NCBI GenBank assembly: GCA_029210725.1
Contig: JARGFM010000029.1
Location: 1 to 43,604 of the forward strand
Reading direction: 5' to 3'
Source: Bacteroidales bacterium
Lineage (GTDB): Bacteria; Bacteroidota; Bacteroidia; Bacteroidales; GCA-2748055
DNA length: 43,604 bases
The notes beneath the pieces were generated by a model. It had not been told where the DNA came from and made no database searches. It saw only the letters and a program-made list of their open reading frames with translations. Each line of letters opens with the position of its first letter. Position 1 is the stretch's first letter. A program made the position numbers and the translations under genes. Of the stretch, positions 1 to 43,604 are shown piece by piece.

Positions 1-2
1 TA

Positions 3-338
3 AAGGACTGCGCTTTAATTGGAGACAAAGGGTATGTTTCAGAACCCATTCAACAGGATCTGTTTACAACCAGGCAAATCAAATTGTTTACTCCCGTAAA
101 GTCTGGTCAGCATGACAAAGAACGTCTTCCTTTTATATTTATGAAATCACGAAAACGCATTGAAACACTATTCTCCCAACTTTGTGATCAGCTGATGTTG
201 AAGAGAAACTATGCCAAGTCAACAAAAGGCCTTTCAGTACGCATCCTCTGTATAATCACTGCTGTAACATTGTTACAGTATATCAATTATAAGAACGAGA
301 AACCGTTGAACCACTTAAAATATGCGTTGGCTTCTTAA
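3..338 (+). mobile_element. IS982-family transposase, C-terminal fragment (cut by window start)
   Basis: The reading frame is open from base 3 and encodes about 111 residues of a DDE transposase. Seen: a GDKGY motif near the start, which is the usual context of the second catalytic Asp in IS982-type transposases. Further on is the motif RKRIETLFSQL, whose Glu is the expected third catalytic residue, followed by a basic LKRNYAKSTKGL segment and a C-terminal helix. The N-terminal part, with the first Asp, lies outside the window. A short apparent terminal repeat follows the stop codon. The TTG at 84 is not a real start; the frame simply continues from outside. The family assignment rests on motif recognition, and activity cannot be judged from a fragment. 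Confidence 0.85.
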
Positions 339-351
339 TAGCACAACGGGT
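339..351. repeat. Probable right terminal inverted repeat of the IS982-type element
   Basis: The bases right after the transposase stop read TAGCACAACGGGT. Read from outside inward this is ACCCGTTGTGC, which resembles the ACCC-type ends of IS982-family elements. The left end is outside the window, so the match between the two ends cannot be checked. The junction with chromosomal DNA would be near 351/352. Confidence 0.5.
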
Positions 352-402
352 AGATACAATATTAATGTTACAGCTCCCTATCCGCCGGGAAAGGGTGTGC
401 CA

Positions 403-852
403 TCAGAAGTAATAACGAATACCTGTACCTCCGCCATAATAGAAATCGGTAGCAGGTAGCAGACTCAATCCGGGAGTAAGCTCTGCAAAGATTTCCAGCG
501 GGGCCGTTTCAAAATGATAGGCAAGCCCGAATGGGATCCGTGCACCCAGACCCGGGTTTGAAGAAAGATTTATAAAAGCGCCCAGACCAAAGTAGAAAGG
601 CAGGCGGCCTTCGCTAACCTCAATCAGTTCAAAATTGTGGACCAGGAAGTCGGCATGCAAATGAAGAAAACCGCTACCGATAAATGACCAGGCCAGGGCA
701 GCGTCAAAGGCTGTTTTATGACTCGTCCACACCTTGGCACTCAGTCCGGTTGGTTCTCCGAAAACCACACCAAGTCCAAATCCTTCATCCTGTGCAAAGA
801 GCCCTGCTGCGAGAAGGGCAAGGATGGAAAATAGCAATAATTTTTTTTTCAT
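403..852 (-). CDS. Small outer-membrane beta-barrel-like exported protein
   Basis: A 149-residue protein with a clear Sec signal peptide (MKKKLLLFSILALLAAGLFA, then Q-D-E). The mature part is made of alternating aromatic/hydrophobic strands and ends in G-T-G-I-R-Y-Y-F. A terminal Phe after alternating residues is typical of outer-membrane barrels. The pattern (an early GLGVVFGEPTGLSAK stretch, then paired strands) resembles the small DUF3996-like barrel family, but that is recognition without a search. It lies alone on the minus strand between the IS remnant and the RraA-like gene. No enzymatic motif is visible; function unknown, likely structural or porin-like. Confidence 0.7.
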   Translation of the reverse strand: MKKKLLLFSILALLAAGLFAQDEGFGLGVVFGEPTGLSAKVWTSHKTAFDAALAWSFIGSGFLHLHADFLVHNFELIEVSEGRLPFYFGLGAFINLSSNPGLGARIPFGLAYHFETAPLEIFAELTPGLSLLPATDFYYGGGTGIRYYF

Positions 853-958
853 ATCAAGCTTGATCAGTTAGGTCCAGGGGGTAAAATTAGTACTAATCAT
901 CCTGAAATTTCTATTATAATAACGGAGAAACAATATAATTGTTATGTATGCGGCAGTG

Positions 959-1885
959 CTACCAGGTCCTGTCTTTCAGATAGTTTTCCAGATCCGCTTT
1001 TGACATGGGAAGCTCTTCCGGATTATTCTCGACCCATTTCAGGAAGGCGCTTTTAATCTCTTCACTCCACCGGCCGTCAATTTCTCCGGGTGTATAGATC
1101 CCCGTCTTCAGCATTTCATGTCCGAACAAATCCCGGAGCATGATGAATTCGGCTTGTTCGACCACCTCTCCCGCCAGATGGGCAGGTATAAAAAGGACCC
1201 CTGTTTTTTTCGCCAGAACCACGTCTCCGGGGAATACCGAGGCTCTCCCTATCCGGACGGGGACATTGATGCCCATGAGCATGCTTTCCATCAGATAGGA
1301 GGGATCAAAGCCCCTGACAAAGGCGTTGAATCCCCGGATTTCGGCCAGTCCTTCCAGGTCTCGCGATCCTCCGTCAAAAACCACCCCGTTGCCTGAATTG
1401 GAAAATATGGCATTTCCCAGGTTATCGCCGATCAGGGTGCCGTCCACCACCTTTCCGAATCCATCGGCTACATACACATCGCCTTGCTGAAGCACATCAA
1501 TGGGCCAGGAATTCATGGCTCCCACCCGGCCTTGCTGATGACCTTTTTTTGTCAGGCGATCCATCACTTCAGGCCGCTCCGGCATATAGCGGGCTGTCAG
1601 CGCTCTTCCCACCAGGGCTTCATCTTCATGTAAAATCGTCCATCCGCTTTCAAACTGATTGTGGTATCCTTTGGAGCGGAGCACGCCCCAGGCCTCTTCA
1701 ACAGAGACTTTTTTCATTCTCTCCAGAATCTCCGCAGGCACTTTGGGCCTGCCGTCATCGAAGCGCTCACCGCTCCATTCGCTGGTATAATAAATCAGTT
1801 CCTCTGCGGTATTGAAAAACTGGGCACCTGCATTGGTACTTAGTGCCAGGAGACAGGCTGCTGTAAGGATCAGGGTTGTTTTCAT
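959..1885 (-). CDS. RraA-family protein with signal peptide (possible exported aldolase/decarboxylase)
   Basis: Start chosen at 1885 because the product then begins with a Sec signal peptide (MKTTLILTAACLLALSTNAG-AQ); the longer open frame would run into the upstream BASS gene. The mature protein of about 285 residues carries the RraA fold signature GDNLGNAIFSNSG followed by VVFDGGSRD. This corresponds to the conserved G-x-R-D region that binds the divalent metal and keto-acid substrate in 4-hydroxy-4-methyl-2-oxoglutarate aldolases. Many relatives act on 2-keto acids (retro-aldol or oxaloacetate decarboxylation); RNase E inhibition is the other known role but is unlikely for an exported protein. 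It lies 68 bp downstream of the symporter on the same strand. The exact substrate is not inferable. Confidence 0.8.
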   Translation of the reverse strand: MKTTLILTAACLLALSTNAGAQFFNTAEELIYYTSEWSGERFDDGRPKVPAEILERMKKVSVEEAWGVLRSKGYHNQFESGWTILHEDEALVGRALTARYMPERPEVMDRLTKKGHQQGRVGAMNSWPIDVLQQGDVYVADGFGKVVDGTLIGDNLGNAIFSNSGNGVVFDGGSRDLEGLAEIRGFNAFVRGFDPSYLMESMLMGINVPVRIGRASVFPGDVVLAKKTGVLFIPAHLAGEVVEQAEFIMLRDLFGHEMLKTGIYTPGEIDGRWSEEIKSAFLKWVENNPEELPMSKADLENYLKDRTW

Positions 1886-1953
1886 GGTTAAATAATTAAA
1901 AGGTTCTTGACTTACTTGGTTTGTTTGCTCCATGTGGTCTTTTTTCATAGCGG

Positions 1954-3249
1954 TCAGGACGGCCCGGCAACCGGTTCCCGCGTCTCCGATTTCCGTCGCC
2001 ACCAGGTAGCCAGGGAACTGCCGGTAATGTTCATCATGGGCCCGAAAACTGCCGGAGCCAGGCCAATGGTGGCTACTCTTCCCATCTCCAGCGCGATTCC
2101 GGAGGCCAATCCCCCGTTCTGCATGCCCACTTCAAGGGCAATGGTCCGGCATGATTTTTCATCCATGCGGGCCAGTTTACATATCCAGTAACCCAGGAAG
2201 TAACCGGCAGAATTGTGCAGCAGGCAGGCCAGGATCAGCAAAAGTCCGATCTCCATCAGGCTGTCGCGTCCGGCAGCGGTGATGACTACGATAATGATCC
2301 CGATGCCTGCCATGGATAAAAAGGCCATGAGTTTATCGAGGGCAAGCCGGTTGCCCCGGGCAGCCTTTTTAAACAGTAGCGCGGCCACCACGGGTAGGAT
2401 AAGAAACCAGAGAAGATCCTTTCCGAACTGGAGGAAAGCTGCCCCGGTTGCCAGGTCGGAAGTCAGGAAAAGGATCAGATTCTTTCCGGCAATGATCAGC
2501 AGATAAACTGCGCCCTGGATCATTCTGCTTTTTACCCGCTCTTTTCCGTAGGCTACGGCATTGAACATCAGTCCGCCCACGATGGGAAGTATGACAATAT
2601 TGATAATACTAAGCATCATCCCCCAGAAATCGATGGGCACAAATTGTCCGGCTAGCAGTTTCATCAGAGAGGGTGTGATCAGTGGCGCCAGCATGGTGGC
2701 CACCGCCGTCAGGGTAACAGAGAGAGCAAGGTTGGCTTTGGCAATAAAGGACATCACATTGGAAGCCAGGCCGCTGGGAGAGGAGCCAACCAGGATGATC
2801 CCTGCGGCAACCTCGGGCGGGAAGCCGAAGGTAGTGGCAATGGTAAATCCGACGATGGGCATAATGGTGAACTGGCAGGCCAGGCCCAGCAGGACCCCCT
2901 TTGGCATCTTTACCACGCCGGCAAAATCCCGGAAGCTCATCTGAGATCCCATTCCAAACATAATGATCTGGAGCAGGGGCACAATGCTTGCTTTTAACTC
3001 GAACCGGCCCCATTTGATAAACAGTCCCGGGTAGAACATGGAGATGGAGACTGCCGCAAAGATCATGATGGTATAGGAGAAGCCTTTGGAAAGAGGAAAA
3101 CCGCGAACGCCAAAGGCCAGCAGTATGAAAAAAGCGATTAAGAATGGCCTGCTGAGAACCCTGCCAGGCGAAAGGATGGTTGCCAGGAACAGCAACAGGA
3201 AGAGACCCGACAGGCCCAGTAAGAATTTGTAAATATTTCTTTTCTTCAT
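1954..3249 (-). CDS. Bile acid:sodium symporter (BASS) family transporter
   Basis: A 431-residue integral membrane protein with about ten hydrophobic segments. Seen: GSSPSGLASNVMSFIAKANLALSV-type sequence, a BASS hallmark in which Na+-binding Ser/Asn residues lie at the discontinuous helix. A second conserved stretch near the C-terminus reads EVGMQNGGLASGIALEMG, the E-x-G-x-Q-N motif typical of the family's second Na+/substrate site. Family members carry organic anions such as bile acids, pyruvate and keto acids. It is followed by the RraA-like gene and is divergent from the enolase-superfamily gene, so a keto-acid or sugar-acid product of that pathway is a plausible substrate. That link is inference. 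The start ATG at 3249 gives a basic N-terminus and a first TM helix straight away. Confidence 0.88.
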   Translation of the reverse strand: MKKRNIYKFLLGLSGLFLLLFLATILSPGRVLSRPFLIAFFILLAFGVRGFPLSKGFSYTIMIFAAVSISMFYPGLFIKWGRFELKASIVPLLQIIMFGMGSQMSFRDFAGVVKMPKGVLLGLACQFTIMPIVGFTIATTFGFPPEVAAGIILVGSSPSGLASNVMSFIAKANLALSVTLTAVATMLAPLITPSLMKLLAGQFVPIDFWGMMLSIINIVILPIVGGLMFNAVAYGKERVKSRMIQGAVYLLIIAGKNLILFLTSDLATGAAFLQFGKDLLWFLILPVVAALLFKKAARGNRLALDKLMAFLSMAGIGIIIVVITAAGRDSLMEIGLLLILACLLHNSAGYFLGYWICKLARMDEKSCRTIALEVGMQNGGLASGIALEMGRVATIGLAPAVFGPMMNITGSSLATWWRRKSETREPVAGPS

Positions 3250-3288
3250 AGTTTGACGGGGAAGATATAAAGTTATTTAATAATTTGT

Positions 3289-4686
3289 ATGGCTAAACCA
3301 ACAGAACCTACTATGGAATTGCATAAAAACCGCAGGTCGTTTCTGAAAAAGGCCGGATTAGGCGGATTGGGACTGGCTATGCTTAAACATGCCTCTGCCG
3401 GGGAGCAGATTGAATACCTTACTCAGGATGTCAGCCGGTATTCCGCACCCAGCGATCTGAAGATTACGGATATGCGAATTGCTCAGCTTGGCAATGTTCC
3501 CATCGTGAAAATTTATACGAACCAGGGCGTGCACGGACTGGGTGATGTGCGTGACGGAGCCGATAAACGATATGCCCTGATGCTGAAGAGCCGTATCCTG
3601 GGAGAGAACCCCTGCAACGTGGAGCGGATTTTCAAGATTATCAAACAGTTCGGGGATCATGGAAGACAGGGCGGTGGCGTTTCGGGTGTGGAAATGGCCC
3701 TCTGGGATCTCACAGGAAAGGTTTATCATGTCCCCCTTTACCAGTTACTTGGCGGGAAGTACCGCGACAGGGTCAGGATCTACGTGGATACACCGGCCGT
3801 AAATGATCCGGAGCAGTTTGCCATAAGGATGAGGGACCGCATCGATCAGGGCTTTACCATTTTGAAGATGGATATCGGTATTGGCCTGATCAGGGAGATT
3901 CCCGGGATACTTACCAATACGGAGCCCTGGGGGGATATGCGCGGTTGGGAACAGGAAAAGGGAAGCTACGGGCTGACCATGCATCCTTTCACCAGGGTTC
4001 AGATAACCGACAAAGGAATCGCCGAGATGGTGAAATACCTGGCAGCCATGCGGGAGCAGGTGGGCTGGGAAGTTCCCGTAGCCATTGATCACCTGGGACA
4101 TATGGGGCTGAACAGCATGATCAGGCTCGGAAATGCATTTGAGCCTTACAATATCGCCTGGCTGGAGGACCTGATTCCCTGGCAGTATGTGGATCAGTGG
4201 AAAGAGATATCCCGGGCTATCCATGTCCCCACGCTCACCGGGGAAGATATCTATCTGAAGGAGGGCTTCCGGGAGCTGATTGAGAAGCGTGCCGTGGATA
4301 TGGTGCATCCCGATCCGGTTTCTGCCGGAGGCTACCTGGAAACCAAACGAATTGGAGATTATGCGGAGGAGAAGGGGATCGCCATGGCCCTCCACCACGC
4401 CTCCTCCCCGGTCTCTTTTATGGGTTGCGTTCATACAGCAGCGGCCACGGAGAACTTTGTGGCCCTGGAACACCACTCGGTGGATAATCCCTGGTGGGAG
4501 AATCTGGTTACCGGTCTGGATAAACCACTGGTGAAAGAAGGTTATGTTTCGGTTCCTGAATCCCCCGGGGTGGGAGTCGAGCTAAATGAAGAGGTGGTAA
4601 AAGAACATCTCCGCAAAGGGGAAGAACTGTTTGCTCCCACAGAGGAGTGGGATGCCCGCCGCTCCTGGGACCGGCAATGGAGTTAA
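3289..4686 (+). CDS. Mandelate racemase/muconate lactonizing (enolase superfamily) enzyme with Tat signal
   Basis: A 465-residue protein (449-457 if the ATG at 3313 is used). The N-terminus contains a twin-arginine motif NRRSFLKKAGLGGLGLAM, so it is predicted to be folded and then exported. The enolase-superfamily barrel follows. Candidate active-site residues by pattern are Lys193 (in K-M-D), metal ligands Asp267 (AIDHLG), Glu293 (WLEDLIPW) and Glu319 (TGED), and the His pair 369-370 (ALHHASSP) near Asp337/Asp342. A His facing a Lys is the racemase or acid-sugar dehydratase arrangement. The residue after the Lys pair is Asp (K-x-D) instead of the common K-x-K, so the subgroup is unclear. It is followed after 22 bp by the GH78 rhamnosidase, which suggests an aldonic acid such as rhamnonate or a uronic acid as substrate; this is inference. 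Confidence 0.85.
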   Translation: MAKPTEPTMELHKNRRSFLKKAGLGGLGLAMLKHASAGEQIEYLTQDVSRYSAPSDLKITDMRIAQLGNVPIVKIYTNQGVHGLGDVRDGADKRYALMLKSRILGENPCNVERIFKIIKQFGDHGRQGGGVSGVEMALWDLTGKVYHVPLYQLLGGKYRDRVRIYVDTPAVNDPEQFAIRMRDRIDQGFTILKMDIGIGLIREIPGILTNTEPWGDMRGWEQEKGSYGLTMHPFTRVQITDKGIAEMVKYLAAMREQVGWEVPVAIDHLGHMGLNSMIRLGNAFEPYNIAWLEDLIPWQYVDQWKEISRAIHVPTLTGEDIYLKEGFRELIEKRAVDMVHPDPVSAGGYLETKRIGDYAEEKGIAMALHHASSPVSFMGCVHTAAATENFVALEHHSVDNPWWENLVTGLDKPLVKEGYVSVPESPGVGVELNEEVVKEHLRKGEELFAPTEEWDARRSWDRQWS

Positions 4687-4708
4687 CTGAGAAATTAAAG
4701 ATATACCA

Positions 4709-7465
4709 ATGAAGTATTTGATTGTATGGTGTTCGGCTTGCCTCCTGATGGGAAATGTCCATGATAGTTCCCTGAAAAACGAAGGCCTGACTCCCGGTTT
4801 TCTTAGCTGTGAATACCTGGAGAATCCATTTGTGGTGGATGTGGCACAACCCCGTCTGGCCTGGATCAATACGGCCCGGGAGGGAGAACGGGGACAGAAA
4901 CAGACAGCCTGGCAGGTGCGTGTGGCCAGTTCCGTGAAGCTGCTGGAGGAACCCGATCTCTGGGATAGCAAAAAGCAATTGTCCATGCAGTCGGTCAGGG
5001 TTAAGTACCAGGGGAAAGAGCTGGAATCCGGGCAGGAGTGTTGGTGGCAGGTGAGGGTCTGGGACCGGAACGATGTTGTTTCTGACTGGAGCGATCCGGG
5101 TATGTGGCGCATGGGCTTGCTGAATCCTGACGACTGGAATGCTCAGTGGATCGGGGCCCCCTGGCAGGGTGAGGAGCCCATTGAACGCCCCGGGCAGCCA
5201 GACGGAGAGCCTGAAGATATGGGTCCCCCGGCCCCCATGCTCCGGAAAAACTTCGAGGTGGAGAAAAGGGTCGAAAGCGCCGTGGCGTATGTATGCGGAC
5301 TGGGTTATTTCGAGTTTTTTCTCAATGGGAACAAGGTGGGGCATGATGTGCTGGTCCCTAACCAGACCAATTATGGCTACAGGCCGAAACTGCAGGATGC
5401 TCGGATTGCTTTACCGGATTCTTTCTCCGAATACAAAGTGATGTATCTGGCTTACGATGTGAAGGATTATTTGCGAAAGGGGAAGAATACCATTGGCAGC
5501 ATCGTGGGAAACGGGTTTTACAACCCGGGGAAGTTCTGGACGGAAGGGTACGGCACCCCCAGGTTCCTTTGTCAGCTGCATATTACCTATACCGATGGTA
5601 CGGAAAAACTGGTACTAAGTGACAGCAGCTGGACCGCTTCAAAGAGTCCCATCCTGTTGAATATGGTATACTATGGAGAAATCTATGATGCTCGGGAAGA
5701 ACAGGCGGGATGGTGCACCCTACAGTTTGACGATTCGCACTGGGAGGCAGCGGCCGTGCGGCGGCCTCCGGAAGGAAGGCTGGTGGCTCATACGGCCCAT
5801 CCCGACCAGGTCACGGAAAGGCTGGCCCCGGTCTCCGTGGAGAAGCTGGGTGAGGGGCACTATTTCGTGGATTTCGGAGTAGAGATTTCAGGATGGGTCA
5901 GGCTCATCGATGTGAAAGCTCCCATCGGGCATCAGGTGGAAATCATTCCGAAAGCCAACCTCTATTCGGGAAAAAACACCTATATCTTTGGTGAAGACGG
6001 GCTCAAAACCTATGCTCCTCGCTTTAACTGGTTTGTTTTCAGTGGGTTGGAAATAAAAAACTGGCCGGGAGAGTTAAAACCGGAACAGCTGGTCGCGGAA
6101 GCGGTAAATACTTACATTGAACCTTCGGCCACATTTGAAAGCTCCAACGGACTTTTTAATGAAATCAACCGGATCTGGCGAAGTAGCCAGCTTGATAATA
6201 TGCACGGGGGAATCGCCAGCGATTGTCCCCACCGCGAACGATCCGGATATACGGGTGATGGTCAGATTGCCTGCAATACGGTGCTGCACAATTTTGACGC
6301 GAGGAATTTTTACCAGAAATGGATCACAGATATGCGGGATGCACAAATCCCGGAGAGTGGTTATGTCCCCAACGGAGCCCCCTGGCAGCCGGGATGCGGG
6401 GGAGGACCTGCCTGGGGTGCGGCTATTTGTGTGATGCCCTGGGAATACTACGTGCAATATGGTTCCCGGGATATGCTGGAAGATAATTATCAGGCCATGA
6501 AGGGCTACCTGAGGTATCTTCTTAGCTGGACAGGAGAGGATGGGATCATGCATTCCAGGCGCACAGGCAACGATGGCTCGATTATAAAGTGGTACAACCT
6601 GGGCGAATGGCTTCCCCCGGGCGAGCTTATTCCTGATGAAATGGTGCATACTTTTGTGCTCTGGTACTGTGCCCACCTCACTTCAAAGACTGCAGGGGTG
6701 CTGGGCATGCTGGATGAGGCTGAGCTGTATCAGCAACTCGCAGAACGGACCAGAGAAGCATTTCAAAAACGCTTTTATAAGGAAAACGAGGGATCCTATG
6801 GCGATGCCGGCGGAAATATTCTCGCTCTGAAAATGGAAGTTCCGGAGGAGCAGTATGCACAGGTGCTTGCTGCACTGAAGGCAGGGATCCTCAAGAACGG
6901 GGGTCACCTGGATACCGGAATCCTGGGCACCCGCTTTTTTTTCGAGGTGCTGGCCGGTCATGGACTGAATCAGCTTGCCTTTGAGGCCATGAACAAGCGA
7001 ACGGAACCCTCCTACGGACACTGGATCGAGTTGGGCTCTACGACCACCCGGGAGAACTGGAATGAGGAAGGTTCTCACAATCATCCCATTTTTGGGGGCG
7101 GCCTGGTATGGTTTTACCGGAACCTGGCAGGCATGCAGGCCGATCCATCGGAACCGGGCTACCGGCATATTATCTTCAGACCACAACCCGTCAGGGAACT
7201 GGAATATGTGAGCTATAAAAACAACACCCCTTATGGCCGGGGAGGGATCACATGGAAAAATGAAGAAAATGCTTTTGTGATGGAGGTGGAAATTCCGGTG
7301 GGCTGCCGTGCTACGGTTCATGTGCCGGCTGATGTCTCTTCTGAGATCACAGAGGGAGGCTTAGCCACGGATCAGGCAGAGGGGATTACTTTCAGGGAGT
7401 GGAAGGAGGGCTATGCCCTGTTCGAAGCTGAAAGCGGATCATACAGTTTCCGTGTTGCCCATTGA
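4709..7465 (+). CDS. Alpha-L-rhamnosidase, glycoside hydrolase family 78
   Basis: A 918-residue enzyme that should release terminal L-rhamnose from glycans or glycosides. Domain order by pattern: an N-terminal Fn3-like domain (PRLAW to the QTAWQVRVAS strand), a rhamnosidase N-domain (about 175-345, with GLGYFEFFLNG-x-K-V-G), a core beta-domain, an (alpha/alpha)6 catalytic barrel (about 465-800) and a C-terminal beta-domain. The catalytic-region signature SDCPHRERSGYTGDGQ is present near residues 501-516, supplying the acidic residues expected in GH78. Also present is HWIELGSTTTRENWNEEGSHNH, reported here by its key residues E, T and W-N. The N-terminus (MKYLIVWCSACLLMG) looks like a short signal sequence, but no clean cleavage site or lipobox is visible. 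It is co-directional with the enolase-superfamily gene 22 bp upstream. Confidence 0.9.
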   Translation: MKYLIVWCSACLLMGNVHDSSLKNEGLTPGFLSCEYLENPFVVDVAQPRLAWINTAREGERGQKQTAWQVRVASSVKLLEEPDLWDSKKQLSMQSVRVKYQGKELESGQECWWQVRVWDRNDVVSDWSDPGMWRMGLLNPDDWNAQWIGAPWQGEEPIERPGQPDGEPEDMGPPAPMLRKNFEVEKRVESAVAYVCGLGYFEFFLNGNKVGHDVLVPNQTNYGYRPKLQDARIALPDSFSEYKVMYLAYDVKDYLRKGKNTIGSIVGNGFYNPGKFWTEGYGTPRFLCQLHITYTDGTEKLVLSDSSWTASKSPILLNMVYYGEIYDAREEQAGWCTLQFDDSHWEAAAVRRPPEGRLVAHTAHPDQVTERLAPVSVEKLGEGHYFVDFGVEISGWVRLIDVKAPIGHQVEIIPKANLYSGKNTYIFGEDGLKTYAPRFNWFVFSGLEIKNWPGELKPEQLVAEAVNTYIEPSATFESSNGLFNEINRIWRSSQLDNMHGGIASDCPHRERSGYTGDGQIACNTVLHNFDARNFYQKWITDMRDAQIPESGYVPNGAPWQPGCGGGPAWGAAICVMPWEYYVQYGSRDMLEDNYQAMKGYLRYLLSWTGEDGIMHSRRTGNDGSIIKWYNLGEWLPPGELIPDEMVHTFVLWYCAHLTSKTAGVLGMLDEAELYQQLAERTREAFQKRFYKENEGSYGDAGGNILALKMEVPEEQYAQVLAALKAGILKNGGHLDTGILGTRFFFEVLAGHGLNQLAFEAMNKRTEPSYGHWIELGSTTTRENWNEEGSHNHPIFGGGLVWFYRNLAGMQADPSEPGYRHIIFRPQPVRELEYVSYKNNTPYGRGGITWKNEENAFVMEVEIPVGCRATVHVPADVSSEITEGGLATDQAEGITFREWKEGYALFEAESGSYSFRVAH

Positions 7466-7550
7466 AACATACATACCTCACATTTCGATGGAAATCATTA
7501 CGGAGCACTTATAATTTTGAGCGATTACCTGGAATGACCTATCAGGGGGC

Positions 7551-8984
7551 TTAATCCAGTTCCCTGTGCCAGAGGGCGACCCTGACATTCTGACTTTCGC
7601 GCAGGTGTTCGGCCAGACGTTCGGCACAGTATACCGAGCGGTGCTGGCCTCCGGTACATCCGTAGCTGACCCGCAGGTGGATGAAGTCCCGGTCTTCGCA
7701 TTTTTCAACAGACATATCGACCAGTGAAAAAGTAGCACTTAAAAATTCATTTACATCGCTTTGTTGCTCCAGGTATTCGATCACCGGCTTATCCTTGCCG
7801 TTGAATTCCCTGAGTTTCCAGATATGGTGCGGATTGGAGATTAACCGGCAGTCGAATACGTAACCTCCGCCATTCCCGTGTGGATCCTCGGGAATCCCGT
7901 GTTTGTAACTGAAGCTGTTGATGTTGACGGTCAGGGTGGATTTTCTGCCCCCTTTGTCTTTAAAGCGCTTCAGCTTCGGAGCTTTTAAGAGCTGTTCATA
8001 TACCTGGAGCAGGGCGGGGATCTCCACGGGCAATTTCACATGGTGAAGGATCCACTTCAGGTCGTTCAGGGCATAGGGAATGCTTTTCAAAAAATGAGTC
8101 TTCTTTTCATAGAATCCTCTGAATCCATATGCACCCATGGCCTGCATGATCCTGATCAGGACATAGGCAAAGTAAGACTCCCTGAATTTCTCCGCATTTA
8201 CCGAAGGATAGTTGGCCAGGCCGGCGATGTAGTGTTCCAGAAGCTCCTCACGGACCGCCGGAGGAATATCAGCTTTGGAGTCATAGAGCAGCGAGGCCAC
8301 ATCGTACTGCAGTGCTCCCTTCCTGCCTCCCTGGTAATCGATAAAATAGGGTTTATCGTGGTGATACATCACGTTGCTGGACTGAAAGTCACGGTAGAGG
8401 AAGTAATTGGTATCCTGTTCCAGGAGATAATTAATCAGTGTTCCATAGTCGTTCTCCAGCAACTGTTCATTAAAAGGGATCCCGGCCAGCTTGAGGAAAT
8501 AGTATTTGAAATAACTGAGGTCCCACTGCATACTCTGCCTGTCGAAACTGGAACGCGGATAGCATACCGAAAAGTCCAGACCCTGTGCACCGGTAATCTG
8601 GAATTTTTGAAGTTCTGTTAATACCTCTTTATAAACAGCAAGCAGAGTATCAGGAAAATGACCATTGTCTCTGACCCTGAAGATGTAATCGAAAAGGGTG
8701 GTATTCCCCAGATCCTCCTGCAGGTAGGCGTGATTATCCAGATCAATCAGGTAGATCTCGGGAACGGCCAGCCCCAGTGAATGGAAGTGCCTGCTGAATG
8801 CAATAAATGCCTCATTCTCCTCCCGGTCCCTGTTGATGGCACCTATGGCGGAGCTTTTTGTTCCCCTGATCCGGTAATACTCCCGGGGGGAGCCTGAAGC
8901 AGGTAATTTGGTAATGGAAATAATGCCCTCTCCGCACCACGTGTAAAACAGCTTATTCAACCTCTCAAGTATGGTCTGGCTCAT
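7551..8984 (-). CDS. AmgK-like sugar kinase fused to a RapZ C-terminal domain
   Basis: A 477-residue two-domain protein. Residues 1 to about 335 are an APH/choline-kinase-fold phosphotransferase. Seen: the catalytic loop YRDFQSSN (Asp199, Asn204), the metal-binding Asp216 in FIDYQGG, and Y-D-V-A-S-L-L-Y-D just after. This pattern is closest to anomeric N-acetylmuramate/GlcNAc kinases (AmgK). Residues about 348-477 match the C-terminal domain of the RNase adaptor RapZ, including F-D-C-R, NPHH and the GCTGGQHRSV loop (441-451). In E. coli that domain senses glucosamine-6-phosphate. The RapZ N-terminal P-loop kinase domain is absent and replaced by the sugar kinase. It lies 40 bp downstream of the GH20 gene on the same strand, consistent with amino-sugar or peptidoglycan recycling. 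The exact substrate and any RNA role are inference. Confidence 0.85.
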   Translation of the reverse strand: MSQTILERLNKLFYTWCGEGIISITKLPASGSPREYYRIRGTKSSAIGAINRDREENEAFIAFSRHFHSLGLAVPEIYLIDLDNHAYLQEDLGNTTLFDYIFRVRDNGHFPDTLLAVYKEVLTELQKFQITGAQGLDFSVCYPRSSFDRQSMQWDLSYFKYYFLKLAGIPFNEQLLENDYGTLINYLLEQDTNYFLYRDFQSSNVMYHHDKPYFIDYQGGRKGALQYDVASLLYDSKADIPPAVREELLEHYIAGLANYPSVNAEKFRESYFAYVLIRIMQAMGAYGFRGFYEKKTHFLKSIPYALNDLKWILHHVKLPVEIPALLQVYEQLLKAPKLKRFKDKGGRKSTLTVNINSFSYKHGIPEDPHGNGGGYVFDCRLISNPHHIWKLREFNGKDKPVIEYLEQQSDVNEFLSATFSLVDMSVEKCEDRDFIHLRVSYGCTGGQHRSVYCAERLAEHLRESQNVRVALWHRELD

Positions 8985-10134
8985 ATCCGCATTTTCAGCA
9001 TTTCGATCTGCAATTCAAAGATATTTAATTCTTGAATGCCGATTCCAGCAGCTTTTGAACAGGTCCGGTAATGGGCAGATGTGTGGCTCCGCAGGACCGG
9101 GAGGCCTGCTTACACAGAACAGCATATTCCTCTTTTGTTCCACTCAGAGACGCGGGATCGGTCAGGGCCGCAAGGGCCGCCCTGGCAAGTTGGGAAAGAC
9201 GCACGGAATGGGGTTCCACCTCCAGCAGCCTTTCATTGTCTTCAAAGGCCGGAGCCAGTTGTTCATGGTTGTCCGACCAGGGTTCCAACATGAGTATTAA
9301 GCTGTCACGGGCTGCTTCCTCGCCCGATTCTATCCAGCGATCCACATACAGTCCGAAACGATAGGCCACATAACTTTCCGGCAGGGCCGCATCCACCATT
9401 CTGTTCAAAGGTGTTGTGGTGTAGAGCATGGGTTCATACAGTTCAATCCGGGCAAACATCTTGTCTTCCTGCAGAAGGCCGGTCAAGGTCAGTAATGGCT
9501 CCAGATATGGTTCTGAAACCATAGCGGCCAGAAGAATGTTCCGATAGCTAAGGTGTTTCATTCCAAGCTTCTCCAGGTAAGTATCCAGGACCATCAGGCG
9601 CCGGTACATATCTGCCGCATCCCCGGTCAGTACCGCAGGGCTCCACAGTTTCTCCCCAATGGCTGCCGCCCGTGGCCATATCCTTGATTCAATGCTTAGG
9701 CTATCTACCTGTTCGGTCCACATACATGCTTCTCCTCCGATCAGAAATTCTTCCTGAGCAGGAGTCAGAGCTTCAATCTTTTTAAATTCCGGCAAAGGGA
9801 CTCCTGCAGTCATATCGCTTCCGCCGGAGCGCCGGCCCTGGAGTGCCAGGTTAAATACGGAGATTTTAGAGGAACCGACGATTGAATCGCCATGCAGGGA
9901 GATTTCAAATTCCATTTCTCCCATGGGTCCCTCCACCAGAAAGGAGAGATGGTTCCCTTCAGTGGTCACCTCCGTGAAGCCCAGGGGGCTATCCAAAATC
10001 TCCACGATTCCTCTCCGGGTTTCTCCTTCGCCAAATATATACAGGGCGCCATCCATAAGCATTTCGCCAATGCTCAGGGTGCAATCCCATCCTTTCCAGT
10101 TCAGGGAGTCGATTTTAATATCGACAGCCCCTTG

Positions 10135-10243
10135 AATTACGCGAGCGCATTCCCCGTAGCTCTGCTGCGGGGTAAGCGAGCACATTTAAAATAAACAATT
10201 AATCGATGATTCCTCGCAGCTTGCTGCGAGGAGAATCAATTAC
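10135..10243. repeat. 6-bp direct repeat (target-site duplication) flanking the REP-like insertion
   Basis: AATTAC occurs at 10135-10140 and again at 10238-10243, immediately outside the hairpin element. In the GH20 coding sense this is GTAATT (Val-Ile). The upstream part reads D-P-A-V-I then element, and the downstream part reads V-I-Q-G-A-V-D. One Val-Ile copy is therefore duplicated, as expected of a target-site duplication. Confidence 0.75.
10141..10237 (-). mobile_element. REP-like paired-hairpin element (REPIN-like) inserted in the GH20 gene
   Basis: A 97-bp insertion bounded on both sides by the same 6 bp (AATTAC on the + strand, 10135-10140 and 10238-10243). It holds two hairpins: 10212-10231 is a perfect 9-bp stem (CCTCGCAGC/GCTGCGAGG, 2-nt loop), and 10152-10172 is a 9-bp stem with one wobble pair (CCCCGTAGC/GCTGCGGGG, 3-nt loop). 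The stems share a GCAGC/GCTGC core and are separated by an AT-rich spacer. Two related REP palindromes in one small unit is the REPIN arrangement mobilised in trans by RAYT tyrosine transposases. No RAYT gene is in the window. Excision with one repeat restores the GH20 reading frame, so this is a true insertion. Confidence 0.8.
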
Positions 10244-11566
10244 AGCTGGATCTACCTGGTAGTGAAAAGAAGCATTTTGTTTATGATCCAGATAATATCC
10301 TGCCGAAAGCACAGCTTTATTTCCCAAACGGGCGCTTTCCCATAGCGAATTCTGATCACGCCAGCTTTGAACGGAAATTTCTCCCCGGGGAAGGTCGGGA
10401 TGCAGGATCTCATCCCATCCCATCATTTTTTTCCATGGGATGCCACGATCTTTTGCAGGCGGATATTGAAATGGGCCTGCAGGGCGTGGGGATCTTTCAG
10501 TTCATGCTCCCTCATATATTTCTGTATTTCCGGATTTTCGTTCCACTGGGTGGGAACCACCTCATCCCCGCCAATATGCAGGTACTCCTCCGGAAATAGG
10601 CCGGACATCTCGCCAAAGAACTGATCCAGAAACTCATATACCTCATCCCTGGTGGGATCCATGGCCGGTTGAATTCCCAGCATGGCCGAGTCGAGTTCAT
10701 AGGGTCCGGGGCCACTGGCCAGTTCCGGATGACCCACAAACCAGGCAGCGGTGTGCCCGGGAACATCAAATTCCGGAACCACCCTGATGCCCCTGTCCGC
10801 TGCGAATTCAATGATCTCCCGGATATCATCCTGCGTGTAATAGTCCCCGTTGGAACCAAATTCATGCAGTTTCGGGAAGAGTTTTGATTCGACTCTGAAT
10901 GCCTGGCTCTCGGTCAGATGCCAGTGGAAGACATTCATCTTTAAGGCAGCCATCGCCTCCAGGTTTCGGATTATCACCTCTCTCGGGATCCAGTGCCTGC
11001 AGGCATCAATCATCAGGCCCCGCCAGGGGTACCTGGGATGGTCTTCCAGGCGCATGACGGGAATCACCCATTGGCCCTCCTGCTTGACGGCCAGTTGAAG
11101 AAGTGATTCCAGGGCATATAAAATGCCGGTCTCTTCCGGAGCCTTCACCACAATCCTGTTTACTGTTACCTGGATGGAATAGGATTCGTCATCATCCAGG
11201 GATGGATAGGGTCTTTCATCTCCGCTGCATTGGATGATCAGGCTCTTGTTGCTGCCAGCTCCCAGGTCCATGCCGGTTGCCCCGGATAGTTTTTTATAGA
11301 ACCTCTGTATGGCGCGCTCAAGCCTGGGGGTAGAAAGTGTTGAAAATTCATGTGTCCAGCCCGGATTCAGAATAAATTCTCCCTTTCCCAGTTTCATTTC
11401 TGCAGGAAGGGGCATCAAATGAATGGATGCACGGTCCTCCACGGAGACGGGAGGAGGGGCAGGTTTTAGAAATCCAAACCAGGCAGTGGCCGCGGCCAAA
11501 AGCAAAAAAAGAATTATCCAGGCAATAATTTTCAGTACTTTCTTCATCATATTCAGATAGTTGGGA

Positions 11567-12493
11567 TTATTTCACAATGACCTGCCGGAGCGATAAATCA
11601 TATTGCTGTCCTTCACTGAGAAGGTAGAATTCTCTGCTATCTGCAGGAAGCATGTAGATGGTGTCTCTTTCGGCCGACCAGCGGGTACCGTCGTAGATAG
11701 CTACATAGCTGTTTCCAAAAACAGTGAACTGGTCCCCCTCCACAATGATGCCTGTATCCTCATCCAGGCCGATTCCCAGCAATCCAGGATGCTTTTCCAG
11801 AATCTCAAACATATCAAACTGGCGGTTCCGGGCAAAGAGGTGCTGATCAATGGCCACATGAGTAATAAAACCCAGGCCTTCTTCATGATCGCCCGTCATG
11901 ATGGTGTTCTTCCTGGTGTCTCCCCTGGCCAGGTAAGAACCCTGAATGGTGGCTCCGGCAGAGCTTCCTGCGATCACTCCGCCCCGCTCCAGAAGCTTAA
12001 AGAAGGCTCTGTGTGTTCTGGTATTCAGATATGAATCTGCATGCCGCCACTGCCGGCCCCCGCTGAACCAAACCCCTGCTGCATGATTGATGGCTTCCAC
12101 AAAAGCCTTGCTGTTTGCTTCGTTCCGGTCTCTGGTATGCAGGACGCTTACCTCTGTAAATCCTTTCTCGATAAAGATGTTCCGAAAGTTCTCCAGGTCT
12201 TTTTCGCTCAGGCTGTCACTGGTAATGGCTGTCGGAATGACCACGACGGGAGCATCGGCTCCCCCGGCCAGCTCCATAAATTTCGTATAGAAAACATCCG
12301 AAGCGGCTCCGCCGATAATCAGGAGGGTTCCGTTGGATGGACCGTGACTCTCCGGGTGGCCGGACCTGACTCTTGAGGATGTTGGCTTATCTGACTGGGA
12401 ATGGCTTTCCACACAAAACACCAGGGCAAGGAGCATGATCAGTGGGAATGAGAATCGCATGAACTTAAGTTTAGATATTTGGTTTTTTTTCAA
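11567..12493 (-). CDS. Exported cyanophycinase-like serine peptidase (family S51)
   Basis: A 308-residue protein with an N-terminal hydrophobic export signal (start MKKNQISKLKFMRFSFPL, then LIMLLALVFCVESHSQ). An internal Met at residue 12 would give a more standard signal peptide. Family S51 features: the GGAASDVF motif near residue 61, GGRQWRHAD (about 145-153) and the nucleophile Ser178 in GSSAGA, as in cyanophycinase and peptidase E. S51 cyanophycinases cleave beta-Asp-Arg dipeptides from cyanophycin, but many Bacteroidota relatives occur without cyanophycin and their substrate is unknown. It is 16 bp upstream of GH20, so probably co-transcribed. Assignment to family is firm; the substrate is not. 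Confidence 0.85.
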   Translation of the reverse strand: MKKNQISKLKFMRFSFPLIMLLALVFCVESHSQSDKPTSSRVRSGHPESHGPSNGTLLIIGGAASDVFYTKFMELAGGADAPVVVIPTAITSDSLSEKDLENFRNIFIEKGFTEVSVLHTRDRNEANSKAFVEAINHAAGVWFSGGRQWRHADSYLNTRTHRAFFKLLERGGVIAGSSAGATIQGSYLARGDTRKNTIMTGDHEEGLGFITHVAIDQHLFARNRQFDMFEILEKHPGLLGIGLDEDTGIIVEGDQFTVFGNSYVAIYDGTRWSAERDTIYMLPADSREFYLLSEGQQYDLSLRQVIVK

Positions 12494-12885
12494 ACTGGAA
12501 GGTTTTTCCGTGACCGGAATAAATAGTCCGGGCTCCCTGGCCGGTTACTTTGCACCGGCTCCCCTTTAACAAATCCGGATCCTTTGCATAGATAGGCAAT
12601 TTTGGACTGAAAACAAACGGTCCCCTGTTTTGGGCCAGGTGTCGTCAATCGGAAATCAGCAGCTGGATGATAAAGTCGTCCGGCTGATAATCGTTACCAC
12701 TTCCCGACAGGGGAGCAGGTCCATCAGCGCATACCTCTGCCACATACCTGGAACAATGCCAGTTGCGGTTAAGATTTCACATCCGGTATCAGGGAGACCG
12801 GCCAACAGGCAAATGAAAAGAGTATTAATTGTTCTTTGTCTCCTCTCTTCATTCAGGAGGGTGAGTGTTGAGGAAAGCTTGCTTG
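12494..12885. other. Intergenic region, 392 bp, no convincing gene
   Basis: This gap lies between the divergently placed ends of the S51 peptidase (start side) and CotH gene (stop side), both on the minus strand. A plus-strand frame from 12630 runs into the CotH 3' end and has no recognisable protein character. A short minus-strand frame ending at 12645 (…YQPDDFIIQLLISD) looks mildly protein-like and may be the decayed end of a lost gene, but it has no start codon. No clear terminator or promoter box was seen. Confidence 0.4.
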
Positions 12886-14493
12886 TTAATGGACTATTAA
12901 CTTCCGGGAGATCCTTTCCCCGCCTTCAAAGAAGACCTGAACCAGGTAAAGACCGGGAGTAAACGCGGATATATCTAATCCGGTGCTGAAAGCACTCATA
13001 TCCTTTTTCAGCTCCACCGCTGCACCTGACATCGGAAGAATCTCGATTTTGCTGATGGCTCGGTTTGATTCAATGTAGACCAGTTCGTATGCCGGGTTTG
13101 GGAAGAGCCTCAGGTGTATCTCCTCCCGGCCCGGATTGGCAAGGGGTCCGCCGGCATCACCGGGCATGTTTGCATCCAGCCAGTTCAGGCGCCTTTCAAT
13201 CCAATTCTTTAATTTTCCGATTTCGGAATAAAAAGTAGTGGGAATATACCCTACTTCGGGAGCGCCCACATTTTCACCCAGGATATCCCACCGGGTATAA
13301 TGTCGCCTCTGGGCTTCGCTGAGGTAGTTTGTTACCGAATCAATATAGGAAAAGATATTTTCTGTGGATAACACCGATTCCCTGAGGGATTCATATCTGT
13401 GCCTGATATTGTTGGCAAAATGTTCATCCTGGAGGAGCCTGCTCATATATACCGGGGGTGTTGGCCAGACATCACAATCATTTACCTGATAGGCCCACCC
13501 TGACCCATCTGTATGGGTGAACATATAGCAATCCCAGATATCTTTCCAGGCCCAGTCGTAGTCCCACGGAGGACCAGAATGGATTCCCCCCCCCTTGCTC
13601 TCCTTGTCCTTGAACAGATAACGGCTCTTTTTATAGGCATCCACATTTCTGGATACCTCACTCAGAATAAAGTAATCCCTGAAAGAGTTGACATCTATAT
13701 ACGCTTCATACCCGGTTGCGGAATTCTTAAAGCCGGGCCCGTGAAGTACCTCTTCAAAGGAGTTCACAAAATTCCGGAGGTAGTGTTTCTGTTCTTCGGT
13801 AATTGCATCCGGTTTGGGGTAGTAGTAGACAAAATGCACCCTGCCCCCGGGTTTGTCAAAAGGCGGGTATGAGCTGAGCCATGAATCTTCTGAGGAGTAG
13901 TAATCGGTTTTGAAAATATATCCTCCGGTGACAGGGTCTCCGCTGTTTTCTGTTTCCAGGAGCCTGGCGATATCCACACGGTTCCTGTCCCTCTTGATCT
14001 TTTCCGTCAGTACATAGCCCCCTTCATAGCTGTTGTTAATAACGACTTCGCAATGGCGGGTGCGGGGTGCATAATGCCCCATGCTTCGGAACAGTTCTCC
14101 GGCCAGAGCATTCCGGAGGAAGGATTTGTCATTGTAGTTGGCCAGCAGGATCCAATCGTTTTCCTCGGGCAGGCCCAGTAAGGAAACATTCAGGTTTTCA
14201 GAGGCTTCATTTCGTGTTTCAAAACCGTAGGGTTTTTGAGGGAGCGTGGCAGAATAGGCTCCCCGGATTTCTATCCCCGCGTTTCCATCATAGACATTTC
14301 CTGAATCGGAAGCATAATTGAGCTGGCCCGGGCCATTATCAATGACCTTCAAATGAGCTTTTATCTTGGGTTCATCGGGGATTGGGAATCCGCCGTTTGT
14401 TTCCACAACAACAACCGGAATATCCATGCCCTCCTGGGCAAGACCGGCATTCAGCAGAATAAACACCAGAAGGATAAGAAAACCTGCTTTCAT
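12886..14493 (-). CDS. CotH-like kinase-fold secreted protein with type IX secretion tail
   Basis: A 535-residue protein with a signal peptide (MKAGFLILLVFILLNAGLAQ). Residues about 45-440 match the CotH family: IEIRGAYSATLPQKPYGFE, LLANYNDKSFLRN, then YVLTEKIKRDRNRVDI and PPWDYDWAWKD. The last supplies the acidic residues that bind metal-ATP in the atypical CotH protein kinases. The final 75 residues (from LFPNPAYELVYIES) are a Por secretion tail ending GLYLVQVFFEGGERISRKLIV, typical of T9SS cargo, so the protein should reach the cell surface or be released. The first gene of the minus-strand run towards S51-GH20-AmgK, though a 392-bp gap separates it from S51. Biological substrate unknown. 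Confidence 0.87.
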   Translation of the reverse strand: MKAGFLILLVFILLNAGLAQEGMDIPVVVVETNGGFPIPDEPKIKAHLKVIDNGPGQLNYASDSGNVYDGNAGIEIRGAYSATLPQKPYGFETRNEASENLNVSLLGLPEENDWILLANYNDKSFLRNALAGELFRSMGHYAPRTRHCEVVINNSYEGGYVLTEKIKRDRNRVDIARLLETENSGDPVTGGYIFKTDYYSSEDSWLSSYPPFDKPGGRVHFVYYYPKPDAITEEQKHYLRNFVNSFEEVLHGPGFKNSATGYEAYIDVNSFRDYFILSEVSRNVDAYKKSRYLFKDKESKGGGIHSGPPWDYDWAWKDIWDCYMFTHTDGSGWAYQVNDCDVWPTPPVYMSRLLQDEHFANNIRHRYESLRESVLSTENIFSYIDSVTNYLSEAQRRHYTRWDILGENVGAPEVGYIPTTFYSEIGKLKNWIERRLNWLDANMPGDAGGPLANPGREEIHLRLFPNPAYELVYIESNRAISKIEILPMSGAAVELKKDMSAFSTGLDISAFTPGLYLVQVFFEGGERISRKLIVH

Positions 14494-14585
14494 GGTAGGC
14501 TAATGTAGCCAATTTATATGTGAATAAAAGGGAGGGAGGGTCATGCGTTCTGCAGGCGGAGGATCGAGAACAAAAGCTGATAAAA

Positions 14586-15827
14586 TCAGGACCTTACCTT
14601 ATTTTGAGCCAGGAGTCCGCTGAGGAGCAGCAGCGTTGAGATCGCGAAAAGGGAAATCCCCACCCCAAAATGGTCGGCGGCCCATCCGAGAACCAGAGCA
14701 AGAATGGTGGTCAGAATGGTCCGTAAGAGCGACTGGGCTGAGATTACGGAGGTGAGAATCTCCCGGGGGACCTCATCCGCAATCGCCCCCGTTAAAAGTG
14801 GTTTCCGGATATTTTCCATTATATAGATCCCGGTGAAGAAGAGCAGGGAAAGGATCCAGAATTCCTTTTTAAAAGCCATGCCGCTTACAGCCCCTGCAAG
14901 AAACCCAGCCATCAGCGTCAGGAACGCCATGTTAAAACGGCTTCTTTGGGCAAGGAACCAGGAATATTTTGAGGCGGTTGAGGTGGCCAGGTAGATCAAG
15001 AAATAGAGGGCACCGATCAGGAGCCCGCTCTTTTGTTCCACATTCCGGTGTACCAGGATGGGAATCGTGACTGCCAGATTGAACATCACCAGTTGAATGT
15101 AATCCTTGACAGAACGAAGATAAGCCGTATGGGCCGCCGAGCTGTATATGATCTTCAGAACCTGCGGCTTTTTTAAGAGTTTCAACAGCATCCGGGTGGC
15201 ATTCCCGAGGCGGTTGCTTCTTTGGGTAATGGTGGGTTCCAGGGAGCGGTTTAAGGCAGCGGGATAGCTCAGGATCAGGAGGAAATTCAACACATAAGGA
15301 GCTGCAGAGTAAAGGAAAACACTTTGATAGGAGCCTCCGGAAAGCACAATAATTCCGGCTATCAGAGCCGATATGGCGGAACCCTTCTGCGACCAGGAGC
15401 GGGTATGCCCGTAATAGTCGGCAGAATGCTTTTCCATATGAATTATTTTCAGATAGTCCATGATCATCCCCTTGTGAGTGCCGGAACGAAAGGCCTCAGC
15501 CAGGCCAAACAGTATGAAAGCAATCAGGAAGAACCAGAAATCCTGAAACAAATAAAACAGGACAAATGAACCGATGTACAGGATAAAAGATCCTGCCAGG
15601 GCCCTTTTACGGCCAAAGGTATCCGCAATGATCCCTGAAGGAATTTCAAACAGGTTGGTGATTACCTCCCGGACTGCATATAAGAGGCCAATCTGGGTAA
15701 AAGAAATTCCTTTCCCCACAAGAAACAGAATAAAGAAGGCATCAAAGAACCTCAGGTTCTTCAGGAATCCATACAGGCAGAACTTGATGTATTGCCTGTC
15801 CTTAATGAAGCGCTCCTTTTTGCTCAT
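14586..15827 (-). CDS. MFS transporter
   Basis: A 413-residue membrane protein with about 12 hydrophobic segments. The loop between TM2 and TM3 carries the MFS motif A-like sequence GIIADTFGRKRAL. The first helix region (LKNLRFFDAFFILFLVGKGISFTQIGLLYAV) is characteristic of drug-resistance/sugar-efflux-type MFS proteins common in Bacteroidota. The loop between the two six-helix halves is basic and short. It lies downstream of the SusC-like plug gene on the same strand with an 86-bp gap. Substrate cannot be told from sequence. Confidence 0.85.
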   Translation of the reverse strand: MSKKERFIKDRQYIKFCLYGFLKNLRFFDAFFILFLVGKGISFTQIGLLYAVREVITNLFEIPSGIIADTFGRKRALAGSFILYIGSFVLFYLFQDFWFFLIAFILFGLAEAFRSGTHKGMIMDYLKIIHMEKHSADYYGHTRSWSQKGSAISALIAGIIVLSGGSYQSVFLYSAAPYVLNFLLILSYPAALNRSLEPTITQRSNRLGNATRMLLKLLKKPQVLKIIYSSAAHTAYLRSVKDYIQLVMFNLAVTIPILVHRNVEQKSGLLIGALYFLIYLATSTASKYSWFLAQRSRFNMAFLTLMAGFLAGAVSGMAFKKEFWILSLLFFTGIYIMENIRKPLLTGAIADEVPREILTSVISAQSLLRTILTTILALVLGWAADHFGVGISLFAISTLLLLSGLLAQNKVRS

Positions 15828-15913
15828 TCCTTAAAGGTAAGCTCAAAGCCCGGACCTGGTCCTGATTCAGCAGGCGCATCAGGGAATACAGAAAAGGCGG
15901 ATTCCGGGAATTT

Positions 15914-16591
15914 CTAGTTGTTTCCCATTTTGGTTTCAATGACCACCACTCCGTTGGATCCACGGGTACCATAGATAGAGGCACTGGCATCCTTAAGAAC
16001 ATTGATGGACCTGATATCGCAGGGATGGATATAGCTGATGTTGGTGGTGACTCCACCATCCACCACATAAAGCGCTTCATTGGACATATTCACCGAGGTT
16101 CCGCCCCGGATATATACGGCACCTCCTGTGGCTGTTCGCTGTACCAAAACTCCCGGGAAACGCCCCACCAGCAGATCAAACACATTGGTATAATTGCAGA
16201 ATTCGTTATTCTCCTGCTCCAGGTTGTTAACCGCGTAATTCAAATCCTGGGAATTGATATAGCCATACCCTGTTGCCAGCTCTCTGTTGGATTTGGTATC
16301 AATAAACACCAGGTTTACAAAAAGGGTATCGGTATCTGCTTCCACCTTGCGGATCACGGTTTTAAAGGCTTTTGTCTTGATGATCACTCTGTCTTCTTCC
16401 ATGCTTACGATGGAAAACATGCCAAGACTGTCTGATTTCACCGAGGCCTTGCTTTTCTTGGTATTTACCTCAATGTTTTGGAGGGGGTATTTATTGAAGG
16501 CCGTGATCTTCCCGTACACCACCCTCGTTTGGGCCTGAGTGGAAGCGAAAAACAGGATTAATCCGAGAAAAAGAATGGACCGTTTCTTCAT
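15914..16591 (-). CDS. Stand-alone SusC-type TonB plug-domain protein, no barrel
   Basis: A 225-residue exported protein (signal MKKRSILFLGLILFFASTQA). Residues about 23-95 form a carboxypeptidase-regulatory-like beta-sandwich (VVYGKITAFNKYPLQNIEV). Residues about 120-225 match the TonB-dependent receptor plug, ending with the SusC signature LYVVDGG, then I-R-S-I-N-V-L-K-D-A-S-A-S-I-Y-G-T-R-G-S-N-G-V-V-V-I-E-T-K. A complete SusC would continue for another 700-800 residues of barrel; here the stop follows directly after the plug, with no barrel remnant downstream before the MFS gene. The same architecture without a barrel is seen in other Bacteroidota, so it is probably a real short protein. 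Role unknown; it could be a periplasmic interaction module. Confidence 0.8.
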   Translation of the reverse strand: MKKRSILFLGLILFFASTQAQTRVVYGKITAFNKYPLQNIEVNTKKSKASVKSDSLGMFSIVSMEEDRVIIKTKAFKTVIRKVEADTDTLFVNLVFIDTKSNRELATGYGYINSQDLNYAVNNLEQENNEFCNYTNVFDLLVGRFPGVLVQRTATGGAVYIRGGTSVNMSNEALYVVDGGVTTNISYIHPCDIRSINVLKDASASIYGTRGSNGVVVIETKMGNN

Positions 16592-16768
16592 GATATGATA
16601 TGTTTTTACTGTTAAAATTATTTTTACCTGTCTGCCCCTTAACTCCCCCGGGTGCAGGTGGGGATAAAGGATGGCGAAAGTTAATCAGTTTGTCAGAAAA
16701 ATACAGGTTTGTCAGGGTTTTTTATATCCCGGTCATTGCAGCTGGCAGGAATTGAACAACACAGGCTG

Positions 16769-17140
16769 TCAGTCCAGCAGCTCATCCACCGATTTCCGGA
16801 GAAAACCACGCGTATAATAATCCTCGTCGACAATTTTGCCATTCCAGGCAACAATATCCAGATCTATGCTGCGGGGACCAAACTTCGGATTCGAACGGTC
16901 GCGGCCCATTTCATCCTCAATTCCTTTTAAAAGTTTTCTCAGATGCTCCTGATTTAAATGCGATCTGATTTTAGCGGCCCCATTGGTAAAATCGGGCTGC
17001 GTTAATATTCCGACGGGACTGGTTTTTACAAACCGGGATACCTTAATAAGCTCCACCTTTTTTTGCAGGATTTCCAGCATTTTAGCAATGTTTGCCTCCG
17101 CATTTATATTAGACCCGATGCCGATGATGACCACATTCAT
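16769..17140 (-). CDS. FolK-like hydroxymethyldihydropterin pyrophosphokinase homologue, short form
   Basis: A 123-residue protein with the HPPK pattern: IGIGSNINAEANI at the N-terminus, S-R-F-V-K-T-S-P-V-G-I-L-T-Q-P-D-F-T-N-G-A in the middle, and IEDEMGRDRSNPKFGPRSIDLDIV carrying the R-x-x-P-R-x-I-D-L-D ATP/Mg2+ site. HPPK normally has about 155-165 residues; this one lacks the usual LxxPHPxxxxRxFVLxPL C-terminal block, so it is a short variant. It overlaps the FolX-like gene by 4 bp (ATGA), so translation is probably coupled. The canonical reaction is pyrophosphoryl transfer in folate synthesis. In this context it could instead modify a monapterin-type substrate; that is inference. Confidence 0.78.
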   Translation of the reverse strand: MNVVIIGIGSNINAEANIAKMLEILQKKVELIKVSRFVKTSPVGILTQPDFTNGAAKIRSHLNQEHLRKLLKGIEDEMGRDRSNPKFGPRSIDLDIVAWNGKIVDEDYYTRGFLRKSVDELLD

Positions 17141-17490
17141 CGCTTTGCCTTCATCTCCATGGAAACAGATTCTGCAAAGCGCAATGCATGCGGTTTATCC
17201 ACTTCCACGCGTACAGAGATCACCCTTTCATCTTCCATGATCAGATCCAGGATTTTTTTGGTCAGTACTTCAAGCAATTTGAATTTTCCATCCTGGACCA
17301 GAGCAATTACTTTTTTTGTAATGGTTTTATAATCAAATATTTCCCTTGGCTCATCTGTTTCCAGTACCGGTTCGGGGATGTCTGTTTCGATTTCCAGATT
17401 TATTACCACGTCTTGTTTATTTACCAGTTCCTCGGGATTAAACCCGATATAAGTTCTGATCAGCAAATTCTTCACGCGTATGATTGCCAT
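17137..17490 (-). CDS. folX: FolX/FolB-type dihydroneopterin (triphosphate) epimerase or aldolase
   Basis: A 117-residue tunnelling-fold protein. Seen: RVKNLLIRTYIGFNPEE at the N-terminus, the KQDVVINLEIE strand, the Y-K-T-I-T-K-K helix start, and a C-terminal VEVDKPHALRFAESVSM. This is closer to E. coli FolX (dihydroneopterin-triphosphate 2'-epimerase) than to FolB, in particular the EVDKPHALRFA-SVS stretch. FolX makes dihydromonapterin triphosphate, the branch that leads to tetrahydromonapterin. It sits between the FolM-like reductase (5-bp gap) and the FolK-like gene (4-bp overlap), so the three form one operon. Gene symbol by recognition; aldolase activity cannot be excluded. Confidence 0.8.
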   Translation of the reverse strand: MAIIRVKNLLIRTYIGFNPEELVNKQDVVINLEIETDIPEPVLETDEPREIFDYKTITKKVIALVQDGKFKLLEVLTKKILDLIMEDERVISVRVEVDKPHALRFAESVSMEMKAKR

Positions 17491-17495
17491 AATTC

Positions 17496-18224
17496 TTAAA
17501 CGTTTGGACCCAGGTTTTCACCACCATCGGCAAAAAGCAATTGCCCGGTTAAAGATTCATTTTGGAGGATATATTCGATACTCTGAATAATGGGATCGAC
17601 TCCCCCCGATTTTTTCATCGGAATATTTTTAGCCAATCTATACAGGTAGTTCTCGTCTTTGTCCTCAGGGGGCAAAGTGACTCCCGGTGCAATGGCATTC
17701 ACCCGGATATCCGGAGCAAATTCGAGGGCTGCCATCCTGGTTAACTCCCAGAGGGCCTTTTTTGAAATCGAATAGGCAGCATAATTTGACTTATTTGTTG
17801 TAATTCGTGTGTCCACCAAATTGATAATATTTCCGGTTTTACACGCAACAGCAAAGTCCCGGATAAGCACAAATGGCGCTTTCAGATTCACGTTTATCTG
17901 CTGTTCCAGTAGCTCCAGGGTGGTTTCTTTCAGGTATCCGGGATTGAATACGGAAGCATTATTTATAAGCAATTGAAAACTACCAAGTTGTGAGAGAATC
18001 CCTGGGATAAGCGAAACAACATCATTTGTTTCGGCCAGGTCTGCTCTCACCGGATAAAAGACCTGATTCGGGTATTTCGATTCCAGTAAATGAACAAATT
18101 CACCGGCCATCTTCCCGGATGAGTTGTAATGGACAATGACATCCCACCCTTTTTCAGCCAGGTGTTCTGTAATGGATCTGCCGATCCGTTTTGATGCGCC
18201 TGTTACAAGTGCGGTTTTTTTCAT
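17496..18224 (-). CDS. FolM-like short-chain dehydrogenase (dihydromonapterin/pteridine reductase)
   Basis: A 242-residue classical SDR. The cofactor motif is TGASKRIG: the Arg in the TGxxxRxG form is characteristic of pteridine reductases (PTR1/FolM) and favours NADPH. NNASVF is the NNAG-equivalent; the catalytic Y-x-x-x-K is YSISK in NYAAYSISKKAL. As in PTR1/FolM, the Ser of the usual catalytic triad is replaced: the segment reads N-L-V-D-T-R, with Asp at that place, a known pteridine-reductase trait. It is the first gene of the FolM-FolX-FolK set. The function inferred is reduction of dihydromonapterin (or dihydrofolate) to the tetrahydro form. Confidence 0.82.
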   Translation of the reverse strand: MKKTALVTGASKRIGRSITEHLAEKGWDVIVHYNSSGKMAGEFVHLLESKYPNQVFYPVRADLAETNDVVSLIPGILSQLGSFQLLINNASVFNPGYLKETTLELLEQQINVNLKAPFVLIRDFAVACKTGNIINLVDTRITTNKSNYAAYSISKKALWELTRMAALEFAPDIRVNAIAPGVTLPPEDKDENYLYRLAKNIPMKKSGGVDPIIQSIEYILQNESLTGQLLFADGGENLGPNV

Positions 18225-18416
18225 CCTGGATATTTATATCAAAAATAAGATAAAAGACGGACCCTGGTCCTGGTTCTGTTTTTAGATAAACAGCCGCCCC
18301 TGACAAAAAGTTTGCAGAAAAAAACCCGGGTGCAGGAATTTATCTACCGGCAATGCCTTTGATTATTTCTTCTTAACTTTAAACCAATTTGTTCATATGT
18401 AGCTTAATGCTTTTAG

Positions 18417-18971
18417 ATGAAAAACGCAACACTTGACTTATCCGGATGGGTGCAGGATTATACCGGAGATCTCTATTCATGGGCTTTGCATAAAGTTTCG
18501 GATCCGGAACTGGCCAGGGATATTGTCCAGGATACCTTCCTGGCAGCCGCTGAGAAAATCGGCGGTTTTAAAGAGGAAAGTTCACCCAAGACCTGGCTAT
18601 TCTCTATTCTGAATCATAAAATCATCGATCACTACAGGAAAAAAGTAAAACAACCAGTCAGGGTCGATAATCAGGTATTTTCCACATTTTTTGATGCAGG
18701 GGGAAGCTGGAAAACGGATAAAAGACCGCAGCCATGGGAGGAAGATGCAAATCTGCTGGATGATCATGATTTTCAGGCTGTATTGAAGCATTGCCTGGAT
18801 GCTTTGCCTGAAAGTTGGAACACTTGTGTCAAATTAAAATTCTTTTCAGAAAAAAAGGGGGAGGAGATTTGTCAGGAATTGAACATATCTCCTACGAATT
18901 ACTGGCAAATCATACACAGGGCCAAGTTGCATCTGCGGGATTGTATTGAGCAAAAGTGGTTTACTGATTGA
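18417..18971 (+). CDS. RNA polymerase sigma factor, ECF type
   Basis: A 184-residue sigma-70-family protein. Region 2 is seen as D-L-Y-S-W-A-L-H-K-V-S-D-P-E-L-A-R-D-I-V-Q-D-T-F-L, with the P-K-T-W-L-F-S-I-L-N-H-K-I-I-D-H-Y-R stretch of region 2.4. Region 4 spans about 120-180: LPESWNTCVKLKFF…GEEICQELNISPTNYWQIIHRAKLHLRDCI, a helix-turn-helix that would read the -35 element. The next gene, 10 bp downstream, is a zinc-binding anti-sigma-like protein, which is the usual ECF pairing. No autoregulated promoter was identified with confidence. Confidence 0.88.
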   Translation: MKNATLDLSGWVQDYTGDLYSWALHKVSDPELARDIVQDTFLAAAEKIGGFKEESSPKTWLFSILNHKIIDHYRKKVKQPVRVDNQVFSTFFDAGGSWKTDKRPQPWEEDANLLDDHDFQAVLKHCLDALPESWNTCVKLKFFSEKKGEEICQELNISPTNYWQIIHRAKLHLRDCIEQKWFTD

Positions 18972-18981
18972 AGTTGAACTT

Positions 18982-19245
18982 ATGAAAAAATTGATGAATT
19001 TTCTGTTTCTGTCCTGCTATAAAGCAACGGAACTGATTGAGAAGAAGTTGAATTTCAGGCTTTCAATAAAAGAGAAGCTTCAGTTAAAAATGCACAAAAT
19101 GATGTGCAGTGCATGCTCTCTTTATGAAAAGCAAAGCACTTTCCTGGAAAATGGAATTTCTTTGAGCCCAAAGGAGGAATTTTCCAAAGAAGACATAAAG
19201 AAGCTGAAACTGAGAATTTCTGAGAAGCTGTCTGAAATAGGATGA
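18982..19245 (+). CDS. ZAS-type anti-sigma-like small protein
   Basis: An 87-residue protein; start chosen at the ATG at 18982 because a longer frame would overlap the sigma gene. It begins FLSCYKATELIEKKLNFRLSIKEK and contains MHKMMCSAC, an H-x3-C-x2-C zinc-binding anti-sigma (ZAS) signature, together with an upstream Cys. It has no transmembrane helix, so it would be a soluble cytoplasmic factor that holds or releases the partner sigma, probably by redox or metal state. The tail (LSPKEEFSKEDIKKLKLRISEKLSE) is a charged helix. It overlaps the next gene by 4 bp. Confidence 0.75.
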   Translation: MKKLMNFLFLSCYKATELIEKKLNFRLSIKEKLQLKMHKMMCSACSLYEKQSTFLENGISLSPKEEFSKEDIKKLKLRISEKLSEIG

Positions 19246-19943
19246 TACATTCTCAGGAAATGTCCATTCCCGGGTATCAAATAGGAGATAATCATCTGTC
19301 GATCGATAAGTTCAGGGAGATGGACTACCTGGCCGTGGAGCGATATCATTTGCCGGTAGAGCTGATGATGGAGAATGCCGGATTACAACTGGCCAGGCTT
19401 GTGGCTCATTTCCTGCCCTCCGGCGGGAAAGTGCTGATAGGAATTGGTCCGGGGAATAATGGAGGTGGAGGGTTGGTGGCGGCCAGGCGCTTATCGGGCT
19501 GGGGATTCCAGACCCATCTGGATATCCCTTTAAAAGACATCAATGATTTAACGAAGATTCAGTTGGATCGGGCATTGGCCACCGGTGTCAGTAATCGTCC
19601 GGTAAACGATCCCGGCATTTTTGTAGATGCTTATCTGGGATTCTCGCAGCGATTGCCACTTCCGGACGCCATCCGTCAATCTGTGGATATGAGCAAAACA
19701 CTCATATGTCCCCGGATTTCCCTGGATATTCCAACCGGTTTTGATAAAAGCACCGGAAAAACAGATTTTAATCCCGGAGTTATTCTCACCCTTGCGGCCA
19801 TGAAAACAGAATTGCTGTCACTGTCCGGCGAATCCGAAATGTATTTAGCCGATCTTGGAATTCCCGAAGTCATATATGGGCACTATGGTATAAAGCAACC
19901 CTCGCAGTTCAGGTATGGCGGATTGCTGAAATGCATTTTATAA
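19242..19943 (+). CDS. nnrE: NAD(P)H-hydrate epimerase (YjeF N-domain only)
   Basis: A 233-residue protein of the YjeF N-terminal (Rossmann-like) family that epimerises R- and S-NADHX for repair of damaged NAD(P)H. Seen: MENAGLQLARL at the N-terminus, the phosphate-binding loop IGIGPGNNGGGGLVAARRLSGWG, DAYLGFSQRLPLP (DalfG-like), and LDIPTGFDKSTG, with the Asp of the usual D-x-P-S-G motif. There is no C-terminal dehydratase domain, unlike many bacterial Nnr fusions, so the partner NnrD must be elsewhere. The start at 19242 overlaps the ZAS gene; ATG at residue 7 is an alternative. Why it follows the sigma pair is unclear. Confidence 0.85.
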   Translation: MIHSQEMSIPGYQIGDNHLSIDKFREMDYLAVERYHLPVELMMENAGLQLARLVAHFLPSGGKVLIGIGPGNNGGGGLVAARRLSGWGFQTHLDIPLKDINDLTKIQLDRALATGVSNRPVNDPGIFVDAYLGFSQRLPLPDAIRQSVDMSKTLICPRISLDIPTGFDKSTGKTDFNPGVILTLAAMKTELLSLSGESEMYLADLGIPEVIYGHYGIKQPSQFRYGGLLKCIL

Positions 19944-20087
19944 TACCACTCTGCGTATTTGAACTCACAGGCTGCAGAGCCTCTGTCAGCTTTTCAAAAA
20001 TCCTCTACAAATAGAATCAGGTTTTAATCTGATTGCAAAACTTTTGAGAACATTTTTTCAGTCTCTTTCATATTTATTGCTTACGAA

Positions 20088-20761
20088 ATGAAAAATATAC
20101 TAAAAGGGAAAAAAGTACTGATCACAGCGGGTCCAACCCGGGAATACCTGGATCCGGTCCGGTTTATTACCAATGAATCGAGTGGAAAAATGGGATATGC
20201 AATTGCCAGGGAACTAATTTTCCGGGAAGCAGAAGTCACTTTGGTTTCAGGTCCGGTTTCTGTCAGCGCAGACTCCATCAGGAACCTGATTCGGGTGGTT
20301 ACGGCGCAAGAAATGCTTGCGGCCTGCAAAGAAAAATTCAATAAGACAGATGTTGCCATTTTTACTGCAGCGGTGGCCGATTACCGTCGAAAGTAAAACA
20401 CTCAGATAAAATCAAAAAATCGGAACAGCTCACGAATATTGAATTCATAAAAAATCCGGATATCGCTGCGGAATTTGGAAAAATGAAGTCCGGCACACAA
20501 CTTTCCATCGGTTTTGCCCTGGAAACAAATCGCCTTATTGAAAACGGATCCGTGAAATTACATGGGAAAAATTTTGATGCAATCGTGCTGAACAGCCCCG
20601 GGAAGGATGAAGGATTCGGACATGATACCAACCGGATCTCAATTCTCAGGGATGATGGCACTCTAAATCCTTATCCGCTGAGATCCAAGGTTGAACTTGC
20701 AACTGATATTGTGAATGAGATTGAGCAGGTTTATTTCAAAAAACACTGTTCCGGGTGTTAA
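20088..20761 (+). pseudogene. coaB: Phosphopantothenate-cysteine ligase (CoaB domain only), frameshifted
   Basis: Two frames, 20088-20396 and from about 20390 to 20761, join into one CoaB domain of about 224 residues. The first has KVLITAGPTREYLDPVRFITNESSGKMGYAIA (nucleotide-binding loop G-P-T-R-E and N-x-S-S-G) and ends in VADYR. The second resumes S-D-K-I-K-K-S-E-Q-L and N-I-E-F-I-K-N-P-D-I and has IGFALET and LHGKNFDAIVLN. At 20386-20391 the bases read CGTCGAAAG; one extra C (CGTCCGAAAG) would give DYRPKVKHSDKIKK, the usual family length and sequence, so a 1-nt deletion is the simplest reading. The gene lacks the CoaC decarboxylase domain normally fused in front. Since coaBC is essential, either this is a sequencing error or another copy exists. 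Confidence 0.82.
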
Positions 20762-20897
20762 CAAGGCTTATATCGACCCGGTCAGTAAATTCAATTCTTA
20801 TAACATTCTTAAAATCGGAATTAAGTTCAGCCGATGTTGCTTTCAGACAGTGTCAGGTTTCAGACTTTCTTCGACCATAGGTACAAACAAATTAGTC

Positions 20898-21614
20898 ATG
20901 AACAAATACCTGCTCATCCTCTTACTTCAAACCTTTATGATTCTGGCCTCAGGTCAGTCCGAAGATGTGAACCAGCTCGATTCCAAAAAGCTGAATTCAA
21001 TTCTGGAAAATGAACGCGTCACATTAATTGACGTTCGAACCTATTCTGAATTTGCCAATGGCCACATCGAAGCGGCCGGCCAGCTTAATTATTATGCCCT
21101 TGATTTCAGAAAGAAATTACTGCTTCTTCCCAAAGATAAACCTGTATATCTCTACTGCAATACCGGATACAGAAGCAAAAAAGCTGCTGAATTCCTGGTC
21201 GGGAACGGATATGACCAGGTGTATAACCTGGAGCGGGGCATCATGGAATGGGAGCTTTTCGATCTTGCAGTAGTTGTGGAGGCGGATGCCCGGCCGGATA
21301 CCAAAGATAAAATGGAACCCGACGAATATTATGCTTTGCTCGATTCGGGAAAGCCTGTCTTGATTGATTTTTATGCTCCCTGGTGCGGTCCCTGCAGGCA
21401 AATGATGCCTATGATAGACAGCCTGAAAACGGCCTATGCCGGAAAAATCAATGTCATAAAAATCAATGCAGATGCCAGTAAGAAACTGGTGAAAGAGCTG
21501 CAGGTATGGAGTGTGCCACATTTCAGTATGTTTCAGAATGGAACCGAAATATTTTCACATTCCGGAATACTGAAAGAGGAGGATCTGACAGTCTTATTTG
21601 ACCGTTTATTATAA
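20898..21614 (+). CDS. Exported rhodanese-thioredoxin fusion protein
   Basis: Start set at the ATG at 20898, which begins a signal peptide (MNKYLLILLLQTFMILASGQ); the longer frame from 20715 overlaps coaB. The mature protein has a rhodanese domain (about 30-125; I-D-V-R-T-Y-S-E-F, active-site loop YCNTGYRSKKAA with the persulfide Cys) followed by a thioredoxin domain (about 140-238) with the WCGPC motif and the cis-Pro in SVPHFS. A periplasmic protein that couples sulfane-sulfur transfer to thiol/disulfide exchange is suggested. No upstream operon partner is obvious; coaB ends 136 bp before it. The specific partner is unknown. Confidence 0.85.
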   Translation: MNKYLLILLLQTFMILASGQSEDVNQLDSKKLNSILENERVTLIDVRTYSEFANGHIEAAGQLNYYALDFRKKLLLLPKDKPVYLYCNTGYRSKKAAEFLVGNGYDQVYNLERGIMEWELFDLAVVVEADARPDTKDKMEPDEYYALLDSGKPVLIDFYAPWCGPCRQMMPMIDSLKTAYAGKINVIKINADASKKLVKELQVWSVPHFSMFQNGTEIFSHSGILKEEDLTVLFDRLL

Positions 21615-21636
21615 GTAATGTGAGCATATCAAGTGC

Positions 21637-21660
21637 TGGTCATGTATTCAATAATGACCA
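21637..21660. promoter_or_regulatory. Perfect 7-bp inverted repeat upstream of the PPP operon
   Basis: TGGTCAT (21637-21643), a 10-nt spacer, then ATGACCA (21654-21660), located 30 bp before the gnd start. The arms match exactly. The position suits a transcription-factor operator (or the 5'-UTR hairpin of the operon). No T-run follows, so it is unlikely to be an intrinsic terminator for the rhodanese-thioredoxin gene. The binding protein is unknown. Confidence 0.45.
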
Positions 21661-21690
21661 TATTATCAATCACTCATAAATTTTATACGC

Positions 21691-22590
21691 ATGAAAATTG
21701 GATTTATCGGCCTTGGGAAAATGGGTCATAACATGGTACAACGCTTGTTGAACGAAGGCCACGAAGTAGTGGTCTGGAATATGGACCCTGCTCCGGTTAT
21801 AAGCCTTGAAAAACTTGGAGCTATTGCATCTTTGTCCGTCGCTGAACTGGTTGAAAAACTCCCGGAAAGAAAAATTGTCTGGTTAATGGTTCCTGCCGGA
21901 AAGCCGGTAGACGACAATCTCAACCAGCTCCTCGAATTGTTGAACCCCGGGGATATTATCATTGACGGTGGCAATTCGAACTGGAAAGAAACTCAGGCGC
22001 GTTCTGCCAGGGCCGGGGAAAAAGAGATCTTTTTTCTCGATTGTGGAACCAGCGGGGGTGTTTGGGGACTTCAAAACGGGTATTGCCTGATGTATGGAGG
22101 CGACAAAGCGGCAGCGGATTACGCTGAGCCGGTCTTTAAAACACTCGCTCCGGCCAGCGGATATGTCTATTGCGGTGATTCCGGGTCCGGACATTTTGTA
22201 AAAATGATCCATAATGGCATTGAGTACGGCATGATGCAGTCCTATGCGGAAGGCTTTGAAATACTTGAAAAATCGCCATTCGGAATTAACCTGCCCAAAG
22301 TTGCCGATGCCTGGCAATACGGAAGTGTAGTACGTTCATGGCTGCTGGAACTGGCGGTGAATGCCCTGAAGGAGGATCCGAAGCTCGAAAAACTGGAAGA
22401 TTATGTTCCCGACAGCGGAGAGGGACGCTGGACCATTCAGGCAGCCATTGACCTGGATGTACCTGCCCCCGTAATCACCAATGCGCTGTTTGCGCGTTTT
22501 CAGTCCCGGCAGAAGGAATCATTTGCAATGAAGATGCTGGCAGCATTAAGGAATCAGTTTGGAGGTCATGCTGTGAAATCAAAAAACTAA
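21691..22590 (+). CDS. gnd: 6-phosphogluconate dehydrogenase, decarboxylating, short (YqeC/GndA) type
   Basis: A 299-residue enzyme that oxidises and decarboxylates 6-phosphogluconate to ribulose-5-phosphate. Seen: N-terminal Rossmann loop GFIGLGKMGHNMVQRLL, IDGGNSNWKET, the DCGTSGGVWGLQNG substrate loop, and HFVKMIHNGIEYGMMQSYAEGFE with the catalytic Lys and Asn. At about 300 residues it is the short bacterial type, not the 470-residue type. After strand 2 the sequence reads V-V-V-W-N-M-D-P-A, without the N-R-T that marks NADP preference, so NAD+ use is possible. First gene of a tight operon with zwf 6 bp downstream. Confidence 0.92.
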   Translation: MKIGFIGLGKMGHNMVQRLLNEGHEVVVWNMDPAPVISLEKLGAIASLSVAELVEKLPERKIVWLMVPAGKPVDDNLNQLLELLNPGDIIIDGGNSNWKETQARSARAGEKEIFFLDCGTSGGVWGLQNGYCLMYGGDKAAADYAEPVFKTLAPASGYVYCGDSGSGHFVKMIHNGIEYGMMQSYAEGFEILEKSPFGINLPKVADAWQYGSVVRSWLLELAVNALKEDPKLEKLEDYVPDSGEGRWTIQAAIDLDVPAPVITNALFARFQSRQKESFAMKMLAALRNQFGGHAVKSKN

Positions 22591-22596
22591 GAAGCG

Positions 22597-24114
22597 ATGG
22601 ATAAGGACAGTTTTATTTACGTGATATTTGGAGCTTCGGGCGATCTTGCCAAAAGAAAGCTCGTTCCTGCCATCTACTCGCTGTATGTGCAGAATCTGCT
22701 GTCTGAGAATTTTACACTTCTGGGTGTTTCCCGAACCGGTTTTTCCGATGCTGAATACAGGTTGAACATGATCGCAGCCCTGAAACAATACAATGAAACC
22801 GATAACAGGGAAAAGATTCAGGAGTTCGCGGAAAAGTTATTCTATTCGGCTTTGCAGTATGATGACATACAATCTTACGAAATGCTCAGAGACAGGCTGA
22901 CAGCGCTGCAAAAGCTGAATGCTGTTTCTGGGAATGTCATTTTTTACCTGTCTACACCCCCTGAGTTGTATGCAGTAATACCACAAAAGCTTGCCGGGGC
23001 AGGTTTGAATAAGCAGGAAAACGGCTGGAAAAGGGTGATTATCGAAAAACCATTTGGATATGACCTCGACTCAGCCCTGCAACTTAAGGATTTATTACTA
23101 AAAGACTGGGAGGAAGAACAGCTCTACAGAATAGACCATTATCTGGGCAAGGAAACCGTGCAAAATTTGCTGGTGACCAGGTTTTCAAATGGAATATTTG
23201 AACCCCTCTGGAACAGCAGATATATTCATCACATAGAAGTGACCTCCTCAGAAAGCCTTGGCGTGGAACAGCGGGGAGGATATTATGATCAATCCGGTGC
23301 CTTACGCGATATGGTGCAAAATCATTTGCTTCAGGTTGTTGCCTTAACGGCCATGGAACCGCCTGCCACCCTGCAACCCCAGTCCATCCGCAATGAAATA
23401 TTAAAGGTATTTCAATCATTACGGTCCATTGGAAAAGAGGAGGTTAAAGAGCTTGCCCTGCGTGGACAGTATGTGGCTTCAAGCATCAATGGACTGGGCG
23501 TGACGGGTTACCGCGATGAGGATGGGGTGAAGCAGGATTCGGTCACAGAAACCTATGCCGCCCTGAAGTTCTATATCGATAACTGGAGGTGGGGAGGAGT
23601 GCCCTTTTATATCCGTACCGGAAAGCGTTTGCCTACCCGGGTTACCGAAGTGGTCATCCATTTTAAGCCAACACCCCATTCCCTTTTCTCCGGTCAGGCC
23701 GATTGCAGCTCGTGTAACCAATTGGTAATAAGGATTCAGCCCGACGAAGGCATCCTGTTGAAATTTGGCATGAAAATTCCCGGGGCTGGCTTTGAGGTTC
23801 AGAATGTGAATATGGATTTTCATTATTCCGATCTTTCCAGCCAGCGGATACCCTCGGCTTATGAAAGGCTCATCTTCGATTCAATCAGGGGAGATTCAAC
23901 CTTATTTGCGCGTACGGAAGAGGTCATAGAAGCCTGGAAATTTGTTATGCCCGTGCTTGAAGCCTGGAAAGACAATCCGGAGATACCTCTGTATGGGTAT
24001 CCTGCCGGATCATGGGGACCGGAAAATGCCGACGAACTCATTGATGATCCCGGAATGACCTGGCGCTATCCCTGTAAAAACCTGGACGGTGACGGTACAT
24101 ACTGCGAATTGTAA
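22597..24114 (+). CDS. zwf: Glucose-6-phosphate 1-dehydrogenase
   Basis: A 505-residue enzyme, normal for the family. Seen: N-terminal FGASGDLAKRKLVPAIYSLY (cofactor loop G-A-S-G-D-L), E-K-P-F-G, and the substrate-binding signature RIDHYLGKE with the catalytic His. Later come WNSRYIHHIEV and F-Y-I-R-T-G-K-R-L. It catalyses the committed, NADPH-making step of the oxidative pentose phosphate pathway. Six bp downstream of gnd and 16 bp upstream of tkt, hence one transcript. No 6-phosphogluconolactonase lies in this operon. Confidence 0.95.
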   Translation: MDKDSFIYVIFGASGDLAKRKLVPAIYSLYVQNLLSENFTLLGVSRTGFSDAEYRLNMIAALKQYNETDNREKIQEFAEKLFYSALQYDDIQSYEMLRDRLTALQKLNAVSGNVIFYLSTPPELYAVIPQKLAGAGLNKQENGWKRVIIEKPFGYDLDSALQLKDLLLKDWEEEQLYRIDHYLGKETVQNLLVTRFSNGIFEPLWNSRYIHHIEVTSSESLGVEQRGGYYDQSGALRDMVQNHLLQVVALTAMEPPATLQPQSIRNEILKVFQSLRSIGKEEVKELALRGQYVASSINGLGVTGYRDEDGVKQDSVTETYAALKFYIDNWRWGGVPFYIRTGKRLPTRVTEVVIHFKPTPHSLFSGQADCSSCNQLVIRIQPDEGILLKFGMKIPGAGFEVQNVNMDFHYSDLSSQRIPSAYERLIFDSIRGDSTLFARTEEVIEAWKFVMPVLEAWKDNPEIPLYGYPAGSWGPENADELIDDPGMTWRYPCKNLDGDGTYCEL

Positions 24115-24130
24115 ATTAGACAGAAGACAA

Positions 24131-26140
24131 ATGAAAGATAAGAGAAACTATCCTGCACAATCAGGCATTAATACGATACGAACACTTTCCATGGATGCGG
24201 TACAGGCAGCCAATTCAGGTCACCCCGGGACCCCCATGGCCCTGGCCCCTGTTGCTTATGTCCTGTATGACAGGTTTATGAATTTTAATCCATCCCATCC
24301 TCAATGGATCAACCGGGACAGGTTTATATTGTCTGCCGGTCATGCTTCGATGTTGCTTTACAGCACATTACATATTAACGGGTATGATGTAAGCCTTGAT
24401 GATATGAAAGCATTCCGCCAATTGCACAGCAAATGTCCCGGACATCCTGAATACGGTCATACTCCCGGGGTAGAAACAACTACAGGTCCTTTAGGTCAGG
24501 GTGTTGCCACAAGCGTAGGCTTTACCATTGCAGAAAAGTGGCTGGCGGCCAGGTATAATCAGCCCGGTTATACGCTGATAGACTATAAGATATTTGCCCT
24601 GGCGGGTGATGGTTGTATGATGGAAGGAATTTCGGGTGAGGCAGCTTCGCTGGCAGGCCACCTCGGCCTGGACAACCTGGTTTGGATTTACGATAACAAT
24701 AAAATAACCATTGAGGGAAATACAAACCTGGCTTTCAGCGAAGACGTCGCCACCAGGTTTATTGCCTATGGCTGGAACGTGATCAGGGTGGGTGATGCGA
24801 ATGACCTGGAGATGCTCTCCAGGGCTCTTCAAATGGCCGAAAATGAGAAGCAGCGGCCGTCATTGATCATTGTGGACAGCCATATTGCCTACGGAGCCCC
24901 CACCAAGCAGGATACACACGGGGCACACGGATCTCCGCTGGGTGAGGAAGAGATCAGGGCGACCAAACAATTTTACGGATGGGACCCCGACAAGAAATTT
25001 TATGTGCCGGAAGAGGTTCGGGAATACAGACGCAATACACAGTTACGGGGACAAGCACAGAACAGGGAGTGGAATGAGCTCTTTGAAAAATACACCGGGG
25101 AATTTCCGGATCTGGCTTCGGAAATAAAAACCATTGAAAGTGGCCGGATGCCCGAAGGATGGGATTGCTGTATACCGGTTTTCGAACCGGGGGAGAAGAT
25201 GTCCGGACGGGCAGCCAGCAGCACTGTACTGAATGCCATTGCAGCAAAAATACCCTTTATGATAGGCGGCTCAGCGGATCTGACTCCCTCCACGCTTACC
25301 GGTCTGAAGGATTTCTCCGGTTTTCAGAAAGATAACTTCAGCGGAAGAAACCTGCACTACGGGATCAGGGAACATGCCATGGGAGCCATCGCCAACGGGA
25401 TCGCTTTAAGCGGACTGAAAACATTCGCCAGTACCTTCCTGGTTTTTTCCGACTATGCCCGTTCATCCATTCGCCTTTCCGCACTTATGAACCTGCCGGT
25501 TGTTTTTATTTTTACTCACGACAGTATCGGTGTGGGCGAGGATGGCCCGACCCATCAGCCCGTTGAGCATATAGCCTCACTCAGGGCTATTCCGAATCTT
25601 GAAGTAATCAGGCCTGCCGATGCAAACGAAGTATCCGTGATGTGGAAATACATCATGGAACTCAAAAATGCCCCGGTTGCATTGATATTAAGCCGTCAGG
25701 ATCTTCCTGTGATAGACAGAAACAAGTATGCTCCGGCCTCCGGCGCTCTCAGGGGAGGATATGTACTGGCAGATACCGGCGGAACTCCTGAAATTATTCT
25801 TATTGCCACCGGATCTGAGCTGAATCAGGCTCTTGAAGCATTCGAGGAACTTAAGAAGGACGGGATTAAGGCCAGGGTAGTCAGCATGCCAAACTGGAAT
25901 CTTTATGAGCGCCAGGATGCTGTTTACCAGGAGTCGGTACTTCCATCCCATGTAACTGCAAGGATTTCAATCGAAGCGGGATCCACTTTTGGGTGGAACC
26001 GATTTACCGGACTCCCGGGAGTTGGTGAAGCGATGGGAATGAAGACTTTTGGGGCTTCAGGGAAATTAAACAGTTTGCTGGAAGAGTTTGAACTGACCTC
26101 CGGCGACATCGTAAAAAAATCTAAATCCATCCTGCAATGA
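24131..26140 (+). CDS. tkt: Transketolase
   Basis: Start at ATG 24131 (MKDKRNYPAQSGINTIRTLSM); an in-frame ATG at 24089 lies inside zwf and is rejected. About 669 residues, the normal length. Seen: TPMALAPVAYVLYDRF, SAGHASMLLYSTLHINGYD, PGHPEYGHTPGVETTTGPLGQG (thiamine-pyrophosphate region), the Mg-binding GDGCMMEG…DNNKITIEGNT, and in the second half GIREHAMGAIANG and THDSIGVGEDGPTHQPVEH. It moves two-carbon units between xylulose-5-P and aldoses. It overlaps rpiB by 4 bp. Confidence 0.95.
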   Translation: MKDKRNYPAQSGINTIRTLSMDAVQAANSGHPGTPMALAPVAYVLYDRFMNFNPSHPQWINRDRFILSAGHASMLLYSTLHINGYDVSLDDMKAFRQLHSKCPGHPEYGHTPGVETTTGPLGQGVATSVGFTIAEKWLAARYNQPGYTLIDYKIFALAGDGCMMEGISGEAASLAGHLGLDNLVWIYDNNKITIEGNTNLAFSEDVATRFIAYGWNVIRVGDANDLEMLSRALQMAENEKQRPSLIIVDSHIAYGAPTKQDTHGAHGSPLGEEEIRATKQFYGWDPDKKFYVPEEVREYRRNTQLRGQAQNREWNELFEKYTGEFPDLASEIKTIESGRMPEGWDCCIPVFEPGEKMSGRAASSTVLNAIAAKIPFMIGGSADLTPSTLTGLKDFSGFQKDNFSGRNLHYGIREHAMGAIANGIALSGLKTFASTFLVFSDYARSSIRLSALMNLPVVFIFTHDSIGVGEDGPTHQPVEHIASLRAIPNLEVIRPADANEVSVMWKYIMELKNAPVALILSRQDLPVIDRNKYAPASGALRGGYVLADTGGTPEIILIATGSELNQALEAFEELKKDGIKARVVSMPNWNLYERQDAVYQESVLPSHVTARISIEAGSTFGWNRFTGLPGVGEAMGMKTFGASGKLNSLLEEFELTSGDIVKKSKSILQ

Positions 26141-26619
26141 AAATGAAAATAGGGATCGCCTCTGATCATGGCGGATATGAAATTAAACTAGGTCTGAAGC
26201 AACGCCTGGAAGAACAAAATTACGAAGTTGTGGATTTTGGAAATTTTCGATTTGAGGCTAATGATGATTACCCCGACTTTGTTATTCCACTGGCAAAGGC
26301 CGTTGCCGGAAAAAAAGTTATCAGGGGGATTGCCGTCTGTGGGAGTGGTGTGGGAGCTTCCATTGCTGCCAATAAGGTAGCCGGCGTCCGGGCAGCCCTG
26401 GTGCATGATCATTTTTCTGCCCATCAGGGAGTGGAAGATGACGACATGAATGTGCTGTGCATGGGCGGGAGAATCATCGGGATTGAAAAGGCTGGTGAAC
26501 TGGCAATGGCTTTTTTAAATGCACGTTTCTCCAATGCAGAGAGGCACCGGAGAAGGCTGGAAAAAATATTGATTCAGCCGGTGGAAACCGATCACAATCG
26601 CAGAAGAACAGCAGAATAA
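26137..26619 (+). CDS. rpiB: Ribose-5-phosphate isomerase B
   Basis: A 160-residue protein (start ATG 26137, or ATG 26143 that begins MKIGIASDHGGYE). Seen: the ASDHGGYEIK phosphate/substrate loop, VVDFG, DYPDFV, and VCGSGVGASIAANKVAGVRAALVHD with the catalytic Cys in the G-I-A-V-C-G-S-G context. It interconverts ribulose-5-P and ribose-5-P. The 4-bp overlap with tkt suggests translational coupling. The C-terminal tail is basic (RRRLEKILIQPVETDHNRRRTAE). Confidence 0.93.
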   Translation: MKMKIGIASDHGGYEIKLGLKQRLEEQNYEVVDFGNFRFEANDDYPDFVIPLAKAVAGKKVIRGIAVCGSGVGASIAANKVAGVRAALVHDHFSAHQGVEDDDMNVLCMGGRIIGIEKAGELAMAFLNARFSNAERHRRRLEKILIQPVETDHNRRRTAE

Positions 26620-26648
26620 TTCTATAAGAACAATTAAATCTACAGATA

Positions 26649-27722
26649 ATGAATACAAAGACAAAAGCCCTGAATGAGCAGGGAATCAGCTTATGGCTGG
26701 ATAATATTACCAGGAAGATCCTGGATGACGGAACCCTCGAAAAATATATCAATGAGCTTTCGGTTACCGGTTTAACCTCGAATCCTACCATTTTTGACAA
26801 TGCTATTGCCAGATCGGATGATTATGATCCGTCAATCAGGGAATCCGGTGGGGACCTGGACAGCGAAGCGCTTTTTTTTACCCTGGCCATTGAGGATATC
26901 CAGCGGGCGGCCGACCTGTTTTTCCCGGTGTATGAAAGAACAAACGGAGTGGACGGTTTCGTCTCCATTGAAGTTTCACCGCTGCTGGCCTATGATACAG
27001 AAAGCACTATCAAGGCAGCAAAATCTATATTCCGGCAGGTAAACAGACCAAATGTCTTTATAAAAATTCCTGGTACACCTGAGGGATTGCCGGCTATTGA
27101 AAGGGTGATTGCTGAAGGGATCCCGGTCAATATTACTTTGCTTTTTTCTGCGGATCAATATGAAGCCGCGGCCAATGCCTGGTTGAAGGGGGTTGAGCTT
27201 CGTGCCGATAAGGGTCTGAATCCGGATGTAAGGTCAGTGGCCTCGGTTTTTGTAAGTCGCTGGGATAAAGCAGTGTCGGGTAAGGTGCCGGACAGTCTGG
27301 AAAACAAGCTGGGACTTGCAGTATCACAAAAAACCTATGAATCGTATCAGCATTTTCTTCAGTCGGAACGCGTTCAAAGGCTGCTGAACCTGGGTGTATC
27401 GCCTCAGCGCTTGCTTTGGGCCAGCACCGGCACAAAGGATCCGGCCGTGAGTGATGTACTTTATATTGAAAACCTTGTTGCTCCGTTTACGGTAAATACC
27501 ATGCCGGAAAATACCCTGCTTGCCTTTGCCGATCACGGTAAAAAGAGCGCAGCGCTTCCCCGTAACTGTGCTCTTACGGATAAGCTTTTAAAGCAATTTG
27601 AAGCAGAGAGGATTGATGTTATTTCCCTGGCCGAAACTTTACAGAAAGAGGGGGCAAAATCATTTATTGAAAGCTGGAATCACCTGATAAGCAGCATTGA
27701 ACAGAAGAGAGAACTCATATAA
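26649..27722 (+). CDS. tal: Transaldolase
   Basis: A 357-residue protein, longer than the short 210-230-residue subfamily and consistent with the long TalB-like type found fused or adjacent to zwf/pgi operons. Seen: [44 protein letters not shown] (Schiff-base Lys in F-I-K-I-P-G-T) and [11 protein letters not shown], then ASVFVSRWD. It moves a dihydroxyacetone unit between sedoheptulose-7-P and glyceraldehyde-3-P. It lies 29 bp after rpiB and 10 bp before pgi. Confidence 0.94.
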
Positions 27723-27732
27723 TACCAAACCA

Positions 27733-29346
27733 ATGAAAAACAGATTGACGGAAACAGACCACTGGAGGCAACTTGCCTCGCACCTGGAAGAGATAAAACA
27801 CACTTCTGTTAAAGAGTTATTTGCGGAAGACAGTGACCGGGGGAAGAACTTCAGAATTGAAGCCGAAGGGATCTATTTCGATTATTCAAAACACAGGATC
27901 AGCCAAAAAACCCTCTCCCTGCTCATGGGCCTGGCCAGGGAACGCGGACTGGAAGAGCGAATCAGCGCCATGTTCTCCGGGTTAAAAATCAATGAAACGG
28001 AACAAAGGGCTGTTTTACACACGGCCCTGCGTTCTCCTGCAGATGCTGATATCAGGGTTGACAGTATCAATGTTGTACCGGAAGTACACCAGGTGCTTGA
28101 TAAAATGAAGGTCTTTGCAGATAAGATCCGGGATGAAACCTGGAAGGGCTATACCGGTAAGCCCGTAAAAAACATTGTCAATATTGGTATAGGAGGATCA
28201 GATCTTGGTCCCGTGATGGCTTACGAAGCTTTAAAATTCTATTCCAATCACTCACTTACCTTCCGGTTTATCTCCAATGTTGACGGAAACGATTTTGCAG
28301 AAGCAGTTCAGGGTTTATCGCCGGAGGAAACGCTGTTTATTGTTTCTTCCAAAACATTTACCACCCTCGAGACCATGACCAATGCACGGACAGCGAGGGA
28401 ATGGATTTTAACTTCGATCGGGGATGAGAAGGCGACAGCCAATCATTTTGTGGCAGTCTCCACCAACGAACAAGCAGTAGCTCAATTTGGAATCGATACA
28501 GCGAATATGTTCGGGTTCTGGGACTGGGTGGGAGGACGTTATTCCATGGATGCATCGATCGGTCTTTCAACCATGATTGCCATTGGTCCGGACAACTTCC
28601 GGGCCATGCTGAAAGGTTTTCACCAGATGGATGAGCATTTCCGGAATATACCCCTGGAAAAGAACATACCGGTGATTATGGGATTACTGACCGTCTGGTA
28701 TGCCAATTTCTTTGGGGCCCAGACGCAGGCAGTATTCCCCTACGAGAATAATCTGAAGCGATTTCCTGCCTATTTGCAGCAGCTTGCCATGGAGAGCAAC
28801 GGAAAATATGTGACCCTTGAAGGTGAAAAGGTCAACTATCAGACCAGTCCGGTTTTCTGGGGAGAACCCGGCACCAATGGCCAGCACTCCTTTTACCAGC
28901 TTATTCACCAGGGAACGCATCTGGTTCCTGTTGATTTTATCGGATTCAGAGAAGCTTTACAGGAGATTCCTCCTCACCAGGACTACCTGGTTGCCAATAT
29001 GATTGCGCAGGGTGAAGCCCTTGCCTTTGGGAAAACGGAGAATGAGGTGCGAAGCGAAGGGGTGAAAGAAACGCTCATTCCGCACAAAGTATTTGAAGGG
29101 AACCGGCCTTCTTCCACCTTTTTCCTGGAGAAGCTTACACCAGGAGCATTAGGAAAACTGATCGCCATGTATGAGCACAGTGTCTTTGTGCAGGGTGTGA
29201 TTTGGGGGATCAATTCTTTCGACCAGATGGGAGTGGAGCTGGGCAAAGTGCTGGCACAAAATATTATACCTGAATTGCTGGACAAGGAGGTATCCCTGCA
29301 GCACGACAGCTCCACCAATTTGTTGATTGAGTATTATCGTAAATAA
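27733..29346 (+). CDS. pgi: Glucose-6-phosphate isomerase
   Basis: Start at ATG 27733 ([11 protein letters not shown]); the earlier in-frame ATG lies inside tal. 537 residues. Seen: [44 protein letters not shown] (phosphate loop), [18 protein letters not shown] (catalytic Glu region is in the following helices), and [10 protein letters not shown]. It joins the hexose pool to the oxidative PPP. It overlaps the next gene by 1 bp at its stop. Confidence 0.95.
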
Positions 29347-30080
29347 TGACTATGATGATCAAAGCAGTAATATTCGATCTGGACGGGACCCTGATTCAGA
29401 CAGAAGTGCTCAAAGCAAGATCCTATGCAAGGGCCATCCATCAATTAACCGGAGGATCGGTTCAGGAAGAAAAAGTGCTGAATGGCTTCAGCAGCTATGT
29501 GGGTCTTTCGAGGACAGAGGTGGTGGGAGGTTTGTTCTTTGAGTTTCTTACTGAACTGGCAATGGTTTATCCCGATAAGAATCCGGCCTTTATTCAGCAA
29601 AGCATTCTTTCCTGGCGGCTCGAAATTTATCAGGAGATGATTAACGATGCTGAGTTGTTGTCGGGATTTTTCTGTCCGTTTAATATCGGGTTGCTTCATG
29701 AATTGCATGCGGACCAGTATTTAACCGCCCTGGCAACCATGTCGCATCTGACGGAGGCGGAAAGGATGCTTAAGGCTATGAGAATTAAAGATAAACTGTC
29801 TCTGGTCCTTACAAGAGATTCTGTCTCCAGGGGAAAGCCTGATCCTGAAATTTATTTGAAAATCAGTGAAATGCTGGATGTATCTCCGGAAGATTGTCTG
29901 GTGATCGAAGACTCGGTGAATGGTATTAATGCCGGGCTCCATGCCGGAATGAAGGTATTTGCCGTTACCAACGACATCACACGGGCTTCGGTCCACAAGT
30001 CGGGAATTCTTGAGGCTCAATTTATTATCGATGAGCTTTCAGAACTGAAACCACGCATTTACAATTTCCTTACACCTTGA
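29346..30080 (+). CDS. HAD-superfamily hydrolase, beta-phosphoglucomutase-like
   Basis: A 244-residue HAD protein. Motif I is FDLDGTLIQ (nucleophile Asp and acid Asp). A helical cap spans about 20-100. Motif II is the T of ATMSHL, motif III is SRGKPDPEIY with the Lys, and motif IV is VIEDSVNGINAGLHAGMKV. Motif I is D-x-D, compatible with phosphatase or phosphomutase. Within the PPP operon a sugar-phosphate phosphatase or beta-phosphoglucomutase role is plausible, as it is near the GH15 glucosidase. The start at 29346 overlaps the pgi stop; ATGs two and three codons downstream are alternatives. Confidence 0.85.
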   Translation: MTMMIKAVIFDLDGTLIQTEVLKARSYARAIHQLTGGSVQEEKVLNGFSSYVGLSRTEVVGGLFFEFLTELAMVYPDKNPAFIQQSILSWRLEIYQEMINDAELLSGFFCPFNIGLLHELHADQYLTALATMSHLTEAERMLKAMRIKDKLSLVLTRDSVSRGKPDPEIYLKISEMLDVSPEDCLVIEDSVNGINAGLHAGMKVFAVTNDITRASVHKSGILEAQFIIDELSELKPRIYNFLTP

Positions 30081-30090
30081 AAAAGCAATC

Positions 30091-31401
30091 ATGGAAGAGA
30101 TCGCCAAAACAAACAATCACTTACCAAGAGTCGTCATTATAGGGGCCGGTTTTGCCGGATTAAACCTTGTTAAAACACTGGCGAAGAAGCCGGTTCAGAT
30201 CATCCTTCTCGATCAGAACAACCACCACCAGTTCCAGCCGCTGCTCTACCAGGTGGCGATCGGGGGACTGGAGCCCGATTCGGTAGTATCGCCGGTCCGC
30301 AAGTTGTTTAAATCATGTATTAACATGATATTTAGAATGGTAAAGGTAGAGACGGTAGATCAGGAAAATAAGCGCGTGATCACCAACCTGGGTTTTGTAC
30401 GCTACGACTACCTGGTCATCGCCACAGGGAGCAGCACCAATTTTTATGGCTTGAAAAACATTGAAAACAACAGCATAGGACTGAAAAGCATCAATGATGC
30501 CATCAATCTCCGGAGCTGGATCCTGCAGAACCTGGAGAAATCGATAGACGGGATCAGCGAGGAGGAAAAGCAAAAGCTCATTAAATTCGTGGTGGTAGGC
30601 GGGGGACCGGCAGGCGTGGAGATGGCAGGGGCACTGGCTGAGTTTAAAAAATACCTTCTTTCCAACGATTATCCCGAGATCAACAGCGATTACATGAAAA
30701 TCTACCTGGTTCAATCGGGTGAACGGGTACTTCCAGGCATGTCGGAGCGGGCCTCTTTACATGCCCTTAAAACCCTTCGGAGATTGGGTGTCGAAGTGTT
30801 ATTACATGCACGGGTGAATGATTTCGACGGACAAAATTTGCTGTACAGCAGCCCCGATGGAAGGGAGCAGATCTTATCAGGTGTGATCATCTGGACCGCC
30901 GGGGTGAAAGGGAATATGGTGGAAGGGTTCACACCCGGTTCATTTGTGGCAGGGAACCGGATCGCAGTGGATGAATACAATCAGGTAACAGGATGCCATG
31001 ATATCTTTGCCATCGGGGATATTGCATTCATGCAGACCCCTGCCTTCCCGGGCGGGCTCCCCATGGTAGCACAGGTGGCCATCCAGCAGGGCAGGAACCT
31101 GGGGAGAAATATCCTGTCGCTGGTTAAAAGGGGGGAGGTAATAAGCAGGTTCAGATACAGAGATAAGGGCTCGATGGCCATTATCGGGAAGAAAGATGCG
31201 GTAGCTGATATAAAAAATATCTTTCTGAATGGAAAATTCGGATGGTTGATCTGGTCGGTGATCCACCTGATATCGCTCACCGGGTTCAAAAACAAGGTGG
31301 CGGTGGCGGTCAACTGGGCGGTAAAGTACTTTACTTATGAAAAGGCCAACCAGCTGATTATAAGGAAATATGTTCCGGGTAAGGGACAGAGTTTAATATA
31401 A
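30091..31401 (+). CDS. NDH-2 type II NADH:quinone dehydrogenase
   Basis: A 436-residue FAD-dependent pyridine-nucleotide oxidoreductase. Seen: FAD-binding [23 protein letters not shown], the NADH-binding [25 protein letters not shown] and AIGDIAFM, followed by [15 protein letters not shown]. The C-terminal part has W-L-I-W-S-V-I-H-L and a basic amphipathic region consistent with membrane attachment. The enzyme passes electrons from NADH to quinone without pumping. It is 10 bp after the HAD gene and 8 bp before GH15, so the operon links PPP flux with respiratory NADH disposal. Confidence 0.9.
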
Positions 31402-31409
31402 GGAATTGT

Positions 31410-33236
31410 ATGGCTTATCAGAATATTGAAAACTATGGTATGATTGGTAATATGCGGACCTCTGCCCTGGTGGGAACGGATGGCTCCATCGACTGGATGT
31501 GTTTTCCGCATTTCGATTCACCCAGCATATTCGGACGGATCCTGGACGAGAACAGGGGAGGGCATTTTAAAATTGCCCCGGTCGATACGGACCTCACGCA
31601 TAAACAATTTTACTGGCCGGACACAAATGTGCTGGTCACCCGTTTTATGGGTCATCATGGTGTCTGTGAGGTGGTCGATTATATGCCGGTGGGTAAAACA
31701 AGGATCGGAGATCAGCAAAACCGGCTGGTCCGGCTGGTGAGGATGATCCGGGGTAAAATGCAAATACGCATGGAATGCAGTCCGGCCTTCAATTATGCCC
31801 TTAGTTCGCATAAAGTTGCCGTCCATGCACATGGGGCTGCTTTTATTAGCACTGAATTGGCTATGGGCCTGGCCACTTCTGTTCCACTTGCAGCAGAAGG
31901 GACAGGAATCACCGCAGATATTGAATTATCCTGTGGGGAAAACGTCCATTTCGTTCTGTATGAACTGGAGGCTGAAAAGGGCTGTGAAAAATGCTTTTCT
32001 GATCATGAGGCCCTGGAAGGTCTGGTGGATACGATCGAATACTGGAACCGCTGGGTTGAAAAGTGCACGTACAAAGGCCGCTGGAGGGAAACAGTGATTC
32101 GTTCTGCTTTAACCTTAAAACTGCTGACCTTTGAGCCCACCGGAGCCATTATAGCGGCTCCCACCTGCAGTTTGCCCGAGCACCTTGGCGGAGAGAGGAA
32201 CTGGGATTACCGGTATACCTGGATCAGGGATGCGGCCTTTACTGTATATGGACTGATGAGGATCGGCTTCACCGAGGAAGCAGAACAATTTATGCACTGG
32301 ATTGATGAAAGGTGCCATGAATTGCGTCCCGACGGGTCCATGCAGATCATGTATGGTATTGACGGGAGGCATGTCCTGGAAGAAAAGCAGCTGGATCACC
32401 TGGAAGGGTATGCAAAATCATCCCCGGTTCGTATCGGGAACGGGGCGTATAAGCAATTACAGCTGGACATTTATGGAGAACTGCTTGATTCAGTCTACCT
32501 GTATAATAAATACGGGAGCCCCATTTCCTATGATCTCTGGACACAGTTACGCCGCCTGATCAACTGGGTGGCCGCTAACTGGCAGAAAAAGGATGAGGGA
32601 ATCTGGGAAGTCAGAGGTGGCAGGCAGCATTTTGTCTATTCCAAACTGATGTGCTGGGTGGCGCTGGACCGGGGTATCCGTTTGGCAGAAAAGCGTTCAT
32701 TTCCATCGGAGAAACAGCGTTGGCTGGAGGAAAGGGATAAGATCTACGAGGAGATCATGGTGAGGGGCTGGAACCCGGAACTGCAGTCTTTTGTGCAACA
32801 TTATGAGAGCAACACGCTGGATGCGGCCAACCTGATGATGCCGCTTACTTTTTTTGTTTCCCCCACGGATAAGCGCATCCTGAAAACCTTGGAGGCCACC
32901 CTGAAGAGTCCGGAAGAGGGAGGTCTTGTATCCGACAGCCTGGTATACCGCTATAATGTGCAAGAGACGGCCGACGGACTGCGCGGGGAGGAGGGTACCT
33001 TTAATATATGTACCTTCTGGATGGTTGAGGCGCTGACCCGGGCGGGGCATAATGACAGAAAAAAGCTGGAGCAGGCACGGCTAATGTTCGAACAGATGCT
33101 CACCTATGGCAATCACCTCGGGCTATACGCGGAAGAAACCGGCCCGAGGGGCGAGGCCCTCGGGAATTTCCCCCAGGCATTCACCCACCTCTCCCTGATC
33201 AGTGCGGCATTTAATCTCGACCGGGCGTTGAATTAG
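31410..33236 (+). CDS. Glycoside hydrolase family 15 (glucoamylase/trehalase-like)
   Basis: A 608-residue cytoplasmic GH15-like protein with no signal peptide. The N-terminal beta-domain begins [36 protein letters not shown], typical of bacterial GH15 trehalase/glucoamylases. The catalytic (alpha/alpha)6 part has [20 protein letters not shown], the general acid Glu near [19 protein letters not shown] and the base Glu in [16 protein letters not shown]. Some members hydrolyse trehalose, others alpha-glucans; the sequence does not decide. It ends the PPP operon and could deliver glucose into it. Confidence 0.88.
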
Positions 33237-33296
33237 ACACGATAAGATTTGTTGGAGCTGAGTTGATTAAGCAGGTAGCCATACCCCCTGACAGGC

Positions 33297-34025
33297 TTAA
33301 CGATTTACAAGTTCCTGTTCCAGCTGCTGCGCTTTTACAAAGAGGATGTTGTTTTCCAGATGAATGTGACGGTGCAGATCCTTTTCAAATTCGTCTAATT
33401 CCTGATAGCTTATTCGGTAGGTGTTGCAACCATCGGGAGGAGTTGTATAAGAAGAGCTCAGGGAAGAGATTTTCCTGAACCGGTCTCCTTCAATCTGATG
33501 CTCCTCTTCCATCTGGCTGATGGGCTGAAGGATCCCTCCGGAGCTTATCCGGGTCCCGGCTTCTCCCTTTTTCTGTTTTATCATCTGGCGAATAAAAGGG
33601 AACAGCACCATTTCTTCCTTCTGCATGTGTGCGCTCAGGTTTCCGGCCGCTCCGTCGAACAACTGTTTCAGTTCAAAGAGTTCCGGGTGGTGATCTCCGT
33701 GCACCTCGCAAAGCTTTTTCAGTTTCTGCTGAATGAACGGTGTATGCTCCCGGATGTAGCTATGATGTCTCTTCTCAATGCAATCGCATAACTCGTCCAG
33801 CTCTAAGTCATTGATATATTTGCTGTCCGGATCGTTAGCAGCCACCATTTCCTCCAAGGAAGGCAGCAGGGTATGCAGGTCCACGTTCGATCTGGAACAA
33901 GCCTCTTCCAGACTGATGTTACCGCCGCAACAAAAATCAATGCTGTTCTCTTCAAATATCCTGGCTGTTCTGAAATTTGTTTTAACGATATCACCGATTT
34001 TACTATGTGCATTTATTTCCATCAT
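33297..34025 (-). CDS. Iron-sulfur cluster repair di-iron protein (RIC/ScdA/YtfE)
   Basis: A 242-residue di-iron protein that restores nitric-oxide-damaged iron-sulfur clusters. Start taken at ATG 34025 (Met-Met-Glu-Ile-Asn) because a TATCTTTG promoter box lies at 34044-34051 and would overlap the longer frame beginning at 34046. Seen: an N-terminal ScdA domain with S-I-D-F-C-C-G-G-N-I-S-L-E-E-A-C, then a four-helix hemerythrin-like part with ligands H-H (RHHSYIREHTP), H-G-D-H-H-P-E, H-M-Q-K-E-E, E-E-E-H-Q-I-E and H-R-H-I-H-L-E-N-N. Divergent with the NO reductase, so a common NO-response control is likely. Confidence 0.9.
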   Translation of the reverse strand: MMEINAHSKIGDIVKTNFRTARIFEENSIDFCCGGNISLEEACSRSNVDLHTLLPSLEEMVAANDPDSKYINDLELDELCDCIEKRHHSYIREHTPFIQQKLKKLCEVHGDHHPELFELKQLFDGAAGNLSAHMQKEEMVLFPFIRQMIKQKKGEAGTRISSGGILQPISQMEEEHQIEGDRFRKISSLSSSYTTPPDGCNTYRISYQELDEFEKDLHRHIHLENNILFVKAQQLEQELVNR

Positions 34026-34043
34026 CTGATTTTTTGTGTTCGA

Positions 34044-34051
34044 CAAAGATA
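34044..34051 (-). promoter_or_regulatory. -7 promoter box for RIC, TATCTTTG
   Basis: On the minus strand the bases read TATCTTTG, matching the Bacteroidota -7 consensus TAnnTTTG. Transcription would begin about 5 bp downstream, leaving a leader of roughly a dozen bases before the ATG at 34025. This is why the shorter start for RIC is preferred. No -33 TTTG is clear. Confidence 0.6.
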
Positions 34052-34096
34052 GACAAAAAATATATAAAGATAAAGAGGTCTTAATATAATTATATT

Positions 34097-34104
34097 TATC
34101 TTTG
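34097..34104 (+). promoter_or_regulatory. -7 promoter box for NO reductase, TATCTTTG
   Basis: TATCTTTG with the flanking run TATCTTTGCCCGGA, identical over 14 bases to the promoter of the ArsR-rhodanese gene at 36553. It matches TAnnTTTG and lies 25 bp upstream of the qNOR ATG. There is no good -33 TTTG at the expected spacing, which suggests activator-dependent transcription; the activator site was not identified. Confidence 0.6.
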
Positions 34105-34129
34105 CCCGGAACCTTAAACCGTATATACT

Positions 34130-36370
34130 ATGAATACTAAGAAGCTTTGGATGGGTTTCATCCTGGTCATGGTTGTTTCCTTCGGGATTTTGGGCTGGTT
34201 TGGCCGGGAAATATACCGAGAAGCGCCACCCATTCCGGAAAAAATTGTGGGTCCGGGCGGAACGGTCCTCTTCACTGCCACTGACATCAAAGACGGACAA
34301 AACGTGTGGCAATCCATGGGAGGTCAGGAAGTGGGTACGATCTGGGGGCACGGAGCCTATAAAGCTCCCGACTGGACAGCCGACTGGTTGCACCGGGAGG
34401 CTATATATATTTTGAACAAATGGTCGGAGACGGAGTTTACCATTCCCTACGAAAGTCTTGAAAGCGAAAAGCAGGCGATGCTCCAGAAGCGACTGCAAAA
34501 TGAATTAAGGAACAATACCTACGACGCAGCTTCGAACACCATCACTATTTCGGAAGTGCGTGTGGAGGCTGTTCAATCCAACAGCGCCCACTATTCAGGC
34601 CTGTTTATGGACGATGCTTCAAAAGCCGGATTGCGGGAGGCTTACAGTATTCCGGCAAATACCATCAAAGACGCTGGAAGGATGGCAAAGATGAATGCCT
34701 TTTTCTTTTGGGCCACCTGGTCCACAGTGACCGAACGGCCGGGGAAGGAGATCACTTATACCAATAACTGGCCGCCCGAGAAACTGGTGGGCAATGAACC
34801 TGCCGGTTCGTTAATGCTCTGGACCGGATTCAGCGTGATTATCCTTCTTCTCGGGATCGGACTGCTTGCCTGGTATTATGCCGCACATAAAAATGAGGAT
34901 GAAAATTTTGAAATACCCCTTGTAAATCCCTTGTCGGGCACTACGCTGACTCCTTCCATGAAGGCGACGCTCAAGTATTTCTGGGTAGTAACGGCTCTGA
35001 TACTGGTTCAGATTTTCATGGGGGTAATTACCGCACATTACGGAGTGGAAGGATTAGGCTTTTATGGCCTGCCGCTGGCAGACGTGCTTCCATACTCTAT
35101 TTCCAGGACCTGGCATATACAACTCGCCATTTTCTGGATTGCCACCTCCTGGCTTGCTACTGGACTTTTCATTGCCCCGGCAGTTTCCGGAAAGGAACCG
35201 AAATACCAGAAACTGGGGGTTAATTTTTTGTTTATCGCCTTATTGGTCATCGTGGTAGGTTCACTGGCCGGACAATGGATGGCGGTGATGCAGAAGCTTG
35301 GGTTGGTTCAGAATTTCTGGTTCGGGCACCAGGGTTATGAGTACGTGGACCTGGGCCGGTTCTGGCAGATCTTCCTTCTGGTCGGACTGGTACTTTGGCT
35401 ATTCCTGATGGGCAGGGCCTTATGGCCGGCGCTCCGGGAACGAAATGAAAACAGGCATCTGCTAACCATGTTTCTGATCGCATCTATTGCGATAGCTGCA
35501 TTCTATGCGGCGGGACTGATGTGGGGAAGGCAGACCCATCTGGCGGTGGCCGAGTACTGGCGCTGGTGGGTGGTCCACCTGTGGGTGGAAGGTTTTTTTG
35601 AGGTCTTTGCCACCGTGGCTATCGCCTTCCTGTTTTTAAGGATGCAGCTGATCAAAGCGACCATCGCGACGGCCAGTGTACTTTTTTCCACCATAATTTT
35701 TCTCTCAGGTGGTATTATTGGCACCTTCCATCACCTGTACTTCACCGGGACCCCCACCGCAGTGCTGGCACTGGGAGCCACATTCAGTGCCCTGGAAGTG
35801 GCCCCGCTGGTATTCATGGGTTTTGAAGCGTACCACAATCTGAGATTAAGCAGGTCGAATGAGTGGGTGGCTGCCTATAAATGGCCCATTTACTTTTTCG
35901 TATCCGTGGCTTTCTGGAATTTCCTGGGAGCCGGAATTTTCGGGTTCCTGATTAACCCCCCCATCGCTCTCTATTACATGCAGGGATTAAATACCACGCC
36001 CGTACACGGACATACTGCCCTCTTTGGTGTGTACGGCATGCTTGGGATCGGACTTATGTTATTTGTTCTCCGGGATATGGATCTGAATGTGGTGTGGAAG
36101 GAGCGACCCATCCGGATAGCTTTCTGGTCCATTAACACAGGCTTGCTGCTTATGGTGGTTCTGAGCGTGCTGCCCGTCGGACTGGCTCAGACTGTAGCCA
36201 GTGTGAAGCATGGATTATGGTATGCCCGGTCGGCCGAATTCCTGGAGACTCCGGCACTGGAAACCATTCGCTGGCTGAGGGTAATCGGGGATTCCATATT
36301 TGCGATTGGAGCTTTGTTCCTGGGTTGGTTTGTCTTCGGACTTAAAGGAGGCTGGTCCTTAAAAAAATAA
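34130..36370 (+). CDS. norZ: Quinol-dependent nitric oxide reductase (qNOR), large subunit
   Basis: A 746-residue membrane enzyme reducing NO to N2O. It has an N-terminal TM helix followed by an extracytoplasmic domain (about 30-220, starting VGPGGTVLFTATDIKDGQNVWQSMGGQEVGT) fused to a 12-helix heme-copper-type core. No CxxCH motif occurs in the N-terminal domain, so electrons come from quinol and not from a cytochrome c subunit. Heme/FeB His-rich segments include FHHLYFTGTPTAVLALGATFSALEVAPL and V-H-G-H-T-A-L-F-G-V-Y-G-M-L. Divergent neighbour is RIC, another NO-stress protein. Assignment is strong; the symbol is a common one for qNOR. Confidence 0.93.
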   Translation: MNTKKLWMGFILVMVVSFGILGWFGREIYREAPPIPEKIVGPGGTVLFTATDIKDGQNVWQSMGGQEVGTIWGHGAYKAPDWTADWLHREAIYILNKWSETEFTIPYESLESEKQAMLQKRLQNELRNNTYDAASNTITISEVRVEAVQSNSAHYSGLFMDDASKAGLREAYSIPANTIKDAGRMAKMNAFFFWATWSTVTERPGKEITYTNNWPPEKLVGNEPAGSLMLWTGFSVIILLLGIGLLAWYYAAHKNEDENFEIPLVNPLSGTTLTPSMKATLKYFWVVTALILVQIFMGVITAHYGVEGLGFYGLPLADVLPYSISRTWHIQLAIFWIATSWLATGLFIAPAVSGKEPKYQKLGVNFLFIALLVIVVGSLAGQWMAVMQKLGLVQNFWFGHQGYEYVDLGRFWQIFLLVGLVLWLFLMGRALWPALRERNENRHLLTMFLIASIAIAAFYAAGLMWGRQTHLAVAEYWRWWVVHLWVEGFFEVFATVAIAFLFLRMQLIKATIATASVLFSTIIFLSGGIIGTFHHLYFTGTPTAVLALGATFSALEVAPLVFMGFEAYHNLRLSRSNEWVAAYKWPIYFFVSVAFWNFLGAGIFGFLINPPIALYYMQGLNTTPVHGHTALFGVYGMLGIGLMLFVLRDMDLNVVWKERPIRIAFWSINTGLLLMVVLSVLPVGLAQTVASVKHGLWYARSAEFLETPALETIRWLRVIGDSIFAIGALFLGWFVFGLKGGWSLKK

Positions 36371-36399
36371 CAATCCGGGAGGGGGAGTGGGACAGGCGC

Positions 36400-36513
36400 T
36401 CAGGCCTTTATCTCCCTCTTTTTCCCGTTCCAGATGACCAGCTGGTAAGGCCGCCACAGATAAGCGGGCGGATAGACCTTAAAATGTATGAACCCTGTTA
36501 TTGATAAGACCAC
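36400..36513 (-). other. Possible C-terminal remnant of a lost minus-strand gene
   Basis: A 37-codon frame opens with GTG at 36513 and reads V-V-L-S-I-T-G-F-I-H-F-K-V-Y-P-P-A-Y-L-W-R-P-Y-Q-L-V-I-W then N-G-K-K-R-E-I-K-A, stop. It looks protein-like (hydrophobic stretch, aromatic/Pro-rich segment, basic tail) and could be the end of a membrane protein truncated on its N-terminal side, or a small peptide. No family was recognised. It lies between qNOR and the ArsR-rhodanese gene. Confidence 0.35.
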
Positions 36514-36520
36514 TTAAATA

Positions 36521-36548
36521 AATAATTCACTTGAATAATTGAATTATT
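36521..36548. promoter_or_regulatory. Candidate ArsR-family operator overlapping the promoter
   Basis: AATAATTC (36521-36528) and GAATTATT (36541-36548) form a perfect inverted repeat with a 12-bp spacer. Within it AATAATT-G-AATTATT (36534-36548) is itself a perfect 7-bp palindrome. The sites lie across the -33 (TTG 36531-36533) and the spacer of the promoter. That position is right for a winged-helix ArsR repressor controlling its own gene. Operator sequence is by visible symmetry, not tested. Confidence 0.6.
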
Positions 36549-36560
36549 AGTATATCTTTG
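36531..36560 (+). promoter_or_regulatory. Promoter of the ArsR-rhodanese gene (TTG-N19-TATCTTTG)
   Basis: TTG at 36531-36533, then 19 bp, then TATCTTTG at 36553-36560, matching the Bacteroidota TTTG/TAnnTTTG arrangement and spacing. The ATG at 36587 follows 26 bp later. The ArsR-type palindrome overlaps the spacer, predicting autorepression. Confidence 0.6.
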
Positions 36561-36586
36561 CCCGGACAAATTGTAAACCATGAATT

Positions 36587-37243
36587 ATGAAAGGCCGGGA
36601 ATTTAAAGACGCCATGTACGACGGGCTTGCCAAACTGATGAAAGCCCTGGCAAACCCTGCCCGCCTGGAAATCATTGAGATGCTTTCGCAGGGAGAAAAA
36701 AGTGTGGAAGAAGTGGTGGAGGCTACCAACCTTACGGTGGCCAATGCCTCTCAGCACCTGCAGGTATTAAAAAGCAACAACATTGTGAAATCAAGAAGGG
36801 AGGGGCATTATGTCTATTATTCGCTGGTTACGGATGACTTCCTGGCTCTTTACCAGCATATTACAAAATTTGCAGTAAGTGAAATCGCTGTGCTGGAAAA
36901 AACGATGAACCGGCAACGCGAAGACAATCATGCTGCAAATGCGGTAAGTCTGGAGGAGCTGGAGTCGATGATTAAGGACAGGAATGTATTGTTAATGGAT
37001 GTACGGCCTCCTTCAGAGTATGAGTTGGGTCATATTTCCGGGGCAGTATCGGTACCGATGAAAGAGCTGCTCTGCTGCTTAAAGGATTTTTCAAAAGAGC
37101 AGGAAATTATTGCCTACTGCCGGGGTCCGTTCTGTGTCCTGGCCGATGAAGCAGTAAAGGTTCTTTCCGAAAACGGGTTCAAAGTCAGAAGGCTCGATGA
37201 GGGCTACCCTGAATGGAAAATCAGGCACCTGGAATCAATCTGA
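36587..37243 (+). CDS. ArsR-family regulator fused to a rhodanese domain
   Basis: A 218-residue protein. Residues about 10-100 form an ArsR winged helix (KALANPARLEIIEMLSQGEKSVEEV, recognition helix region TVANASQHLQVLKSNNIVKSRREGHYVYYSL). Residues about 112-218 form a rhodanese domain (L-M-D-V-R-P-P-S-E-Y-E-L-G-H-I-S-G-A) with the active-site loop YCRGPFCVLADEA. The ArsR domain has no Cys pair for metal, so sensing probably goes through the rhodanese persulfide Cys. Such fusions often accompany sulfur-handling genes; here a cysteine desulfurase remnant and two DsrE proteins follow. The start ATG at 36580 is rejected because its frame stops after a few codons. Confidence 0.88.
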   Translation: MKGREFKDAMYDGLAKLMKALANPARLEIIEMLSQGEKSVEEVVEATNLTVANASQHLQVLKSNNIVKSRREGHYVYYSLVTDDFLALYQHITKFAVSEIAVLEKTMNRQREDNHAANAVSLEELESMIKDRNVLLMDVRPPSEYELGHISGAVSVPMKELLCCLKDFSKEQEIIAYCRGPFCVLADEAVKVLSENGFKVRRLDEGYPEWKIRHLESI

Positions 37244-37244
37244 A

Positions 37245-37349
37245 ATCGTAGGCAAACCCATTTATCTTGATTACAATGCGACCACCCCCGTTGCACTGGC
37301 AGTGGAAGTCATTTCAACCGCTGTAAATCAACTCATCAATTCCAAATAA
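37245..37349 (+). pseudogene. Remnant of a cysteine desulfurase (NifS/IscS-like), middle missing
   Basis: Directly after the ArsR-rhodanese stop, one frame reads K-P-I-Y-L-D-Y-N-A-T-T-P-V, the hallmark N-terminus of class V aminotransferase cysteine desulfurases, and then A-L-A-V-E-V-I-S-T-A-V-N-Q-L-I-N-S-K, stop. The second half resembles the C-terminal helix of the same enzymes. About 350 residues including the PLP-Lys and catalytic Cys are absent, and no ATG is in frame. It fits an almost complete in-frame internal deletion of a gene that originally stood between the regulator and the DsrE genes. The C-terminal match is an inference; the N-terminal motif is clear. Confidence 0.7.
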
Positions 37350-37367
37350 ACAATTAAAATACATACC

Positions 37368-37784
37368 ATGAAGAAAACAACTCTTTCTCTTGCCATCTTT
37401 TTACTGCTTCTGTCCAGCAGCATCTCAGCACAGTTTATGCCGAAACCGGAGGAGTATTCTCCCACATCCATCGGAATGGTGATTTATTCCAACGATGTGG
37501 AAACCGTCTGGAATGCTTTACGGCTGGCCAATCATTCATTAAAACAGGGCGACACCGTACAGGTATTTCTTCTGGGGAAAGGTGTGGAAGTGGACTTACT
37601 GGTCAATGAGAATGATGATTTGAAGAACCAGGTGGATGCTTTCCTGGAAACGGGGGGTGAAATACAGGGTTGCGGAACCTGTCTGCAGAGCCGGAAAAAT
37701 GATGATCCGCAGGTTTGTACCTTTTCATCCTTAGCAGATTTGTATGCGGTGGTTCGCAAAAACAAAATTGTATTAACCTTTTAA
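37368..37784 (+). CDS. Exported DsrE-family protein
   Basis: A 138-residue protein with a signal peptide (MKKTTLSLAIFLLLLSSSISAQ) and a DsrE/DsrF-like fold: VIYSNDVETVWNALRLANHSLKQGDTVQVFLLGKGVEVD. A conserved Cys-containing loop follows in G-C-G-T-C-L-Q-S-R, then AVVRKNKIVLTF at the end. Family members carry persulfide sulfur on this Cys. The second DsrE protein downstream (16 bp) lacks a signal, so a periplasmic/cytoplasmic pair is suggested. Role in sulfide or persulfide handling is inferred from the ArsR-rhodanese neighbour. Confidence 0.82.
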   Translation: MKKTTLSLAIFLLLLSSSISAQFMPKPEEYSPTSIGMVIYSNDVETVWNALRLANHSLKQGDTVQVFLLGKGVEVDLLVNENDDLKNQVDAFLETGGEIQGCGTCLQSRKNDDPQVCTFSSLADLYAVVRKNKIVLTF

Positions 37785-37800
37785 ACAAAAAATTTTCAGC

Positions 37801-38157
37801 ATGCAGAAAATTCTGATTTTGATTAACGATGCGCCCTACGGAACTGAAAAGGCGTATAACGGTTTACGCCTGGCCAACCAGTTGAACAAGGCCCATGAAG
37901 ATGTAGAAGTGCGTATTTTTTTAATGGCCGATGCAGCGGGTTGTGCGGTAGCCGGGCAAAATACTCCCAATGGTTATTATAACATCGAAAGAATGCTGAA
38001 ATATTCCATCAACAAGGGAGCCAAAGTTAAAATATGCGGAACCTGTGCAGATGCCCGCGGCCTGAAAAACGTTCAGCTTATTGAAGGAGCCGAAATCAGT
38101 ACATTGGCCGAATTTACGGAGTGGGTGGTTGACAGTGAAAAAGTGATTTCATTTTAG
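37801..38157 (+). CDS. Cytoplasmic DsrE/YchN-like family protein
   Basis: A 118-residue protein without signal peptide. Seen: KILILINDAPYGTEKAYNGLRLANQLNKAHEDVEVRIFLMADAAGCAVAGQ, GYYNIERMLKYSINKGAKVKICGTCADARG with the conserved C-G-T-C, and IEGAEISTLAEFTEWVVDSEKVISF. This is the YchN/DsrE type of small homo-oligomeric sulfur-related protein. It follows the exported DsrE by 16 bp; both are part of the ArsR-rhodanese gene set. Confidence 0.85.
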   Translation: MQKILILINDAPYGTEKAYNGLRLANQLNKAHEDVEVRIFLMADAAGCAVAGQNTPNGYYNIERMLKYSINKGAKVKICGTCADARGLKNVQLIEGAEISTLAEFTEWVVDSEKVISF

Positions 38158-38263
38158 TTAGGAAGACCTGATAGAGCCGACTCTTTTCCATGTAACAATG
38201 TTCACGATCAATAACCCGGTTTTCTGCACTGCACACCAGCGGTTATTATAAAAAGCATGGTCC

Positions 38264-40266
38264 ATGGGAATCTCCGAAAAGGGAAAGAATCGACTTAAAT
38301 CGCAGTATAACAGCGGGAAAAACTGGCTGAAGTGGGGTCCATACCTGAGCGAGAGGCAATGGGGCACCGTGAGGGAAGACTACAGTCCTGACGGGAGTGT
38401 CTGGGATTATTTTCCCCATGATCATGCCCGGAGCCGGACCTACAGGTGGGGAGAAGACGGGATCGCCGGGATCAGTGATGAATTCTGCAACCTTTGTTTT
38501 GCCCCTGCCTTCTGGAACGGTAAGGATCCGATTATCAAGGAAAGGTTGTTCGGACTGGCAGGAAATGAAGGGAACCACGGGGAGGATATGAAGGAACTTT
38601 ATTATTATCTCGACAGCACCCCCACCCATTCCTACATGAAACACCTCTACAAATATCCGCAGAATGAATTTCCTTACAGTGAACTGCTTGCCATCAACCA
38701 AAACCGCTCAAGGGCTGAAGAGGAATACGAACTGCTGGATACCGGGATTTTCGACGGGGGCAGGTATTTCGACATTTTCACTGAATACGCCAAAGCGGAT
38801 GAAGAGGACATTCTGATCCGAATCACGGCGTATAACCGCGGCAATGCGCCGGCAAGGCTTGTTTTAATCCCAACCCTCTGGTTTAGAAATCATTGGAGCA
38901 CTGGTCAGATGGAGGAAAAACCAGCCATTCGGCTGCAAAAACCAAATGCGGGATACGCTCAGGTGAGCTTAGAGCATCCGCGCCTGGGTGACTATTACCT
39001 CAGTTTCGAAACAGCTGACCATCAGCTTTTCACTGGAAACGAGACCAATAATGAGCGCATATTTGGAGTTCCGAATGCTTCACCGTATGTTAAAGATGCC
39101 ATCAATGATGCCCTTATCTCCGGTCGGTTCGGACTGTTTAAGGACAGAACGGAGGGTACAAAGTTCGCCCCCGTTTATATACGAAAGATTGGGGGTGGAG
39201 AGAATGTGGAAATCAGGCTGCGCCTATCCAGAAGGGAGCCAGGAAGAAACCCTTTAATGAAAGGTTTTGACAGGATTTTTCAGGATCGGATTGCTGAAGC
39301 GGATGCTTATTACAATGAAATATGCGTGGCTGATCAGGAGCTGAAAAACATTCAACGGCAGGCGTTTGCCGGCATGCTGTGGAGCAAGCAGTATTACCAC
39401 ATCGATATTCCGCGGTGGATCGATGGAGATCCTGGTCAGCCCGCTCCGGCCGTCAGCCGGAAAAACATACGTAACAGCGACTGGTTTACCTTGAATAATG
39501 AGGACATCATCTCCATGCCGGATAAGTGGGAATATCCCTGGTAGGTTTAACCTCCTTTTTTGCTACCCTGGTCCTGGACAGGGAGCGGCTAAAAAAGGTT
39601 CCTGATTTTGTAAAGCGACTGGTTTGGTTCCGGAATTACCGTCAGAAGAATCAGTTTTATTTGGTCATTGAAGAGATGCAGGAAGGAGAGGATATATTAC
39701 TTTCACTAACCCCCAGGCATCGTCTGGAGAAGCTGCTGACTGCCTTGCTGGATGAAAATGAGTTTTTGTCAAAGAACGGAATAAGGAGCCTCTCCAAAAT
39801 TCATAAAAAACCGTACCATATTAAAATCGACGATAAGCTTTATAGCCTTCAGTATGAACCCGGCGAAAGCACCGATAGTCTTTTTGGCGGCAACTCCAAC
39901 TGGAGGGGTCCGGTGTGGATGCCTATGAATTATTTGTTGATTCATTCCCTGAATACCCTCCATCAGTATTATGGCAATTCAATCTTATCGGCCTGTCCGG
40001 CCGGATGCGACCGGCTGGTAAACCTGGACCAGGTGGCGCGGGACATTTCGCTGGGACTTGTTTCACTTTTCACAAAAGACAGCGAGGGCAAGCGACCGCT
40101 GCATAATAATCATCCGTTATACCAGCGTGATCCGCATTTTAAGGACCTGGTTCTGTTCTATGAATATTTCCACGGAGATAGCGGCAAAGGCATCGGAGCA
40201 TCTCATCAGACCGGTTGGACCGGAATCATAGTGGAATTAATTGATCGGATAATTTCTCCCGGGTAA
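38264..40266 (+). pseudogene. GH63/MGH1-like glucosidase with large internal deletion
   Basis: The first frame (38264-39544, 426 residues) matches the N-terminus of bacterial MGH1-like glucosidases from WGPYLSERQWGTVREDYS to DKWEYPW, then stops. The second frame (from about 39535 to 40266) resumes with SLVGLTSFFATLVLDRE, which is the C-terminal third of the same enzyme, and continues through EPGESTDSLFGGNSNWRGPVW and F-Y-E-Y-F-H-G-D-S-G-K-G. About 200-250 residues, including the conserved barrel centre that starts W-D after YPWFAAWD in intact relatives, are missing. The 7 bases TCCCTGG at 39535-39541 belong to both frames, as expected for a microhomology-mediated deletion or an assembly collapse. 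The enzyme is therefore inactive. Confidence 0.82.
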
Positions 40267-40270
40267 TTGT

Positions 40271-40287
40271 AAGGAGTGTTCCTTTTT
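40271..40287 (+). terminator. Weak hairpin plus T-run after the GH63 remnant
   Basis: AAGGA at 40271-40275, a GTGT loop, then TCCTT at 40280-40284 leading into a run of T. A 5-bp stem is short for an intrinsic terminator, so this is a weak candidate only. Confidence 0.3.
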
Positions 40288-40322
40288 CCGACTGTTCCTC
40301 TAAACATTAAGAACAGAAAGAA

Positions 40323-40796
40323 ATGAAAAAGAAAAAGGTTTTAAGGATCATTGCAGTATTGGGAGTTACAGGTCTCATTATTGCCGGTGGCATCGGACTC
40401 TATATGTTCAACATGCCGCAGCGTGACGTACAGTCGGCCGGGACCGATTATTCAGTTACCAGCACACAAATCGTTAATGAGTATCTCAATGACCAGGAGG
40501 CGGCCAACCAGAAATACCTGGCTTCTGACGGGGACTCTAAAATTCTGGAGGTAACCGGGGTTGTGAGCAGTATCACGGAAGATTTCAACGGACAAAGAGT
40601 GGTTCTACTAAAGGAAACCGGGGATCCGGCTGGTGTCAGTGCCACATTCACCTCTGAAACAGGAGGCAGCCTCGAAGGGATTGGGGCCGGTCAGACCATC
40701 ACTGTTAAAGGGGTCATCAGGTCCGGGGCTTCCTATGATGAAGACCTGGGGTTCTATCTGAATGTGGTTTTGGAAAAAAGTGCGGTCATTCAGTAA
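40323..40796 (+). CDS. Membrane-anchored OB-fold (tRNA_anti-like) protein
   Basis: A 157-residue protein with a short basic start and one hydrophobic helix (LRIIAVLGVTGLIIAGGIGLYMFN), likely an uncleaved anchor. The exported part from about 75 on has the pattern LEVTGVVSSITEDFNGQRVVLLKE…GVSATFTSETGGSLEGIGAGQTITVKGVIRS, typical of the tRNA_anti-like OB fold common in Bacteroidota lipoproteins and exported proteins. No catalytic residues visible. It precedes yceI with a 98-bp gap. Function unknown. Confidence 0.75.
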   Translation: MKKKKVLRIIAVLGVTGLIIAGGIGLYMFNMPQRDVQSAGTDYSVTSTQIVNEYLNDQEAANQKYLASDGDSKILEVTGVVSSITEDFNGQRVVLLKETGDPAGVSATFTSETGGSLEGIGAGQTITVKGVIRSGASYDEDLGFYLNVVLEKSAVIQ

Positions 40797-40894
40797 TCAG
40801 ATAAAAATCAGTTCAATTGTCAGGTTTTAATACTTAGCCGACTCTTGAGGTAAATAAACTTATCAATCAAACTTTTAAGTAAAAACAAAGCACA

Positions 40895-41455
40895 ATGAAA
40901 AAGTCAATTTTATTATCATTTGCTGCGGCTCTTTTTATTTCGGCGGCAGGATTCGGACAAAGCGGATCGAAGTTGGTCAGCACAAAAACACAGATCAAAT
41001 TCTTCTCCAGCACACCCGCAGAAGACATTGAAGCCCAGAATACAGCTTCGGTCAGTACCATTGAGAAAAGCACAGGTGAAGTAGTCTTTTCAGTCCCCAT
41101 GCAGGGTTTTGAATTTGAAAAGTCGCTGATGCAGAAACACTTTAACAATGATAATTTCCTGGATACAAAGTCTTTCCCGGATGCAAAGCTGAAGGCCGTG
41201 ATCACTAATCTGGCGAGCATCAATTTCGGAGCTGATGGAAGCTATCCGGCGACTGTTAAAGGAGAGCTGATCATCAAAGGGAAAACTAACCCCATTAGCG
41301 AAAGCGGCACCATTACTGTAAAAGGAAATCAGGTCGGGATTGAAAGTACATTTGATATCACCCTGGCGGATTATGGTGTCACTTTTGTGGAGGGAAAACC
41401 CTCTACAAATATTGCCAAAACAGTTAAAGTTACTGTGCAGGCTGAATACCAGTAA
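40895..41455 (+). CDS. yceI: YceI-family periplasmic lipid-binding-like protein
   Basis: A 186-residue protein with a signal peptide (MKKSILLSFAAALFISAAGFG-Q). The mature part fits YceI: STKTQIKFFSSTPAEDIEAQN, SFPDAKLKAVITNLASINFGADGSYPATVKGELIIKG, and T-F-D-I-T-L-A-D-Y-G-V. YceI proteins are lipocalin-like barrels that hold polyisoprenoid lipids such as quinone precursors. The stop precedes the next gene closely. The sequence is complete and of normal length. Confidence 0.87.
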   Translation: MKKSILLSFAAALFISAAGFGQSGSKLVSTKTQIKFFSSTPAEDIEAQNTASVSTIEKSTGEVVFSVPMQGFEFEKSLMQKHFNNDNFLDTKSFPDAKLKAVITNLASINFGADGSYPATVKGELIIKGKTNPISESGTITVKGNQVGIESTFDITLADYGVTFVEGKPSTNIAKTVKVTVQAEYQ

Positions 41456-41525
41456 AAACATGATAGAGTTTCTGCTGAGCCCGGAGGTATCTCCGGGTGC
41501 ACCGGATCAGCAGATATTTACTGAA

Positions 41526-42071
41526 ATGCAAAGCAAACTCACATATCCGTTCTTTTTCATGCTGCCTCTCTTTCTGATGATGGGCTTAGCGCTGCATGCG
41601 GGCGAGCCTGACAGCAAATATGCCGAAACCTTGTTGTTCACTATTGAAAGAAGCAGGGATCCGGATGAGATCTGGTACACCGTTAATACAGATCAACACG
41701 GTTCAGTGAACCCGGAAATGCCTGTCAAGGTATTCTGGCTGAAGAAAAGTGCCGGCAACAGGATCGAAGCCCTGACCGGGATCCAAAAAAGATTTTCCTA
41801 TGGCATTCAGTCCATGGAACTTGCCTCTTCTCTGGGTAATGCCTGGAGATTCAGGCTGGAAGCTTATAAGAACAGGGTCTTTACATTAAAAAAAGGGTCA
41901 GGAGGGCACTATAGAGTTTACACCCTTTCGGAAGGCAGAGAAGTTGAAGTCAAAAAATTGTATGTGAAGTTCGACGGGGGAAGTTTCCTGGCTCCTTCTA
42001 TTGGATATGTTCAGCTAACAGGGATTGATCCGGTTACAGGGAAAGAAATAAAAGAATATTATAACAAGTAA
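41526..42071 (+). CDS. DUF4833-like exported protein
   Basis: Start chosen at ATG 41526 (MQSKLTYPFFFMLPLFLMMGLALHA), which is a good Sec signal; the ATG at 41460 would add 22 non-signal residues. Mature part of about 157 residues: F-T-I-E-R-S-R-D-P-D-E-I-W-Y-T-V-N, P-V-K-V-F-W-L-K-K, Q-K-R-F-S-Y-G-I-Q-S, then V-K-F-D-G-G-S-F-L-A-P-S-I-G-Y-V-Q-L-T-G and D-P-V-T-G-K-E at the end. This arrangement matches the DUF4833 family in recollection. No known function. It is 70 bp after yceI and 13 bp before the LysE gene. Confidence 0.75.
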   Translation: MQSKLTYPFFFMLPLFLMMGLALHAGEPDSKYAETLLFTIERSRDPDEIWYTVNTDQHGSVNPEMPVKVFWLKKSAGNRIEALTGIQKRFSYGIQSMELASSLGNAWRFRLEAYKNRVFTLKKGSGGHYRVYTLSEGREVEVKKLYVKFDGGSFLAPSIGYVQLTGIDPVTGKEIKEYYNK

Positions 42072-42084
42072 AAGAAAGACCTGA

Positions 42085-42684
42085 ATGGAACCGCTCAGCA
42101 TTCTATTATATGCTTTTATCATTACCATTGTAGGGGCCCTGCCTTTCGGATTGGTAAATCTCTCGGTGCTTGATACCTCGTACCGAACAGGGCCTGCCTC
42201 GGCGATGAAGGTATCCCATGGGGCTGCAATGATTGAAGTGGCATTCGGACTGACGGCCTTGACGGCCGGAGGACTGATCGCGCATTTCATCAGGAACAGC
42301 CCCTTGCTATATTACCTGGTACTAGCCGTGCCGGCAGTTATCGGCATCGTATTCCTATTCAGGCGAAAGCATAAACAAGCAGCAGGAAGCACGAAGAAAG
42401 GTGGTTTTCTGAAGGGCGTGTTACTGAATCTGGTCAGTATCCAGGTTTTACTGTACTGGCTTATCGCGATGACCTACCTGCATGCCTTGCTGGATTTTGA
42501 ATACCATGTTTTTACCCTGGTTCTTTTTGCCCTGGGGATCTGGCTTGGCAAGATGGGAGTGCTATGGCTCTATGCCGTTTTCAGCAGGAAAATTTTCGAA
42601 AGAATGGGTTTCCTTTCCAGAAACATCAACCGTATCATTGGAGTGGTGCTGCTCTTTACAGTTGTTTTACAGCTTATAAAATAA
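42085..42684 (+). CDS. LysE-type amino-acid exporter-like membrane protein
   Basis: A 199-residue protein with about six hydrophobic segments. The first helix has the LysE/RhtB-like pattern IITIVGALPFGLVNLSVLDTSYRTG (G-P-x-N-equivalent P-F-G-L-V-N). A basic loop RRKHKQAAGSTKKG separates two halves. The last helices carry I-W-L-G-K-M-G-V-L-W and M-G-F-L-S-R-N-I-N-R-I-I-G-V-V-L-L. It probably exports a small metabolite or amino acid. It starts 13 bp after the DUF4833-like gene, so likely co-transcribed. Confidence 0.82.
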   Translation: MEPLSILLYAFIITIVGALPFGLVNLSVLDTSYRTGPASAMKVSHGAAMIEVAFGLTALTAGGLIAHFIRNSPLLYYLVLAVPAVIGIVFLFRRKHKQAAGSTKKGGFLKGVLLNLVSIQVLLYWLIAMTYLHALLDFEYHVFTLVLFALGIWLGKMGVLWLYAVFSRKIFERMGFLSRNINRIIGVVLLFTVVLQLIK

Positions 42685-42724
42685 TACATAAAGAGTCATA
42701 CCATTAGTTATCAATATAATACAA

Positions 42725-43285
42725 ATGAGAATTATAATCATTACATTCATGCTGTTTATCACTATGGTACAAATCAAATCTCAGGAAACCAGAGGTGCAG
42801 AGGAAGCAAAGGGATTAAAGGTTGGAATGCAGGCGCCGGATTTTCGGGCGATGGATGCTGCCGGAAAAGAATTTCAGCTTTCATCGCTGTTGAAAGGCAA
42901 TCCGGTGGTCATGATCTTCTACCGCGGACACTGGTGTCCGGTCTGCAACAAACATCTGGGGATGATACAGGACAGTCTGCAACTGATCACAGACAAAGGC
43001 GCCACGGTGGTTGCTGTCTCCCCGCAGAAGCCTGAATTTCTCAATAAGATGGCCGGGAAGACCGGTGCAACCTTCAGCTTATTGTATGACAAAGGGTATA
43101 CGATTTCCGATGCATATGATGTTACCTTTACACCAGAGAAAAAAGAACGGATTGTTTACAATACTGTCCTTAACGCAAAGCTGAAAAAGTCTCAGTCGGA
43201 TAATTCACAGCGCTTGCCCATTCCTGCTACTTATATCATCGGGCGGGATGGTGTAATCGTCTGGAGGCAGTTTGATCCGGATTAG
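42725..43285 (+). CDS. Exported peroxiredoxin-like (AhpC/TSA) protein
   Basis: A 186-residue thioredoxin-fold protein with an N-terminal hydrophobic export signal (MRIIIITFMLFITMVQIKSQ). Seen: GMQAPDFRAMDAAGKEFQLSSLLKG, FYRGHWCPVCNKHLGMIQDSL with the C-P-V-C active site, and TFSLLYDKGYTISDAYDV. The last conserved region is R-L-P-I-P-A-T-Y-I-I-G-R-D-G-V-I-V-W with the cis-Pro. The CxxC and the W-C-P-V-C context fit the peroxiredoxin-like/TlpA-type family; reductase or peroxidase activity is not resolved. Final gene before the right-end IS. Confidence 0.85.
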   Translation: MRIIIITFMLFITMVQIKSQETRGAEEAKGLKVGMQAPDFRAMDAAGKEFQLSSLLKGNPVVMIFYRGHWCPVCNKHLGMIQDSLQLITDKGATVVAVSPQKPEFLNKMAGKTGATFSLLYDKGYTISDAYDVTFTPEKKERIVYNTVLNAKLKKSQSDNSQRLPIPATYIIGRDGVIVWRQFDPD

Positions 43286-43404
43286 TAGTGATGCGTTAAC
43301 TTTTTAAATAATTCTGTAACTAACAGTATAATACTATAATATAAGCGTTCTTTGATTTTTTGATTTGATTTGATCTGTAGTTTTGCGCTTTCAAGTGCAA
43401 TTCT

Positions 43405-43604
43405 ATGAATTCAGGTAAATATGCTTTCTCTCAACTGCTCCAATTCATTAATAGATACGAGTTTGAGAAGTGCGTCACCAGGTATGATGGTGATCATCGA
43501 ACAAGGGGACTTAACTGCTGGAACCAGTTTCTCCATTTATTCTTCGGTCAATTAACTTCCCGTAATTCGTTGCGAGATATTTGTACCTGCCTGAAGGCCC
43601 ATCA
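43405..43604 (+). mobile_element. IS4-family transposase (DUF4372-type), N-terminal fragment
   Basis: The frame opens at ATG 43405 (MNSGKYAFSQLLQFINRYEF) and is cut by the window end after 66 residues. The sequence FSQLLQFINRYEFEKCVTRYDGDHRTRGLNCWNQFL and LFFGQLTSRNSLRDI is the DUF4372 N-terminal domain that precedes DDE_Tnp_1 in IS4-type elements of Bacteroidota. A TAGTTTTG box at 43378-43385 fits a -7 promoter for it. The IS left end should be within 43290-43400, but no terminal repeat can be paired from here. Confidence 0.85.

Follow-up and report, generated by a model that had tools for sequence, protein, structure and literature searches.

Introduction

Insertion sequences of the IS200/IS605 type insert without target duplication, have the longer spacing on the left and use the words TTAC/TCAA and TTGAT. 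In PMC6006769, their representatives IS608 and ISDra2 are described as carrying a hairpin near each end, with the target word flanking the left end, and as targeting the lagging-strand template; the same paper calls REPs species-specific. A tagged family of palindromic repeats, with the tag CGTC, is said in PMC3733652 to be without a dedicated transposase.

Here we describe a short inserted element that shares features with each of these systems. As in IS200/IS605, there is a hairpin near each end, a target word on the left and a bias towards the lagging-strand template; however, the element has neither tnpA nor tnpB, and its number of hairpins seems to range from one to three. It resembles REPINs in its two hairpins, its inverted short tags and its many near-identical copies per genome but differs from them in its tag, TTGAA instead of GTAG, and in the distance of ~15-19 nt between the left tag and its hairpin. 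Unlike REPs as PMC6006769 describes them, the family is common to several phyla. With the CGTC-tagged repeats, compared by description only, it has in common a tagged palindrome and the apparent lack of a dedicated transposase, although the tag differs. We argue that the element is mobile but non-autonomous and probably moves in single-stranded form, a conclusion that bears on the identity of the enzymes that disseminate short palindromic repeats and on whether REP-like DNA requires a resident RAYT.

An inserted element in a GH20 gene

The window, the whole stretch of 43,604 nucleotides under analysis, comes from a Bacteroidales genome of 3.81 Mb in 70 contigs that is 98.6% complete (hereafter the home genome). 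Its features of interest are the following.

9028..10131, minus strand: part of the GH20 gene downstream of the insertion (C-terminal piece of PF00728, E 2.7e-11)
10132..10136, plus strand: native target word TTGAA, directly left of the inserted DNA (TTGAAT left of 10/10 full home copies; TTGAA at 13/21 empty NrfD sites)
10137..10239, plus strand: inserted element of 103 bp, TTACGCGAGCG...GAATCAA (found at 16 places in the genome; removal of 103 bp restores frames; ends as in the Delta copies)
10152..10172, plus strand: left hairpin, 9-bp stem with one T.G wobble, CCCCGTAGC/GCTGCGGGG, preceded by CATT (DNA fold; two-sided stem changes in 36 aligned copies)
10207..10238, plus strand: right hairpin, perfect 9-bp core CCTCGCAGC/GCTGCGAGG inside ~10211-10232, extended by TGAT/ATCA across a bulge, with GATT before the core (DNA fold; two-sided stem changes in 36 aligned copies)
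10240..10243, plus strand: native TTAC, which after the last AA of the element mimics a duplicated AATTAC (the equivalent bases vary at other copies, the first T excepted)
10240..11550, minus strand: part of the GH20 gene upstream of the insertion (PF00728, E 1.9e-65 on 10423-11550)

The ends of the window element may slide by ~3 bp through the common AAT. A preliminary description of the window had proposed a GH20 gene interrupted by inserted DNA with two hairpins, one with a perfect 9-bp stem and one with a 9-bp stem containing one wobble, and our analysis bears this out. The net insert is 103 bp, its removal rejoins the GH20 frame, and the orthologues in congeners are uninterrupted in all six strong matches, with open frames of 807-831 amino acids. 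The downstream piece is matched over its full length in six congeners at 55-71% identity. Four of the six proteins were read at the insertion site (L084 and L085 were left out) and show VDP-VI[SP]GAV, without the insert. Hence, the empty site exists in relatives, and no relative was seen to share the 103 bp inside a normal GH20 gene. A second, independent frame change coincides with a seven-T run near 10423 (window 10415-10430). It is either a true mutation or an assembly error, and with it the GH20 gene as assembled is broken twice.

Recent copies in the home genome

The preliminary description had named further copies in the genome beforehand as a test, and these were found: the home genome gave 18 matches to the element, corresponding to 16 places. 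Ten copies have the full length and share 99-100% identity with the one in the window, whereas the other six places hold two copies with a left end longer by ~27 bp and four partial ones. At six of the ten full copies, a continuous reading frame is restored when 103 bp are taken out; the frames are those of GH20, GH26, an FtsX-type permease, an S9 peptidase, NrfD and a protein with a HELAH motif, the larger part of which has no Pfam match. GH26 loses 18 C-terminal residues and the permease 13. Long frames are likewise joined on removal of two more copies (L005 and L007), and we take these for upstream extensions of the genes beside the insert. The comparison with relatives covered two of the interrupted genes, GH20 and NrfD. 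The idea that genes might splice out or bypass the insert was dropped because the orientation of the element to the six interrupted frames is mixed (four antisense, two sense).

That the ten copies are nearly identical suggests that the element multiplied recently, interrupting six reading frames; the enzyme responsible would then be absent from the assembly. In a crude frame test, an open frame of at least 150 amino acids holds 7/10 full home copies versus 346/400 random places, and 12/45 parsed copies of another genome, G046, versus 340/400. These counts suggest that the home copies have been little filtered and that those of G046 have been filtered towards intergenic DNA.

The left end with ~27 extra bp (TTAGCTGCGCTGAGCTCGTAAACTCGG or close) occurs in L011 and L012 of the home genome and in L038 of G009, and the extra bases may form a third small hairpin.

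Insertion behind TTGAA without duplication

The left flank of all ten full home copies is TTGAAT, followed by TACGC in nine and TGCGC in one; AATTAC thus opens nine of them and AATTGC the remaining one. They end in GAATCAAT, after which the DNA is variable, and the right-hand bases at other home copies are AATTCA, AATACC, AATCCC, AATCTA and AATTGA. The two AATTAC words around the insert had been interpreted in the preliminary description as a 6-bp target duplication, which the other copies contradict. Because AATTAC starts nearly all full copies, the left AATTAC is not copied target DNA, and the right one consists of the last AA of the element and native TTAC. Nothing beyond the 3-bp AAT ambiguity is duplicated at the home copies, where a 3-bp duplication of this triplet is indistinguishable from sliding ends, and there is no duplication in G046.

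The empty sites support the same rule. We scanned 22 NrfD loci and found the site with equal spacing in 21, the remaining one being the filled gene of the home genome. Among these 21 empty sites, 13 have TTGAA, 7 have TTAAA and 1 has neither (TTGAAT occurs exactly in 3), and therefore the target word was present before insertion. A second repeat in G046 is found filled, as TTGCATCTTGAA / CACGC...GATTCAA / CTTTTTGAGC, and unfilled, as TTGCATCTGGAGCTTTTTGAGC, with equal outer lengths, and the genome G049 holds an unfilled variant of this landing repeat, CTTGAACTTTTTGAGC. In addition, the right end joins the left end directly in head-to-tail units in G049 (TTCAA / TATGCATAGCG) and in L144 (TTCAA / TCTGACAGCG). 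The head-to-tail units together with the filled and unfilled sites place the start of the element after TGAA and its end in (T)TCAA. Hence, the element always enters in one strand orientation, immediately 3' of a (T)TGAA that was already present, duplicates nothing and ends with (T)TCAA; an IS200/IS605-type element is likewise expected to insert 3' of a constant short word and to leave no duplication. Tandem arrays are not the rule, as there are two clear head-to-tail cases only and two further matches are ambiguous.

A dispersed repeat, GCTGCTGAAAAAG...CTTTTTGAGCAGCCTG...GAGTTTTTCAG, is the landing site of the element in L359, L379 and L383 (G046) and in L441 (G049).

The bases next to the two ends bear on another possible origin, in which the element is a MITE of a DDE transposon that moves as double-stranded DNA and duplicates either 3 bp (AAT) or 6 bp of its target. 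In its favor, AAT stands at both ends of 10/10 full home copies. However, the 6-bp duplication is absent at other copies, and no duplication of constant length was found. Of 49 parsed G046 copies, 46 have a C directly behind the left TGAA, whereas the base that follows the right TTCAA, parsed in 39, is T in 18, C in 9, G in 7 and A in 5, so that no triplet is duplicated there. Moreover, the ends are without long inverted repeats, and double-strand cut-and-paste does not predict the strand bias described below. We consider a DDE origin very improbable. In the home genome the base after TTCAA is T in 14/14 parsed copies, and T is therefore either preferred or part of the element there.

Two conserved hairpins

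As single-stranded DNA, the 109 nt at positions 10132-10240 fold better than 200 of 200 dinucleotide shuffles (z -3.3); the values for the opposite strand are z -2.8 and 1 of 200. The hairpins are subterminal, as in IS200/IS605-type elements. From 42 distinct two-hairpin copies that were parsed, 36 were aligned, with six near-duplicates or variants left out. RNAalifold recovers both hairpins from this alignment, and two-sided changes that keep the pairing affect 7 of 27 consensus pairs. TGAA and TCAA are invariant in the 36 copies, which were picked by a pattern requiring both words. A candidate for a guide word at the hairpin foot, of the kind that pairs with the target in IS200/IS605-type elements, is ATT(C), which stands before each hairpin in almost every copy and could pair with GAA(T); by eye it shows no variation with the target.

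The bases just 3' of TGAA complement those before the second hairpin (CCGTAA/TTACGG, TCTG/CAGA, TCCCC/GGGGA and ACACA/TGTGT). The mean complementary run is 3.68 in 25 distinct pairs versus 2.42 with shuffled partners, and 0 of 2000 shuffles are as high, in a comparison uncontrolled for kinship. The seven Bacteroidales copies of the window's family have just 2-3 such pairs.

Strong and conserved stems could also belong to something that does not move, such as an old functional RNA or a terminator-like hairpin passed on by vertical descent, and the position of most G046 copies outside frames would suit such a role. Against this stand the ten near-identical copies at unrelated sites, six of them within reading frames, the GH20 and NrfD genes that are intact without the element in relatives, and an Rfam search of 7 loci at E<=1 in which the element itself had no match (one cspA-like match lies elsewhere in L011). 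We give a non-mobile nature almost no credence.

Strand bias and a model for movement

We used the GC skew of the surroundings as a proxy for replication direction, in place of mapped origins; the G-rich strand is usually read as the lagging-strand template. The left-to-right strand of the element lies on the G-rich strand in 14/16 home copies (contig or 50-kb range), in 36/51 copies in G046 and in 23/33 in G049. With other ranges the home count is 13/16 (within 15 kb) or, in a first version of the analysis with one stretch per copy, 12/16 (p 0.077); the first version gave 37/51 for G046. Pooled over the three genomes, 73 of 100 copies lie on the G-rich strand (p 4.7e-6), a count that mixes ranges (contig for the home genome and G046, 15 kb for G049) and becomes 72/100 with 15 kb throughout. 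Some of the G046 copies are in duplicated surroundings and hence are not independent. At an absolute skew of >0.015 the counts are 14/15, 35/48 and 19/25 for the home genome, G046 and G049, respectively.

The G-rich strand carries 50-53% of the TTGAAT, TGAAT and TTGAA words in the home genome, 48-51% of TGAAC, TTGAA and TGAA in G046 and 44-46% of TGAAC and TTGAA in G049, and composition is therefore no explanation for the bias. The element agrees with the strand that holds most genes of its stretch in 9/16 home copies and in 33/51 copies in G046 (p 0.049); in G046, though not in the home genome, it thus also follows the genes, which weakens the case somewhat. By analogy with IS200/IS605, this bias towards the lagging-strand template, seen by GC skew in three genomes, may be taken as a sign of single-strand insertion into that template.

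The anatomy of the element, its target rule, the lack of duplication and the strand bias fit single-strand peel-and-paste, for which we infer an enzyme and a circle intermediate. We hypothesize that the strand exposed at replication forks folds and that a nuclease reading the hairpin and TTGAA would cut after TGAA and after TTCAA. This nuclease would most likely be a Y1/HUH enzyme of the IS200/IS605 or RAYT type, acting in trans and either brought transiently or since lost, and the excised strand would then be pasted behind another TTGAA. A candidate enzyme for the reaction would have to cleave behind both TGAA and TTCAA, and the strand it acts on is most likely the lagging-strand template. 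Exact ends and target, natural empty and filled sites, and recent copies in a nearly complete genome with no detected Y1 gene, in a family found in several phyla, make the mobilizer findable.

Candidates for the mobilizing enzyme

The preliminary description had suggested looking for a RAYT (Y1_Tnp) gene with the same hairpin beside it, and the home genome yielded none: PF01797 (Y1_Tnp) gave no match at E<=0.001, and the REP-associated transposase model NF047646 gave none at E<=10. At E<=10, PF01797 has two matches only, with E 0.26 and 0.54 and no HxH motif by eye. It is the home genome that firmly combines recent copies with the failure to detect a Y1 gene, and such a gene may be missing from view through an assembly gap, loss or a transient carrier. 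Across the 41 genomes searched, 15 match the element (the home genome counted in), and Y1 genes do not track it, being present in 10/15 genomes with the element versus 18/26 without. We count the lack of a Y1 gene in the home genome and the lack of tracking against single-strand movement by a Y1 enzyme.

Y1 genes nevertheless occur in a number of hosts. PF01797 matches 13/18 hosts from the pattern scan. NF047646 matches 16 of 31 genome handles, all chosen for holding the element or its right-end pattern, but exceeds its cut-off in 2 only; it matches 2/14 of the element-bearing handles from the window's family. G058 looks like a repeat of G020, and G050 like a repeat of G011. RAYTs are present in G041 (204 bits) and G049 (188 bits). 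G046 and G049 are blank with PF01797 but have a RAYT by NF047646, that of G046 being cut by a contig end, and recent activity in these two genomes is therefore no argument against a RAYT.

The RAYTs of G041, G049 and G046 keep alive the view of the element as a canonical REPIN, moved by a lineage-resident RAYT that was recently lost or missed by the assembly. The two inverted hairpin units and the high copy number are those of a REPIN/RAYT system, and the inverted end tags TTGAA...TTCAA copy the layout GTAG...CTAC. Yet the foot of the hairpin does not carry GTAG (or GT[AG]G), as 10/10 full home copies have TTGAAT on the left and TCAAT on the right, and the home genome has no RAYT flanked by the repeat. 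Without the GTAG tag and a linked RAYT the element is not a REPIN by definition, though it works like one. Furthermore, matching by regular expression places a complete element no more than 1.5 kb away from only 2/30 RAYT-like loci (L283 and L299), a count with no expected number alongside, and one RAYT of G041 (C27) and that of G046 adjoin a different palindrome. Of the REPIN-like paired hairpin element in the preliminary description, the mobile, repeated and two-hairpin part stands and the link to a RAYT was not found; we regard the canonical REPIN as unlikely.

The palindrome next to the RAYT in L295 (G041) and L292 (G046), CGGGTTCAGG...CCTGAACCCG and a related form, likely makes an ordinary REP-RAYT pair. 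A REP-associated-type transposase in L073 (G011, contig 333), on a short contig of a 69%-complete genome, is possibly a contaminant.

A mobilizer outside Y1/RAYT, which could be a recombinase acting on folded single-stranded DNA, another HUH nuclease or an RNA-templated route, is a somewhat better candidate than a canonical REPIN, though still a tentative one. It would account for recent multiplication in the home genome with no Y1 found, for G044 (CP114561), G053 and G058, in which neither Y1 model has a match, and for the multi-helix fold with covariation. However, no such enzyme is linked to the element, since inspection by eye suggested no relationship among the frames that separate close copies, and Y2 (IS91) matches 3/26 genomes searched, the home genome not among them. 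Y2/IS91 was consequently rejected as the mobilizer there. The IS200/IS605 TnpA of congeners was also rejected as a parent, as its ends and flanks differ and the loci examined around these genes contain no copy of the element. In L049, L050, L052, L053, L054 and L078, the congener genes are followed downstream by a shared type of hairpin, CCACTCCCTGAAGCGAAGTGG, which is presumably the right end that belongs to them.

A wider family

The exact right-end pattern occurs in at least 119 stretches of the genome collection and has no exact match in viral contigs. Among the matches listed, the titles are mainly Deltaproteobacteria/Desulfobacterales, with Nitrospirae, Bacteroidales, Fibrobacteres and others; MAGs with Deltaproteobacteria, Nitrospirae, Fibrobacteres and Bacteroidales as titles carry related elements, frequently at high copy number. 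In 80 loci among the matches listed, the common layout is TGAA, 5-9 nt, a GCGAGCGCATTC hairpin, TTAGCGAGCG, an AT-rich stretch, a GAAGATTC hairpin and AGCTTCAA. The lengths from the left word to the right end cluster in these loci at 51-52, 71-81, 108-123 and 147-172, which we read as one, two and three hairpins. No larger parent with an open reading frame between such ends was recognized in the 80 loci or, by eye, in the frames between close pairs. The sequence strings of the element were not found in the PMC literature searched, and the family may have been published.

These data raise the possibility, doubtful as yet, of a cross-phylum superfamily of TTGAA-tagged elements with one to three hairpins, spread as single-stranded DNA by a trans-supplied enzyme outside the known Y1/RAYT families. 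All 12 host genomes searched with a Delta copy as the query gave matches, 8 of them with 41-44 matches, where only 40 candidate places were scored and unscored first-look candidates number up to 365, and 4 with 2-32 matches. A Micromonospora match to the right-end pattern, without the left end, is probably due to chance.
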